Part shown: positions 1 through 64,000 of the stretch, piece by piece | Layout: every line of letters starts with the position of its first letter | Numbering within the stretch: position 1 is the first letter of the stretch | Source: Hysterangium stoloniferum | Taxonomy: Eukaryota; Basidiomycota; Agaricomycetes; Hysterangiales; Hysterangiaceae | Direction of reading: 5' to 3' | DNA: 64,000 nt | NCBI GenBank assembly: GCA_015178975.1 | Contig: WHVD01000182.1 | Location: forward strand, 1-64,000 | Made by a program: the position numbers and the translations under genes | Notes under the pieces: generated by a model | What the model was told of the DNA's origin: nothing | Database searches by the model: none | What the model saw: only the letters and a program-made list of their open reading frames with translations

Positions 1-3000
1 GAAAGTAAGAGGCCTCGAATCCAATACCCTCGTCCCAGTCGTCTGATGAAGGAGGATACTACAATCCTTTATCGAAAACGGGATCCTCCCAGTGGTTACT
101 CTAGCATAGGAGTTGCAGCGCTCCATGTTTTCGGTCATGTAGGAACTCCCGATTCACCCAAACGCGTTAAAATTCGAATGGACACGGGAGCGGATCTTTC
201 CCTTATATCGGAGGAATTCTACAAGGAACTGCAGGGCATGTATAAGTTGAAACAAGGACTCAAATTACGTCTAATTCAGCTCACGGGTAACGCTAAGGTT
301 ATCGGATATGTTAATGTCCCCATTTACCTGGAGGACGACAGTGGAACGTTACTGAAGTTCGCGGCTGAAACTTATGTCGTTAGAGGAATGACGGTGCCAA
401 TTCTTTTGGGAGAAGACTTCCATATTAATTATGAAATTGGTACTCTAAGAGATCAGCCGTTGGGATCTAGACTTATTCTCCCGGGACGACAGGGTTTTAT
501 TCCAGCCAGCTCTTCTAAGGAACCTCAACCTTTGACCTTCACCGTCAATAAGGCCCTTTCGGGAAGCATGAGAAGGAGTCATCCAAACTCACCTCTCTCC
601 CCGATAAAGGTGTGCGTACTGAAAGAGTCGCGCGAGCCTTGGAGGATTGCACTATCGATCCAGAGTCAGCCAGACTAGTGCCTATTTTTGTTGAAGATCT
701 AAAGGGCGAGGAATGGATTGTTGAAGGAATCGTACTGCAAAACGAGGACGGTTCTATATTAGCCACACCAATCACGGCAATTTCAAGGAATAGTGCGGCA
801 GTACCTTTAGCCAATCCATCACTAACCCCTAAGACTATCCGACGAGGGGAGACAATAGGGATAATTCATGACCCTGCTCGTTGGGCTCACAAGCCCAGGT
901 CACTCGAGGAGAAAAGTTTAATGGTAGCAGGCGCGACCAAGATCGCACACCTTATTGAAAGTCTCTCTCAACTTGAGGAGGACCGTCAAGTCGCCTCAGA
1001 AAGACCTAAGCCACCTGTTGAACCAGAGATTGCAGACGATTTCGAACCGCCTGGTCCTAAGACGGCTGCAGTGGCTGATAATGAGGAATTTGCCTCAGAG
1101 GATCTTCACAAGTTAGTCAATTTGGGACCGGATATACCAACGGAGGTCCTGCCACGTCTCAGATCAGTTTTGACTGAGAACGTTAAGGCTTTCGGAGTCG
1201 ACGGACGGTTAGGGCAAGTGGAATGTAGAGTCCCTGTCCCCTTGAAAGAGGGCGCTCAGCCCATATCCATGCCTATGTTCCCCTCGTCCCCTGCCAATAG
1301 GAGAGTTATAGACGAGCAAATGGATACCTGGTTCGAACAGGGTGTCATTGAGCCATCTAAAAGCCCCTGGGGAGCGCCAGCCTTTGTAGTATATCGCAAT
1401 GGTAAACCGCGGGTGGTCATCGACTATCGGAAACTTAACCATCTCACTGTTCCAGATGAATTCCCTTTACCACGTCAATCGGAGATTATGCAAGCGCTGT
1501 CGGGGTCAAATGTTCTTTCTTCTTTCGATGCGCTGGCCGGGTTTACTCAATTAGAAATGTTGGAGGACGATAAGCCCAAAACAGCCTTTAGATCCCATAG
1601 AGGGCTGTGGCAATTTAAAAGGATGCCATTTGGGCTCAGAAACGGCCCCTCTACATTTCAGCGCGTCATGCAAACGGTTCTAGCACCCTACTTGTGGATT
1701 TTTTGTTTAGTCTACATCGATGACATAGTCATATTCTCTAAGAACTGGGATGATCATTTGCTTCACCTGAATCAGGTGCTTGGCGCTATCAGCTTCGGCC
1801 GGTATTACTCTCTCTCCCAAGAAATGTTTTATCGGATATAATTCGATATTGTTATTGGGTCATAAAGTATCTAGGCTGGGTTTTTCAACCCATCAAGAAA
1901 AGGTTCGCGCTATATTGGAATTGGCCCCACCCACTAAGGTTTCTGATCTACAACGGTTTCTTGGAATGGTCCTTTACTTTTCAGCATATATACCATTTTA
2001 TTCATGGATGGTGTCCCCTTTATTCTCGCTCCTAAAAAAGGGAACACCTTGGACGTGGACTGCTGAACATGTCCGAGCTTATGAGGATGTTAAAACCGCA
2101 TTAGGATCAGCTCCAGTGTTGGGACATCCAGTTAGTGGGATGCCCTACCGATTGTATACGGACGCTTCGGATTTTGCCTTGGGTTGTTGCCTCCAACAAG
2201 TCCAGAAGATGGCTTTAGGAGATTTAGTGGATACAAAAATCTACGCCCAAGCCAAATTGGCTTTTGACCGTGCGCAGGACGTGCCATCCTTTGTTCATCG
2301 GTACAAAACCAAACAGCCCGAGATTGAGTGGTCGGATTCGTGGGGATCCACTTTTGAGGCGACCGAAGTTACTGTTGAACGAGTCATTGCATATTGGAGT
2401 CGCACGCTGAAAAGCGCGGAGCGTAACTATTCTGCTACTGAACGGGAAGCATTAGCAGCAAAGGAGGGACTGGTCCACTTTCAACCTTTCATTGAAGGTG
2501 AACATGTCCTGCTCATTACGGACCATGCAGCTCTGCAATGGGCTAGATCTTACGAGAACACTAATCGTCGACTAGCCGCATGGGGGGCGATATACGCTGC
2601 ATTTCCAGGTCTCGAGATTTTGCATCGAGCAGGGAGAGTTCACAGCAACGTGGATCCACTGTCCAGACTCCCTCGGGTACCAGCCTTCGTGAGCCCTATT
2701 AGAGATGATTTGCAGGCTATCACCTCGACTTCTCTGGACAAGAATACTGAGGAAAAACTATGGAAAGACGAACCCGCTAAGAAGGCGGTCTTCTCTACCA
2801 TACTCGATTCTATGGAGCCTTTTGGAGTAACTCAAAAGGTCCGACGGTCAGAATGGGATACTCATAACGCAATAAGGAATGACCAGGAAGACGAGTCCGA
2901 CTTCGCATTGCGTCATCCTCAGCTACTAATCAGCATCGAGGAGGGATATATAAAGAAATTTCTAGAGGGTTATTCAAAGGACCCGGTTTTCAGGAATCTC

Positions 3001-4778
3001 TATGCTTTAGATACCCCTTCACCCAACGCAGTTGTTACTCCTTCTCACTACTTCGTGGGAGCAAACCGACTCCTGTACTTTCGCGACTCGGACTGGAAAA
3101 GTCGAGTCTGTGTACCCAGAACCATGATTAACTCGATTCTAAGGTTGGTGCATGATAACCCTTTTGAGGGAGCACACGCCGGAGGCCAGCGGTTGTTCAA
3201 CCTGATGAAAGACCGGTTCTTTTGGCCGAGAATGCTACAAGATTGCGTGTCGTACGCGCGTACCTGCGATATCTGCCAAAAAACCAAAGTCGATCGCACC
3301 GCTCATCAAGGAGCCCTCAGACCGGCTGACGTACCTTTTAGGCCATTCGAGGTAGTTTCTATGGACTTGATCACTGGACTACCCGATTCAGGAAAGGATT
3401 CGTATTCCGCAGTCTTCGTTGCCGTTGATAAATTGACGCGCTACGCTATTACAATACCTACCTTTTCGAACCTTACCAGCTGAAGGATTCGCACGAATAT
3501 TTGTCAAACAGGTAGCAAGCCCCTTCGGACTGCCCTCTCGAATAATCTGTGACCGGGATAAGAGATGGACCTGCAGGTTTTGGCGGGAAGTCTGTAAGAT
3601 CTATGGTACCACCCTTGCGGTATCTTCGGCTCATCATCCTCAAACGGATGGGCAAACGGAGAATATGAACGCGACCATAGAACAGATGCTTCGAGCCTAT
3701 TGTGCCTCTGCTAAAGAAAGCTGGTCCCAGTGGATTGAGGTAGTCGTTCACGCATACAACTCGACTGTTCACAGTTCCACAAACTACGCCCCGGCCTTCT
3801 TATTAATGGGATACCTCCCAAGAGGAATGTCTCGAGTTCTAGGAGGTGACGAGCCCCTAGTTCCTAGAGAACTATCAGACAGCCCTATGGCCGACCAATG
3901 GATCCTCGAGCTAGAAAATCATCGGCAGATGGCGCGGGATTCCATCGCTCGAGCCCAAGAGATTCAAGCACGAGCGTATAACAAGAAGCAAAGACCTGTA
4001 GAAGATATCTCTGAGGGAGACTTTGTATTGGTGAATCCCCACTCCCTCGAACTGGTGGAAGTCAAGGGAACGGGGAAGAAACTGATACAAAGACGGATTG
4101 GACCATTCGAGGTCCTTGAGAAATTGAACTCTCAAGTATTTAGGCTTAAGATTCCCCCGGAGTATCCTATGCATCCAGTCATTAATCGGGATCATCTGCG
4201 GAAATATCAACCCTCTCCTTCCAAGCTAGGTCCGAGACCCCAACTTGAGAACCTAAGAGAGTTGAAATCAGATCACGAAGAATATGAAGTCGAAGCTATT
4301 GTTGGACATAGGAAACAGCGAAATCGTCTGCTATTTAGGGTGCGCTGGAAAGGTTATGGACCCGAGGAGGATTCGTGGTTAAGCAGCACTGACCTTAGAA
4401 ACGCTCCGGCACTTTTGAGGGCATACAAGGCGCTGTTCAACATTTAACGGGATATATGCACTCAAGGAATCATCTATTCCCTCTCTTTTGTAACTTCCTT
4501 TCAGAAATATCTCAGTTATTCGGTGAGCCATCTCGTTGGCTTTTATTCTTTTTCATTTTTCTATCCCTTCTGTCGATTGGGACAACCATTAATTGGCAGC
4601 GGACACATTTCCCTAAAACCCGGGCACAATTAATGAATTCTATTTAACGACCAACCGAGCGGAGTTTCAATTCAATATATATAAAAAAAAAGTACACGTA
4701 AATTCGCATAAATTTTCTTTATCTTTCACACCACGTCCTTCCCTCTATCTTCAACTTCACCACTTTTATCGCGTTATA

Positions 4779-6824
4779 ATGCTCCCTTTCCAACAAAACA
4801 AGCAAGTCCTCCCTAAGTTCAAAAAGGTCCAGCGAGCCCCGACAGCCAGTACATCCACGACCGGCGGGGGATTCATCACCCGCATGCCTCGTACAGACAA
4901 TGTCGAGAGCAATTGGGGTACCCAGGAATCAACCCCCCTTTCGACTTTCTCCTTTGGTGATGAGCCGGGGAAAAATACCGGTACGGATTGGAGCAAGCCG
5001 TTAGGCCCCTCCGTCAGGCCATCATCTGAGAAAGTCGCTGCTAGCATGCGGAAGCAGGAAATGTTCATGGAAGAACACAACGCAAGGAGACTCACCCGCA
5101 AAAGAGAAAGGCGTGCTGATTATAGAAGCCAACAGGAGGCGAGGGGAGCAAGAGAAGGAGTCCCTTCCAAGCGGCAGCGGCGTGAGTACAGAGCGCAGTG
5201 CGGAAACAGAGCTTCAGTGCCGATCCTTCCCCCCGCGGGAGAGAAATGGGCCGACTTCGCGGAGACCGATGATAGCGAGGGTGGGACGCCTTGTATTAGG
5301 ACGACGGGAACCAAGAGCTGGAAGGAGAAGGAGGGTACCATCTTTTACGACTGGGAGCTACTTCGACGCATTAAGTTGCAATGCATAGTTCTCACCCGAG
5401 GGGACGGTCAAACGCTGCCTCAACAAGAAAAGGGATACCGTAGGGGACCAATTGAGTTTTCCTCGGACGAGGATGAGGAGGAGGACGAGAACAGGAATGG
5501 TGTGTATAGTATCCGATCTTTGGGAGAGGATTGCCATGAAGGGTTCCTTCTCCCATCTGAAGTTCGTTTCGTAACCAGCGACCCCAACCAAAGACAAACG
5601 CGGAGACCGTCATCCAGAGTATGGAGGGGTCACCGCCCTAGTCAACAGTCACTGGAACGCGAACCTTCCACGATTCCGGTCCCACATCTCTCGTCAACGT
5701 CGAGGCTCCTTCCCATCATTCACCCTGCACACACTCCCTCAGCCCCGATTCTAACGCCTCATTTACCTCCCTCTTCAAACGCTGTACCAGTCCCAACCTC
5801 ACTTGGGATGTCGAGGCCCCCTCCCATCCTTCACCCGACACACACTCCCTCTGCCCAACGCAAACCTTCCCCGATTCTGGCACCTCATCTCTCTCCCTCC
5901 CCGAAAGCTATACCGGTACCGACCCAACTTCCGCCATCACCGGGTATCCCTCCCGACTCTCCGTATTCATATTGCGTGTCCTTGGGTAGCCCTATCCAGG
6001 ACCTTCCACCAGAGCGAATGGATGTCGATTTGGACCCCCCTACACCGGACGTCATTGATCCCCTGGCAAGCAGAAAGGTGAAGGAGATGCAGAAAGCCAC
6101 CACTCCTCTCCGAGAACAATCCCCTATTCCCGTCCTTGACAGCCCGGTTCCCCTCACTGAGCCCGTATCCACAACTTTCTGGATGCGAGTAGCTGTCAAC
6201 TACCCTTCCGAACAGTTTCCTGTCAGAAGGGTGCTATCAGAGCTCGTGCCAGTACTTCAACAACCGGTCCTTCAAGGGAGCCTCAAGGGTTGTCGCGGTC
6301 TGGCTCCGTTGTCAGAGATAATGGAGGATTTCTATCTCTCCTTCGAGGATCTCGCAGAGGGGAAGAACTTTGCACGAGCAGCACAGGAGATTAAACTCTC
6401 TATGTTCCGGCACATCATAGTGGAGCTTCACCGTCTGCCCCCAGACTCAGCGAATGTCCTCTCTATTGCTGGCTTAGTAGATTTACTCGAGGCCCTCGTC
6501 CTGACGGCTCCCACAGAGACCACCATGCAACCACACGTTCCTGCCTTACTGCCCGCGTCTTCGTTTCCCCTCCCCAAAGCTCCTCTTCTCGCGCGGATTT
6601 CCGCTCCGCCGGTTAGTGTCCGCGCAGTCGTTCGTTGCAGAGAGAAAGCCTACAGACGATGGGCCGACTCTTTGTACAGGAACTCTAGTGATTTGACTCG
6701 GGCGAGAATAGCTGAATCCTTCAGGGTAAAAAGGGAACGATGGGGAAACCTCATTTTGGACCTTGGGGGATCCTCACAGGACGCTTGGGGCAGCGTCCCA
6801 GATGCTCTTCGACACCTAGTATAG
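4779..6824 (+). CDS. Extra ORF of the Ty3/Gypsy element, between pol and 3' LTR, 681 aa
   Basis: An uninterrupted frame of 681 codons between the chromodomain end and the 3' LTR. The first 200 residues are basic and acidic, about 270-430 are Pro/Ser-rich low complexity, and the last 230 look folded, ending in a block with KAYRRW and LGGSSQDAWG. I do not recognise a domain. No signal peptide or membrane segment is visible, so the position alone is no reason to call it an envelope gene. The same C-terminal block recurs in remnants at 7490-7816 and, on the minus strand, at 61754-62242. Its start is also recognisable in element 2 at 20197. The ORF is therefore a regular part of this lineage, not a captured fragment. 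Function unknown. Confidence 0.75.
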   Translation: MLPFQQNKQVLPKFKKVQRAPTASTSTTGGGFITRMPRTDNVESNWGTQESTPLSTFSFGDEPGKNTGTDWSKPLGPSVRPSSEKVAASMRKQEMFMEEHNARRLTRKRERRADYRSQQEARGAREGVPSKRQRREYRAQCGNRASVPILPPAGEKWADFAETDDSEGGTPCIRTTGTKSWKEKEGTIFYDWELLRRIKLQCIVLTRGDGQTLPQQEKGYRRGPIEFSSDEDEEEDENRNGVYSIRSLGEDCHEGFLLPSEVRFVTSDPNQRQTRRPSSRVWRGHRPSQQSLEREPSTIPVPHLSSTSRLLPIIHPAHTPSAPILTPHLPPSSNAVPVPTSLGMSRPPPILHPTHTPSAQRKPSPILAPHLSPSPKAIPVPTQLPPSPGIPPDSPYSYCVSLGSPIQDLPPERMDVDLDPPTPDVIDPLASRKVKEMQKATTPLREQSPIPVLDSPVPLTEPVSTTFWMRVAVNYPSEQFPVRRVLSELVPVLQQPVLQGSLKGCRGLAPLSEIMEDFYLSFEDLAEGKNFARAAQEIKLSMFRHIIVELHRLPPDSANVLSIAGLVDLLEALVLTAPTETTMQPHVPALLPASSFPLPKAPLLARISAPPVSVRAVVRCREKAYRRWADSLYRNSSDLTRARIAESFRVKRERWGNLILDLGGSSQDAWGSVPDALRHLV

Positions 6825-6849
6825 CACATCTCTTCGAACTGGGGGGCAC

Positions 6850-7488
6850 TGTGAAGGGTATGCATATATCATGATTGGACTGTGGAATAATACATATATT
6901 ATAGTATTATATTATTTAGTTCTTACTCTTTTTTCCCTAACTCTCTAGATCTTCGAGCATACCCGTATTTCTTAGTTCGAAGTCTTGTGTATATCTATGG
7001 GCGCTCTCAGCACTAAACGGAGACAACTTTTTACCCAGCAGACACCACTTCGTAACGACTCAGACGTCGAATAACGAGAGGTGTCAAGGGTAGTATCTCA
7101 GCTACCATAAAGGTAGCATTCTCTAGTCTACTAATAGCCTTTTGAACTCGAACCGCTAAGGTCGAGTTCCGCTTTCAAGACTTTGCGCTCGTCGACACCG
7201 TAGTCGACTCACGCTACTAATACTCTATCCTAGACACTCAGTCTTTAGCTGAGTATCTTTCTTATTTCTAGCTACTAGCTGTACCGTAAAAGGTCAACTC
7301 GTTATCTTACTGTTCTAAGCCGTCACGAGCAACTATACAGTTGCTCTTGAGGCGTGCAGTGCGTTCTTATACTAGTACTAACAGTCTAGTAGTCTATAGT
7401 ATTGTACTGACGGTCAATACTCTCTAATAGTAGTTGAATAAACACTATTCTTTGTATATAGAGCGGTCAGAACCCACCACTCTTCACA
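6850..7488 (+). repeat. 3' LTR of the first Ty3/Gypsy element (subfamily A)
   Basis: Starts TGTGAAGGGTATGC right after a G-rich tract (CTGGGGGGCAC, a likely polypurine tract) and ends in CTCTTCACA, 639 bp. Inverted copies of the same subfamily lie at 9076-9712 and 63469-64000, so the boundaries are fixed by comparison. Confidence 0.9.
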
Positions 7489-7816
7489 CCTACCCTCCTA
7501 ACCCCAAGATGCACTGACCAACAAGTTACATGACAGTCTGTCCACCTACAGGATATCTACTATGAGGAATACCTCGTGTCCTGGAAGGAGACAATGTGGC
7601 AGTGTCTAGAAGGCTATCAAGTAGTCCATTTGCTGTTTGAGGACTGGAGGAGTGCTCGACTAGGGACTGGAAGGAAAGGAATGGATCCATTTTTTTCCCC
7701 CCTTTCCACATCAATATCTTCCCTCACCACCCCTAAACCCACCAACCTCTCTTCGAATACTGGGGTCTTGGCACCTTGCAGTTTGGGGGGCTCCACACAA
7801 GACACCTGGGGGGCAC
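7489..7816 (+). mobile_element. 3' internal remnant of a related Ty3/Gypsy element
   Basis: About 330 bp between two LTRs. Its end encodes a match to the extra-ORF C-terminus (LGGSTQDTWG), followed by the same CTGGGGGGCAC tract before the LTR at 7817. It is the leftover of an element whose body is gone. Confidence 0.7.
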
Positions 7817-8432
7817 TGTGAGGAGTATGCTTTTACCATAGGTTCATTGTGGTAAAACACTCCTTTTATCTTATTTATATTTTACACATTTTATTCATAT
7901 TTTTCTATTCTTTATATTCTTCAAATATTTCACCATTTCATTAGTTTGAAGTTTTGTGTATACTTGTGGGTGCACTCGGCACCAAATGAAACTTAGACAC
8001 TTTTACCCCACAACCACGACTTACCCAGACACCCAGTTAGTGTCCTGTAAGTTGTGATTGGGGTATCATCTTGACCATCACAGACGGGCTTCAACTATCT
8101 ACACAATCAGAGTTTCAAACTGTACCAGTCGAAACTCTACCTATATCTCAACCCACGTGGACAACATTCACACTATTCCCTTATTCAACTCTCGTTACTC
8201 TTTTCTACACTCGAGCAGTCTTTCGGAATCGCACCTAACGGTTGATTCCCTTTATTCATCTTAAGCTCTCTACTCTACTATAGATAGCTACTTCACTCAA
8301 ATGTACTGAACTAAGTAGTCAATACTCATTCAGCATGTATTAGACTTAGACAGTCAATACAACTATGTGTCATACCTAAATGATCAATATTCTTCGTATA
8401 TAGAACAGTTAGAACTTTCACCACTCTTCACA
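7817..8432 (+). repeat. Ty3/Gypsy LTR (subfamily C), 616 bp
   Basis: Begins TGTGAGGAGTATGC and ends CACTCTTCACA. It shares the ends and several inner blocks (for example CCAGACACCCAGTTAGTG) with the LTR at 8676, but is clearly diverged from it. It belongs to the internal remnant just upstream. Confidence 0.82.
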
Positions 8433-8675
8433 CCATTTTTACCCACTCCATTGTAGTCCACATCCTATTGTAGTCCACATCCTATTGTGCTTACATCCTA
8501 TTGTTCTCCATTAGTATATATTATGACATGTGGATTTCAATACAGTAGTGGTTTATTCCTCATCACTCATTCTAGTGTCTGTCTGCACCTGCAGCAGATA
8601 CTAGTGTTACAGGGCACAGCATAAAAGCTAAAGCTAAGTCCTTCTGTTCAGCCTCTGTCAGTCTTCCGACCTTAG
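8433..8675. other. Spacer with a short tandem repeat
   Basis: Unassigned 243 bp. A 17-18 bp unit containing CACATCCTATTGT is repeated about three times near 8452-8505. No coding signal is seen. Confidence 0.5.
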
Positions 8676-9954
8676 TGTGAGAGGTACAGTGAAATATACT
8701 CTGGAAATATAGTCTGGATGAGCTCATACTATATTTCCATTATTATTTCTATTTTCTCTCTATTTTTATTATACACATATATGTAACTAGTTCAATGATC
8801 TATGCATTCGGTACATTGACTCTTGTGGGTGCATACATGCCAGACTTATGTATTCTAGTGCCGGTAGTTAGAACTCAGACACTTTTTACCCCATAACCAC
8901 AACTTACCCAGACACCCAGTTAGTGGCCTGTAAGTTGTGATTGGGGTATCATCTCAACTATCACAGACGGGCTTTAACTACTAGTGCAATCAGAGCTTCA
9001 AACTATACTAGTCGAAACTCAGACCATTATCTCAATGCGGACTATATCTGTGCTACTCTGTTATTTGACTCTCGTTGTGAAGAGTGGTGGATTCTGACCG
9101 CTCTATATACGAAGAATAGTGTTTATTCAACTACTATTAGAGAGTATTGACCGTCAGTACAATACTATAGACTACTAGACTGTTAGTACTAGTATAAGAA
9201 CGCACTGCACGCCTCAAGAGCAACTGTATAGTTGCTCGTGATGGCTTAGAACAGCAAGATAATGAGTTGACCTTTTACAGTACAACTAGTAGCTAGAAAT
9301 AAGAAAGATACTCAGCTAAAGACTGAGTGTCTAGGATAGAGTAATAGTAGCGTGAGTCAACTATGGTGTCGACGAGCGCAAAGTCTTGAAAGCGGAACTC
9401 GACCTTAGCGGTTCGAGTCCAAAGGCTATTAGTAGACTAGAGAATGCTACCCTTATGGTAGCTGAGATACTACCCTTGACACCTCTCGCTATTCGACGTC
9501 TGAGTCGTTACGAAGTGGTGTCTGCTGGGTAAAAGTTGTCTAAGATTTAGCGCTGAGAGCGCCCATAGATATACACAAGACTTCGAACTAAGAAATACGG
9601 GTATGCTCGAAGATCTAGAGAGTTAGGGAAAAAGAGTAAGAACTAAATAATAAAATACTATAATATATGTATTATTCCACAGTCCAATCATGATATATGC
9701 ATACCCTTCACACTCGTTATTCTCTTCAACACTCAAGCAGTCATTCAGAATCACACTTCACAATCGATTCTCCTTTATTCATCCTAGCTTTCCTATCTGC
9801 TTTAGATAGCTAATTCTCTCAACTGTATTGAACTACACAGTCAATATGCATTTGGTCTATATTAGACTTAGATAGTCAATACATTGTCATGTCATACCTA
9901 AACAGTTGATATTCTCTGTATATAGAATGGTTAGAACTTCCACCACTCTTCACA
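8676..9954 (+). repeat. Ty3/Gypsy solo LTR (subfamily B), split by a nested LTR
   Basis: Runs from TGTGAGAGGTACAG at 8676 to CTCTTCACA at 9954 and is interrupted at 9076-9712. The two halves (8676-9075 and 9718-9954) together give about 637 bp, matching the other LTRs. The closest relative is the minus-strand LTR at 61105-61728. Confidence 0.88.
9076..9712 (-). repeat. Solo LTR (subfamily A) nested in another LTR
   Basis: Inverted copy of the LTR at 6850-7488. It is flanked by a perfect 5-bp direct repeat, CTCGT, at 9071-9075 and 9713-9717, the expected target-site duplication. It has no internal region, so it is a solo LTR left by recombination after insertion into the subfamily B LTR. Confidence 0.95.
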
Positions 9955-9955
9955 G

Positions 9956-10639
9956 TGTGAAGGATAGGTCACATAGGAGGTGCGACTAAAGACTCTAAGC
10001 CTTACCCTTTAGCCACTTTATATTTCCTTTATTTCCTTTATGTTTTATACTTTTATTTCCTTCTCTATCACTCATAAATATGGGCCACATTCCCTTTTTA
10101 TTAGTTCAAGAGTCCATGTATGCTTGTGGGCACTCTAGCCCACAAGAAGTAGGCACATGTCACAGTAGTAGTCACACGAGAGAATGTTAGACACTTTTCA
10201 AACCCGACAACCATCACCTGCAAGACGCAAGTACTGGTTCAGGGTATCGTCTAACAAGACTCTCTCTCTCTCTCTCATCTCCAATTATCCATAACAACTC
10301 TTCACACTGAAATAGTCGAAGTGCGTTATTATTAATCGGCTCAACTTCAAGTTATAACTTCGCACAGTAAGAACATCCAGCATTGCTCACTTCTCTAGAT
10401 TATTCTTCCCTTCTCACGATAAACTCCTTCCCTTATCTACTCTGCCATCAGGCCAACTAGCTACACAGTTGGATCACACCGTAAGGTTGATCCGCCCTTG
10501 TAATCACCTACCGATCACACCTTGAAGGTCAATTGTAATCTACAATTTTACTATCTAAAACTACTAGTTGATCGTTCTTCGCACTATTGTTAGTCGATAA
10601 CAATCGCATATTGAGTGGTAAACTACTCGACTCTTTACA
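9956..10639 (+). repeat. 5' LTR of the second Ty3/Gypsy element
   Basis: Begins TGTGAAGGATAGGTC one base after the preceding LTR ends and closes at CTCTTTACA. The gag-like frame follows 180 bp later. It includes a (TC)n run near 10258-10278. Only the ends resemble the other LTRs, so it is a separate subfamily. No second copy confirms the right boundary. Confidence 0.7.
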
Positions 10640-13600
10640 GTGGTTATCCGGGCTGGACCCTCATTCACTGCGATCCATGCGAATAATCAGCTAGTAGTAT
10701 TATGACCTTAACCAGCAGCAGAACCACTCGAATTCCTATGCCTGCAGGTGCCCCTCGAACTAGAAAGGAATATCCTGGCTTAGGGCTACCCTGTAATGTC
10801 ACGACATGAAAGTCATCTCTAATGACTCAAGAGGCCGATACTGTTTTGGAGCCCTCACAAGGTGAACGTGGGCCTCCCGCAAGTGATTCTACTAGAACAA
10901 GCAAGGATAACTCCTATTTTAAGTTGTTGGGAACTCTCGGACTTCTTACTGCTCGAGCAAACAGAAATGACACCAGTCTAAAATTTCCACCACCCCAAGT
11001 AATGCTGCAGAATCCCTTTAAGGGTCAGGTATATTTCACTCACCCAGCAAATGACAAGTGGGATGAATACTATTTGAAACAAATTGAAGAGAAGGAAGTT
11101 GATGCAGTAGCTGCAGACTACTTAGACAGATACCCCAACATGCCGAAAGAAGTGTCTGTCTGGTTAGGTAGGTTGAATAGCATTGTGATCACCGATTCCT
11201 TCTTTTCCCAAACTGGTACTATAGACCAGCTGGCGGAGCAGCTTCCCGAGTGGTCTGAGGAACTTGTCACTATTGATGTCGCTGGAAGAGGATGTATAAG
11301 GCTAGTGTTATTCGAACGGATTCTTGACCTAGTGGCCATGCACGATAACATGTTACAGATCTTACACATGATCCTAGATCAGGGTGGAACAGTGCCTAAG
11401 GTGGATTACCGGTATCTTTATATGCGTACACTGGAAAGATCCCTATACGAAGCCTCTCCAAACCTCCCATTCACCTACCACAGCCTGTGACATAGGCTCA
11501 TTCACTGCCATGAGAAACGAGACAAGTTGTTCATGGAAGTTCTCCACTCGTATGACGATAGTACCCAAGTACCCACTTCCCCAGCTCACATGTCTGAAAC
11601 CTTCATTCGAGATCTCCAAGGATCCCCCAGAACTAGCTTTCTGTCCTCTCTCAACCGTAAATCTATCCTTGAGAGTTTTCCCCAGGATATGAGGGAGGAG
11701 ATCTTGCGAAGACTCCACGAGAAATCCATCATGCCCATCCTTCTGGCCAGTGGAGTCAAGACCATCAGCATACCACCCCAGGATGACTGCAGACCAGGAA
11801 CTTCAAACAGACCACGAAGGAATGAAGAGCCAGATACTCCCCGCTGTCGAGTTGCTTTTGGATCTGAAGTAGCTTCCCCCTTTACGACGGTTAGTCACTC
11901 CAACGTCCCTATTAGACCCATTGCAAACCAAAACCATTCTTCCTTTGCTACCACCTTCGTTGATGGAATCACTGGACAAATACCCGGGAGGGGAACTTCT
12001 TACCCAAACAACACTCTCCCACCTTTGCCAATTTCGTGGGCCCCCTTCTTTCCCCCAGGAGGATCACCTGGCGATTCTTCTCATGGATCCAGCGACTCGG
12101 ACCACAGAAGAGACTGGAATGAGAAGAGGCGAAACCTGAGAAACCCAGGAGGCCCAGTGGGTACTAATAAGAACACTAGGAGTGCCGCTCCCGAGACCGA
12201 CACTGGGAAGTTGACTTTGAACACCAACGATCTCAAAATCAAATGGTCTGATCTCCCAGAATATGATGGCTCGCAATATAAGGCACTGGACTACATAATG
12301 GACATTATGAGCTTGTCGGAAATCTCAGAATCCATAATGACGATTCTAGGTATTGCTCTTCCCAGACGACTCAAAGGAAATGCAAAAGTCTGGTGGACTA
12401 CTGTGGATCATGAGCATTGCACTGAATTCAGTCGATCGCACAGATCCTTCCTTTGGAGCATGGTTGAAGGGTTATTGGGTACACGATGGCATGAATCCTT
12501 GTCCTTAGAATGGGAAGAAATGAGGTTTCACCAGCCCCACCACAACCGTGAAACCCCCATGCAGTATATTCAAAGAAGAGTTAAGCTCTACAGATTCCTA
12601 TACAGGTTCTACCAAGAAAAGGAAGAGGAGACTCGCTGCTTAATACTTACCCTGTCCACGGAATGGTTATACTTAATACAAGGACAAGCCATCGATGACA
12701 TCATGAGCCTCCAAGCACATGCCAATAACTTACAGGAAGCTCTAATTAATGCCTGGAATCAAACACATAGAGATAGGTTTCACCCCATTAGACCTCGGGT
12801 CATGGTCGCAGAAAAAAATGAATTAGAATTGGAGGCCCCAGAGCCTACCCCAACTTCCCCTGATTCCACCCACCTCCATCAGGTCCTCACCAGTGAAGTA
12901 GATGACAAGGGCACGATGAAGACTCCCAGAGCAGGAAGGACCGATCCTACATGAGGGAAACGACATGGGAAGCTCTTCTTCGAGGAGCGACAAAAGGAGT
13001 AGCACTAGACCCCCCAAGGAGTGTTGGATTTGTGGGAGTGCAGAACACTTCAAAATTGACTGTCCTCACTCAGGTAAAATGGCTCACTATGTCTCATTGA
13101 ATCTATGTTCCGGGCAGAATCCTTTGGAGGAGGTGGAGGAGCAAAGACTATATGAAGCAGTTTATGGACTAAGTATAGGAACGTGAGTATATAATGTCGA
13201 AAGCAAATCGATTTTCATTTCTGCTTATACTGCTACCCCTGAAGATCACGAAATAATTGAGAGGTCACCTGGAGATGAAGAACCCCGGCATGGGGAAGTA
13301 TACATTTCTATATCCCATGAGCATTTCATTGAAAGGGGAGATTGTTTGGAAGCACACTGTCAGCACCACGAAGGTCTGTCAGGGCTTAAGAATTCTTCAA
13401 ACAACATACCACCATCGATTGAGGAAATCATGGATGAGGAAATGTCTATCAATCGGGTTGCCTGCCTTAACGAGCAACATCTAATAGAGGACATAAGAAA
13501 TGATACGGGGGAGGAAACCTTTCCTTTTGACCCCAGACTTCCTCCCGACCTCTTGATCGGTGACGAATCAGACTCTGAGGGGGAAACAGACATGACCATC

Positions 13601-15276
13601 CTGAACAGACGACTCCATTGGAATGCTGAACTAGCCCTTAGAAAAGAGGTGAAATGACCTAGAATACAATATCCCTGATCCAGTAAGCTAATGAAAGAGG
13701 ACGCCTCAATCATATACCGAAAGAGGGAGCCACCGGGAGGATATTCTAGTGTTGGTGTTCAGCACTACATGTATTCGGAGGAGTAGGGAATCCCGATTGG
13801 GAAGAACCAATCAAAATTAGACTGGACACCAGAGCCAATTTGTCCCTCATGTCAGAGGAATTCTACTGAGAACTGAAGGATCAGCCTAAGCTGAAAACCA
13901 AGGACTTAAGTTGTGATTAATACAACTTACCGGGAGTGTCCGAGTACTGGGTTACATTAATGTTCCCATCTACCTTAGGGATGATAAAGGAACCCTGCTG
14001 TGATTTAACGCAGAAACCTACGACGTATGAGGGATGACCGTACCAATCCTCTTAGGAGAAGACTTCCATATTAACTATGAGATGGGAATGTTGCGAGACC
14101 AACCCCTGGGATCAAGACTAATCCTCCCAGGGAGAGCAGGATTCATTCCTGCCAGCTCCTCCAACCAACCAGTCCCGTTAACCTTTTCAGTCAACAAGAT
14201 CTCTCTGGAAGATGAATTAATCAAGCCGACTCATGCCGACTAATCTAACGTCCAAACCCAACAAGGGCATGCATGCTGAGAGAGTCATGAGAGCCCTGGG
14301 AGATTGCACGATAGAGCTTGAGGTGGTTAGGTTAATACCCATCTTTACTGGGGACCTAGAGGATGGGGAATGGATCGTGGAGGGCATAGTTTTACAGAAC
14401 AAACATGGGACCATCCTTGCCACTCCCACGACCACTACCTCTAAATAAAAGGTTGTGGTGCCACTGGCTAATCCGACCTTAACTCCTCAAACTATCAGAA
14501 GAGGAGAGATCGTCAGTCTAATTCACGACGCCCGAGCCTGGGCCCAAAAGCCTCGATCCCAAGTGGAAGAGGAATCGATGTGAGTCGCAAGCTCAAAGAT
14601 TGCCCACTTCATAGAAAGTATCTCTAAGCTGGAAACAGACAACACCTCCAGCCCCTGACCATCTATGGTATCCTCAGGAAACGAGATGGTAGATGACTTT
14701 GATCCCGCAGGCCCAAAGAGTTTGGAAGTTCCTTCCTTGGAGAGGCTCTCCTCAGAGGATCTACATAAATTGGTCAACTTAGGACCTGATTTCCCTCCTG
14801 ACATTATGCCTCGCCTTAGCTCAATATTGACTAAGAATGTGCAAGTGTTTGGAGTTGATGGAAGACTGGGCCAAGTAGACAGCAAGGCCACTATCCCACT
14901 GAAAACCGATGCGCAACCAGTGTCTGTACCGATGTTTCCAATTTCCCCTGCCAACAGGAAGGTCATAGATGAGCAAATGGACACCTGGTTCCAACAAGGA
15001 GTCATTGAACCTTCGAAAAGCCCTTGGGGAGTGCCTGCCTTTGTAGTCTAACGTAATAATAAGCCTCACGTGGTCATTGATTATCGAAAACTGAACAACC
15101 TTACTATCCCAGATGAGTTCCCCTTGCCCTGACAATCAGAAATTATGCAAGCACTCTCGGGATCCAATGTTTTATCCTTGTTTGATGCCCTAGCTGGTTT
15201 CACCCAACTAGAAATGCTGGAGGAAGACCAACACAAAACAGCCTTTCAATCACATCAAGGACTATGGCAATTTAGT

Positions 15277-17055
15277 TAGGGCTCCAGGGTCACTTTCCGA
15301 ATCGACGAACACCCAGACTCGGGAGCTGGGGAGGAAATCATCATGTTCCCAACTGGTGGGCAATTTATAGGCACCCTCCTCCACAAAGAGGGTATACCGG
15401 TCTTTACGGAGCCATAGAAACGGGCGCTTCTCAGAGGCACAGCGATGTGCAGCATATATTTGCCAAAGAGTTTTCCCTTTTCCAAGGATGAGGACAGCAG
15501 CAAGAGCCTATTATCGAATGCCTAGAGGGGACCATATATCCCCTTCTGTGAGTGGTACAGTGAGGGACAAAACCCTTCCAATAATTTTTAGTTGTGCAAA
15601 GATTCTTGAATAACTCAAGAACCACTGTAGATACAGACCTGAAATTTGGTGGTTGGTTAGGTCTATATGTTATCTATATGCCATTAAAATATTATGACAT
15701 AAGCACTGGTATTTTCCATGCTATAAATAAAATAATAATAAAATCACATTGGAAGAGTTTTGTCCCTGGTATAAAACGAACAGATGCTGTGAGGTATCAG
15801 CATTATCTCATAATGTTCTCTTAATTTTCTTTGAGTTATTTAATATTTTCTCGAATTTTTATTGTATTTTTTACTATGTTTATTGTGAAAAATAGGCCTT
15901 ATTCCTTTTAACTTCGCATAAATAATAGCATATATGGACTCATATTATGCTATTATTACTTAATTAATTTATTATAATTTTTAACTAATTACTTATATTT
16001 TATCTACTTAGTTATTGCTTTTCGGCACCTTGCTGCAGCTTGTTTGCGCATTTTTGAAGTCATGTGACTTATTAGATAAGCCTCCGGTGTCGGGATGTCA
16101 CACAGGTCACGGATGTGACTACCCGAGTCATTAATTGATTCCGCCGACTCATCGTTTGCTTCCGTCCCGGGACTGCGGCCTTGAACCTTCATATTCAAGC
16201 AAGAGGTTAGAACCCTTGTCTCAGAGAGGGGAATCATGTGATAAATAAAGGGTAAATAATAAGTAGAATATGAGGTCATTATGATCTAACTAGTGACCTC
16301 ATAAACTAAATAATTAGCTAATCATTTAGTTATCAAAATGTATATAAGGAGGGCCAAGTTTCCAATAAAATCATCCTATCTCACTCACATTTTACTGCAC
16401 AGCTCAGAAGCTTATCTAATCATCCTAAGGACAATAATAGCCTTAGTCTGATACACTCACTGCAAGCACCTACACTTGCAGCATCTTGAATCTTTGTCAG
16501 CAACTCTTGAACTTAGCTAATCATCTAAGTTCCCCCAGCCTTACAGCTACCCTTTATGCTTATTAATTACATAATAAACCTAATAATTATCTAAGTATCC
16601 TTACTGAATTTCCCTGCCAATACTAGATTATTCAAGGCCCAGCCCTAAGTTTATTGAATTAATCAAGTACAAGCACTCAGATAATCCAATACAAGTTATT
16701 TTCTCTATTAATAAATTATTTAACACCTTGTTAAATAGCTATTAATAGTTACAAATACGCATACAAGAATCCGAAGCTTTATATCAAGTCTCTGCTAAGT
16801 TACTGCGCATATATTCAGCTTCTAGCCCCTATTCTCAAGGAATAGTTCTTTTATTTGCTAAAAGAGTCATACACAGTTCTATTGAACCTTTCAATAATCA
16901 AAATAAGCATTGATTTGAGTTGTTTAAGCTTAATAGCACAGCTCATTAATCGATCAGTATTTAAATTACTGGACCTTTGCTTATTTTATTGTTGAAGCTC
17001 TGTGACATTATACCATATATTGAGCTATCTAAGAGAATCCCCTGAATACATTACA
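15277..17055. mobile_element. 1.8-kb AT-rich insertion inside the second Ty3/Gypsy element
   Basis: Comparison with the first element shows reverse transcriptase sequence stopping at about 15276 and resuming at 17057. The insert holds a 280-bp left part I cannot place, a small inverted-repeat element (15558-15768), and an AT-rich right part with a TATA-like TATATAAGG near 16341 followed by a pyrimidine-rich stretch. That resembles an LTR or other promoter-bearing repeat, but no matching second copy is in the window. No target duplication is certain. Family unknown. Confidence 0.6.
15558..15768. mobile_element. MITE-like inverted-repeat element, about 211 bp
   Basis: Ends are inverted repeats of about 20 bp: the left end contains GGGACAAAACCCTTCCAAT and the right end contains ATTGGAAGAGTTTTGTCCC. 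TA dinucleotides flank the ends (15556-15557 and 15770-15771), as for Tc1/mariner-type non-autonomous elements. A 7-bp-arm palindrome, TTCTTGA/TCAAGAA, lies inside near 15605. There is no coding capacity. Confidence 0.6.
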
Positions 17056-20000
17056 GATGCCTTTCGGATTGAGGAACGGACATTCCATTTTCCAGCGAGT
17101 CATGCAAAACATGCTGGCACCCTATCTGTGGATATTCTGTCTAGTCTACATAGATGATATAGTAATCTTTTCTAAGACCTGGGAGGATCATATTGAACAC
17201 CTGGACCGAGTATTACAAGCAATAATTTCAGCTGGCATCACTCTTTCTCCAAAAAAATGCTATGTAGGCTACAACTCTATTCTCCTTCTTGGACACAAGG
17301 TGTCGTGGTTAGGCTTTTCGACCCACCAAGAGAAAGTACGAGCCATATCGGAACTAGCAACCCCAACTAAGGTGTCTGAGCTTCAACGTTTTCTGGGTAT
17401 GGTATTGTACTTCTCACCCTACATATCCTTCTATGCATGGACTGTATCCCTGCTCTTCTCGCTACTCAAAAAGGGCACGCAGTGGTCTTAGGGAGTAGAC
17501 CAGGAACGAGCCTTTAACGATGTCAAGGCAGCCCTGAGCTCTTCTCCAGTTCTAGCACATCCTGCAATTGGAATGCCCTACCATCTCTACATGGATGCCT
17601 CTGACTTTGCCCTAGGCTGCTGTCTGCAGCAAGTACAAAAAATGACTCTACGGGATCTAAAGAACACGAAGATCTATACCCAAGTGAAATCAGCATTCGA
17701 GCAGTCAAAACCAGTGCCAACATTTGTCACCCATTTTAAGACCAAGGTTCCCAAGATCACTTGGACAGACTCCTGGGTGAAAACATTCGAGGATACTTGC
17801 GTTACAGTAGAGCACGTTATCGCTTACTGGGGTCATACCCTCAAGAAACCAGAATGCAACTATTCAGCCACAGAGTGGGAAGCATTAGCTGCTAAGGAAG
17901 GCCTGGTTCATTTTCAACCATTCGTGGAAGGGGAGCACATACTCCTCATCATGGACCATGCTGCTTTACAATGGGCCAGGTCATACAAGAACACCAATCA
18001 ACAACTAGCCACACGGGGGGCAGTGTATGCAGCATACCCAGGCCTCGAAATACTACATCGTGCTGGACGAGTACACAGTAACATCAATCCCCTATCTAGA
18101 CTACCACGAGTACCCCACTCAGTGAGTCCAGCTGGAGATGATCTCCTGACAATCGTGTCAAGCTCACTCAGCAAGGGAACTGAGGAGAAACCACAGGAGG
18201 ATAATCCCACGAGGAGAGCCGTCTTTGTCACACAACGAGAACTAGTAGAACCCATCGGAACTCCAGAGGACACCTCACAAACCAAATGGGATTTGTATAA
18301 CCTCCCCAGAGACGATGAAGTGGACGAATCGTTATTCTTTTCATTAAACCTTCAGCTGCTCGTAAGCATCAATGAAAGATTCCTAAAAGAGTTCTCGGAA
18401 GGGTATCAGAAGGACCCCACCTTCAGAAGCTACTACGTCAAGGAACCGAAATCCCCAAATGCTGTAGCTACCCCTTCACATTTTTTCATCGGAGAAAAGG
18501 GACTGTTGTATTTTCGCGATTCAGACTGGAAAAGTCGGATCTGTGTTCCTAACAATATGACAACCACAATTCTAAAGCTGATACATGATAATCCCTTCAA
18601 AGGAGCTCACACAGGAGGGTGTAGACTATTCCTGCTCATGAAAGACCACTTCTTCTGGCCTAGAATGTTACAGGATTGTGCGGTGTATGCTCGCAGTTGT
18701 GACACCTGTCAGAAGACAAAAATTGATCACTCCGCACTGCAGGGAGCCCTCAGACCAGCTGATGTACCTTCTAAGCCATTCGAAGTAGTCTCCATGGATC
18801 TCATAACCAGACTACCAACTTCCGGCAGCGACTCTTACTCGGCCATTTTCATGGTGGTCGACAAGCTGACACACTTTGTTATCTGTGAATGCACCTCTTC
18901 TAACTTATCCGCTGAAGGATTCGCACAGATCTTCATAAACCGAGTGGCGTCACCTTTCAGACTACCCTCCAGGATTATCTGTGATAGAGACAAAAGGTGG
19001 ACCTGTAGGTTCTGGAGGGAAGTTTGCAAGATATATGGAACTGCTCTAGCCGTCTCTTCTTCTCACCACCCTCAGATGGACAGACAGACAGAAAATATGA
19101 ACACCACCCTCAAACAAATGCTGAGGGCTTACTGCTCATCAGCCAAGGAAGAATGGTCGAAATGGATTGGGATAGTAGCCAACACTTACAACTCCACCAT
19201 TCATAGTTCGACTAGATATGTTCCCGCCTTCCTCTTAATGGGGTACTTACCAAGGGGAATGTCCAGGGTACTAGGAGGAGACAATCCTATAGTCCCCAGG
19301 GAACTGTCTGAAACTCCTATGGTGGACTCATGGATTGTGGAATTGGAAAGTCACAGACAAATGGCGAGGGACTCAATCGCCTGAGCACAAGAAACCCAAG
19401 CTCAATCCTACAACAAGCATTGAAAACTGGTCAAGGAAATCTCGGAGAGGGATCTAGTATTAGTCAACCCCCATTCCTTAGAATTGGTAGAAATTAAGGG
19501 TAGTGGAAGGAAACTAATCCAAAGATGCATCGGACCATTTCAGGTCCTGGAAAAAATTAATTCTCAAGTCTTTAGACTCAAAATACCCCCAGAGTACCAA
19601 ATGCACCCCGTCATTAATCAAGCCCACCTTAAGAAATATCACTCATCCCTGGAAGTGTTTGGCCCTAGGGAACTACTCAAGAACCCCAGAGAGCTAAGTT
19701 CAAACAAGGAAGAATACGAAGTCGAAGCCATTACTGGCCACATGAAACTTCAAAATCATCTGCTTTTTTGAATCAGGTGGAAAGGCTATGGACCCGAAGA
19801 AGACTCCTGGCTAAACAGCACTGACCTCCAAAATGCCCCAGCTCTACTCAGAGCATACAAGACGCTGCATCAGATTTGATGATGGGTATATGCAGTCTCA
19901 CCAAGAACCCAGAACCACTTCCCTCCCGAGGATGCAGTCTATTTTCCTCACTCTACTCGACAATTAACTCTAATTTTAACTTTTATTTCCTTTTTCCAAA

Positions 20001-20252
20001 ATTCAACTTCAGTCACCTCACCTTCACTCCATGACCACCAACCTCTAATCTATCGCCTCCTCACCTTGCACCAATAACCGAGCGGAGTCCTAATCCCTAA
20101 GGATATGAGAGATGTAAAGTCGCTTAAGAATCTCTGACCTCTCTTTACCTTCAACCACTACCACCATACAACACCTGTGCGACCCGCAATCACAACATGT
20201 CCCAACCACCTCTCTCAAAGTCCAAATTCCGAAAGTTCAAAAGGATCCCATG

Positions 20253-20869
20253 AACTGTTAGAATACATTGTATTGCAAGCCATTGATGCGTTTTACGCTC
20301 AGCTATTTCGTACTTTACAGTAGCTTAGTCATTGTAAATAAAACCTTGTCCGTTTTCCTTACGCTGTCATCGAACACTGGTTGTGTTCACTTTTGGGCCA
20401 ATTGTTTGGGGTTACATACATGACCGACCCCGAACTCGGCATGCAGCCCGGGCCTGATAGACAAAAGGATCGGCAGCCGCCAATGACCCTTTTCTGCGAT
20501 AACCAATCCGCGATTGCACTCACTAAAGATTTCCAGTACCACGCACGAACGGAACATATCGACGTTCGTTTTCATTTCATCCGTAGGATTGTTAAGGAAG
20601 GTAAGATCCAGTTGGTTTTTTGCCCAACGGACGATATGGTAGCATATACTTTGACGAAGGCTCTACCTTCTCCAAAAGTAAAACATTTTGCGGTTGAACT
20701 GGGCCTGCGCTCGGTTTGAGGGGAGTGTTGGAAAAGCAAACACGACGCACATACACGTTGCGTGCGATCGGGTTACCAAATCCTCACAGTGAAACTTTCT
20801 TACTTTTCATTACGTCACTCGTTCTGGTCTCACAACACGGTCTTATAAGGCCATATACACAATTCAACA
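20253..20869 (+). mobile_element. Ty1/copia remnant: RNase H end plus LTR
   Basis: A short frame at about 20381-20719 encodes the end of a copia-type RNase H (DNQSAIALTKD, then ARTEHIDVRFHF). It is followed by a G-rich tract and an LTR-like stretch from TGTTGGAAAAGC (20726) to AATTCAACA (20869), with TCTTATAAGG as a TATA-like box. Only the 3' end of the element survives. It abuts the start of the extra ORF of the second Gypsy element and the left edge of the duplicated segment. Confidence 0.8.
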
Positions 20870-21752
20870 CCTCAGACGTTGTTCCACCAACGCTGAGCTT
20901 ACTTTATTATCCAGCCACAGTTAATTGCCTTGTGTAGGATACAGTTACTTGACACTGTGCTTAGTAATTGTTCATCACGTGAGCCCACACGACTTTATGT
21001 AACAGCGCCACATTTACAGAAAAGGCCGACTACTACAAGGGTATGGTAATATTCAACTATATCAATGCTGTATTAATGAAAAACATAAACGAGCGGAACG
21101 GAGCTCAGCCGCCTAGACTGTTCCTTGCACTAGTGGTAATGTGACTAGCCAGTTATATTAAACTAGGAAGACATGCCTCTCTCTATATAAAAGTCCATAT
21201 GGAGACTAGATTTGCCTCGTTGTAATTGTATGCTAATAGATAGGCGGTTTGTTTCGGAACCGCGTTAGGTCAAGGGGTTTAAAATTGTTTTTCCAACATC
21301 ATTGAATGAGAAATGAACGGAAAAATTATTTACAAACTGTACAGTCATATGTCTCCTTATAGTAGTCTCACATGTCCTATTACGGAAAGTGATGAGGAAT
21401 ACATTGTTGCTCCCTTTTGGGCTTGGATTAAAGGAAGGATATCTCATGGTAGATAGATCTTCTTGGTGCGCCTTTCCTGATCATAGAATCGCGTGCTTAG
21501 CTTCTCCGCATGTGGCTCTCCTCAAAAAAATGCCGAGGTAGGCGAGATGGCTATCAGAAAAATCTCTAATTTCATCACAGCCGGTTGCATTCAATTGGTT
21601 GATAAATGAACTGCTAGAAGCTAGCGTCCGAAAAATTATCTGTTTGATTTTGAATAAGTGTCGAAAACGCGGGTGTATAAACTAGCTCACCCTTTCTGCT
21701 AAAACACCTTGCCACCCCCCCCCCCCCCCCACACACACACAATCATCTTATT

Positions 21753-23379
21753 ATGATCGCACCCACCACCCCACCGGCGCCATCATTGTGAGTTACTAAT
21801 TACTAATGTCCTCGGTTTCTCATATCCCAGACTATCTGTCTTTGTACTGACCACATGATGGCAACGTCTAGACCCTTACCTCGCATCTATGAGGATGTGT
21901 CGGGGATATCCAATGCAGAATACATGTAAGCCCATATATGATAGTATTTGTGTTGATGTTAATTTTCTCTTCGCAATCCCCAGACCTCCCCCCCCCCCCC
22001 AATGCCATTCCGGTATATGTAAGCTTCTGTCTGTAATCATACCGACTATGTGACAACGACAACGTCTAGACCCTTACCCCACATTTATGAGGATGAGTCG
22101 GGGATATCCAATGCAGAATACATGTAAGCTCATATCTAACAGTATTTGTGTTGATGTTAATTTTCTCTTCGCAATCCCCAGACCGCCCCCCCCAATGCCA
22201 TTCCGGTATATGTAAGTTTCTGTCTGTAATCATACCGACTATGTGACAACGACAACGTCTAGACCCTTACCCCCCATCTATGAGGATGAGTCGGGGATAT
22301 CCGAAGCAGAGTACATGTAAGCCCATATCTAATAGTATTTGTGTTGATGTTCATTTTCTCTTCGCAATCCCCAGACCGCCCCCCCCAATGCCATTCCGGT
22401 ATATGTAAGTTTCTCTCTGTAATCATACAGACTATGTGACAACGACAACGTCTAGACCCTTACCCCCCATTTATGAGGATGGGTCTGGGATATCCGATGC
22501 AGAGTACATGTAAGTTCATATCTAATAGTATTTGTGTTGATGTTAATTTTCTCTTCGCAATCTCCAGACTGCCCCCCCCAATGCCATTCCGGTATATGTA
22601 AGTTTCTCTCTGTAACCATACCGACTATGTGACGACGACAACGTCTAGACCCCTGCCTCCAATTGGTGAGGACGAGTCGGTGAAATGTGCGTGTTGCGGT
22701 GCGAATATGTGAGCTCATGACGTCAATCTGTCCTCAATTGATACTAACTAGTTGTCACCACAGGGAACACGCCAATTACCACGCCTACCTGCCCAAGCTC
22801 AGGCTGGCGGGACACATGTAAGCTCATATCTAATAGTATTTGTGTTGATCTTAATTTTCCCTTCGCAACCCCCAGACCACTGCCCCCACTTCCTCCGGAT
22901 AGAGACAGGTGTGGTGCCGTGGTTCATGAGACCCCAGTGGATGTGTAAGTATGCCACATTAAGGCAATAACAGCACACTGACCATCAAATATATATTCGC
23001 TTTACAGGAGATGCTCGGCCGTGGTGCCCCACAGGGATGCCATTGAAGTTCGAGCGTTCCGTCCCTCCGAGGGTTTGCCCAGAGCCCAAGCAACTGTACC
23101 GTCAAGGTGTGTTGAGGCCACATATATGTCTTGCAATCCATTGATAATTAATCAAACTCCCTTTTTGTTACCTTGACAGGTTTATTTCAGACAGGTCTCA
23201 AGTTACCGAGCCTGTTTTCCTTACAAATGGTCGACGGCGCACCGATGTAAGTATTAACAAACAAAGTATTTATTAAACTATTAATGCCGCTACATAAACA
23301 GGAGCGTCACCACCGACCAACGTATAACCATTCGGTTCCGATAATGCCTCAGGAACACAAAGGTACCCCCCGGGCATAA
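21753..23379 (+). CDS. Mini-exon repeat protein gene, left copy (15 exons)
   Basis: I recognise no family. Reading GT..AG introns gives exons 21753-21787, 21872-21925, 21984-22018, 22070-22123, 22182-22211, 22263-22316, 22375-22404, 22456-22509, 22568-22597, 22649-22708, 22764-22817, 22876-22944, 23008-23106, 23180-23246 and 23302-23379 (TAA). Exons alternate 54 nt and 30 nt in the repeat part. Nearly every junction splits a codon after base two, so the repeat reads IPPPPMPFRY then IPLPPIYEDESGISxAEY. The tail is non-repetitive, with a CACC pair and an Arg-rich end. No signal peptide or membrane segment is seen. The first 30-nt exon is 35 nt here because of a long C run, which breaks the frame in this copy unless it is a sequencing error. 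Without that, the product is about 265 aa. The right copy keeps the frame throughout. A pyrimidine tract and (CA)n sit just before the ATG. Confidence 0.7.
21872..22597 (+). repeat. Tandem array of about 190-bp mini-exon units, four units
   Basis: Each unit is a 54-nt exon, a 56-58 nt intron, a 30-nt exon and a 51-nt intron. Introns of each class are almost identical between units, so the array grew by duplicating exon-intron blocks. A fifth, diverged unit continues to 22944, where the intron at 22818-22875 is still recognisable between non-repetitive exons. Confidence 0.9.
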
Positions 23380-24539
23380 CTGGGACACTTGGCAATGGAC
23401 TGGCAGGCGGAGAAGCGTCCGCTGTCATGTCTGTTTTATCTTTCAAAATTCAGCTCCTAACTTTCTCTCCTACCACCTCCGCGAAGCATGTAGTCTGGAC
23501 ACAATTTGTTAGCCATGTATTTACCCTTGTACATGATCATTTTTGCAACGGGAGGATCGTAACCTATTCCGTATGTTGGTGACAATCGATGGGAAGCCGC
23601 ACAACGCACTGACCCAAGACATCACCATGCAAATTTTGCCAAGCGTTACGGTTACGTCACCCATGCATAAATAAAGAATTCTGTCATTCTCGTTTGGGAT
23701 TGACCTCCGATCTTACCCTGTTTCCCTGAAGCTAAATACTGAAGTACATGTCAATGAAAGTAGGTGTCTATGAAAAGGGAAACTGCGTTGCAGTTCATTT
23801 TCAACCAAGCTGATGGTTACCTTACAATTGTGATTTCTTTTGCTCACATGATCCTGAGTTCATACGAGATCACTTTGTGAGTCCTATTTCAGATTAGATA
23901 CTATTCTTGTATGTTTTTTTCTCTTTTCTTTTGAGAAGGTGGCAATATTCTTTGGGAAGGTAAGGTAAAGGAGAAAAGTGTCAAAAGGGGGGTAATTGGA
24001 AAGAAGGACGACAATGTGCCGCCGGTTTCCTGCTGAATGTGTTCTTTTGATTTGAGGTCCATAGAATACATCTAGCATACCTATTAATGTATACTCCCTA
24101 GTTTGTCGATGCATTTAATAACCGAATAACATTTCATAACAATAATATGACTCATTTGATTTTTCTCCTTGTAAATGTATACATTTTATTCCAATAGTAG
24201 TATCCACCGCGCTGAGTGCGCCCTTCTGGAGTGGCGAGGAAGGCCGGAACGTGAGCTCATTGTCGTCAGCGACGAGCACGGCAATGCAAAGCGAGAGTGC
24301 CATGATGATGTGTGATGTGGTGGGTGGGGGTGAAAGTCCCAACTGATTGTCCATCAAATAAATCAAATATCCACCTGATAACATAGTATAACCCCAAAAA
24401 GAGCACACCTGTCCGTGAGCATCTTCAACAGCTCGCAACACAAACATCAGTAAATCCCAACATATGGAGCGTCCCGTTTTCGCAGAATTATCTGTGAAAG
24501 AGGTCCATCGCAACAAGGGGACAAATTAGCCGAGGGCTA
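23380..24539. other. Intergenic part of the duplicated segment
   Basis: No supported gene. A reading frame on the minus strand (24115-24516) is not preserved in the right copy, where an insertion of about 9 bp changes its frame, so I take it as non-coding. The corresponding stretch in the right copy is 27904-29075. Confidence 0.6.
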
Positions 24540-24706
24540 CCCACGCCATCATTGTGAGCTGTTGATGGCCTCGATTCAACATGTCCTAGAATGTCTGTCT
24601 TTGTACTGACTATATGATGGCCCCATCTAGATCGCTACCCCGCATTCCCAGTGATGTTAGGAGCTACCGCGCACCTGCGAATCTCGCTGTTGAAACGGCC
24701 GACTAG
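24540..24706 (+). pseudogene. Truncated relative of the mini-exon gene 5' end (left copy)
   Basis: CGCCATCATT followed by GTGAG at 24554 and a TAG acceptor at 24630 repeats the exon 1/intron 1/exon 2 start of the gene at 21753. The following exon (24631-24706) reads SLPRIPSDV, comparable with PLPRIYEDV, and soon stops. No repeat units follow. It is a diverged, shortened relative in the same orientation, present in both segment copies, so it predates the segment duplication. Confidence 0.55.
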
Positions 24707-24849
24707 TCCTACCGCTACTGCGGTTTACATTATCACTTCGAGGGCGTATTTGATTAGGTGATAGATGGTTATTATCCGCCGGACTACTGACAACGGGATG
24801 TTCCTGGTTTCTACGATGTGTCGCCGTTTCAAACCGTCCTGGCTTCCTT

Positions 24850-25252
24850 GATTTACTGCGTGTGAGTTGCTTCAACATTCCTTACTCGCTTGTGTGAGCT
24901 CGCGGGGGTGTGTTGGAATACGAGCGCTACATAAGCTCGTAACACATATCCCTTTGTTCTTTGTTTCTTTATTCCCTTTGTTCTATCCCTTTTGTTGCCC
25001 CGTTTCGTATTCTATTTTAGAAGACATATATAATTAGCCTAGTGCTCATGTATCTACTTATTCGTTTGCCTAATCTTACTACAAGATATACGCACAAACG
25101 GAATTTAAATACTGCTCTTATAGTTCATTCGGAGCTTCTATATTTTATTTCAACACCCATTTCTATGCTTTAAAGGAAGCAAATTTGTTTGCACCGTGGA
25201 GGCGGCAGCAATGTCGATGGTCTAATCAGACGCCTCCAGCCACAGGCTCTAT
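24850..25252 (+). mobile_element. Ty1/copia 3' end with LTR between the two segment copies
   Basis: A G-rich tract (CGCGGGGGTG) precedes an LTR-like stretch from TGTTGGAATACGAGCG (24911) to TTTCAACA (25155), 245 bp. This is the arrangement of a copia 3' end. The following 97 bp are unassigned. No flanking target duplication is found. Sitting exactly at the junction of the duplicated segments, it may have been involved in the rearrangement. Confidence 0.6.
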
Positions 25253-26090
25253 AGTTAATTGCCTTGTGTAGGATACAGTTACTTGACACTGTGCTTAGTA
25301 ATTGTTCATCACGTGAGCCCACACGACTTTATGTAACAGCGCCACATTTACACTGGAAAAGGCCGACTACTACAAGGGGTACGGTAATATTCAACTATAT
25401 CAATGCTGTATTAATGAAAAACATAAAAAAGCGGAATGGAGCTCAGCCGCCTAGACTGTTCCTTGCACTAGTGGTAATGTGACTAGCCAGTTATATTAAA
25501 CTAGGAAGACATGCCTCTCTCTATATAAAAGTCCATATGGAGACTAGATTTGCCTCGTTGTAATTGTATGCTAATAGATAGGCGGTTTGTTTCGGAACCG
25601 CGTTAGGTCAAGGGGTTTAAAATTGTTTTTCCAACATCATTGAATGAGAAATGAACGGAAAAATTATTTACAAACTGTACAGTCATATGTCTCTTTATAG
25701 CAGTCTCACATGTTCTATTACGGAAAGTGATGAGGAGTACATGGTTGCTCCCTTTTGGGCTTGGACTAAAGGAAGGGTATCTCATGGGTAGATAGATCTT
25801 CTTGGTGCGCCTTTCCTGATCATAGAATCGCGTGCTTAGCTTCTCCGCATGTGGCTCTCCTCAAAAAAATGCCGAAGTAGGCGAGATGGCTATCAGAAAA
25901 ATCTCTAATTTCATCACAGCCGGTTGCATTCAATTGGTTGATAAATGAACTGCTAGAAGCTAGCGTCCGAAAAATTATCTGTTTGATTTTGAATAAGTGT
26001 CGAAAACGCGGGTGTATAAACTAGCTCACCCTTTCTGCTAAAACACCTTGCCACCCCCCCCCCCCCCCCCACACACACAATCATCTTATT

Positions 26091-27903
26091 ATGATCGCAC
26101 CCACCACCCCACCGGCGCCATCATTGTGAGTTACTAATTACTAATGTCCTCGGTTTCTCATATCCCAGACTATCTGTCTTTGTACTGACCACATGATGGC
26201 AACGTCTAGACCCTTACCTCGCATCTATGAAGATGTGTCAGGGATATCCGCTGCAGAATACATGTAAGCCCATATATAATAGTATTTGTGTTGATGTTAA
26301 TTTTCTCTTCGCAATCCCCAGACCGCCCCCCCCAATGCCATTCCGGTATATGTAAGCTTCTCTCTGTAATCATACCGACTATGTGACAACGACAACGTCT
26401 AGACCCTTACCCCACATTTATGAGGATGAGTCGGGGATATCCAATGCAGAATACATGTAAGCTCATATCTAACAGTATTTGTGTTGATGTTAATTTTCTC
26501 TTCGCAATCCCCAGACCGCCCCCTCCAATGCCATTCCGGTATATGTAAGCTTCTGTCTGTAATCATACCGACTATGTGACAACGACAACGTCTAGACCCT
26601 TACCCCCCATCTATGAGGATGAGTCGGGGATATCCCATGCAGAGTACATGTAAGCCCATATCTAATAGTATTTGTGTTGATGTTCATTTTCTCTTCGCAA
26701 TCCCCAGACCGCCCCCCCCAATGCCATTCCGGTATATGTAAGTTTCTCTCTGTAATCATACAGACTATGTGACAACGACAACGTCTAGACCCTTACCCCC
26801 CATCTATGAGGATGAGTCGGGGATATCCCATGCAGAGTACATGTAAGCCCATATCTAATAGTATTTGTGTTGATGTTCATTTTCTCTTCGCAATCTCCAG
26901 ACCGCCCCCCCCAATGCCATTCCGGTATATGTAAGTTTCTCTCTGTAATCATACAGACTATGTGACAACGACAACGTCTAGACCCTTACCCCCCATTTAT
27001 GAGGATGGGTCTGGGATATCCGATGCAGAGTACATGTAAGTTCATATCTAATAGTATTTGTGTTGATGTTAATTTTCTCTTCGCAATCTCCAGACTGCCC
27101 CCCCCAATGCCATTCCGGTATATGTAAGTTTCTCTCTGTAACCATACCGACTATGTGACGACGACAACGTCTAGATCCCTGCCTCCAATTGGTGAGGACG
27201 AGTCGGTGAAATGTGCGTGTTGCGGTGCGAATATGTGAGCTCATGACGTCAATCTGTCCTCAATTGATACTAACTAGTTGTCACCACAGGGAACACGCCA
27301 ATTACCACGCCTACCTGCCCAAGCTCAGGCTGGCGGGACACATGTAAGCTCATATCTAATAGTATTTGTGTTGATCTTAATTTTCCCTTCGCAACCCCCA
27401 GACCACTGCCCCCACTTCCTCCGGATAGAGACAGGTGTGGTGCCGTGGTTCATGAGACCCCAGTGGATGTGTAAGTATGCCACATTAAGGCAATAACAGC
27501 ACACTGACCATCAAATATATATTCGCTTTACAGGAGATGCTCGGCCGTGGTGCCCCACAGGGATGCCATTGAAGTTCGAGCGTTCCGTCCCTCCGAGGGT
27601 TTTCCCAGAGCCCGAACTGTACTGTCAAGGTGTGTTGAGGTCACATATATGTCTTGCAATCCATTGATAATTAATCAAACTCCCTTTTTGTTACCTTGAC
27701 AGGTTTATTTCAGACAGGTCTCAAGTTACCGAGCCTGTTTTCCTTACAAATGGTCGACGGCGCACCGATGTAAGTATTAACCAAACAAAGTATTTATTAA
27801 ACTACTAATGCCGCTACATAAACAGGAGCGTCACCACCGACCAACGATTAACCATCTGGTTCCGATAATGCCTCGGGAACACAAAGGTACCCCCCGGGCA
27901 TAA
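26091..27903 (+). CDS. Mini-exon repeat protein gene, right copy (17 exons)
   Basis: Exons: 26091-26125, 26210-26263, 26322-26351, 26403-26456, 26515-26544, 26596-26649, 26708-26737, 26789-26842, 26901-26930, 26982-27035, 27094-27123, 27175-27234, 27290-27343, 27402-27470, 27534-27629, 27703-27769, 27826-27903. All repeat exons are 54 or 30 nt, and every join up to the fifteenth exon falls after the second codon base (AT|A or AT|G), so any whole exon can be gained or skipped without changing frame. The sum is 879 nt, 292 aa, ending in TAA. Evidence that it is coding: the frame is open through 17 exons, and against the left copy the exon at 27534 differs by exactly 3 nt. A perfect TACTAAC branch site lies before the exon at 27290. 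Repeat: YIPPPPMPFRYIPLPP plus an acidic YEDESGIS segment. No known domain, so function is unknown. The Pro-rich part could bind SH3 or WW domains, which is only a guess. Confidence 0.78.
26210..27123 (+). repeat. Tandem array of mini-exon units, five units
   Basis: Same unit as at 21872-22597, with five copies. Units three and four are almost identical to each other (both have ISHAEY), marking the extra duplication in this copy. Confidence 0.9.
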
Positions 27904-29075
27904 CTGGGACACTTGGCAATGGACTGGCAGGCGGAGAAACGTCCGCTGTCATGTCTGTTTTATCTTTCAAAATTCAGCTCCTAACTTTCTCTCCTACCAC
28001 CTCCGCGAAGCATGTAGTCTGGACACAATTTGTTAGCCATGTATTTACCCTTGTACATGATCATTTTTGCAACGGGAGGATCGTAACCTATTGCGCATGT
28101 TGGTGACAATCGATGGGAAGCCGCACAACGCACTGACCCAAGACATCACCATGCAAATTTTGCCAAGCGTTACGGTTACGTCACCCATGCATAAATAAAG
28201 AATTCTGTCATTCTCGTTTGGGATTGACCTCCGATCTTACCCTGTTTCCCTGAAGCTAAATACTGAAGTACATGTCAATGAAAGTAGGTGTCTATGAAAA
28301 GGGAAACTGCGTTGCAGTTCATTTTCAACCAAGCTGATGGTTACCTTACAATTGTGATTTCTTTTGCTCACATGATCCTGAGTTCATACGAGATCACTTT
28401 GTGAGTCCTATTTCAGATTAGATACTATTCTTGTATGTTTTTTTCTCTTTTCTTTTGAGAAGGTGGCAATATTCTTTGGGAAGGTAAGGTAAAGGAGAAA
28501 AGTGTCAAAAGGGGGGTAATTGGAAAGAAGGACGACAATGTGCCGCCGGTTTCCTGCTGAATGTGTTCTTTTGATTTGAGATCCATAGAATACATCTAGC
28601 ATACCTATTAATGTATACTCCCTAGTTTGTCGATGCATTTAATAACCGAATAACATTCCATAACAACAATATGACTTATTTGATTTTTCTCCTTGTAAAT
28701 GTATACATTTTATTCCAATAGTAGTATCCACCGCTGACAAAAGCGCTGAGTGCGCCCTTCTGGAGTGGCGAGGAAGGCCGGAACGTGAGCTCATTGTCGT
28801 CAGCGGCGAGCACGGCAATACAAAGCGAGAGTGCCATGATAATGTGTGATGTGGTGGGTGGGGGTGAAAGTCCCAACCGATTGTCCATCAAATAAATCGA
28901 ATATCCACCTGATAACATAGTATAACCCAAAAAAGAGCACACCAACACCATGAGCATCTTCAACAGCTCGCAACACAAACATCAGTAAATCCCAACATAT
29001 GGAGCATCCCGTTCTCGCAGAATTATCTGTGAAAGAGGTCCATCGCAACAAGGGGACAAATTAGCCGAGGGCTAC

Positions 29076-29241
29076 CCACGCCATCATTGTGAGCTGTTGA
29101 TGGCCTCGATTCAACATGTCCTAGAATGTCTGTCTTTATACTGACTATATGATGGCAACATCTAGATCGCTACCCCGCATTCCCAGTGATGTTAGGAGCT
29201 ACCGTGCACCTGCGAATCTCGCTGTTGAAACGGCCGACTAG
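29076..29241 (+). pseudogene. Truncated relative of the mini-exon gene 5' end (right copy)
   Basis: Counterpart of the fragment at 24540-24706: donor GTGAG at 29089, TAG acceptor ending at 29165, exon 29166-29241. It ends at the same stop as the left copy. Confidence 0.55.
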
Positions 29242-29411
29242 TCCTACCGCTACTGCGGTTTACATTATCACTTCGAGGGCGTATTTAATTAGGTGATAGA
29301 TGATTATTATCCGCCGGACTACTGACAACGGGATGTTCCTGGTTTCTACGATGTGTCGCCGTTTCAAACCGTCCTGGCTTCTTGGAATAACATTGGCGAG
29401 GTATTCCATGA

Positions 29412-29882
29412 TTAGTTATGCGGCCCGGAAGTGTAGAGTATCCGTTTCGGGTCAATGGGGTCCCTGTCCAAGGGTGCAAGCGAATGATCTCCGGAAGCTG
29501 TTGCTGGTGAATTAGTCGCACCATCCGCTGGTGTCACTGGCCCAGTCAGACAAGAAAGACTACTAGAGGCAAAAGTAGAATTGGGCGAATAACGTTCTGG
29601 ATCATTATCGCCAAAGCCGACGGGGGATACAGCCACCGGATGTACCTGTGGGTGACAATTAACTTCCAATGTGCACACTTGATCAAGTACGCCCTGTGGA
29701 AATGGAATCTTCCAACTCCTAGCCATCGCTATGATGTCTACTCGCATTTGATCGTTGAGAGCATGTACCAAAGCAAAGGGAACCTGGCGAAATTTTGATG
29801 GAATGGGATTGGGATATACAGCAAAGTTCGGGGAAACTCTGTTATCGTGAGAGGTGGCCACGGTGTTCATAATGGCTGCCAC
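29412..29882 (-). CDS. Unrecognised ORF, 156 aa
   Basis: An open frame just right of the duplicated segment, reading toward it. The first part is compact (FALVHALNDQMRVDI), while the rest is Ser/Pro/Asp-rich. It is not interrupted but has no family I recognise, and the right edge of the segment duplication lies 27 bp beyond its stop, so it may be a truncated gene or part of a decayed element. To its right, on the same strand, TGTTGGATAATG near 30252 looks like a copia LTR start, which would favour a retroelement origin, but nothing else supports this. Confidence 0.3.
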   Translation of the reverse strand: MAAIMNTVATSHDNRVSPNFAVYPNPIPSKFRQVPFALVHALNDQMRVDIIAMARSWKIPFPQGVLDQVCTLEVNCHPQVHPVAVSPVGFGDNDPERYSPNSTFASSSLSCLTGPVTPADGATNSPATASGDHSLAPLDRDPIDPKRILYTSGPHN

Positions 29883-31169
29883 AAAATGAAAAAGAGGCCA
29901 AGTATTGATACGGTAAATGGTCAGTACAGAGATAGTGACGCCGGGTCAGAGTGAGATATTTTGATCGTGAAGTAGAGTCGTAAAGAAAGGGAACCAGCCT
30001 AGAGTACAGGAAACAGAGGGTCGCTCAGCGACGGTATACAAACTTCTGGTGGGATACGAAGAGACAACCCGCATTCATTAAATAGACCCATCCTTACATA
30101 CACTGCATGTCAGCTGGAGAAATTAATTGTTCTAAAAAGCGTGAACAACAAGGATGCTATACCTGTTTAACATTGCTTCTTTGTTTCCCTGTATTACCTG
30201 AGTTGGTGACGCAGATAGTCCTGAGACTGAGTATATTGTCAATTCATTATCCAACAGTTTCCCACAATGGATAATATATATGGAGTTTCTACTTGTGGTG
30301 TAATTATGAACTGTAAACAGCAGATAGTGTGGTTGATAGGTCGTCAAAGGAGCTGTTCGTGTCTACTAGATTGTTTGCTAATTTGGGATGCTCTGTTATT
30401 TTGTGGGTATTAGTAAGCGACTATATATAGATGAGATTTATATTCATCCATTTACAACGAGTTAACCGTCACCTCCTCAGACAAACGGAAATTTATGGAC
30501 AGCACCCACGAAAACTTCAACATGGTCATCTGTTTCCGAGTCATTAGAGTCCTTTTTTGGAATATTTATTTTAGAAGTAAGAGATGTCACATTGAGGATC
30601 AGGAATGTCTAAGAAAATCATGTCCGCTATGTAATTTACATAGTCTCTCGTGGAGCACAAACATGTATAGAAAGCTATCATCGTACTGCATCAGTAAAGT
30701 GGGAAGATCAGTAAGTATGCCGTCTATATTGTCTAGAGCCATCTAGGAGAGCTAGCTAGCTCGGCTAGACTCGGCTAGACACACTACTTTCGCGAGATCC
30801 CTATTTACTAGTCGGTATTAAAGCTTACTATAGATCTAGGGAGTCTAGGGAGGCTAGGGAGTCTACATAATGGGTGTAGACATTCCCAAATCCCTGATGT
30901 GGCAAATAAGTATGCATGTGGGTTTAGGCAACGTATTCAAACTGTTTTCCTCATACAGTGCGACAGCTTACCGGTAGTTCTTCTGCGGTACTCGCGACAA
31001 TCAGCGTGGACTACCTCTGTACCACTGCTAGCAACGCGCTGTTAATCACCGGTAGGTATTGCTTTTCCACCCATTTCCCCGTTCCAGTATTTCCATCAAT
31101 GTCACAATATATTGAAGTATGGTATTATACGAACTGCCGGGATTCACGATGAGCCCCGAAAACTGGTCA
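29883..31169. other. Intergenic, no supported gene
   Basis: It holds a possible minus-strand LTR start near 30252, a CTAG-rich patch with repeated GGCTAGAC and CTAGGGAG words at about 30740-30870, and no reading frame I can support. Confidence 0.5.
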
Positions 31170-33461
31170 CTAAAACCTACTAATCGCCCCTTCAGCTCTT
31201 AAGAAGTCAAAATCCACCCCATGTTCTGCACCTAATACGGATCTTTTAAACAGCGATGCATATCCTCTTTTTGGCGAAAATGAGCCTTCAGCGATTGGTT
31301 TCCAGGCTTTTAGTCTAGCATCCAGCTCGTCACTCTCGATATCAAGGCTGAGCGAACGAGCTTCGACGTCGATCGTTATGGAATCCCCCGAGCATACCAC
31401 CGCCAATGGGCCACCAGCAGCTGCTTCGGGGGATACGTGCAGTACGACGGTGCCCGCAGCTGTGCCAGACATCCTGCCATCAGAAATACGGACCATATCT
31501 TTCACGCCATTTCGTGCGAGTTTCTTAGGGATCGGGATCAGACCAGCCTCAGGCATTCCAGGTGCCCCCACGGAACCGATGTTCTGGAGGACTAACACGC
31601 TGTCTGGCGTCGCGTCGAGGTCATCTGAATCTATTCGCTTGGCGAGATCAGCTGGCGAGGAGAACACGACAGCAGGTCCTGTATGGCGGAGCAGCGTTTT
31701 CGTTGCTGCTGACTGCTTGATCACAGCGCCGTTCGGTGCCAGGTTTCCGCGGAGAACCGCCAGTGCGGAGGCCGGAAATATCGGCTGCGAAATATCTCGA
31801 ATAATGAGCTGTTTATGGGAGGGCGGGTATGCGTCAAGTTCGTCTCCCAGTGTTTTCCCCGTGACAGTGGGAGCATCGAGATGCAACAGACCGCGAAGGT
31901 GGCGCAAGAGCACCGGCATTCCACCCGCATTGTCAAAACTTGAAATTATATGAGAATCTTGGAATGTAAATTATTACAGCGACTCACTCTTCCATATAAT
32001 TGTAACCTGAGGGTTTCAAGTCAAGCAATAACGGTGTTTTGCGGCCAATGCGATCTATATCGTCGAGGCGAAGATCGACGCCTGGAACGCGGCCGGCAAT
32101 GGCAAGCAAGTGCACAATAGCGTTTGTAGATCCTCCAAGAGCGTGCAATACTCTGAAATTCAGGCCATTCATGAGCAACAAGTTGTGACAGGCAGACATG
32201 ACTATACGTTATCGCATTTTCGAAGCTCTTCTTGGTTAATATTTGAGCAGGCGTGATGCGACTTTTAGCAAGTGCTACTGCCAGCTTCCCCGTTTGTTCA
32301 CCCACCCGGAGCCGAGCGGAAGAAACTGCAGGCGGTGTGGAAGATCCCAGAGGGCTCATACCTAGCGCTTCAGAGATGCAGGCCATAGTGGACGCAGTAC
32401 CCATGACGCCGCATGTCTGTGATCAACACACAATTAATGAGGCTTATCCTAGTAATACTATGCACTGACGCCAGGTCCCGGAACAAGCTCGTTATTGACG
32501 CGCCCCAGTTCTTCAATATCGACATCCCCTGCACGATAGCTGGCCCAGTATTTTCGGCAGTCTGTACAAGCTCCCACTCGGACACCTGCGTGAGAACCTG
32601 TGAGCATCGGACCAGCCACTAGCTTCACACATGAATCAGGTAAGATATATATCCGCGCAGAGCACTACTACTTCATAACAGACCTGGATGGCGGGGGTAT
32701 CGGCCGATATCGCACCCATCAGTTCTGCGGGCACAGTCTTGTCGCATCCACCAACGACTACAAATGGCGGATGATTGGGTCGTGGTATATAATATAAATC
32801 ACGCTACTTACGGACAACTGCGTCCATCGGCTGTGCACGGATCATTTCTTCTGCATCCATGCTCATAAGGCTATAAACACGTCGATATTGATGCGAGTGG
32901 TTATATGCCATGGAACTCACTTGCGTAAATACATGGATGTTGGGTACGCGAAGGACTCGTGAAGGGAAATGATCGGGAAAGTTATGGGCTACATGTGCAA
33001 GGCAGTTTGAGACGAACCCCTTAGTCTGTCGATAATCAATTCTGAGCTTACAAGAGCACCGCACAAGAGCACCCCTCGTTTGACGGCCTCGATCAGACTG
33101 GACATATTTCCATGACACGGGTTATATCCAGAGGACGTGCTATGATTTGACGGATCATGAACAGAACCCTCGATAACATACTGACTTGAAGGCTACATAC
33201 TCTACGATACCGATAATAGGCCGGTCCAGTGCGTCATCGGTATCTTTTGTTATATTAAATGCCACAAGATGAAAAAGCTATAAGCGTGGTGTACGAACAG
33301 CCTGCGCCCTTAATGAATGCCTTGCGCAAAAACAGCGCGAACTCTTCGTCGCCGTAGCTCGTCAGGCCTGCACGCAAGCCCGCACGATCGCCAGCCGCGG
33401 CGGCGGGGCGCGCATTCTCATGCTCGATAGCTGTTGTTTGCACGCGTTGGGAGGATGGCAT
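31170..33461 (-). CDS. IlvD/EDD-family dehydratase, sugar-acid type, 596 aa
   Basis: Family members are Fe-S enzymes that remove water from 2,3-dihydroxy acids. Exons (minus): 33461-33299, 33243-33201, 33139-33052, 32988-32921, 32870-32812, 32757-32684, 32622-32470, 32416-32208, 32152-31988, 31938-31170. They sum to 1791 nt with no internal stop, the full family length. Three cluster cysteines are present: NPCHGN (exon 3), GGCDKT (exon 6) and TCGVMGTAS (exon 8). Also seen are [30 protein letters not shown] and the C-terminal [11 protein letters not shown]. The words [14 protein letters not shown] and [14 protein letters not shown] fit the L-arabonate/xylonate dehydratase branch better than the isoleucine/valine enzyme Ilv3, which usually reads PGCDKNMPG there. 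The substrate is therefore inferred to be a sugar acid. The start is the first ATG of the frame, and no clear targeting peptide is visible. Exon 1 uses a weak donor (GTTCGT), chosen because it alone keeps the frame. Confidence 0.9.
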
Positions 33462-35220
33462 CGTGCGCCCCAACGGCTTTACCTATCTGCAGGAGATAAT
33501 GGCCTCCCGTGACATTTCTCGCGCTGCCTTCGCCGTGGACACGGGGCCAGCTTCGCGCGGGCCGGCGGGAGCATTGATTGGTGTCGACACATTAATAGAC
33601 ATTTAGCCGGTTGACTTGGTGGGATAACGCCGATACATCTCCGGGAACGATCAATGACTTGTACTCCAGTGTCGCTGTTGAACGTTGAGCTATGTGCCGT
33701 CCTGCCGAGTAAGGCACTTTACTTCCAAATTCAACGAACTCTTGGGCTCACATATCGTCGCCATTACATAACATGACGTTCAGATGTTTGCGAGAAGAGG
33801 TATGAATGCGTGACTGAAGTAGATGTGCTAAGTGCTAGATTCCTCTAGTGTCTCAGAACATCAGGGATTTGGGAAAACTCTGTATTAAAGTTGCCATGGA
33901 CTACTTGAGCACCAGATTACATTCAACCTGTAACCCAAAGTGCTTTAGAGAACAGTTCATACAGGTTCTAAGTATTCCCAGAGCTTCGAATTCCATTTCC
34001 TTCAAGTCGAGATATCTTTCGCAGGTATTTATTTTAATTGGCACATGTGAATCGTTTCATCACTTCTTCTCTGAGATTGTATGAGGAGTCATTTGTCATT
34101 CTCTCCATTTTTCCAAATAACCCCAAGATGCATCGGGTCTCGAATAAACGGGGCTGCAGCATACGCAGCAAGATACCTGAAGCTTATACAGAACAACCCC
34201 AGGCCAGGCGATGTGGCATCTACCCGTGCCACTAAGACGCCGGCTCAGGAGACGGTCGCCAGCCCTGACTAACCTCAGTTCCCTCACAGGTTCTAAGTAG
34301 TTGAATGTCAAATAACAGTTGCAGAAACATGCAAGTTCCCACCTGGAGGTGCTTTCGTGGATGGCACTGCAAAATATTGATCATCGTCTCTGTTCCCAAT
34401 CTTTGAGACCCTGCACTGCTGTGCATGAAAATCCCACAGGCTGGCAGATGCCGGCTCAAGGATCTTTGATAAATGTGTCGTGGCGGCTGATTATTTCTTA
34501 TGACTGACGACTGCGGAACACCTTACTACTTATGTAGGTAGAAAGAGACATTTGTAGCTAGTATATGGCCTATGCATGTGACTGGGGACACCCTGAGGAG
34601 CGTTCGGGGGTAAACCCTCAAGGAAATCCGAAGAACTTCTTTACCAGAGAAGGTGGGGGTGTAGGCACCCGAAGTTAAACATAGTTGAACCGCTGTGCCA
34701 GTGGTGAACCAGCGCTCCCAAAATTAATGTCAGCTTTGGGGCTAGAATCAACAGGAACGGACGGTTGTACGATGCCGCATTTATAAGAAAGTATAGAAGG
34801 AAAGGCATTTGTTAGTCATTGCGCAGGTCGGTAGCTTACGAGCAACCTGAAGTTCAGCATATTTCCTTACTAATAGCTGCTTACCATGCCAAGTAGAAAG
34901 ACAGTTTAATGCCTCATTGAAGCGTCTCGCTGATCCCGCACAGCCAGTGGCCATTGCATCCGTGGATCCGTTACAGGAACGTTCTGATGGTCGAAATGTA
35001 ATATCTTCACAGTCTGAAATGCAAATGCTATGCAATGCTAGGCTCCAAGCTTCACCCTTAGCGATCACTCGATCTCTGATTTGGCTCTGGGCAAGCGCTA
35101 TCTCTGCTCGACTGCCCTTTTCTGGGGGGTTACTTGCAGGAAAAGGTGCACCACCTCCGACAGAACGGTGCGGCCAATGCCCTTCCTTCCCCTAATTGCA
35201 ATTTGTCAATGCTGGCCTTT
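33462..35220. other. Intergenic, no supported gene
   Basis: About 1.8 kb with only short scattered frames on both strands. No RNA gene or mobile element is recognised. Confidence 0.5.
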
Positions 35221-35311
35221 CTCTCCCCGACATATATATAAGTAGACCTTCCTCTCCCCGACATATATATAAGTAGACCTTCCTCTCCCCGACATATATA
35301 AGTAGACCTTC
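35221..35311 (+). promoter_or_regulatory. Three tandem 29-31 bp repeats each with a TATA box
   Basis: The unit starts CTCTCCCCGACATATATA and ends AAGTAGACCTTC. Copies start at 35221, 35252 and 35283 (the last is 2 bp shorter), and a broken fourth starts at 35312. Each carries TATATA(TA)AG preceded by a pyrimidine stretch. The last TATA lies about 50 bp before an ATG at 35345, so this looks like an amplified core promoter. Confidence 0.6.
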
Positions 35312-35344
35312 CTCTCCGGGACCTTTCTTATTCACTATCGAACC

Positions 35345-35891
35345 ATGACCTCGGATTCCACACACGAATCACCCACAGCCCCCACAGACAATATCCAAGG
35401 TCAATTTGGCTTTGCAAAATTGGACAATGATATTTTTCTTGTTCAATGTGGGTCACTTGTCGCAACCCGGTGTTTTTTCGCGAGGTTGACCAGTGCTGTT
35501 CTCAAGTGATATCCTCTCCAGCACCAAGCACTTATCAAGCTCACGTATTCGTAAATAAATTTCTCCCGTACGGAGCCCATCGTGACTCACGCTACGCCTC
35601 CAGCGCCATAATTTCATCTCGATCTTCTCCTTCTCGCACACAGTAACCCTCGGCTCGAATCTCATTGAGGTCCTTCAACATGGTGATGAAAGCACCCCCA
35701 AGTGCTGGCTCGAGGAAGAGACGGAGACGGTCTTCGTCGCACCTGATGTGATGGCACGGTATATCTGGTTGAAGGACAGGATGTTGCCGAGGACGAATAT
35801 GCGACCAATGGCCATGCGACATCGGGCCCTGCAACCGGTGAAGGTCCACGGGGGCCTACACCACAAGCTTCGTTCGCGCCTTGCCTCATGA
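35345..35891 (+). CDS. Candidate short spliced gene, structure unresolved
   Basis: The frame from ATG 35345 (MTSDSTHESPTAPTDN) lies just behind the TATA repeats. One model joins 35345-35469, 35507-35550 and 35643-35891: the third part has an open frame of about 80 codons (VAPDVMARYIWLKDRM) ending in TGA. The first intron would be only 37 nt, short for this genome. Another model splices at 35456/35507 and stops at 35646, giving about 80 aa. No domain is recognised. Support is the promoter-like context and open frames only. Confidence 0.35.
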
Positions 35892-36897
35892 ACTAGTTCG
35901 ATCCACACCCTTAACATCATTTCCTCCTTTCCTTAATGTAATTTGTATGGCAGGGGGGAGTAATATTGCCAACTTGAAGACCAGATACCACACGCATTTG
36001 TATATTTAGTAATTCCAAAGAGAGTAGTTCAAGGGGCTGATAACATTCTATATTTACCACCCAATCTGATCGGCGAATGACGACTCGTCCAAGCCATTCC
36101 ACAGCAGAAATGTGTCTGACGAGACCTTCAATATCTGTGTACTAAAGTGGCAACTTGAAGGCATCCTTTATGCACATTAGCAGTGCTACTATTACTATTA
36201 TAATATGAGTGTTGAGTGGGATACATTCCAGTGGAGTCCTCCGAAGTAATACCAAGACAAGCACATTAATCCCCATTTATCTTCCGCAAATGCAAATCCC
36301 CCTATCATCGCTGATAATAAGGAACTCGTGATATGATCCGAGTCGTGTGACTCGTAGAGAGTAATTAGGGCTTGTTTCATTTCTGAGAATAACATACATG
36401 GTGAATGGCTTGGAGGCAGTAATTGAATCCACACCCAACTAAAGCACCATTCTCGACGAACATATTATTAGAGCTTGGATTACAGGAGTCAGTGAAGCAC
36501 TCCTATCAGAATGAACTATCCTCGGAAAGGATGCGATAAGAGACTGAGTTCCAGTCTACTCCTATCCCCCGTTTCACCTGCTTGTGTTATTTGTTGTCAT
36601 CGTTCCAAGCTCACATTCACTGTCAAGCTCTGGCACCTGCACTGTGCCATGGTCTTCGATAGTTTTAATAATAAGATGGTTACGCCAGACAACATTCATA
36701 TTGTCCACCTCCACATACAAACAACACAATAAACTTGAAAAATCGTGCTTGGGTGACCCAGATCTTAACGAGAAATCAATTATTCTTTGATGAGGAAGCT
36801 AGCGAGCACGGCAAAGAATTCATCATCGCGTTGTCATCATAGACACTAAGGTGCAACGGCGGAGATTTAAACTGCTCGACGCCTGTCCTCTATCTGT
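35892..36897. other. Intergenic, no supported gene
   Basis: AT-rich, with short frames only. It contains the upstream region of the eIF4E-like gene. No clear TATA box is seen close to its ATG. Confidence 0.5.
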
Positions 36898-38480
36898 ATG
36901 TCGAGCACGTCCTCTTCCCCAGCACCTGCGCAGGATGTTCCTGTAACACGAGTACCACCAAAGGCTAGGTTACCCTCACTGAATCAGCTCGCTGCACGTA
37001 TCTCATCCAATCCCCCTGCCACCACCACCACCACCACCAACAACAACTCGAATCGTCCTCGCCTCGCCGCCTCGCTTCTCCAGCGCAATTCCACCACTTC
37101 ATTAGCTAGCAGCGACACCAGCGTAGCAGACTCAACAGCGGTACAACCGCCCAGCACTAGAGCGGCAACGCCTGATCGCTCTAGTTCCCCCGCAGTTTCT
37201 GCAAACGACGGCGGCGATACGGCAGAGGATACGAGCGCGCACGCAAATGTCCCAGGAAGCGAGCTCACCACAGAACATCTGGAGCATTTCAATCTTTCCA
37301 CGCTGCCGGAAGACGCTGCTGCTCCTTCCACGACTCGAGCCGCGTCCAACTCCAAGGCAGCACGAGGCTACAAAAATGTGCCCAGCCTCGAAGCTATCAC
37401 AGAACGACTACGCAAGACCCGCATCTTAAGCATCGACGGCACAGAGGCGCCACCGCCTGCTCCTGCCCCTGTGGCCGATACTGCATCTGTACCTTCGAAG
37501 CCGAAAGAGCATCCTTTGCAACATCCTTGGTTCGTCATGTTTAATCCCGAAAGTGCTTACATTGTGCCAAATATGCATTTAGGACGCTGTACCATGATAC
37601 CAAAGCCAAGCCCGCATTCGCTGGCCAAACGACCGATCCAACCGTCCCTTACGTCCCACCCAGCACCGAAACTGGCGCGTACGAGGCGAACCTCACCACT
37701 ATTGGGGAGTTTGATACCGTGAGTGTCACGTGTGTGCTGTCATGTCGCCGGAAATGTCAACGTCTGTAGGTGGAAGAGTTCTGCCGATACTTCAACTGGC
37801 TCAAGCCCCCCTCCGCATTGGAGCGCAATTCCAACTACCACCTCTTCAAGTCCGGCATCAAACCGATGTGGGAGGACGAGGCTAATGCCAATGGCGGCAA
37901 GTGGGTGTTGACGATGAAGTCGCAACCACAGCTCCTCGATCGCTGCTGGTCGTGGCTGGCAATGGCGCTAGTCGGTGAGGAGCTGGAGGATGGGGATGAA
38001 ATCTGTGGCGCAGTCGTCTCGTTGCGTTCCAAGGTCGACCGCATCCAGCTATGGACACGTTCGCGGGACGATGTAGAGCGCATCAACGGCATCGGTCGGA
38101 AATTCGTCAAGCTGCTGGATGTGAGTGAAGCAGACGGCATTGGACTCGAATTCCAAGTGAGTGTTTTCAGCCTTTGCTCGCTCTCACCAGTCATTAATGG
38201 GATTTTCGTTTTTTTATTACCCAAGTACAATACCGACGAACGTCCGACGCCGCAGAAGTTCCTTTCTATCCAAGCCGCATTTCCGCAGAGCAGTTTCAGA
38301 TCTACCTTTTCTCCTCAGGGGGGGCCATTCAATACGGCGCGCGGTGTGGAAAATGTCGGCCAGGTGAATGTAGGCCAGGTGGACGCAACCGCAGGAAGAG
38401 GCAACCCATTTGGTGCCGGGGGCGGTGGCGCCTTCGGTGGCGCAGGAGGCGGTGCACCAGGTTGGAGGGGCAGAAGATAG
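36898..38480 (+). CDS. eIF4E-family cap-binding protein, 4EHP-like, 469 aa
   Basis: Members bind the mRNA 5' cap. The 4EHP class competes with eIF4E and represses translation. Exons: 36898-37529, 37583-37718, 37770-38156, 38226-38480 (1410 nt, in frame). Residues 1-205 are a low-complexity Ser/Thr/Pro-rich extension including a run of six Thr and an Asn triplet. The core begins EHPLQHPWTLYHDTK, and IGEFDTVEEF, LFKSGIKPMWED, NGGKWVL and DGDEICGAVVSLR follow. The last two resemble 4EHP more than eIF4E. In human eIF4E numbering, W102 is kept (MWED), the W56 position is Tyr (YEANL), and the W43 position seems to keep Trp with Tyr at W46. The C-terminus is a Gly-rich tail (GGGGAFGGAGGGAPGW). The usual protein is about 220-250 aa, so both ends are extended. 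It is probably a second, non-canonical eIF4E. Confidence 0.88.
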
Positions 38481-38588
38481 AGTCATCAGATAGGCGAAGG
38501 CTGAATGTACGAGGTGCTGGCCCCTTCGGCGGTGCAAGAGGTTGGAGGGGCAGAAAATAGAGTTATTATATAGGTGAAGAGTGAATGT
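38449..38588 (+). repeat. Direct duplication of the eIF4E-like gene end
   Basis: A stretch of about 60 bp from GGCGGTGCA through GGTTGGAGGGGCAGAA, the TAG stop and on to GAATGTA occurs at 38449-38509 and again at about 38529-38588 with several differences. The second copy lies in the 3' untranslated region and would encode the same last residues. Confidence 0.8.
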
Positions 38589-39574
38589 ATGGGCTGGGCA
38601 TAATTCCTTCTTTCTTTCCAAGTGTAATTCCCAATTTTTTACGCAGTGTATGGGCTATAGGATGTATTCCTGTAGTTTTTTGGAGTATAAATGAAATCAA
38701 GGTAGTAATGAATTATAAAGGCACTTGGCGGTGTTATTCATGAGGAAGTTATGATGGTGAGCATGGCATGTGATGATTAATATCTGATAATACTATATCG
38801 TCCATTTTCCTTATCTAATTTGGATACGAGTAGGGAATACTTCGGAGCGTATAGTAATCAGCGTGGCCAACTTTATATAAAGATTATCGGTTATAACGAC
38901 CTTTACCAATCGCCCACGTCCGGGTATATGCAAAACTAGTCATGGACGCATCCGAATTCGAATTCTCGATCCCAAGTGCTGGATCCGTTACCTAGGCGGC
39001 AAGTCCGCCGCCAAACGCGCACTGGCCCCGCATCACCGGCCACATATCACGGCACTTCCTCCGGCGAAGCTGTCGTCAGTGAAATCCTCGGAGCGGCAGA
39101 GGAGACGTTTCCCACGGCCCTGGGACCAGAAAACGGACGCAGCAAGGGCAAGAAAGTCCCTGTTACCCGTGCTGTAGTGATTTTCTTGCCTGGAGCGTCC
39201 CACTCGGAACTATCTGTGGAAGCGGGCCAACGGAACAAGGGGGTATATTAGCCAAGGATAAAGGAAGCATATTGGCCACGGCTATATATGTCCTCTGGGG
39301 CTAATTTTTTCACAGATATAGAGATACGCCGCTCGCAGCAAGGTTCTTCTTTTTTTTTTCTTTTTGGAGCGTGTGACATAATCTTGCCGTGTGTAATTTT
39401 TCATGGTGATGCCCTTGCGCACATGTGGTCTTGGTTAATATAAAATTCTAGAATGACGTCTTTCCAACCCTTAATTTTTTTTTTTGCTGCGTCCCATCAC
39501 TTGCTATAAGTACAGGGCTAAGCACTACTTCAATAAGAACTTTCACCTACTCTCTCCCCCCCACATTCGTTTCG
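38481..39574. other. Intergenic
   Basis: 3' region of the eIF4E-like gene and 5' region of the first GH18 gene. A 91-codon frame at 38976-39251 has no recognisable content and is not preceded by promoter signals, so I leave it uncalled. T-rich runs occur near 39350 and 39475. Confidence 0.5.
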
Positions 39575-41127
39575 ATGCTTCTAACTGTGCCACTCATCGC
39601 ATTAGCCTCCGCTGCCAGCGCTGCACACTCATTTCCACCAGCAGGCTCACATAACCGCAAGTCATTCTTTGGCCGAAGAGCGAATACCCCAAAGTTCGTG
39701 GCGACTTCATGGTTCGCAGGCTGGCATGTCAATACAGGATTCCCAGTGTCGGATATTTCATGGGATAAATACACCCACCTATCATATTCCTTTGCGTAGG
39801 TACCTGATATCTATCCATCATACATACAGGCTCAGTTCGTGATTTCTGTACAGAACAACGACACCAGACGTGAATGCTCTTGCAATTTCAGCCGACGACG
39901 AGACAACCATCCCCGCATTTGTCGCTGCGGCTCATGAGAATAATGTGTCTGTTTCCATCGCTGTTGGTGGATGGACAGGTTCCCGATTCATGTCGACGGC
40001 GGTCGGTTCAGCCCAAAACCGCACAGCATTCGTCAAGACACTCTCCGACTTCGTTAGCAAGTACAAGTTTGACGGGATCGACTTTGAGTGAGTAGTTCGA
40101 CCGCCGCAGAACATGTCAGTTTCTCATACTAAATGGCTATGGAGCTGGGAACAGCCTGGTAAACAAGCAATCGGGTGCAATATTGTTTCTCCAGAAGACA
40201 CCGCAAACTACCTCCGCCTCCTCCAGGAGCTGCGCAGATTCAAAGCTACATCTGGGCTCATTCTCACAGTGGCAGCGCCTGCCGCCCCCTTTGTTGACTC
40301 GACGGGCGTGCCGTCGACGTCCGTCTCGGGGTTTGCCAAGGTGTTGGACTACATCAAAATCATGAACTACGATGTCTGGGGACCATGGACGTCGGTTCTT
40401 GGCCCCAATTCCCCACTAGAGGACGCGTGTGCTCCACCCCAGTACCAGCTCGGTTCAGCTGTAGCAGCCGTTGCGGCGTGGAAAAACGCGGGCATGCCCT
40501 TGGATAAGATAGTACTTGGAGTCGCGGGATACGGATACGGCTACACCGTCGCGCCGGGCGACGCGATGCAAGGCACAGACCTTGCAGCATACCCCAAATT
40601 TAATGCAACAAACGCGCCTCCGGGCGATGCTTGGTCTGGCGAGGCCGGCCCGGATATTTGTGGCGTCCAGACACCCGCAGGCAGTAAATGACCCAATCTC
40701 TTTCTTTGTTTATGTTTTTTTTTCAAGTAATCTGACATCCCCCCTCCGCCAGGCACTTTCGCTTTCCGAGGACTCGTAGCCGGCGGATTCCTCGACACGG
40801 AAGGCAAGCCAACCAAAAATATTCAATACCGCTTCGACAATTGTTCCCAAACTGTAAGCTCTCACCGCTCGTTCACACCGCATTTCTATTGATTATTATG
40901 CCATGCTATAGGCCTACGTATACGACCCGTCGAAGCACATCGAAGTCTCATTTGATGATGTCGCCGCGTTCACTGCCAAAGGGAAATTCATCAAAGAGAA
41001 TTCATTACGTGGCTTTGCCTTGTGGGAGACGGGCGGTGACTATGATGACCTGCTTATTAATGGTGTCCGCTCAGGAGCTGGTCTCACCACGCCCACGTCC
41101 CATCCTTGTGATCCCATCCCGTCTTAA
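39575..41127 (+). CDS. Secreted GH18 (chitinase-like) protein, copy 1, 436 aa
   Basis: Family 18 hydrolases cleave beta-1,4-GlcNAc links in chitin and related glycans. Exons: 39575-39795, 39854-40087, 40145-40683, 40753-40853, 40912-41127 (1311 nt in frame). The N-terminus MLLTVPLIALASAASA is a signal peptide. The start of the barrel reads WFAGWHV, the third-strand motif is VSIAVGGWTGSRF (SxGG loosely kept), and the catalytic strand is FDGIDF joined across the intron to DWEQPG, giving the full DGIDFDWE, so the acid/base Glu and both Asp are present. MNYDVWGPW and the final ALWETGGDYDD match the later barrel strands. No carbohydrate-binding module is seen. The active-site codon for the second Asp is split by the second intron. 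A tandem paralogue starts 1.8 kb downstream. Confidence 0.92.
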
Positions 41128-41369
41128 ACCGACTCTGGACGGGGCGGTACAAAACGGACTGGAATATGTCGTTTAAATATTAATTTTCTATAGTGGTGGG
41201 ATGGGACAATTAGAATGCTCTCAGAATGAATGCGATTTCCCGTCCTCGCACGTTATCATCTTGTTTGCAGTGACAATGTGGTCCAAGTGAGACTAAGTAT
41301 ATTTGGAAGAAAAACAGGAAGACAGGACGATCACAATGACGCATAGATTTGCCCTTGGCCATCAATGAC

Positions 41370-41690
41370 ATCTTCTACTGCCGTACCCTGACCTCCTGGC
41401 ACAGCCGGGTCATTCGACGACTCCTCACCGGGAGGGAGTGCATTCACACCGGCTTTGACCATCCGATCAAAATATTCACATCTTGAGCAGGACTATATAT
41501 TGCGAGATCATGAGCCGGCGGGCGGGCTCGCTCATGTGCGGGTGCCATACGGCAGTGCTCCGATGGCTTGGCCTTGTCTTTACCAGTAGGAGACGGGGTG
41601 AGAAAACAACACCGGGAACAAGTTCTAGGTTGAGACGCCGTACACTTTCTTTTTTAATCAGTTTTATAGTCTGTGAGGGCAGCACCGTAT
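41370..41690 (-). pseudogene. 3' fragment of the SRP19 gene, left by the tandem duplication
   Basis: On the minus strand the stretch resembles the last exon of the SRP19 gene at 44837-45221: RRLNLELVPG against QRLNPDLVPG, then DKAKPS-like, an ARRLMISQYIVL region against SSRISQYSPA, and a Pro/Gly-rich end. It lacks the rest of the gene and its frames are broken. It lies at the same distance downstream of GH18 copy 1 as the real gene end lies from GH18 copy 2, showing that one duplication copied the GH18 gene plus the neighbouring 3' end. Confidence 0.75.
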
Positions 41691-42930
41691 GTTAAACTGT
41701 AAATTACATTGACATGCTCGAAGGTGGTGAATCTCATAGAGAGCTATCGCAGAAGTGAGACTGTGGTGTGAATTTTAGTTACGCTGGTTTCTCTCGCCCT
41801 TTTGTGCCTCGAAGACGTCCTCCAGGCGTGCCAAGTCCATGAATCTGACCAAGTATAGTATCATGGTCCCGAATGATCAGCAACGTTGATGTGCACTTTT
41901 GGGAGTCGACAAGAAAAAGAGTTTGGTGAATGGATGGTTACTATAGCGTCAGGTTCCGACGGGATTACTTAAACGTGGCGCTAAAAGTAGGACGAAGGGA
42001 AAGATCAGTCACGCGAAACACAATCAACACGAACATGGAATGGAAAAAACCGTTGATGTGATGAAATTCATTGTGGCCAACAATCGGCACCTAGGGAAAA
42101 GCGGCGACCGAATCTCCATTTCAGAGGGCCATAATAGGTTTCACATAAAATCTCACCCTACTGGTAAAGCATCAGTCACCGTAAAAATGCCCCAGATTCA
42201 AAATCTCAAAGGATCCTGTGATGGAGGTTTTGAAACTCCGCCGATCACCCGTCGGAACCTTCCACCGAATCAAGGATCCAACAAGGTCACTGGCAGCATT
42301 CAGAGTCTAATAAACTTTTGGGTAGACATCTGATGGGTGATTGGGGGAGTTCATATCACACCCAGCCTCCACCAAGGATCCTTTGAGATTCTGGATTTAG
42401 GGCTTTTTTTCCGGCGAGTACCTCAACGACCCCGACCAGCCAAGTTTATTATTTCGGAAAAATTTGAAGCGGGTCAGGGCTCGGATTTTCCGCCCTCTTC
42501 CAAGCAGGTTTTTTCAGAGTCACAGCGGCAAATAGCGACCACATGGTAATTAATCCGCATGACTTGATAGAATTTGAGGCACTTCAAGGTATCTACTCTT
42601 ATGAAGTCTTAAAATTTATTGACAATTAATACCGAAGATGTTATTGCGCTGCTATGCAACGTTATAATAATACGGATCACTCTCGCTTTACATTCAGGAA
42701 ACGGCTTCACTCCAATTTCGGCTAGTATCTGCACAGTTAACGCCGCCCACACAAAGTGCGTTTTCGGTTTGGTGTATAATTTTTTAAATTATGTGGTCGA
42801 TGCATAATTATATAATGACATCTAGCATTAGGAAATTTTCGCGTTCCATTTTGACCTGCTGTAAGCACAGGCCCAAACACGACCCCAATAGCGCAGCTTA
42901 ATTTCACGCACACACATTTCCGTCTATAGC
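41691..42930. other. Intergenic between the GH18 copies
   Basis: About 1.2 kb upstream of GH18 copy 2. Short frames (for example 42040-42333) have no recognisable content. No repeat or RNA gene is seen. Confidence 0.5.
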
Positions 42931-44481
42931 ATGTATGGTGTGTGGATGCTTCTCATTGCATCACTCATCGCATTAGCCTCTACCGGCGCCATGCGCTCGA
43001 CGCCACCCGCAGAGTCAGATAACCACAACTCATCGTTGGGCCGGAGGACGAGTGCCCCAGAATTCGTGGCGGCTGCATGGTTCGTCGGCTGGCACGCCAC
43101 ACCATTCCCAGTGGAGAAAATTCCATGGAATAGATACACCCACATGTCATTTTTCGCTGCGTAGGTGCTTGGTACTTGTCCCGTCGCGGATAAAGGCTCA
43201 GTGCGTGGTGGCGCTGTACAGATCAATGACACCAGACGTGCATACCCTGGCAATTACACACCAGGACGACAACCAGACTATCCCCGAATTTGTCGCTGCG
43301 GCTCATAAGAATAATGTGCCCGTCTCTATCTCCATCGGTGGATGGGCAGGGTCGCGATACATGTCGACGGCGGTTGGCTCGGCCGAAAACCGCACAGCGT
43401 TCGTCAACACCCTCTCCACCCTGGTCCAGAAGTACAACTTTGACGGACTTGACTTCAAGTGAGTAAGTCCGACCGCGGAAGAACGTCGCAGACTCTCATG
43501 CTGCATGCACACACCAGCTGGGAATACCCGACAACACAGGGCAGCGCCGAGTGCAAGATCACCGCGCCACAGGACACGGCGAACTTCCTCCTCTTGCTGC
43601 AGGAGCTCCGCAGATTCGCCGCCACATCCCAGCTCATCCTCACCGCGGCAGCGCCAGGGAGCCCAGTCGTGGACGCGGAGGGCCGCCCGCCCGCGGCACC
43701 TTCCGCCGCCGACTTCGCGGGCGTGCTGGACTACATCACCATCATGAACTACAATGTCTGGGGCCCGTGGGCGCCGGTTCTTGGCCCCTCCTCCCCGCTG
43801 GACGACGCGTGTGCGCCAGGCCCGTACCAGCGTGGCTCCGCTGCAAAAGCGGTGGCAGCGTGGAAAGAGGCGGGCATGCCCGCGGACAAGATCGTACTCG
43901 GAGTCGCGAGCTACGGACACGGCTACAGCATCGCGCCAAGCGACGCGATCCAGGGCACGGCTCTTGCACCATATCCCAAATTTGATGCGACAAAACGCCC
44001 TCTGGGCGATGTTTGGTCTGGCGAAGCTGGCCTAGATATCTGTGGTGCCACGACACCAGCAGGCAGTCAGTAAATAAACCCGTCGTTTTATTTTAATTCT
44101 CAAGTTGGGCCTGACTCACACAACTCCCATCAGGCACGTTCAATTTCTGGTGGCTCGTAGACCGTGGCTTCCTCGATGAAAACGGCAGCCCTGCCAAAAA
44201 CATTCAATACCAATTCGACACCTGTTCCCAAACCGTAAGCGCTCGCTCGTCGGCCCCCGCACTATAAAAAATTTCATTGATCACGCCCATGGCTACAGGC
44301 CTACGTGTACGACCCATTCAGCAACACCGAAGTCTCATTCGACGATATCGCCGCGTTCACTGCGAAAGGGAAGCTCATTAAGGAGAATTCGCTGCGTGGG
44401 TTTGCATTGTGGGAGGCTGGCGGTGACTATGGCGATCTGCTGCTCAGTGGTATCCGTTCGGGAGCTGGTCTACAAGCGTGA
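42931..44481 (+). CDS. Secreted GH18-like protein, copy 2, 432 aa, altered active site
   Basis: Exons: 42931-43160, 43222-43458, 43518-44065, 44134-44234, 44299-44481 (1299 nt in frame), the same five-exon plan and intron phases as copy 1. MYGVWMLLIASLIALAST is the signal peptide. VSISIGGWAGSRY keeps SIGG. The catalytic strand reads DGLDF then, across the intron, NWEYP: the codon split by the intron is AA|C here and GA|C in copy 1, so the last Asp of DxxDxDxE is Asn while the Glu remains. In studied chitinases this Asp positions the substrate N-acetyl group and its Asn mutants lose most activity, so I infer weak activity or a binding role. The frame is otherwise intact, against simple decay. 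Its third exon has higher GC than copy 1. Confidence 0.9.
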
Positions 44482-44836
44482 TTTTATCCTGTCTTTACAA
44501 ATTCACTGGCAGGATGCTGTGACGCATCCTCAGTTCCTCAGTTGTCAATTATAACAGAACGGTACCTGAGCGCGAAATAGTCTAGCAGCTCCCCCCGTCC
44601 AGAGTCTTCGTCTCGGATATGATCCGATGACATGAATGTTGGACCCGAGATTTCATGCAGTATACACCATTAGCAGAGGCATGACGCCAAATCCATTGTC
44701 CACGGGGCTAAGGTTCTTAAGTAACACGAGTGTGACCACCCTATCCGAAAAAGGTACAACAGAAAAAAAAAAAAAAAGAAAAAGAAAAAAAAGAAAGGAA
44801 GACGCGAGCGTAGATTTATTATAACGGAACGCCCTT
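44482..44836. other. Convergent intergenic gap
   Basis: Lies between the ends of GH18 copy 2 and SRP19. It contains an A-rich run with interspersed G (about 44762-44805). No terminator-like structure or gene is seen. Confidence 0.5.
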
Positions 44837-45955
44837 CTACTGCCGCACCCTGATCACCTTCCGCTTCCCCTTCCCCCCCGGAGCAGCCGGGCTATTCGAC
44901 GGCGCCCCCTCGCCGGGCGGGAGTGCGCTCATGCCGGCCTTGACCGTCTCCACCAAGACATTCGCATCCTGCGCGGGGCTATACTGCGAGATGCGGGACG
45001 AGCCGGCGGGCGGGCGCGGCAGCCGCGAGGTCCGCTTGTGGACCGGCGCAGACGCGGTGCGGGAGTGCGCGGACGACTTGGCCTTGTCTTTGCTGGCGGG
45101 CGACTTTTGGGGGCGGCCGCCGCGGTCGGGTCGTCCGCTGCCGGGGCGGGGGTCGCTCCGGGCACGAGGTCGGGGTTGAGCCGCTGGACATTCGTCGCGA
45201 TCGCCATCAGGAGTTGTTTCTCTATCGTGTTAGAACAGGTGTTTAGACGGATATGTTATCGCTCGGGGGTGCGGTGCGGAGGAAACCTACTTGTTTGGAT
45301 TACATTGTGTTGCAGTCGTCCATCCGCTTTAAAACAAACTTTGACACGGCCTGGGTTCTCCCAGTCGCGGGGATGTTGCTTCGTAGGCTAGAATTATTGA
45401 ACAAACCATATTTGAAAAAAGCACATTGCAGATAAAAAAAGTGCATGCAGACCTCGTGGAGGGTCTTTAATCCCAGCTGGGCACACGCCTCCACAATGTC
45501 CGACGACAGCGGCCACCACACACTCTTCTCCCGTGGAACCCGCCGTTCGCTCCCCTTGTACGGCCTCTTTGCATCGATATATATGGGGTATATCGATGTC
45601 CAGCTACACACACAGTCTCGTAAGTGGGCCGCACATGAAAGAAAAAACGAAAAAATGCATACTTCTTGTACGCGCTGTCGTCTTGAACCCACACGACTTT
45701 CCGTCCGGTCACAGGATCGGTCGTTACATTCTCATGAGCAGTCGATGTCTCCCCTTGCTTCGGTGCGGACGGCTGGCGGGCTGGCGGGCGCGGTGACGGC
45801 GACGGGGAAGGGCCCGGCGTCGGGGACAGAGGAATATCCAGTTCTTGCAGTATGGGACCATGGGAGCCTGTATTGGGCAGCGATGGCAATGGGAGATCCG
45901 TGTCGTCGTCAAACTCCTCGTCTTCAACTTCCTCGATGGCTGCACTCCGTGACAT
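44837..45955 (-). CDS. SRP19/Sec65-like signal recognition particle subunit
   Basis: SRP19 binds SRP RNA and helps load SRP54 for targeting secreted proteins to the ER. Exons: 45955-45663, 45603-45453, 45387-45291, and a last exon from 45221. Exon 1 is acidic and Pro/Ser-rich. The core follows: SIYPIYIDAKRPYKGSERR, WWPLSSDIVEACAQLGL, HPRDWENPGRVKV and KKQLLMAIATNVQRLNPDL, the classical SRP19 order. The start is the ATG reading MSRSAAIEEVE. The tail is unresolved: the frame after LNPDLVPG stops at 44929, but another frame continues to 44837 and ends KGKRKVIRVRQ, a basic end typical of fungal SRP19. Either a short undetected intron or one frame change in the GC-rich Pro stretch (about 45090-45160) would explain it. 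That stretch is a likely place for a sequence error. Confidence 0.85.
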
Positions 45956-46086
45956 GCTTGAGAAGGTGAACACGCGTGTGACTGTGACGCTCAAGTATAG
46001 GTCTCCCGCCGCCTAGGTGGATGAAGCTCTCTGTCACGATGTAAGTGCAATTGCGATGGCGGTCAAAAAAAGGGCTCTTAATTAAC

Positions 46087-46644
46087 ATGTATATCAGTAT
46101 CTTACCATTCATATTCTGTCTATTGTGGACGGTCACAGCGCAGTTTTCAGGAGGCGACCGTCCGAATAATGGCGCGAGGCTAGATCCTCCAAACCATGCG
46201 TCAAACAGGACCGACTCTCAGGTCATTTGTGAGCCATTCGGGGCATGCACACGATGCCCCGACGAACAAGTAAGGTTTTTTTTCACTGCACAGTCACAGT
46301 CGGTTGTATCTCACTGTTCTTGGGCAGCTGGACCAGCCGTTTTGCCGCCCCTTTGGAAACCGCCAACTGCTGCACTGTCGGTCTGCCGACTCGGTGGGCG
46401 ACACTCCCACATGGGGCCCGTGCGGGCGCATCATCCTGAAAGAGAGGGCGGATTTCTTAGAGTTTGCGGTAATACGAACGCTCTTGTTGCGCGTGCGAAG
46501 GATGCGCTGACAATTGCGGATTTCCAGGCCTGCAACGCCGCATTTACGGTGGTCGGGCTCCTTGTGATCGTTGCGCGGTCTCGACGGCTAGCGTATCAGC
46601 GGTCTCGAGCGCTTGCAGCCCGAATAGGCATCGGTAGAGTTTGA
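46087..46644 (+). CDS. JTB-like small membrane protein, 146 aa
   Basis: Exons 46087-46269, 46328-46468 and 46528-46644, all joined in phase 0. MYISILPFIFCLLWTVTAQ is a signal peptide. The ectodomain has a Cys pattern CEPFGACTRC, then PFCRPFGNRQLLHC and a further GPCG. After FLEFAACNAAF comes one membrane segment (FTVVGLLVIVA) and an Arg-rich cytosolic end (RSRRLAYQRSR). This layout, and the position of the last Cys just before the membrane helix, match the JTB (jumping translocation breakpoint) family, type I membrane proteins of unclear role. The assignment rests on layout rather than strong identity. The first ATG in frame with the signal peptide was chosen. Confidence 0.65.
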   Translation: MYISILPFIFCLLWTVTAQFSGGDRPNNGARLDPPNHASNRTDSQVICEPFGACTRCPDEQVRFFFTAQSQSVVSHCSWAAGPAVLPPLWKPPTAALSVCRLGGRHSHMGPVRAHHPEREGGFLRVCGNTNALVARAKDALTIADFQACNAAFTVVGLLVIVARSRRLAYQRSRALAARIGIGRV

Positions 46645-47560
46645 GCATGGCGAGGAGGGCATTCGAAGTACTCCGGAGCGTCAAATATGTGTATTCCTCG
46701 GACATGATGCCCGATTCGACCCGCACAGCATATTAATACTAAAAACGGCTTCTTTGTAAAAGATCATGCATGTCGACTATGGGGGGGTGCGACACGAACA
46801 CGCGCTAAGCCAGGTCTTCGAGAATACCGGGGGCTGAAAGAAGTGGTGAGTTAATGTCTGGAATCTATGCGCAAATGAATGTTCGTACCAGACATTTCCA
46901 TTTGATCACGGGAGGAGATTAATGAGAGTACTATGAATTGCACGGTATCGGCGGAGAGCACTATGAATTGAACGACATCAGCGGACAGCACTATGAATTG
47001 ATCGATATCGGGAGGACTGGGTCAAGTTTTTCCCTCGACCCCTGCACGCGTGATATATACAGATATAGTGATCAGACGACAATGAAGACGTGCTTAGGGT
47101 TTAGAATGGCCAAACTCGATTCAATTAATGTTATTGTGACCCCCATCTCGGTCTTTTCGGGAGCAAGCGTGATTTCACCAAAGATAACCGGTGAGTCTCG
47201 GGAACCCTGGCGGAGTGTGATGGCAGATCACCTAGGAACGTACGTCATCGATTGATCCAACCCACGTGACATTATCCTTTACGGAATTCACCGTTCGATT
47301 ATTTAGCCATCTAAAAAATACATTTACACTAAGATAAGCTTCACAAATCACAGTAATTAATGCAAAGCTACCAATATGAGAGAAAAAGCAAGCAGTATTA
47401 CAACGACGAGGTAGAAAAGTAGATAGTTGCAGAGAGAGGGAAAAAAAGAAAAAGAAAAAGAAAAATTTGTCAAACGAGTCGAAAGCATCGAAAACATTGA
47501 CTAGAAATACAGATGACCATTTCCCCCAGAGAAAATCAGAGAAGAAAAGTCTCATAAAAC
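46645..47560. other. Intergenic with a small tandem repeat
   Basis: A 30-bp unit containing AGCACTATGAATTGA is repeated three times at about 46927-47013. A-rich runs lie near 47445. No supported gene. Confidence 0.55.
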
Positions 47561-50500
47561 TTATCTCTCCATCTTCATCGCCGGCGTCCCGTACGGCCCA
47601 GGTGCGTTAGGATCACTCGCAAACATGCCCAATTGGTCCATGAACGAATGCCACTGGTTATCCCAGTCAGGGTCTCCCCCCAGCATTCCAAAAGCAGACT
47701 GCGTATCCGACGGCGCTGGCACATACCCCGTGGGAACCATGTACGGCGGGTTCGCCACCTGTGAATTTCCATTATTCCAAGACCCCATCGCAGGCTGGTG
47801 CTGCGCCTGCTCTCGACTCTGAGACTGCATCGATGAATTATGCAGACTCGTCGAATACTTCGCCTGCGGATACCCCCCCATGCGCTCGTATCCATTCTGC
47901 GTCCCTAAACTCCCAGTAATATTAGCATAACTGTTCGAGCCGATGTGCTGCTCCGTTTCCTTAGTCGATCGCAGATCCGCTAATAGGGAAGGGTGCGCTT
48001 TTTCCAGTGTCTCCGGCGTAAATCCTCGTTGAGCTCCACTTTTCGGCGAGGTCCGGTGGAACTGCGGGCTTTCAGGCGAGTTGGCAGACCCTGGTGAGTG
48101 TGCCGTCCCTCCAGTTGAAGGGGTAGTGGACGTACGACCTGCCACAATGCGAGTGTGACCGCCTAGGATTTGGAGCTCTTCATCCTGTGTATCGGGATTC
48201 TCGGGAATCTCAGCGGGCACCGCATGCTTCCCGGAATGGCTGCGATTGAAGGCCTGATGAGCACGGAAGCGTAGGCGGGTAACAACCAGCTACTCAACAT
48301 GTCAATTTCAAGGCTGGTCATCGGACAAGAAAATCACTTACCAAGGCTTTTGCAGGTCGTCCAGTTAATTCTGGATTTTGAGCAGCTGCTCTCTCAAATA
48401 GCTCGTATGCTGCGTTAATCTGGTCTAATGCTGGCTGCGCCAAGGGGCTATCTGGTGCCTTTGCAACAATAGATCCAACCACGATCTAAAAAAATGCATT
48501 AATTCCGCCGCAAGCCCAGCTTGTCGGTCGAAACACTCACAGCTGCGGCCAGCCCATGGCACCAATAGAGCCAGAAACGTTTAGCGAGATCTCCATTCAC
48601 CCGTTCAAGAGCTTGCAACATGGCAAGCATGACGCAGGAGGAACGGAAGATCGCCAGTACAGAGGGGGCATACCGTCCCTCCAGAAGATTGTGTGACGGT
48701 TGATGTTCACTTATGGCACGAACGAAGTAGCCTCGGTGAAGATATTGCAGTGCTAAAGAACAAACGCATTAATCACCGAGCTGTGCAACAAAAATATGGA
48801 ATGACAAACTTAAATGCGGCCATGCTACAATCATAAACTTTTGCATAGTCACACCCAAAGTCGCGCCCGTCAAGTCAACGATCGGATCTCCCGGGGCACG
48901 TCTCGTATCGAACTCGATCAAAGGCGCAACGTCCTGATCTCGGACTTTCCTATCTAATGCCAACACAGTGGAGTAATTAGCTGTTTTGGCACCGAGAATG
49001 GCCTCGATAACAGGCGAGAGGTAGACAGAGAAAAAGCGATATTTAGTCGAATGGAAAGGAGGATCCAGCGCATCATTTGGAAACGCGAATTGTGTCGAAT
49101 CCGCGGGCATTTTGCAATCGATGGTGGATAATGAAAGGGAAGGCGGTCGACCGAAATTGAGCGCCTGGGGAAAAAACATGAATTAAAAAAAATAAAAGGG
49201 GTGAGCACGTGCTTACCTCTGTCAATTCGAGAGCATACAGCTCCCAAAGCAGAAGACGTTGCCGCTCCACCGTTTTCTGTTCTAGTAAACGCCATGCCGC
49301 ACTGTCTCGATCTTTAAATAATAATAAAATCGAGGTGAGAACATAAAATTCGGAATTATAAATAGGAGGCGTACGTAATCCGACCTAATGATTGCCGGTC
49401 ACAGTTAATTTTCGGACAGGTCTCAGGAGTGCATCAATCACGTACATTCTGCGATAAATTCACGACCAGTCCCATGATGCCCCACGATATCTGTTCGCTG
49501 TATTTCCTGTTGCCTAGCCAATGATAGTATGACATGAGAAACTACAGCACAGTCATCAGCCACATAGTCGCGTTTAAATAGCACAAAGTAAGATAAGAAA
49601 AAAAAAGGGCATACCAAAGTTTGAATCGCTGGCACCGTTGGTTCTACTAAGATCGAAGCGCAACTGAGTCCGGCCCTTGCCAACTGGTGGTAGAATTCGG
49701 CGTCCATATTATTTGGCGGAAATGAAAGGTCGAGTAGCGTTGCCACAGAAAAGACCATGAATATCAGGGAGAGTTCGTGCGCTTCCGGGCGGGCCCGCAC
49801 ATCGTTTTCCTCCCTATGCGAGGATGTCGGCGAGGGATTATACACCAAGGCGAAAATTTCATCCATGCATTCTCTCGTCACCGGGTGACAGCTATGGGTG
49901 GGGAAAAAAACATCAGTATATTACCGAAGATATATTAGTAGTGATGCGTACAGCCATGCCGCATGTTGAAAATAGGTTTCACACAAAGCCCAGGCTTTTC
50001 CTGATGCTGGCAAGTACTCCTTCATACGCTCCAGCACTTGGACTCTGTCGTTTGCGAGGTTTGCAAACATGATCGGGGATGGGAGCGATTGGCCGACAAT
50101 GTTTTGTATTTCGCGTGGGAGCAAGTCTCTCATCTCCGGATCATCGGACTGTGTGGGGGGGCGCGTTAAATATTCAGCCACCGCTGACGTTCTGACGAGG
50201 AAATGTCATTACCTGAAGGAGCATCTGAGGAAATTAGGGTGATCAGACAATGTCGACCGCGGTCGAGCGTGAGAGAGAACTGTCTTACATGCATGCCAGC
50301 CGTCCGACCGAGGAAGTTGGAGTTGCCCGACGAATCGATGGTCAACGTCCCGAGCGAGTCCTGAATAGAATCGATATCGTCCTGATCGTCATCCGGATTA
50401 AATGATTCGTGAACTGGCGAGGTGAGAGCGTCACTGCCATAGCTCGGCAGGAATTTCGTTTCGAGGAGTGGATGGTTGTCGTTGGAATACTTGGCTTGGA

Positions 50501-50948
50501 GCGTTCGCAGAGCGTCTTCAAGCTGCCGACACCGGTTTGTGAGCTCTGCTATTGTTTTGCTGAGCTTGACGGCATCTTCAGCCAGAAGTCTGAGAAGGCA
50601 TGTATGTTAGGATCCGTAGGATACATTGGGAAGAGGCCGGACGCACCGAGGGCGAGGAGGCAGCGACCCTGGAGAAAAGATAAACCTCCCCCTAGTACAT
50701 GAAACAAAGGGCAGAGTACACACCGTTCGGACACAATGCAGCAACATTCCTCTTTCTGCAACTCTCGCATGGAAAAACACGGTCGCATCTGAGCTTAAGA
50801 CGTCCTAGAATGCCATTTCAGCCGCCTAAGAACGTGCAGTAGCGTGAAGGCGGTATAACTCACTGCACTCTGCACACGAGTGAGGTTTCCCGCTGGATCG
50901 TACAGCTCGATGTGCGTGTTGTGGTAATGCTGGTAGACTACTGGCCAT
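47561..50948 (-). CDS. Zn2Cys6 fungal transcription factor with middle homology region
   Basis: The first exons 50948-50864 and 50804-50724 encode the binuclear zinc cluster CX2CX6CX5CX2CX8C: SCAECR, LKLRCDRVFPCESC and KRNVAALC, split by an intron inside the cluster as is usual in agaricomycetes. A coiled-coil linker follows (ELTNRCRQLEDALRTLQ, near 50500), then the acidic stretch DDDQDDIDSIQDSLG. The fungal_trans domain runs over several exons between about 50180 and 48340: ELSLIFMVFSVATLLDL, QLARAGLSCASI, YYHWLGNRKYS, SWGIMGLVVNLSQN, RQRLLLWELYALE and, later, YLHRGYF. The last exon (to the stop at 47561) is a Ser/Gln/Asn-rich tail, probably an activation region. About a dozen exons; not all borders were worked out. 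Target genes unknown; no pathway cluster lies next to it. Confidence 0.88.
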
Positions 50949-53900
50949 GCTGAAATAACGTTGGCGGGAAGGAAGGTCAAGCGGTTCCCTTTACTCTTCG
51001 TCTAACTTGGCGGAGTTTGTGTATGCCGGCATTGTCCGTGCTCCCGCGCCAAGTGACTATGCCTCAACGGGTCATTGTTTTCTACGCTACGTAAGTTTTC
51101 TAGCGATATCTCTGTTTAGTATTGTCCGGATGATGTTTCCCCTAAAGGCAACTAGCGAGGAACTCTTTAGCACACCATCCTGACATGTCGTGCCTTAGTC
51201 TTTTAATTTCAAGATATCATCCACCCCACGACCACGATGATCTGTCGAAGACCCGAAGAGCCGAAGTGGCCCCTGTGGCAATATTTCGTTATGATTCCCT
51301 CTGGCCAAGATTTGGATCCGGGTCGCAAGGCAACGTGGGGTGAGCCCTACGCACATTTTCATTACCTCCGCGAGCCTTCTGCAGGCGTGTTTTACGTCTG
51401 GTAGAGCCCACGTCCAACTGCGTCAGCCACGAGCACGTGCCACGCCTCATCTTTAAGTTTGGCTCTTTTGGCAGCGCAAAGACAGCGTTAAAAAGCCTAG
51501 ATTCCGAGTTATTCGACCCTGCTGGGAGATCACTTTTTGCGCTTACCCTCTTACCGGGCACGTCGTCGACACAGCCAACCGTGACGGGTCATACATTCTA
51601 GCATGATGACGTCTGTCGATACCCTGACATTTACCGACCTCAACCTAGGTTCGTTTGTGGACGAGGTTCGCCCGGATCAGAGAGATGACATTTCCTATCG
51701 CGTGCTCTTGTTTGCATCACCACTGCACCTTTGATCGATATTCGAAGGCAGCTACTTACGGACCGGCGTCATGGCGCTTAACCGTACCTTTATGGCTCAG
51801 TCTAAAGAGAAACCGGCTCTATGATTCCCTTGGTAATTATCAATAATGACCGATGATTAAAATGACTTGTGCGATTCTTAGGCTGCGAGCCGGCTGCGCC
51901 CTCCCAAGTGGAGCGGCCGCCATTTGGTGGTGGGGCAGGAGTGAGTGTCTATTGAAACAATTGACGCTTCAAGCATTTAAATTTCTGTTTACCCTTACAA
52001 TCATCATGGCATCGATTAGTGTTCATTTATCGAAGATCTATCCGTTTCAAGATGTTGCTGATGATATAGTGCCAGTATGTAAAGTTTATCTGTGACAGGC
52101 ATCTTCTCAACGCATTAGTGTAAGCGACGCGCAGCGCCATACACGGCGCCAGGTTAGGGATCGACCAACAGACAATCCAATCTGTAGATTGCAAATACAA
52201 ACCTATTTTTAGGTTCCCATGAGAAACGTCAGAGTCAAGTCAGCATTTCGACTGAGCTCCGCGTCGATCTTGATCTCGATCAGGCCGTGTCTCCCGGGTT
52301 TGCAGGTCTAGATCGAATGAGAGTGAATACACGCTGTTCAAGAAAGCACATTACGCGGGCGTGCTTTGATCGATTACGCTGCATACACTCGGAGGCGGCG
52401 ATCGCTGGATTTGGACCCGTCGCGACGGGGCTGTCCTTTTTAATGGACAAAGTGTGCGCAATCAATGCTCGGTTATCGTCTTGAAGATTTCAATTGGCAC
52501 TGGAAACGCCTGTCGTCCAATATTGGCTCGGCCTCCCCCCCCGCCGCCCGCGGGGATGGTACATCGTGGAAGGCATCAGCGGAGTGGTGCGCCATACACA
52601 TACATGATTGAGAAAAAAACATTTTTTTTACCCGACTCAAGATAATAAAAAATTGACATTACGGCCGTCATACGACTATGTATGTCCAGGCTTCTAGGTG
52701 GTATCTAATTCCGTAGAGGAATTAAACTTCCTCACAAATAATTTTAAAGTGATGCCAAGGTGAAAATTGATCCATAATTAATGCCTGCGGCATTTCTCTG
52801 GATCAAAGGAAACGAAGGAGAACGATGGTAGGACCCGGATCAAGATGGGCACTTGCGCAGTGCACACGTTGGTCGGAACAAACGCATTATATGAAGAAAA
52901 AAAACAGAGTGAGCCATATAATATGGCAAGCACTCGAGTGATATGAATATGAGATGTTGCTCCTTATGGGGGTTTACGACGGCGGGGATTCAAAAGCAGA
53001 CTGAGTTGTAATGAAATCCTCATTGTAGCGTAGAGGAACCCGCGGCTTTCCGTGCTTCTATTAATTCAGTGCGGTCGGTACCAGGGCAGAAATTAAGCAC
53101 TTTTACTTATAGTATACTTGGGGTACATTCTTATTTATAGCAGAAGACACCTCAATAGAGAACGAAAATAGACAATTCAACGAAAACAGGTAATGAATCA
53201 AGCGAACAATTGGGATCTGAGAAGGGATAACGGGATACACGCGTAAGTACGAGCGAGGGCGATAGAGACGTGCGTCACAGTCACGGACCGGAACCTGTAG
53301 CCTGTCAATTGAATGCCAAGTCGGCAGTCGCTTTTGGGCGCGAGCATCAAACAGCTCGTAGTTCCGTCTGCATTCTCCACATTCTCCCGATGAATCAAGT
53401 CGTGTTTCATCTCGGAGCGACGGCACGGTCTCCGAGGTTTAAATTTCCGACTCTGTGTAGACACCAGTCTCCGGTCCCCAGGCGTGGGAGACCTCTCTTC
53501 AATTTCTAGCTTTCCCGGCCCTTTACGATTTATATGAGCATCACGGTCTAATGTACAGTCGAAATATAAAACGGAATGGCAAATGTCATGCTTACATAGC
53601 TTGAATGAAAGAATGTGAAACAATCAAAGGGATAGAACACAGAGAGAAAAGTCGCTAATCAGCATACATGTACACTATTGTGATAGTATAACAAATCCCT
53701 GGATTCCAGATGGAAATGGGATCTACATGACTGGTCAGGGACCGTCGCGCGTTGCTGTTATAAACAAGCGTATCCTGCTTCGGGTACCTCTGGCAGTGGC
53801 CGCTGATGTCCTTTTCATCGGTGCACATACAACCAGTCCATTCTGCGAAGGCTGCCCAATTCTTCTATCATTCGCTACTTTTTTTTCATAAAAATTTTAG

Positions 53901-56900
53901 CATTCACACCCAAATGGAGTAGTGAATTGTATAGGCGTTCAGATAGATCAAATGTCTACCCTTCATGCGATATCCTGAGCTTCTTTCGCTCCTCCATGCT
54001 CAAATTCTTGTAAAATCTCGTGATCCTCTTTCACCCCTCCATCTTCTAATTATTGTAAAATCTCGTCATCTTCTTTCGCAACTCCCTGTTCTAATTCTCA
54101 TAAAATGCTACACGCCATGTCAGAATCCGGACATTTGCAGAAGAACATAGTCACATCCTCATCCCAAGTGTTAGCGGCCGCAGTTGCGCCTCGTAACCCT
54201 GACTATTCCAGCAGCTTCTTCTCAATTATTTCGCACGACTACTGCACATGCGAACCCGACATTGTTAAAAAATGTTAAAATATGCGGTATGCGCGATCAC
54301 GTGAGCATACAGCCGGACTTGCGCTGCTAGTGGCTTCACAGGGTTTTATGGAAATCCCAGTCTGAATATATATGAATTACCGTAAAAGGATTGATTAGTC
54401 AAAATATGATGAGCTTGGCCAAACGGCCTCTGAATGCCTGAGAACCACAGCAGAATCGGGGGAACATTTCAGATTGGGATTGATAGATCTCCGGACGAAC
54501 ACCGACTTCGATCAAGGGATAGAATTAGCTGTTAAGTTTTCGGTGGCGCTGTTCTTAGACCGTATCACTTTCCGTTGTCTGAGTAGGTGACGGTTAACTC
54601 ATTGTAAACGGATGAGTACTACTATACATGACTCATCCTTATATAGCCTTAGTAACCACTTACTAATACCCCTGAGTCCTTGCCGCTCGCTTACCGAATT
54701 CCCAAAAATTAACATTAGCCCGGCATATCGTTGCGAGTATTTCTGACTCTGAGCGGGCGAGGGAATGTCTGTTTGTGTAAACAAATTATAATTTAATATA
54801 TTGCGACAGAGTGTGGGGGGCTCTGAATACCTCTGAATACCTCCAACCTGGTAGGAGAGCATGGGAAAAATATCATATCTGCACATTATTACATATAAAC
54901 ATCATGTGGTTGCTGTCAAGTTAACACACTCCTTCAATGCTAGCACTCAACAATATCATATGCAAATATAGCCTCTCTGGCTCTTTCATCCAGACTTGGC
55001 ATTATACAATCTATCAATATCTGGTTAGACACAAGAGACATAAAGCGGAGCTTTGAATGTATTATGTAATATAAAATGATTTTCTGAATTATGCGTACAC
55101 AAGGATAGCCCTAAAGTTCAGATGTAAAGATAGGTTATAATGTGCAACGTAACTACAGGTACAAATATGTAAGTGCGGCGTGTGGGTATTATAAGTAACA
55201 AAAGATCTCGCCTCAGCAGTCGGACTATGTGTAAGACGACTGATGCATATGGTATGTGTTGAGGCCCGTTGCTATAGACGTTGCCGTGTTTAAAGTTTTG
55301 CCGTTCGGTAATCTCACTGTGATGACACTTGTGGGTCCCCAGTATATTTCGTGCCAGCATGCAGTAGCTTAGTAATACAAACTTTTTTTTGTTCGTGTCC
55401 ACCGTGTACCAGCGTATATCCTGCGTCAACAGCCCGAACGTTGCCTGAATATCATATTGGCTCAATCGATGATTGATTCTCGCGACGCCATAGTCGTTTA
55501 TGAAGAACTAGTGCCCTCAAATCTATGCATGGCTATTCAGAGGTTCCCAGGCCTACCATTGTCCTGAATATCCAAGGCCCAATCCAGGCAGATCTACACT
55601 GACAATCAAGCTTGACCTATTCATACTTCGACCAGAAATTCCCAAGACGCTCTGTGCTAACATCTTCATAGCTCGGACATTATTGCAGACATTCAGGAAG
55701 GCAAGCATAATAATCATCAAACGACAAGTGATAAGAAATTTCATTTACTGATGCTTACAAAAAAGTAACCATGTTATTCCATAGGTTATGGCCAGCGTAT
55801 TAATTATCCCATGAAGCCACGACTTGCTTAATGCTAATATTTATTTGATTAAGCCCTTCAAATCCCTGAATTTGTGCCCCATATTTCTCAGCACGAACGT
55901 ACAATTACAACGCCTTAGCTAGACTGAATCTCGATGTGGGCATCTAGATAACAATTGTTTAAAGGCACTTGTATACTTTCGAATCAAATTTCAAGTATAA
56001 TAACACACTGTGAGTGGGCTCACAAATAATGTAGGAACGAGATGCATGGATAATGTATCTCCCTGAACAATTTGCAACTTGAAGCTGCATTCCTTTTTGT
56101 CAAGACAGAACTGGGGTGCGTTAGTAGACCCAAATAAGCCATCACTCGCTCATCCCAATAGACCAACAAAAAAAAAGAGGAACGGGTATTCCAATATAGA
56201 CAATACCCATCAGATCCAAAAAGGGGGAGATAGGAGAAGGTAACAATAGTCCTCAGCATGTACGAAACGCCGAGTATGCCCGTGCCTCATTTAAATTTTT
56301 TGGTCAGTCCAACATTTGCGGGATGCAGTCGATATAGTTCAACTTCATCGATGCGATATCTGGAGGTTTCTAGGAGAAGGCCAACCACGACCCTTGGAGA
56401 TCGTTATACCATAACGGGTGGGTCCTTTATGCCAGAACGAGCAGCAACTCATGTATCACAGCTAATGTGCAAGCAATGCACCTCAAAGGTCGATCATCAG
56501 ATCGTCAAACATCCATTCTGGGGTGGTATGAAACTCGAGGTGTGGTCGACAATACAAATTTAGGCGTGTTTCGTCGAAGCTAGCTCATCCGGTTATTCGA
56601 GGAAAAGAATGCACGTGTGAGAACAAGGGGAAGCTGGATTGAAGGAATTCGCATCGGCCGAATGCTAGTGCAGTGTCACAGGGTGATACGAAGCCCGGAA
56701 TGTGAGAAGACCACATGTACCACGAGAACGAATCATGAAGTGTAATTTTAATAGCTTTTTTGAACCGTGGTAATGCGGATTAGGAGAAACAAAAGGCACG
56801 GATGCTTGCGTTACAGGTCTCATAGCTCCTGAGCAAACGATACTGATACGAGGACTCGAATGACGCACCGGATATACAGATATATGGAACCTTTGACAAA

Positions 56901-57459
56901 TTGCGCTGGATGGTGATGTGCTGGCCTTGTTTAGAGCCTGAGTGCGGCTTCTCTAACATCGGTAAGGCGCCAAGTTTTGTCCGTTCCTATGAGATATATA
57001 TTGGCAGATGGTGCGTGGGCTCATTCCCTTTGAAGAAATCAAGCGAAGGGAACTCGTGAGGAAGAGATGGAGCCGGAAAATTGCGTCCCATTGTTGTTCG
57101 CCCATTGTTGTCGGAGTTTGAAAGTAAAATGCTCGAACAAAAGGATTCATCAATAGACTCGATATGCACGAGTCCTATAGTTCTGGATATAAGCTGGCTA
57201 GACGAAAAGGGCGAGCTACCCATTGTCTCTTCTTATATATCTATCTAGGGCCTGCGGTCCTTTCAATCCTACCACCATCTGGTCCACTTCAACGGTTACC
57301 TTCAACCTACTCTTTTAACAACAACAAATACTTGCAATGTCGGCAACGTTTACAGCTAGGCCTTGTGAGTGTTCTCTGTGGCGCACTGTTTGAAAACCAC
57401 CTTAAGGAGTCTTTGCTTCTCTAGTACCGCCAATCCTATATAATGGTCCCATCATATCG
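50949..57459. other. 6.5-kb region without a supported gene
   Basis: Only short frames on both strands, none with a recognisable motif or a convincing splice chain. Contents worth noting are an imperfect 45-bp tandem repeat at 53970-54112, a GC-rich start (51000-52600) and an AT-rich rest. No retroelement domain, LTR pair or RNA gene was recognised. A TATA-like CCTATATAATGG at about 57435 precedes the gene at 57460. Confidence 0.5.
53970..54112. repeat. Imperfect 45-bp tandem repeat, three units
   Basis: The unit runs CTTCTTTCGC..CTCC to TAAAATCTCGT. The unit length is a multiple of three, so a 61-codon plus-strand frame (53965-54150) shows a 15-residue repeat (LLSLLHAQILVKSRD and variants). 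I do not consider that frame a proven gene. Confidence 0.6.
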
Positions 57460-59211
57460 ATGCAGCGATCTAAACCTACAGCTCCTGCGGTTAATGTCAA
57501 TGTGACACGCTCCCCTCCAGCAATAGCTAATTTGCAGCGTCGCCCACATACCCGCCGCCTTCCATCCGTGCAACCTGAGCTACCATCCGTCTCGGAAGAG
57601 GAGGAGGCTGAGTGTGCAGTGGCAGAGAGCGATCCATTGCCCATAATGAAACCACGTCGTCGTCCTAGGCCAGCACCTTTGATTCCTCCACGCACATATC
57701 CCACGCAAAATTTCCCATTGATAGTGGAGATCCCCACACCGCTCAAGACAGGAGAACAAGACAGCTTCTCACTTTCGCCATCGACCCTTCTCACCCGTCG
57801 ACGTTCCGAAACTGTTCTGGACTTCCCTGTCCCTCCCATGTCTGCGACCCCTCCACGCCTATCGCCCACGCCTTCATCATCATCTTCCTCATCCAAGTCT
57901 TCTTATCCTCGCACACCCCACGCTTCCGACTCGGATTCGGACTCGGACTCTGCGAAATATTCGCCTGCCATCCGCCAGCCACATCGCTCTGCCAGCATCC
58001 TCAGCCTGCGCAGCTTCTCCATGGCCGAGTTCGATATGCAGGCCGACTCCATCTACGCCCTTCTCCACACAAACACAAGCCCGACATCTTCCATCCCTGC
58101 AAAGCCGGAAACTGCTCTACCACTTCCGCGCAGACCAGAGCTGAAGCTGGAAATTGCTGCGTTGCGATCTAATGTGGTCGAGGATATCTGCGAGGGGTGG
58201 TGGGATATCGCGATCGATGAGCAGAAGTTGGAGACGTCTGAGCGGGTTCTGTCGGTCGTCGATACCGCACAGGGTGGATCCTTTGATGTCCCTTTCGTAC
58301 TGGGAAGCTTTATGGAGGACATGTCAAGTGACGAAGGCAGCGACAGTGAAGCAGTGAGCGATGGCGAAGGAATCGAGTTCGAGTGGAACGAGGAGGAACA
58401 GGACGTGTCTTTCGGAGACGCTGACGGTGTTGAATCAAGTGATGAAGAAGACGGCGCTGTGGATCCCATTGCGACTCTTGATCGTCAGCTTCTGCATGTC
58501 CCCTTTGTCGTCTCCGCAGATGCACACTCCCCTTCAGTGTGCTCAGTCGCGTCATACGAGCGCCGCATGACACCTCCCAGAGAGTCTATCGTTCCGTGTG
58601 ATGTGTTTGACGCCCCACCTTCTCCCTCATTGCCACCCGTGCACCTATATGATTACCCACGTACGCCCTCGCCCTCGCCCTCGCCCTCGCTTCCTCCTCG
58701 ACCCCACGCACCCTTCTTCTCGCCGTCTCCCGACGCCATGGTATTCCATCCCTCATCATTGAATGATGACCCTTTCCTCCCGCCTCTTCGGTCCCGCTTC
58801 TCATCCTCAACACTCGCCTCAATCCCAGACCAACCAACCTCGTTCTTTTCGCGCCTCACAGGAAAAGCGTCCTCCCCTTCAAAACGGACGTCCGCGTCCA
58901 AACGCAGCTCAACCGTGCCCTACTCACACCAAAGCCCCACCCCTGCCCCGAAGCGCGCCTCCTCTACATCTTCTCCACGCACGCCCTTATCCCCCCACCG
59001 CCATTTTGTACCCGCATCGCCTGCTATATCTGCATTTTCTTTTTCTACACAAGGTTCAGTTGAACATCGCGCACACCCGTCCCTTGAGCGGGACAGAAAC
59101 CCCTCTCGTTCGTCTCTCGACAGCTGTCTCTCCAATGACAGTGCCGGCAGCACAAGTAGCAACGGCCGAAGGAGACCCCCGATTCCAATCGAGCTTTTCC
59201 TGCGGCGCTGA
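57460..59211 (+). CDS. Intronless disordered protein, 583 aa, unknown function
   Basis: One uninterrupted frame in a genome where most genes are split. It is Pro/Ser-rich, with Arg-rich patches near residues 67-70 (PRRRPRP) and 114-116. Acidic runs include SEEEEAE and a long DE-rich segment at about residues 290-340. A run of alternating Asp and Ser lies near 157-165, followed by SP-SP and PS-repeat tracts near 395-410. The only stretch that looks folded is around residue 230-250 (VVEDICEGWWDIAIDEQ). The end reads RRRPPIPIELFLRR. No known domain, signal peptide or membrane segment. An upstream ATG at 57441 is out of frame. Many SP/TP sites suggest a kinase-regulated scaffold, which is inference only. 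Confidence 0.75.
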   Translation: MQRSKPTAPAVNVNVTRSPPAIANLQRRPHTRRLPSVQPELPSVSEEEEAECAVAESDPLPIMKPRRRPRPAPLIPPRTYPTQNFPLIVEIPTPLKTGEQDSFSLSPSTLLTRRRSETVLDFPVPPMSATPPRLSPTPSSSSSSSKSSYPRTPHASDSDSDSDSAKYSPAIRQPHRSASILSLRSFSMAEFDMQADSIYALLHTNTSPTSSIPAKPETALPLPRRPELKLEIAALRSNVVEDICEGWWDIAIDEQKLETSERVLSVVDTAQGGSFDVPFVLGSFMEDMSSDEGSDSEAVSDGEGIEFEWNEEEQDVSFGDADGVESSDEEDGAVDPIATLDRQLLHVPFVVSADAHSPSVCSVASYERRMTPPRESIVPCDVFDAPPSPSLPPVHLYDYPRTPSPSPSPSLPPRPHAPFFSPSPDAMVFHPSSLNDDPFLPPLRSRFSSSTLASIPDQPTSFFSRLTGKASSPSKRTSASKRSSTVPYSHQSPTPAPKRASSTSSPRTPLSPHRHFVPASPAISAFSFSTQGSVEHRAHPSLERDRNPSRSSLDSCLSNDSAGSTSSNGRRRPPIPIELFLRR

Positions 59212-59469
59212 GACTTTTTGTCTATCATTCGACCATTATCATCATTCGTCTATTCTTTCTCTTTCAACCATTGCTATATCACTAGGGACTCGGATATGTA
59301 TCACATCACGATCTACCAACCACAATTGTTTTTTTTACAAGTATAGAAATATCAGCGTTATTGTTATTACATTTGTTTCACTGTTTGAATAAATTGTTCG
59401 ATAAACTTGCAAAAGCGTGGAACAAGAATGCAAAATATTGATAACTCAGCCACGAGATGTCTTACATAG
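59212..59469. other. Convergent intergenic gap
   Basis: 260 bp between two convergent genes, AT-rich. No gene is seen. Confidence 0.5.
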
Positions 59470-60407
59470 TCACGACCCTCTCAGTTTCAACCAGCGTCTT
59501 AGAAGACCGTAGGCTACGGCTCCTATAACGAGAATGAGCAGCATAATGGAGCGCGCACCGAGAAATGATGCTTCAGTCTCCACCTAGGGGGTCACCTGAG
59601 TACACTGAACGCAACACGATGGGATATATACACACCACAGACGTAAAAGGCGAGAAAATAGGTATCGTAAAGTGATGCGGGCTGGATAGCCAGCCGAATC
59701 GCGGCTTCTCTTTCGGACGAGGCGGATGTCGCATGAGGAGGTATATGAGCGGCAGCGCAAGGCCCGCGAACGAGACGGCTAAAACGATCTACGCGGCATC
59801 ATTCTCAGTTCTCAGCATAAATGGACATGGGGCAGGTCGTGCCAGCCTTACAATGGCGGTTTCCAGCTTCGCGTGCCGTGCGTCGTGCTCGCGTTTGAGC
59901 TGCGCAATGTCGCGCTGCCGGCATAAGTAAGCTGCCTGCACACACACACTCGACAAACAGCGTGTCACTCACTACCTTCCTGGTCTCAGCCTCAGTCAGC
60001 AGTGTGCTGATTTCGCCGTGATGTGTCGTCCGCGCAGCGAGGAGCGTCTCAGAACGGATGGCACGTATAGCCCAGTACGTTTCTGCGTCTGAGTAGCTGT
60101 ATGATTGACTCAAATGCGCTGGTCGGGTATACATGTGAGTCGCATTAGATGCCGCATTATGTATCTTGCTTGTTGAAATGAATCGTCCTGGAAAAGTGGT
60201 GAATGATGGGACACCAGAACGAGCACTTGACCTTGAAGTGACGGTCAAGTGGGCATTTGGCGCTATTGATGGAGAAGATTCGGTCGTTACAGCCCTAAAC
60301 GAGCCTGGCATAGACAAAGACGTCTCTCGCGTCGCTTTGGAGGGAGAATTTGGTTTTGTACTTGAACATTCAGCTGCAGGCTTGCCACGACCGCTCAATT
60401 TGCTCAT
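59470..60407 (-). CDS. Coiled-coil protein with two membrane segments, 260 aa
   Basis: Exons 60407-59976, 59935-59852, 59788-59636 and 59583-59470, all phase 0, 783 nt. The N-terminal 90 residues are Ser/Thr-rich and disordered, starting MSKLSGRGKPAAEC. A helical part (AETYWAIRAIRSETLLAA, then LTEAETRK and LKREHDARHAKLETAI) looks like a coiled coil. Then come a membrane segment (IVLAVSFAGLALPLIYLL), a loop of about 40 residues (RHPPRPKEKPRFGW), a second segment (SIMLLILVIGAVAYGLL) and a basic end (RRWLKLRGS). The layout suggests a tail-anchored hairpin in an internal membrane. I do not recognise the family. A 40-nt first intron is short, but its ends are canonical and the frame is kept. Confidence 0.7.
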
Positions 60408-60720
60408 AATGGGTCCGCGTGTTATCACGTGACGAGTCACGCTACCACAGGTGACAGACAGGCATCCATGGCAGCAGGCGCGGACCGCTACATGAGACTA
60501 GCTACATTACAAAAAGGGCTGTAGTAAATGTGAAAGGGGGATGGTGGATGGGAAATAAAAAGGACTGTCACAGATGCTGCAAGCTGTGAGATGGAGACAA
60601 AAGTGAACAATAAAGGGAGATGGTTACACAAAAGAGGGAGACCCATGATCACTAAAGAAACTTGGACAAATGGAATTTGTCTGACCTATCTTCATCCCAC
60701 TTTGGTCTAGTGAACAATAT

Positions 60721-61104
60721 TGTGAAGAGTTGTTGTTGGATTCTGACTGCTCAATATATGAAGAATATTGGCTATTCAAGCATGATGAGCAAGTATCGAC
60801 TATTGAGTACGACACTAGAGCTTACTAGACTAATAGTACTAGTAGAAAGACATGATACGCATCACTAGAGCAACTGTGCAGTTGCTCGTGACAGCTAGTG
60901 AAGAGAATAGGGGAGTTGACCGTTCTGGTACAACTCACTGTGTGAAAAAGGAAAGATAATCAACAAGGTATCAATTATCTAAGGAAGAGAGAGTGGTGCG
61001 AATTGATAGTGGTATTGACGAGTGCAGTAGTGGGAGTGAGAGACTCAACCTTTGTGGTTTGAGTCCTGAAGCTAATGGTACATTAAGTAATGCTACTTGC
61101 TTAG
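60721..61104 (-). repeat. Truncated, diverged Ty3/Gypsy LTR
   Basis: Starts TGTGAAGAGTTG and follows the subfamily A LTR over about 380 bp (for example AGAGCAACTGT, GCAGTTGCTCGTGA) with many differences. It stops where the next LTR begins. An old partial copy. Confidence 0.75.
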
Positions 61105-61728
61105 TGTGAAGAGTGGTGGAAGTTCTAACTGTTCTATATATGAAAAATATCAACTGTTTAGGTACAACACGATGATGTATTGACTATTTAAGTCTAATAC
61201 AGACCAAAGTGTGTATTGACTATCTAGTTCAATATGGCTGAAAGGATTAGCTATCTTAAGTAGAATAGATAGCTAAGACGACTGAAAGAGAATTGACTTT
61301 GAGTATGATTCTGAGTGACTGCTCTAGTGATTAAGGAAATAACAAGACAAAACAGAGTAGCAGGGATGTAGTCTGCGTGGATTGAGATAATGGTTCGAGT
61401 TTTGACTAGTATAGTTCAAAATGGTGATTGCACTGATAGTTATGGCCCGTCAGTGGATAGTCAAGACGATACCCCAATCACAACTTGCAGGACACTAAGT
61501 GGGGTCTGGGCAAGTCGTGGTTATGGGGTAAAAGGTGTCTGAGTTCTAACTATAGGCACTAGAATACATAGGTCTGGCACATATGCACCCACAAGCATCT
61601 ATGTACTGAATGCATAGGTTGTTGAACTAAATATATGCATATACGTAATAAGATAGAGAGAAAAGTAGAAATAATAATGGAAATATAGTGTGGGCTTGTC
61701 CGGACTATATTTTGCAGTACCTCTCACA
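61105..61728 (-). repeat. Ty3/Gypsy 3' LTR (subfamily B), 624 bp
   Basis: On the minus strand it begins TGTGAGAGGTACTGC and ends CTCTTCACA. It is close to the LTR at 8676-9954 along its length. Confidence 0.88.
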
Positions 61729-63468
61729 GTGCCCCCCAGGTTGAAGAGCTATGTCAAAGAAGGTGTTGAAGGACACTTGGAACTCCTCCCCATGCATCCT
61801 GTGAAGAACCTCCAAGGTGCAGGATAGTGTTTCCCCAGGCAAGACTCTTGGCGCGGAAAGAAGTGACAATGTCCTCCCATTTCAAAATATCATTGGCAGA
61901 CGTTAACCTGTCCAGCCTCTGAATGGAGGAGACCCAATGGCCATAGGCCTTTTGACATGTTCGAATGATAGCACGAATGTGATCAGCAGAGGCAGCTGTA
62001 ATGTGGGCGATGAGAGGGAGCTGGGGGTGCAGTGACTGTGGGTCAGGAGTAGGAGGTGATGCATGGCTCATGTCCCCACCAGAGGGAAGTCCTCCTGGGG
62101 TGTCAGAATCCAATAGCAGATGCTCTAACAGGTCGACCAAGTCCACAGCCAAATGAATCGGTGCATGCTCAGGAAGGACACAAGTGGAGTCCACTAGCAG
62201 GGACCAAAACATGGAGAGTTCAACCTGTTCGATGTCCTCCACTAAATGCAGCTATTCCTTAGGTCATTAATGTATAAGTAAAGCATACTCATGTGGTCTG
62301 ACAGCATGAGGGACCCGCTATACCCTTGGATATGCCCTTTAAGAAGGGGTTGCCACAAGGTTTGCCCCAGTTGCATTAGTGTGCGTCCCACAGTAAAATG
62401 TCAGAAGGGTAGTTAATTGAAATGTGCATCCAACCTGCCTGTGAGAAATGAGCCAAGTCGGCTGTGTCCCAAGAGGGAGGGGGAGAAGGCAGTTGCGGTG
62501 GAGGGCTGTGAACAGGGTTGGCCAGAGTGGGGTCAATGGCAAGGGGCTCGTTGTCCTGGACATCAGCCCTCTGCTTCCCTTTCACCTTTTCACTTAAAGG
62601 GGGAGGCTCCTCAAAGACTTCCATGGCTGGGGGAGGTTCCTCAAAGACTTCCATGACTGGGGGAGGCTCCTTGAGGACTTCTGGGATTGGGTGATCAACT
62701 TCCATCAATGTAATGTTGGGTTGATGAATGGGGTTCCCAAGGGAAATGCAAGGTGAGTCGGGAGAGGCAGGTGGGGGACTCCGAACTGCCAAGGGAACAT
62801 GGGATGTGTCCAACACCATAGAGAAGACTGGCGTCGGGGTAGTGCAGGTGGTGACAAGGGGGTCAGGTGACGTGTGGGAGGGTGGAGTGGTCCACAGTGT
62901 GGGAGGGGGCTTGGGCGTAGGTGAGGGTGGTGGTATGAGGGAAAGTCCTGTGGAGTGGAGAGGTAATGGTATAGAGGGGAAAGGAGGTGGGCCAGTGGGG
63001 GGTGGCTCAAGACTTCCCGACAGCTCTGAAAAGGGTGTGAAGTGCTGCAGTGGGGGTGCAGAAGAAATGGACGGAGGTGGAGAGAGGTGGGTGGAGCTGG
63101 ACGGCATTGTGGGTTGGCTGGACGATACCCTGTTAAGAACTAAAAACTGACTAATGTCAGTGGACCGATGGGGACCAATCGGAAGGACTTGGCTTCAGCT
63201 TATGTGCTGTGCCCCCGCAAATATCTGTTGAGTGTCCTTGAATTTCAGACAGGCGAAGACTAATCCTAACGAGTTCCTTTCGGCGTAATACCGATCAGAC
63301 TGAAGGTTAAGTCGAGTGTCGGGCCAAGGGGTCAGGGACCAAGAGTGAGTGAGCGCACGTGAAGGTGGAAGATGGAATTCTTAGTATGAGACTTCTGGAG
63401 GCATAAGAGGGTATTCTGAGTTGATATTCTGATTGCCTAGTGACTACAACTACAGCGGGTTCATATAC
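61105..63468 (-). mobile_element. Ty3/Gypsy remnant: extra ORF region and 3' LTR
   Basis: Read on the minus strand: Pro-rich extra-ORF region (about 63107-62376), its conserved C-terminal block (about 62242-61754, LGGSSQDAWGG), the G-rich tract CTGGGGGGCAC, then the LTR 61728-61105. Pol is absent. The Pro-rich part contains repeated EEPPP blocks. A decayed fossil with few recognisable parts. About 350 bp at 63120-63468 are unassigned. Confidence 0.8.
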
Positions 63469-64000
63469 TGTGAAGAGTGGTGGGTTCTGACCGCTCTATA
63501 TACGAAGAATAGTGTTTATTCAACTACTATTAGAGAGTATTGACCGTCAGTACAATACTATAGACTACTAGACTGTTAGTACTAGTATAAGAACACACTG
63601 CACGCCTCAAGAGCAACTGTATAGTTGCTCGTGACGGCTTAGAACAGTAAGATAACGAGTTGACCTTTTACGGTACAACTAGTAGCTAGAAATAAGAAAG
63701 ATACTCAGCTAAAGACTGAGTGTCTAGGATAGAGTATTAGTAGCGTGAGTCGACTACGGTGTCGACGAGCGCAAAGTCTTGAAAGCGGAACTCGACCTTA
63801 GCGGTTCGAGTTCAAAAGGCTATTAGTAGATTAGAGAATGCTACCTTTATGGTAGCTGAGATACTACCCTTGACACCTCTCGTTATTCGACGTCTGAGTC
63901 GTTACGAAGTGGTGTCTGCTGGCTAAAAAGTTGTCTGCATTTAGCACTGAGAGCACCCATAGATATACACAAGACTTCGAACTAAGAAATACGGGTATGC
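63469..64000 (-). repeat. Ty3/Gypsy LTR (subfamily A), cut by the window end
   Basis: Nearly identical to the inverse of 6850-7488 and to 9076-9712 over 532 bp. It runs off the window at GGGTATGC, so about 105 bp are missing. Whether it is a solo LTR or part of an element to the right cannot be seen. Confidence 0.92.

Follow-up and report, generated by a model that had tools for sequence, protein, structure and literature searches.

Genes built of short modular exons have similar precedents in the 54-bp exons of collagen and the 28-residue PEVK exons of titin. The closest published architecture to the one described below appears, by analogy, to be that of the Argiope MaSp2.1a and MaSp2.2a spidroin genes, whose authors knew no other eukaryotic gene with such organization (PMC9779670). 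In that paper introns of the same type are 94.3–99.7% identical within a gene and turn over fast between genes, they are proposed as guides of unequal crossing over, and the paralogues are clustered; a search of this text for “intron phase” returned nothing. According to PMC9168663, the aphid bicycle genes have about 17 exons on average, with small internal exons almost all of phase 2, and two C-Y-C motifs in many members. In the Schistosoma micro-exon genes (MEGs) about 80% of the coding sequence lies in symmetric exons of 6–36 bp, and the products are mostly secreted (PMC5825161).

The locus considered here was found in a window of 64,000 nucleotides (the whole stretch of DNA that was analysed) from Hysterangium stoloniferum. 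This species is a truffle-like forest fungus. The right gene copy (copy 2; 26091..27903, plus strand) consists of 17 exons of 35, 54, 30, 54, 30, 54, 30, 54, 30, 54, 30, 60, 54, 69, 96, 67, and 78 nt and encodes an open frame of 292 amino acids, which is letter-identical to the public H. stoloniferum prediction BU17DRAFT_70957; both the exon parse and this model agree with the preliminary description, where an open copy with alternating 54-nt and 30-nt exons had been proposed. All 16 introns are GT-AG and 15 of them are of phase 2, only the last being of phase 0, so the claim that nearly all junctions split the codon after its second base also held. Exon 1 (35 nt; 26091..26125, plus strand) carries the ATG, and TATAAA is seen by eye at 26015-26020, about 70 nt upstream; this TATAAA/exon 1 region is kept in the family copies. 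In the repeat array (26210..27123, plus strand) five 54-nt exons (E54) alternate with five 30-nt exons (E30) as five 193-nt units, and introns of 58 nt (IA) and 51 nt (IB) alternate between them, the introns being situated, as had been stated, inside the repeat unit. Tandem Repeats Finder reported the 193-nt unit in the window with 4.2 and 5.1 copies. The length of 193 nt is not divisible by three, and copy 2 read without splicing runs into 37, 29, and 23 stops in its three frames; coding by the unit therefore requires splicing. None of the five IB introns (51 nt) in copy 2 contains the branch-like motif YTRAY. The array is followed by non-repeated 3' exons (60, 54, 69, 96, 67, and 78 nt; 27175..27903, plus strand), among which lie introns of 55, 58, 63, and 73 nt in phase 2 and one of 56 nt in phase 0.

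The left gene copy (copy 1; 21753..23379, plus strand) was parsed into 15 exons with four E54-E30 units. Both copies had been said to encode the repeat; their anatomy is indeed the same, but copy 1 as assembled is not open, because a longer C run makes its exon 3 (21984..22018, plus strand, coordinates summed from segment lengths) 35 nt long instead of 30 nt, and the shifted frame meets a stop in the 60-nt exon. Omission of exon 3 restores the open frame, and the public model corresponding to this copy, BU17DRAFT_70956, is without it. One exon measures 99 nt in copy 1 and 96 nt in copy 2, exactly the 3-nt difference noticed previously. According to self-matches of the window (20919-22686 to 25253-27019 and 21862-24846 to 26393-29381) the copies are contained in two tandem segments on the plus strand, 20919..24846 with copy 1 and 25253..29381 with copy 2, which are about 97% identical. 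A relic resembling exon 1 and intron 1 is located downstream of copy 1 (24518..24660, plus strand), and a second one at 29053-29195.

The difference of one block between the copies corresponds to units 3 and 4 of copy 2 (E54-IA-E30-IB twice; 26596..26981, plus strand), which are near-identical (distance 0.005, i.e., 0.5% over 193 nt) and lie at distances of 0.010 and 0.016 from unit 3 of copy 1, which occurs there once, as expected under the proposed expansion by in-frame copying of exon-intron blocks. Across the family whole exon-intron blocks differ in frame at no fewer than three registers: the 193-nt unit, a six-exon block, and a form without two exons of the latter. The six-exon duplication in two genes of the C268 cluster has introns 85–93% and exons 68–90% identical when the weak pairs x1/E1', y4/y8, and y6/y10 are left out, and the twelve-exon gene without two exons of this block keeps phase 2 at 11/11 introns. 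The pattern is real, and short exons have been duplicated or dropped whole with the protein left intact. Repeat units are more alike within one gene than between genes; pooled over five genes, IA introns of the same gene differ on average by 4.3% and IB introns by 4.7%. Between the C93 and C520 genes E54 differs by 18.7% and E30 by 15.1%, against 5.6% for IA and 8.7% for IB, and divergence is faster in the repeat exons than in introns and flanks. This is not taken as positive selection, since the divergent pairs have dN/dS values under 1 and fast change is seen at synonymous sites as well.

The comparison with Argiope MaSp2 concerns architecture and not homology. In both cases each repeated unit combines two alternating kinds of exon with two alternating kinds of intron, small introns are homogenized within the gene, and paralogues are clustered; however, the spider introns diverge fast between genes, whereas the H. 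stoloniferum repeat introns are more conserved than the repeat exons, and a spider silk is compared with a fungal orphan with exons of 30 and 54 nt to which no sequence relation was found. The bicycle genes share many small internal exons nearly all of phase 2, fast evolution, and a lineage-specific distribution, while the H. stoloniferum proteins are without a visible CYC motif (by eye) or a signal-peptide-like N-terminus (by hydropathy), and one H. stoloniferum subfamily has a regular two-exon repeat array. Short symmetric exons which could be skipped in frame are common to the Schistosoma MEGs, but in copy 2 only 185 of 879 nt are in exons of 36 nt or less, compared with the approximately 80% mentioned above, and hydropathy reveals no apparent signal peptide. 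Elastin likewise has alternating domain types, and its intron/exon borders are of phase 1 (PMC3458006), yet it is an animal matrix protein of other phase and composition. The SP7-like effectors of arbuscular mycorrhizal fungi are also mycorrhizal repeat proteins whose family was traced with a conserved intron; this intron, though, precedes the first repeat, a signal peptide is present, and an intron per unit is not described in the accessible part of PMC11333574.

The two-copy picture given at first understated the extent of the family, which comprises at least 14 gene-sized copies on four contigs, copy 1 and copy 2 among them. Six are intact, with ATG, GT-AG throughout, and a frame open into the last exon (copy 2, C520a, C520b, and C268 694, 701, and 712). 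The damaged copies, 8 of the 14, are copy 1, C93c (acceptor AA and two poly-C shifts), the C30 copy (counted here since it is not cleanly parsable), and five in the C268 cluster: 698.9k and 705.0k, where the ATG is absent and the exon-1 donor is lost, 707.3k with GTG for ATG, 710.1k, and 735.0k. Exons with altered poly-C runs measure 35, 32, 31, and 34 nt, lengths which may be real or may come from the assembly. At a further locus, L045 (C486), the promoter and exon 1 are present, as far as visible, together with a fragment of an exon. The C268 cluster has exons other than the 54/30 repeat and nevertheless the same phase: exons differ between subfamilies, but of the 102 introns in the nine parses without a frame shift 99 are of phase 2, and the other three all represent the last intron of one subfamily; nearly all internal exons of family genes are multiples of three. 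The predicted junctions of the C93, C520, and C268 genes read AT|GTAAG...AG|A. Only one of the ten public models found, P0001, equals the present parse; the remaining nine agree partially and depart from it in missing exons, in junctions, or at the C-terminus. Exon skipping, which the phase allows, is possible, and several of these predicted models contain it.

The statement that no described family has this repeat was sustained at the protein level, though for the architecture the precedents above have to be recognized. Protein searches matched only H. stoloniferum, so far the only species from which the family is known, and neither known domains nor solved structures showed homology. In Pfam the best match of P0001 was DUF6296 at 15.3 bits, below the cut-off of 27.2, and among nine proteins DUF6296 in two (best E 0.02) and DUF7676 in one (E 0.1) did not reach the cut-off either. 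A plasmid DNA search gave no match.

Although the exon parser was blind to reading frame, in 10 of the 12 family genes that it parsed no internal stop interrupts the expected frame, with 11–37 stops per frame when unspliced, which is more than chance. In divergent pairs coding constraint is confined to the true frame: dN/dS was 0.23, 0.39, and 0.38 in three C268 pairs (0.83–1.50 in wrong frames), two of which include the damaged 705.0k and the third the damaged 698.9k, and 0.52–0.62 in three overlapping C93/C520 pairs (0.93–2.36 in wrong frames). Three close C268 pairs gave 0.76–1.79, with no sign of constraint. Codon-position bias was significant in 0/9 pairs, and significantly faster divergence of non-repeat exons than of introns also in 0/9.

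These data are probably best explained by a young protein-coding family that evolves by intron-guided in-frame block exchange and yields proline-rich products of variable valency. The near-identical introns would serve as homologous tracts for unequal crossing over or gene conversion, crossovers, as sequence similarity suggests, presumably falling in introns; the uniform phase would keep the exchange products translatable, and the number of protein modules may thus change at little cost to the gene.

Alternatively, the family may be decaying, i.e., recently coding and now mostly unexpressed duplicates, with block gains as ordinary tandem-repeat instability. The damage in 8 of 14 copies, the unconstrained close pairs, and window ORFs resembling by eye Ty3-type retroelements point in this direction, but the six intact copies and the constraint of divergent pairs in the true frame make it unlikely. 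Less probable still are host-facing secreted or delivered proteins analogous to the bicycle effectors, diversified by phase-2 mini-exons: H. stoloniferum is ectomycorrhizal, the orphan family is clustered, its exon number and phase pattern are bicycle-like, and its repeat exons outpace introns and flanks, yet against this reading the highest N-terminal hydropathy (1.33) belongs to P0009, whose predicted N-terminus is unrelated, no signal-peptide-like N-terminus (by hydropathy) or CYC motif (by eye) was found in the public family proteins, and dN/dS values of the divergent pairs are under 1. That the two introns spread as mobile, introner-like elements into the repeat, and were not copied together with exons, would accord with their greater similarity and with the apparent exchange of intron pair y4/y8 between blocks; it is very improbable, since the 193-nt unit has 36 matches among the best candidates scored, every one of them in a family locus, and neighbouring exons are duplicated with the introns as blocks. 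A non-coding tandem repeat with frames open by chance, to which the unit length, the poly-C shifts of some copies, and the weak codon-position bias might be attributed, is close to refuted by the independent public gene model, the frame-specific constraint, and the open parses with wrong frames closed, and as a satellite with a chance open frame it was rejected on the frame controls.

A broader proposal can be put forward only tentatively: this fungus would have evolved independently the alternating two-exon/two-intron architecture with uniform phase 2, recombination between introns as well as exon skipping would give in-frame proteins with variable modules, and skipping would tolerate damaged exons (poly-C shifts, lost acceptor). 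If true, the gene family would possess an inherent means of diversifying protein length, in a kingdom and a protein unrelated to spider silk; outside spider silk the paper searches gave no other example of alternating homogenized introns. The paralogues, which differ in age and whose blocks can be counted, would then be a testbed for intron-guided in-frame repeat exchange, and the question is raised whether fungi vary proteins via symmetric mini-exons, as proposed for schistosome MEGs.

As to the product, it is conceivable, although rather doubtful, judging from sequence, that it stays inside the cell as a proline-rich, largely disordered protein whose binding valency depends on the number of units. 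PPPPMPFRY, encoded by most 30-nt exons in the window subfamily, includes PxxPxR, a motif of SH3-ligand type. P0006, P0007, P0008, and P0010 lack PxxPx[RK], and in P0009 it sits in the unrelated N-terminus. P0001 contains PxxPx[RK] motifs and 19.9% proline, and its N-terminus is not hydrophobic by hydropathy.

The structure of the two window genes was established by direct reading of the DNA at 21000-28600, within a tandem duplication in which 25253-29381 is ~97% identical to 20919-24846, with one + strand gene in each half. Exon-by-exon building of the right copy (copy 2; 26091-27903, + strand) confirmed the exon lengths and phases of the preliminary description: 17 exons, including alternating repeat exons of 54 and 30 nt (E54 and E30), encode 292 aa followed by a stop, with GT-AG splice sites at 16/16 introns and phase 2 at 15 of them, the final intron being in phase 0. 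Exons are GC-rich (54.7% GC) vs AT-rich introns (38.0%), and the three unspliced frames of the copy contain 37, 29, and 23 stops. The 3-nt exon difference described between the window copies was also found (99 vs 96 nt).

In protein search the 292-aa model was letter-identical to the H. stoloniferum predicted protein BU17DRAFT_70957 (P0001), which is the only one of the ten public models of the family equal to the exon-by-exon parse. P0007 departs from it in two residues, located at two junctions, and the others omit exons or use other junctions or C-termini. In the left copy (copy 1; 21753-23379) a longer C run extends exon 3 to 35 nt, and the resulting frameshift leads to a stop within the 60-nt exon; the remainder without exon 3 is open. 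The 35-nt exon is omitted in the public model P0002 and its 34-nt equivalent in the copy on contig C30 is omitted in P0006, though the poly-C lengths could alternatively be assembly errors. P0005, the model of the contig C93 copy at 76k, omits the 60-nt exon, whose acceptor reads AA, and P0008 and P0009 both lack an exon of 66 nt for which no defect was noted. Such omissions in predicted models show only that uniform phase renders skips frame-neutral.

Searches of the genome DNA with four queries (repeat unit, 5' end, 3' end and a block from contig C268), whose counts are lower bounds, detected at least 14 gene-sized copies, distributed over contigs C93 (three), C520 (two), C30 (one), and C268 (eight). 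Six are apparently intact (copy 2, C520a, C520b, and the C268 genes at 694, 701, and 712 kb) and eight carry some damage; incomplete or decayed pieces were located on C118 (124-125k and 66k), C67, C486, and at C268:678.7k. The profile parser used for these genes ignores reading frame, and 10 of the 12 tabulated genes were free of internal stops when read in the expected frame. In nine genes without exon-length shifts phase 2 was found at 99/102 introns, the three exceptions all concerning a single intron position, the final one in the C93/C520 subfamily; among these nine genes, 698.9k and 705.0k have GT-AG at only 5/7 introns. The low phase-2 counts in the shifted genes (copy 1, 3/14; third C93 gene, C93c, 7/10; C30, 2/10) arise because phase was counted cumulatively past poly-C or other length changes; the C30 parse also has an exon of 73 instead of 69 nt. 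The hand-built C268 701.4k gene has 12 exons with phase 2 at 11/11 introns, and its internal exons (51, 57, 66, 60, 75, 57, 66, 60, 63, and 66 nt) are not repeats of the 54/30 type. The 292-aa query found five further protein relatives, all from H. stoloniferum, a C268-subfamily protein found three matches, and an alignment of nine sequences found a total of ten, including one new; no match outside H. stoloniferum was obtained with these queries, for the first and third among the candidates with the most shared words.

As a frame control, identical aligned exons were read in all three frames with dN/dS calculated for each. Three divergent C268 pairs gave 0.23, 0.39, and 0.38 with zero stops in the true frame vs 0.83-1.50 with 3-7 stops in the wrong frames, and three C93/C520 pairs, overlapping in genes, gave 0.56, 0.62, and 0.52 vs 0.93-2.36; three close C268 pairs (1.79, 1.10, and 0.76) were uninformative. 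Fuller alignments without frame control resulted in ranges of 0.58-0.83 (six C93-vs-C520 pairs) and 0.30-0.96 (fifteen C268 pairs), and simple codon-position counts reached significance in none of nine pairs. Among 11 genes compared, exon length changes outside poly-C were multiples of three (E54 -3, E30 -15, E96 3, x1 -3, x6 -3, x7 3), E78 -1 excepted, while introns changed by 7, 9, 1, 1, 5 or 6, 1, 1, 1, and 3 nt. Between subfamilies, a 1-nt length difference of exon E67 from x11 accounts for the odd phase of the last intron; the other four exons differ by 0, 12, 9, and 33 or 36 nt.

Since the junctions share one phase, gain or loss of blocks remains in frame. The third and fourth units of copy 2 are 0.5% divergent and both match the one unit 3 that copy 1 has (distances 0.010 and 0.016); the difference between the window copies thus amounts to one complete 193-nt block. 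Of the two units in C93c, one is closest to a first unit and the other to a last unit, and units 2-4 of C520b are one another's nearest relatives. A six-exon block occurs twice in each of the C268 genes 694.7k and 712.9k. The second block begins with an internal exon of 33 nt, which the parser matches to exon 1 and which is 48-72% identical to exon 1 of the first block. In the 701.4k gene the block is likewise doubled, with two exons missing. Between blocks, exons x2-x6 are 68-90% identical, introns y1, y2, y3/y7, and y5/y9 85-93%, and the weaker pairs y6/y10 and y4/y8 65% and 48-55%, the last value suggesting that the y4/y8 intron was exchanged.

Between C93 and C520 genes E54 (first units excluded) and E30 differ by 18.7% and 15.1% vs 5.6% and 8.7% for the repeat introns, and within genes both exons and both introns differ by 4.3-5.8%, all from pooled, non-independent pairs. 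With single representatives the unit consensus differed at 11/84 exon vs 5/109 intron positions (p=0.04) and the last unit at 19/84 vs 7/109 (p=0.001). Non-coding flanks differed at 69/1107 positions, non-repeat introns being slightly lower (10/305, p=0.049); outside the repeats none of nine same-subfamily pairs showed a significant difference between exon and intron divergence (p 0.085-1). When copy 2 was compared with C268 712.9k, five exons differed at 118/290 and four introns at 54/244, the latter without the weakly aligned intron IC/y7 (23/43 identical), an exclusion that favours the reading of intron conservation; against the same introns the three better alignable exons differed at 58/180 (p=0.026). 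These values are a sign that the introns are conserved at least as much as the exons, which would fit a role as exchange tracts; gene conversion between genes, or constraint on short introns, would fit the intron likeness too.

P0001 contains 19.9% proline and no hydrophobic N-terminus, and its E30-coded PPPPMPFRY includes a PxxPx[RK] motif that is absent from P0006, P0007, P0008, and P0010. Pfam gave no family above cut-off and PDB no match; a function as multivalent ligand would be a guess, and an unlikely one.

Uniform phase combined with small exons is of a kind already known: small exons are of uniform phase 2 in bicycle genes, of uniform phase 1 in elastin, and symmetric in schistosome MEGs. 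The authors of the Argiope silk study state that they are aware of no other eukaryotic gene with two alternating types of homogenised introns (PMC9779670), a pattern which is present also in the Hysterangium array. No fungal counterpart was recognised among the titles and abstract starts of listed open-licence PMC papers, where absence is weak evidence; the combination of features, and the kingdom, appear new.

Upstream of exon 1, window 25531-26090 differs from C268 712.9k at 141/493 aligned bases, below the proportion in the exons. Relics at window 24518-24660 and 29053-29195 consist of family exon 1 and the first intron followed by a mere fragment of the next exon, and a similar relic at C486:341692-341886 includes the promoter region; these are perhaps remnants of another copy or a second, shorter gene type. 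Family 3' fragments at L042 ~2680-3153 (C118:66k) and L044 ~3518-3959 (C67:177k) are very similar, and their loci share further weak parser matches; perhaps they spread within a larger duplicated or mobile segment. A 1.3-kb sequence inside the C268:735k member (L041 1646-2942, C268 ~736.1-737.4k), probably a transposable element insertion, has a 90% match at window 15784-17061. By eye, ORFs at window 46-4447 and 17573-19384 resemble Ty3-type retroelement polyproteins (reverse transcriptase/integrase-like), and two alike ORFs at 40113-40691 and 43459-44073, possibly a tandem duplicate, are chitinase-like (GH18) in appearance.
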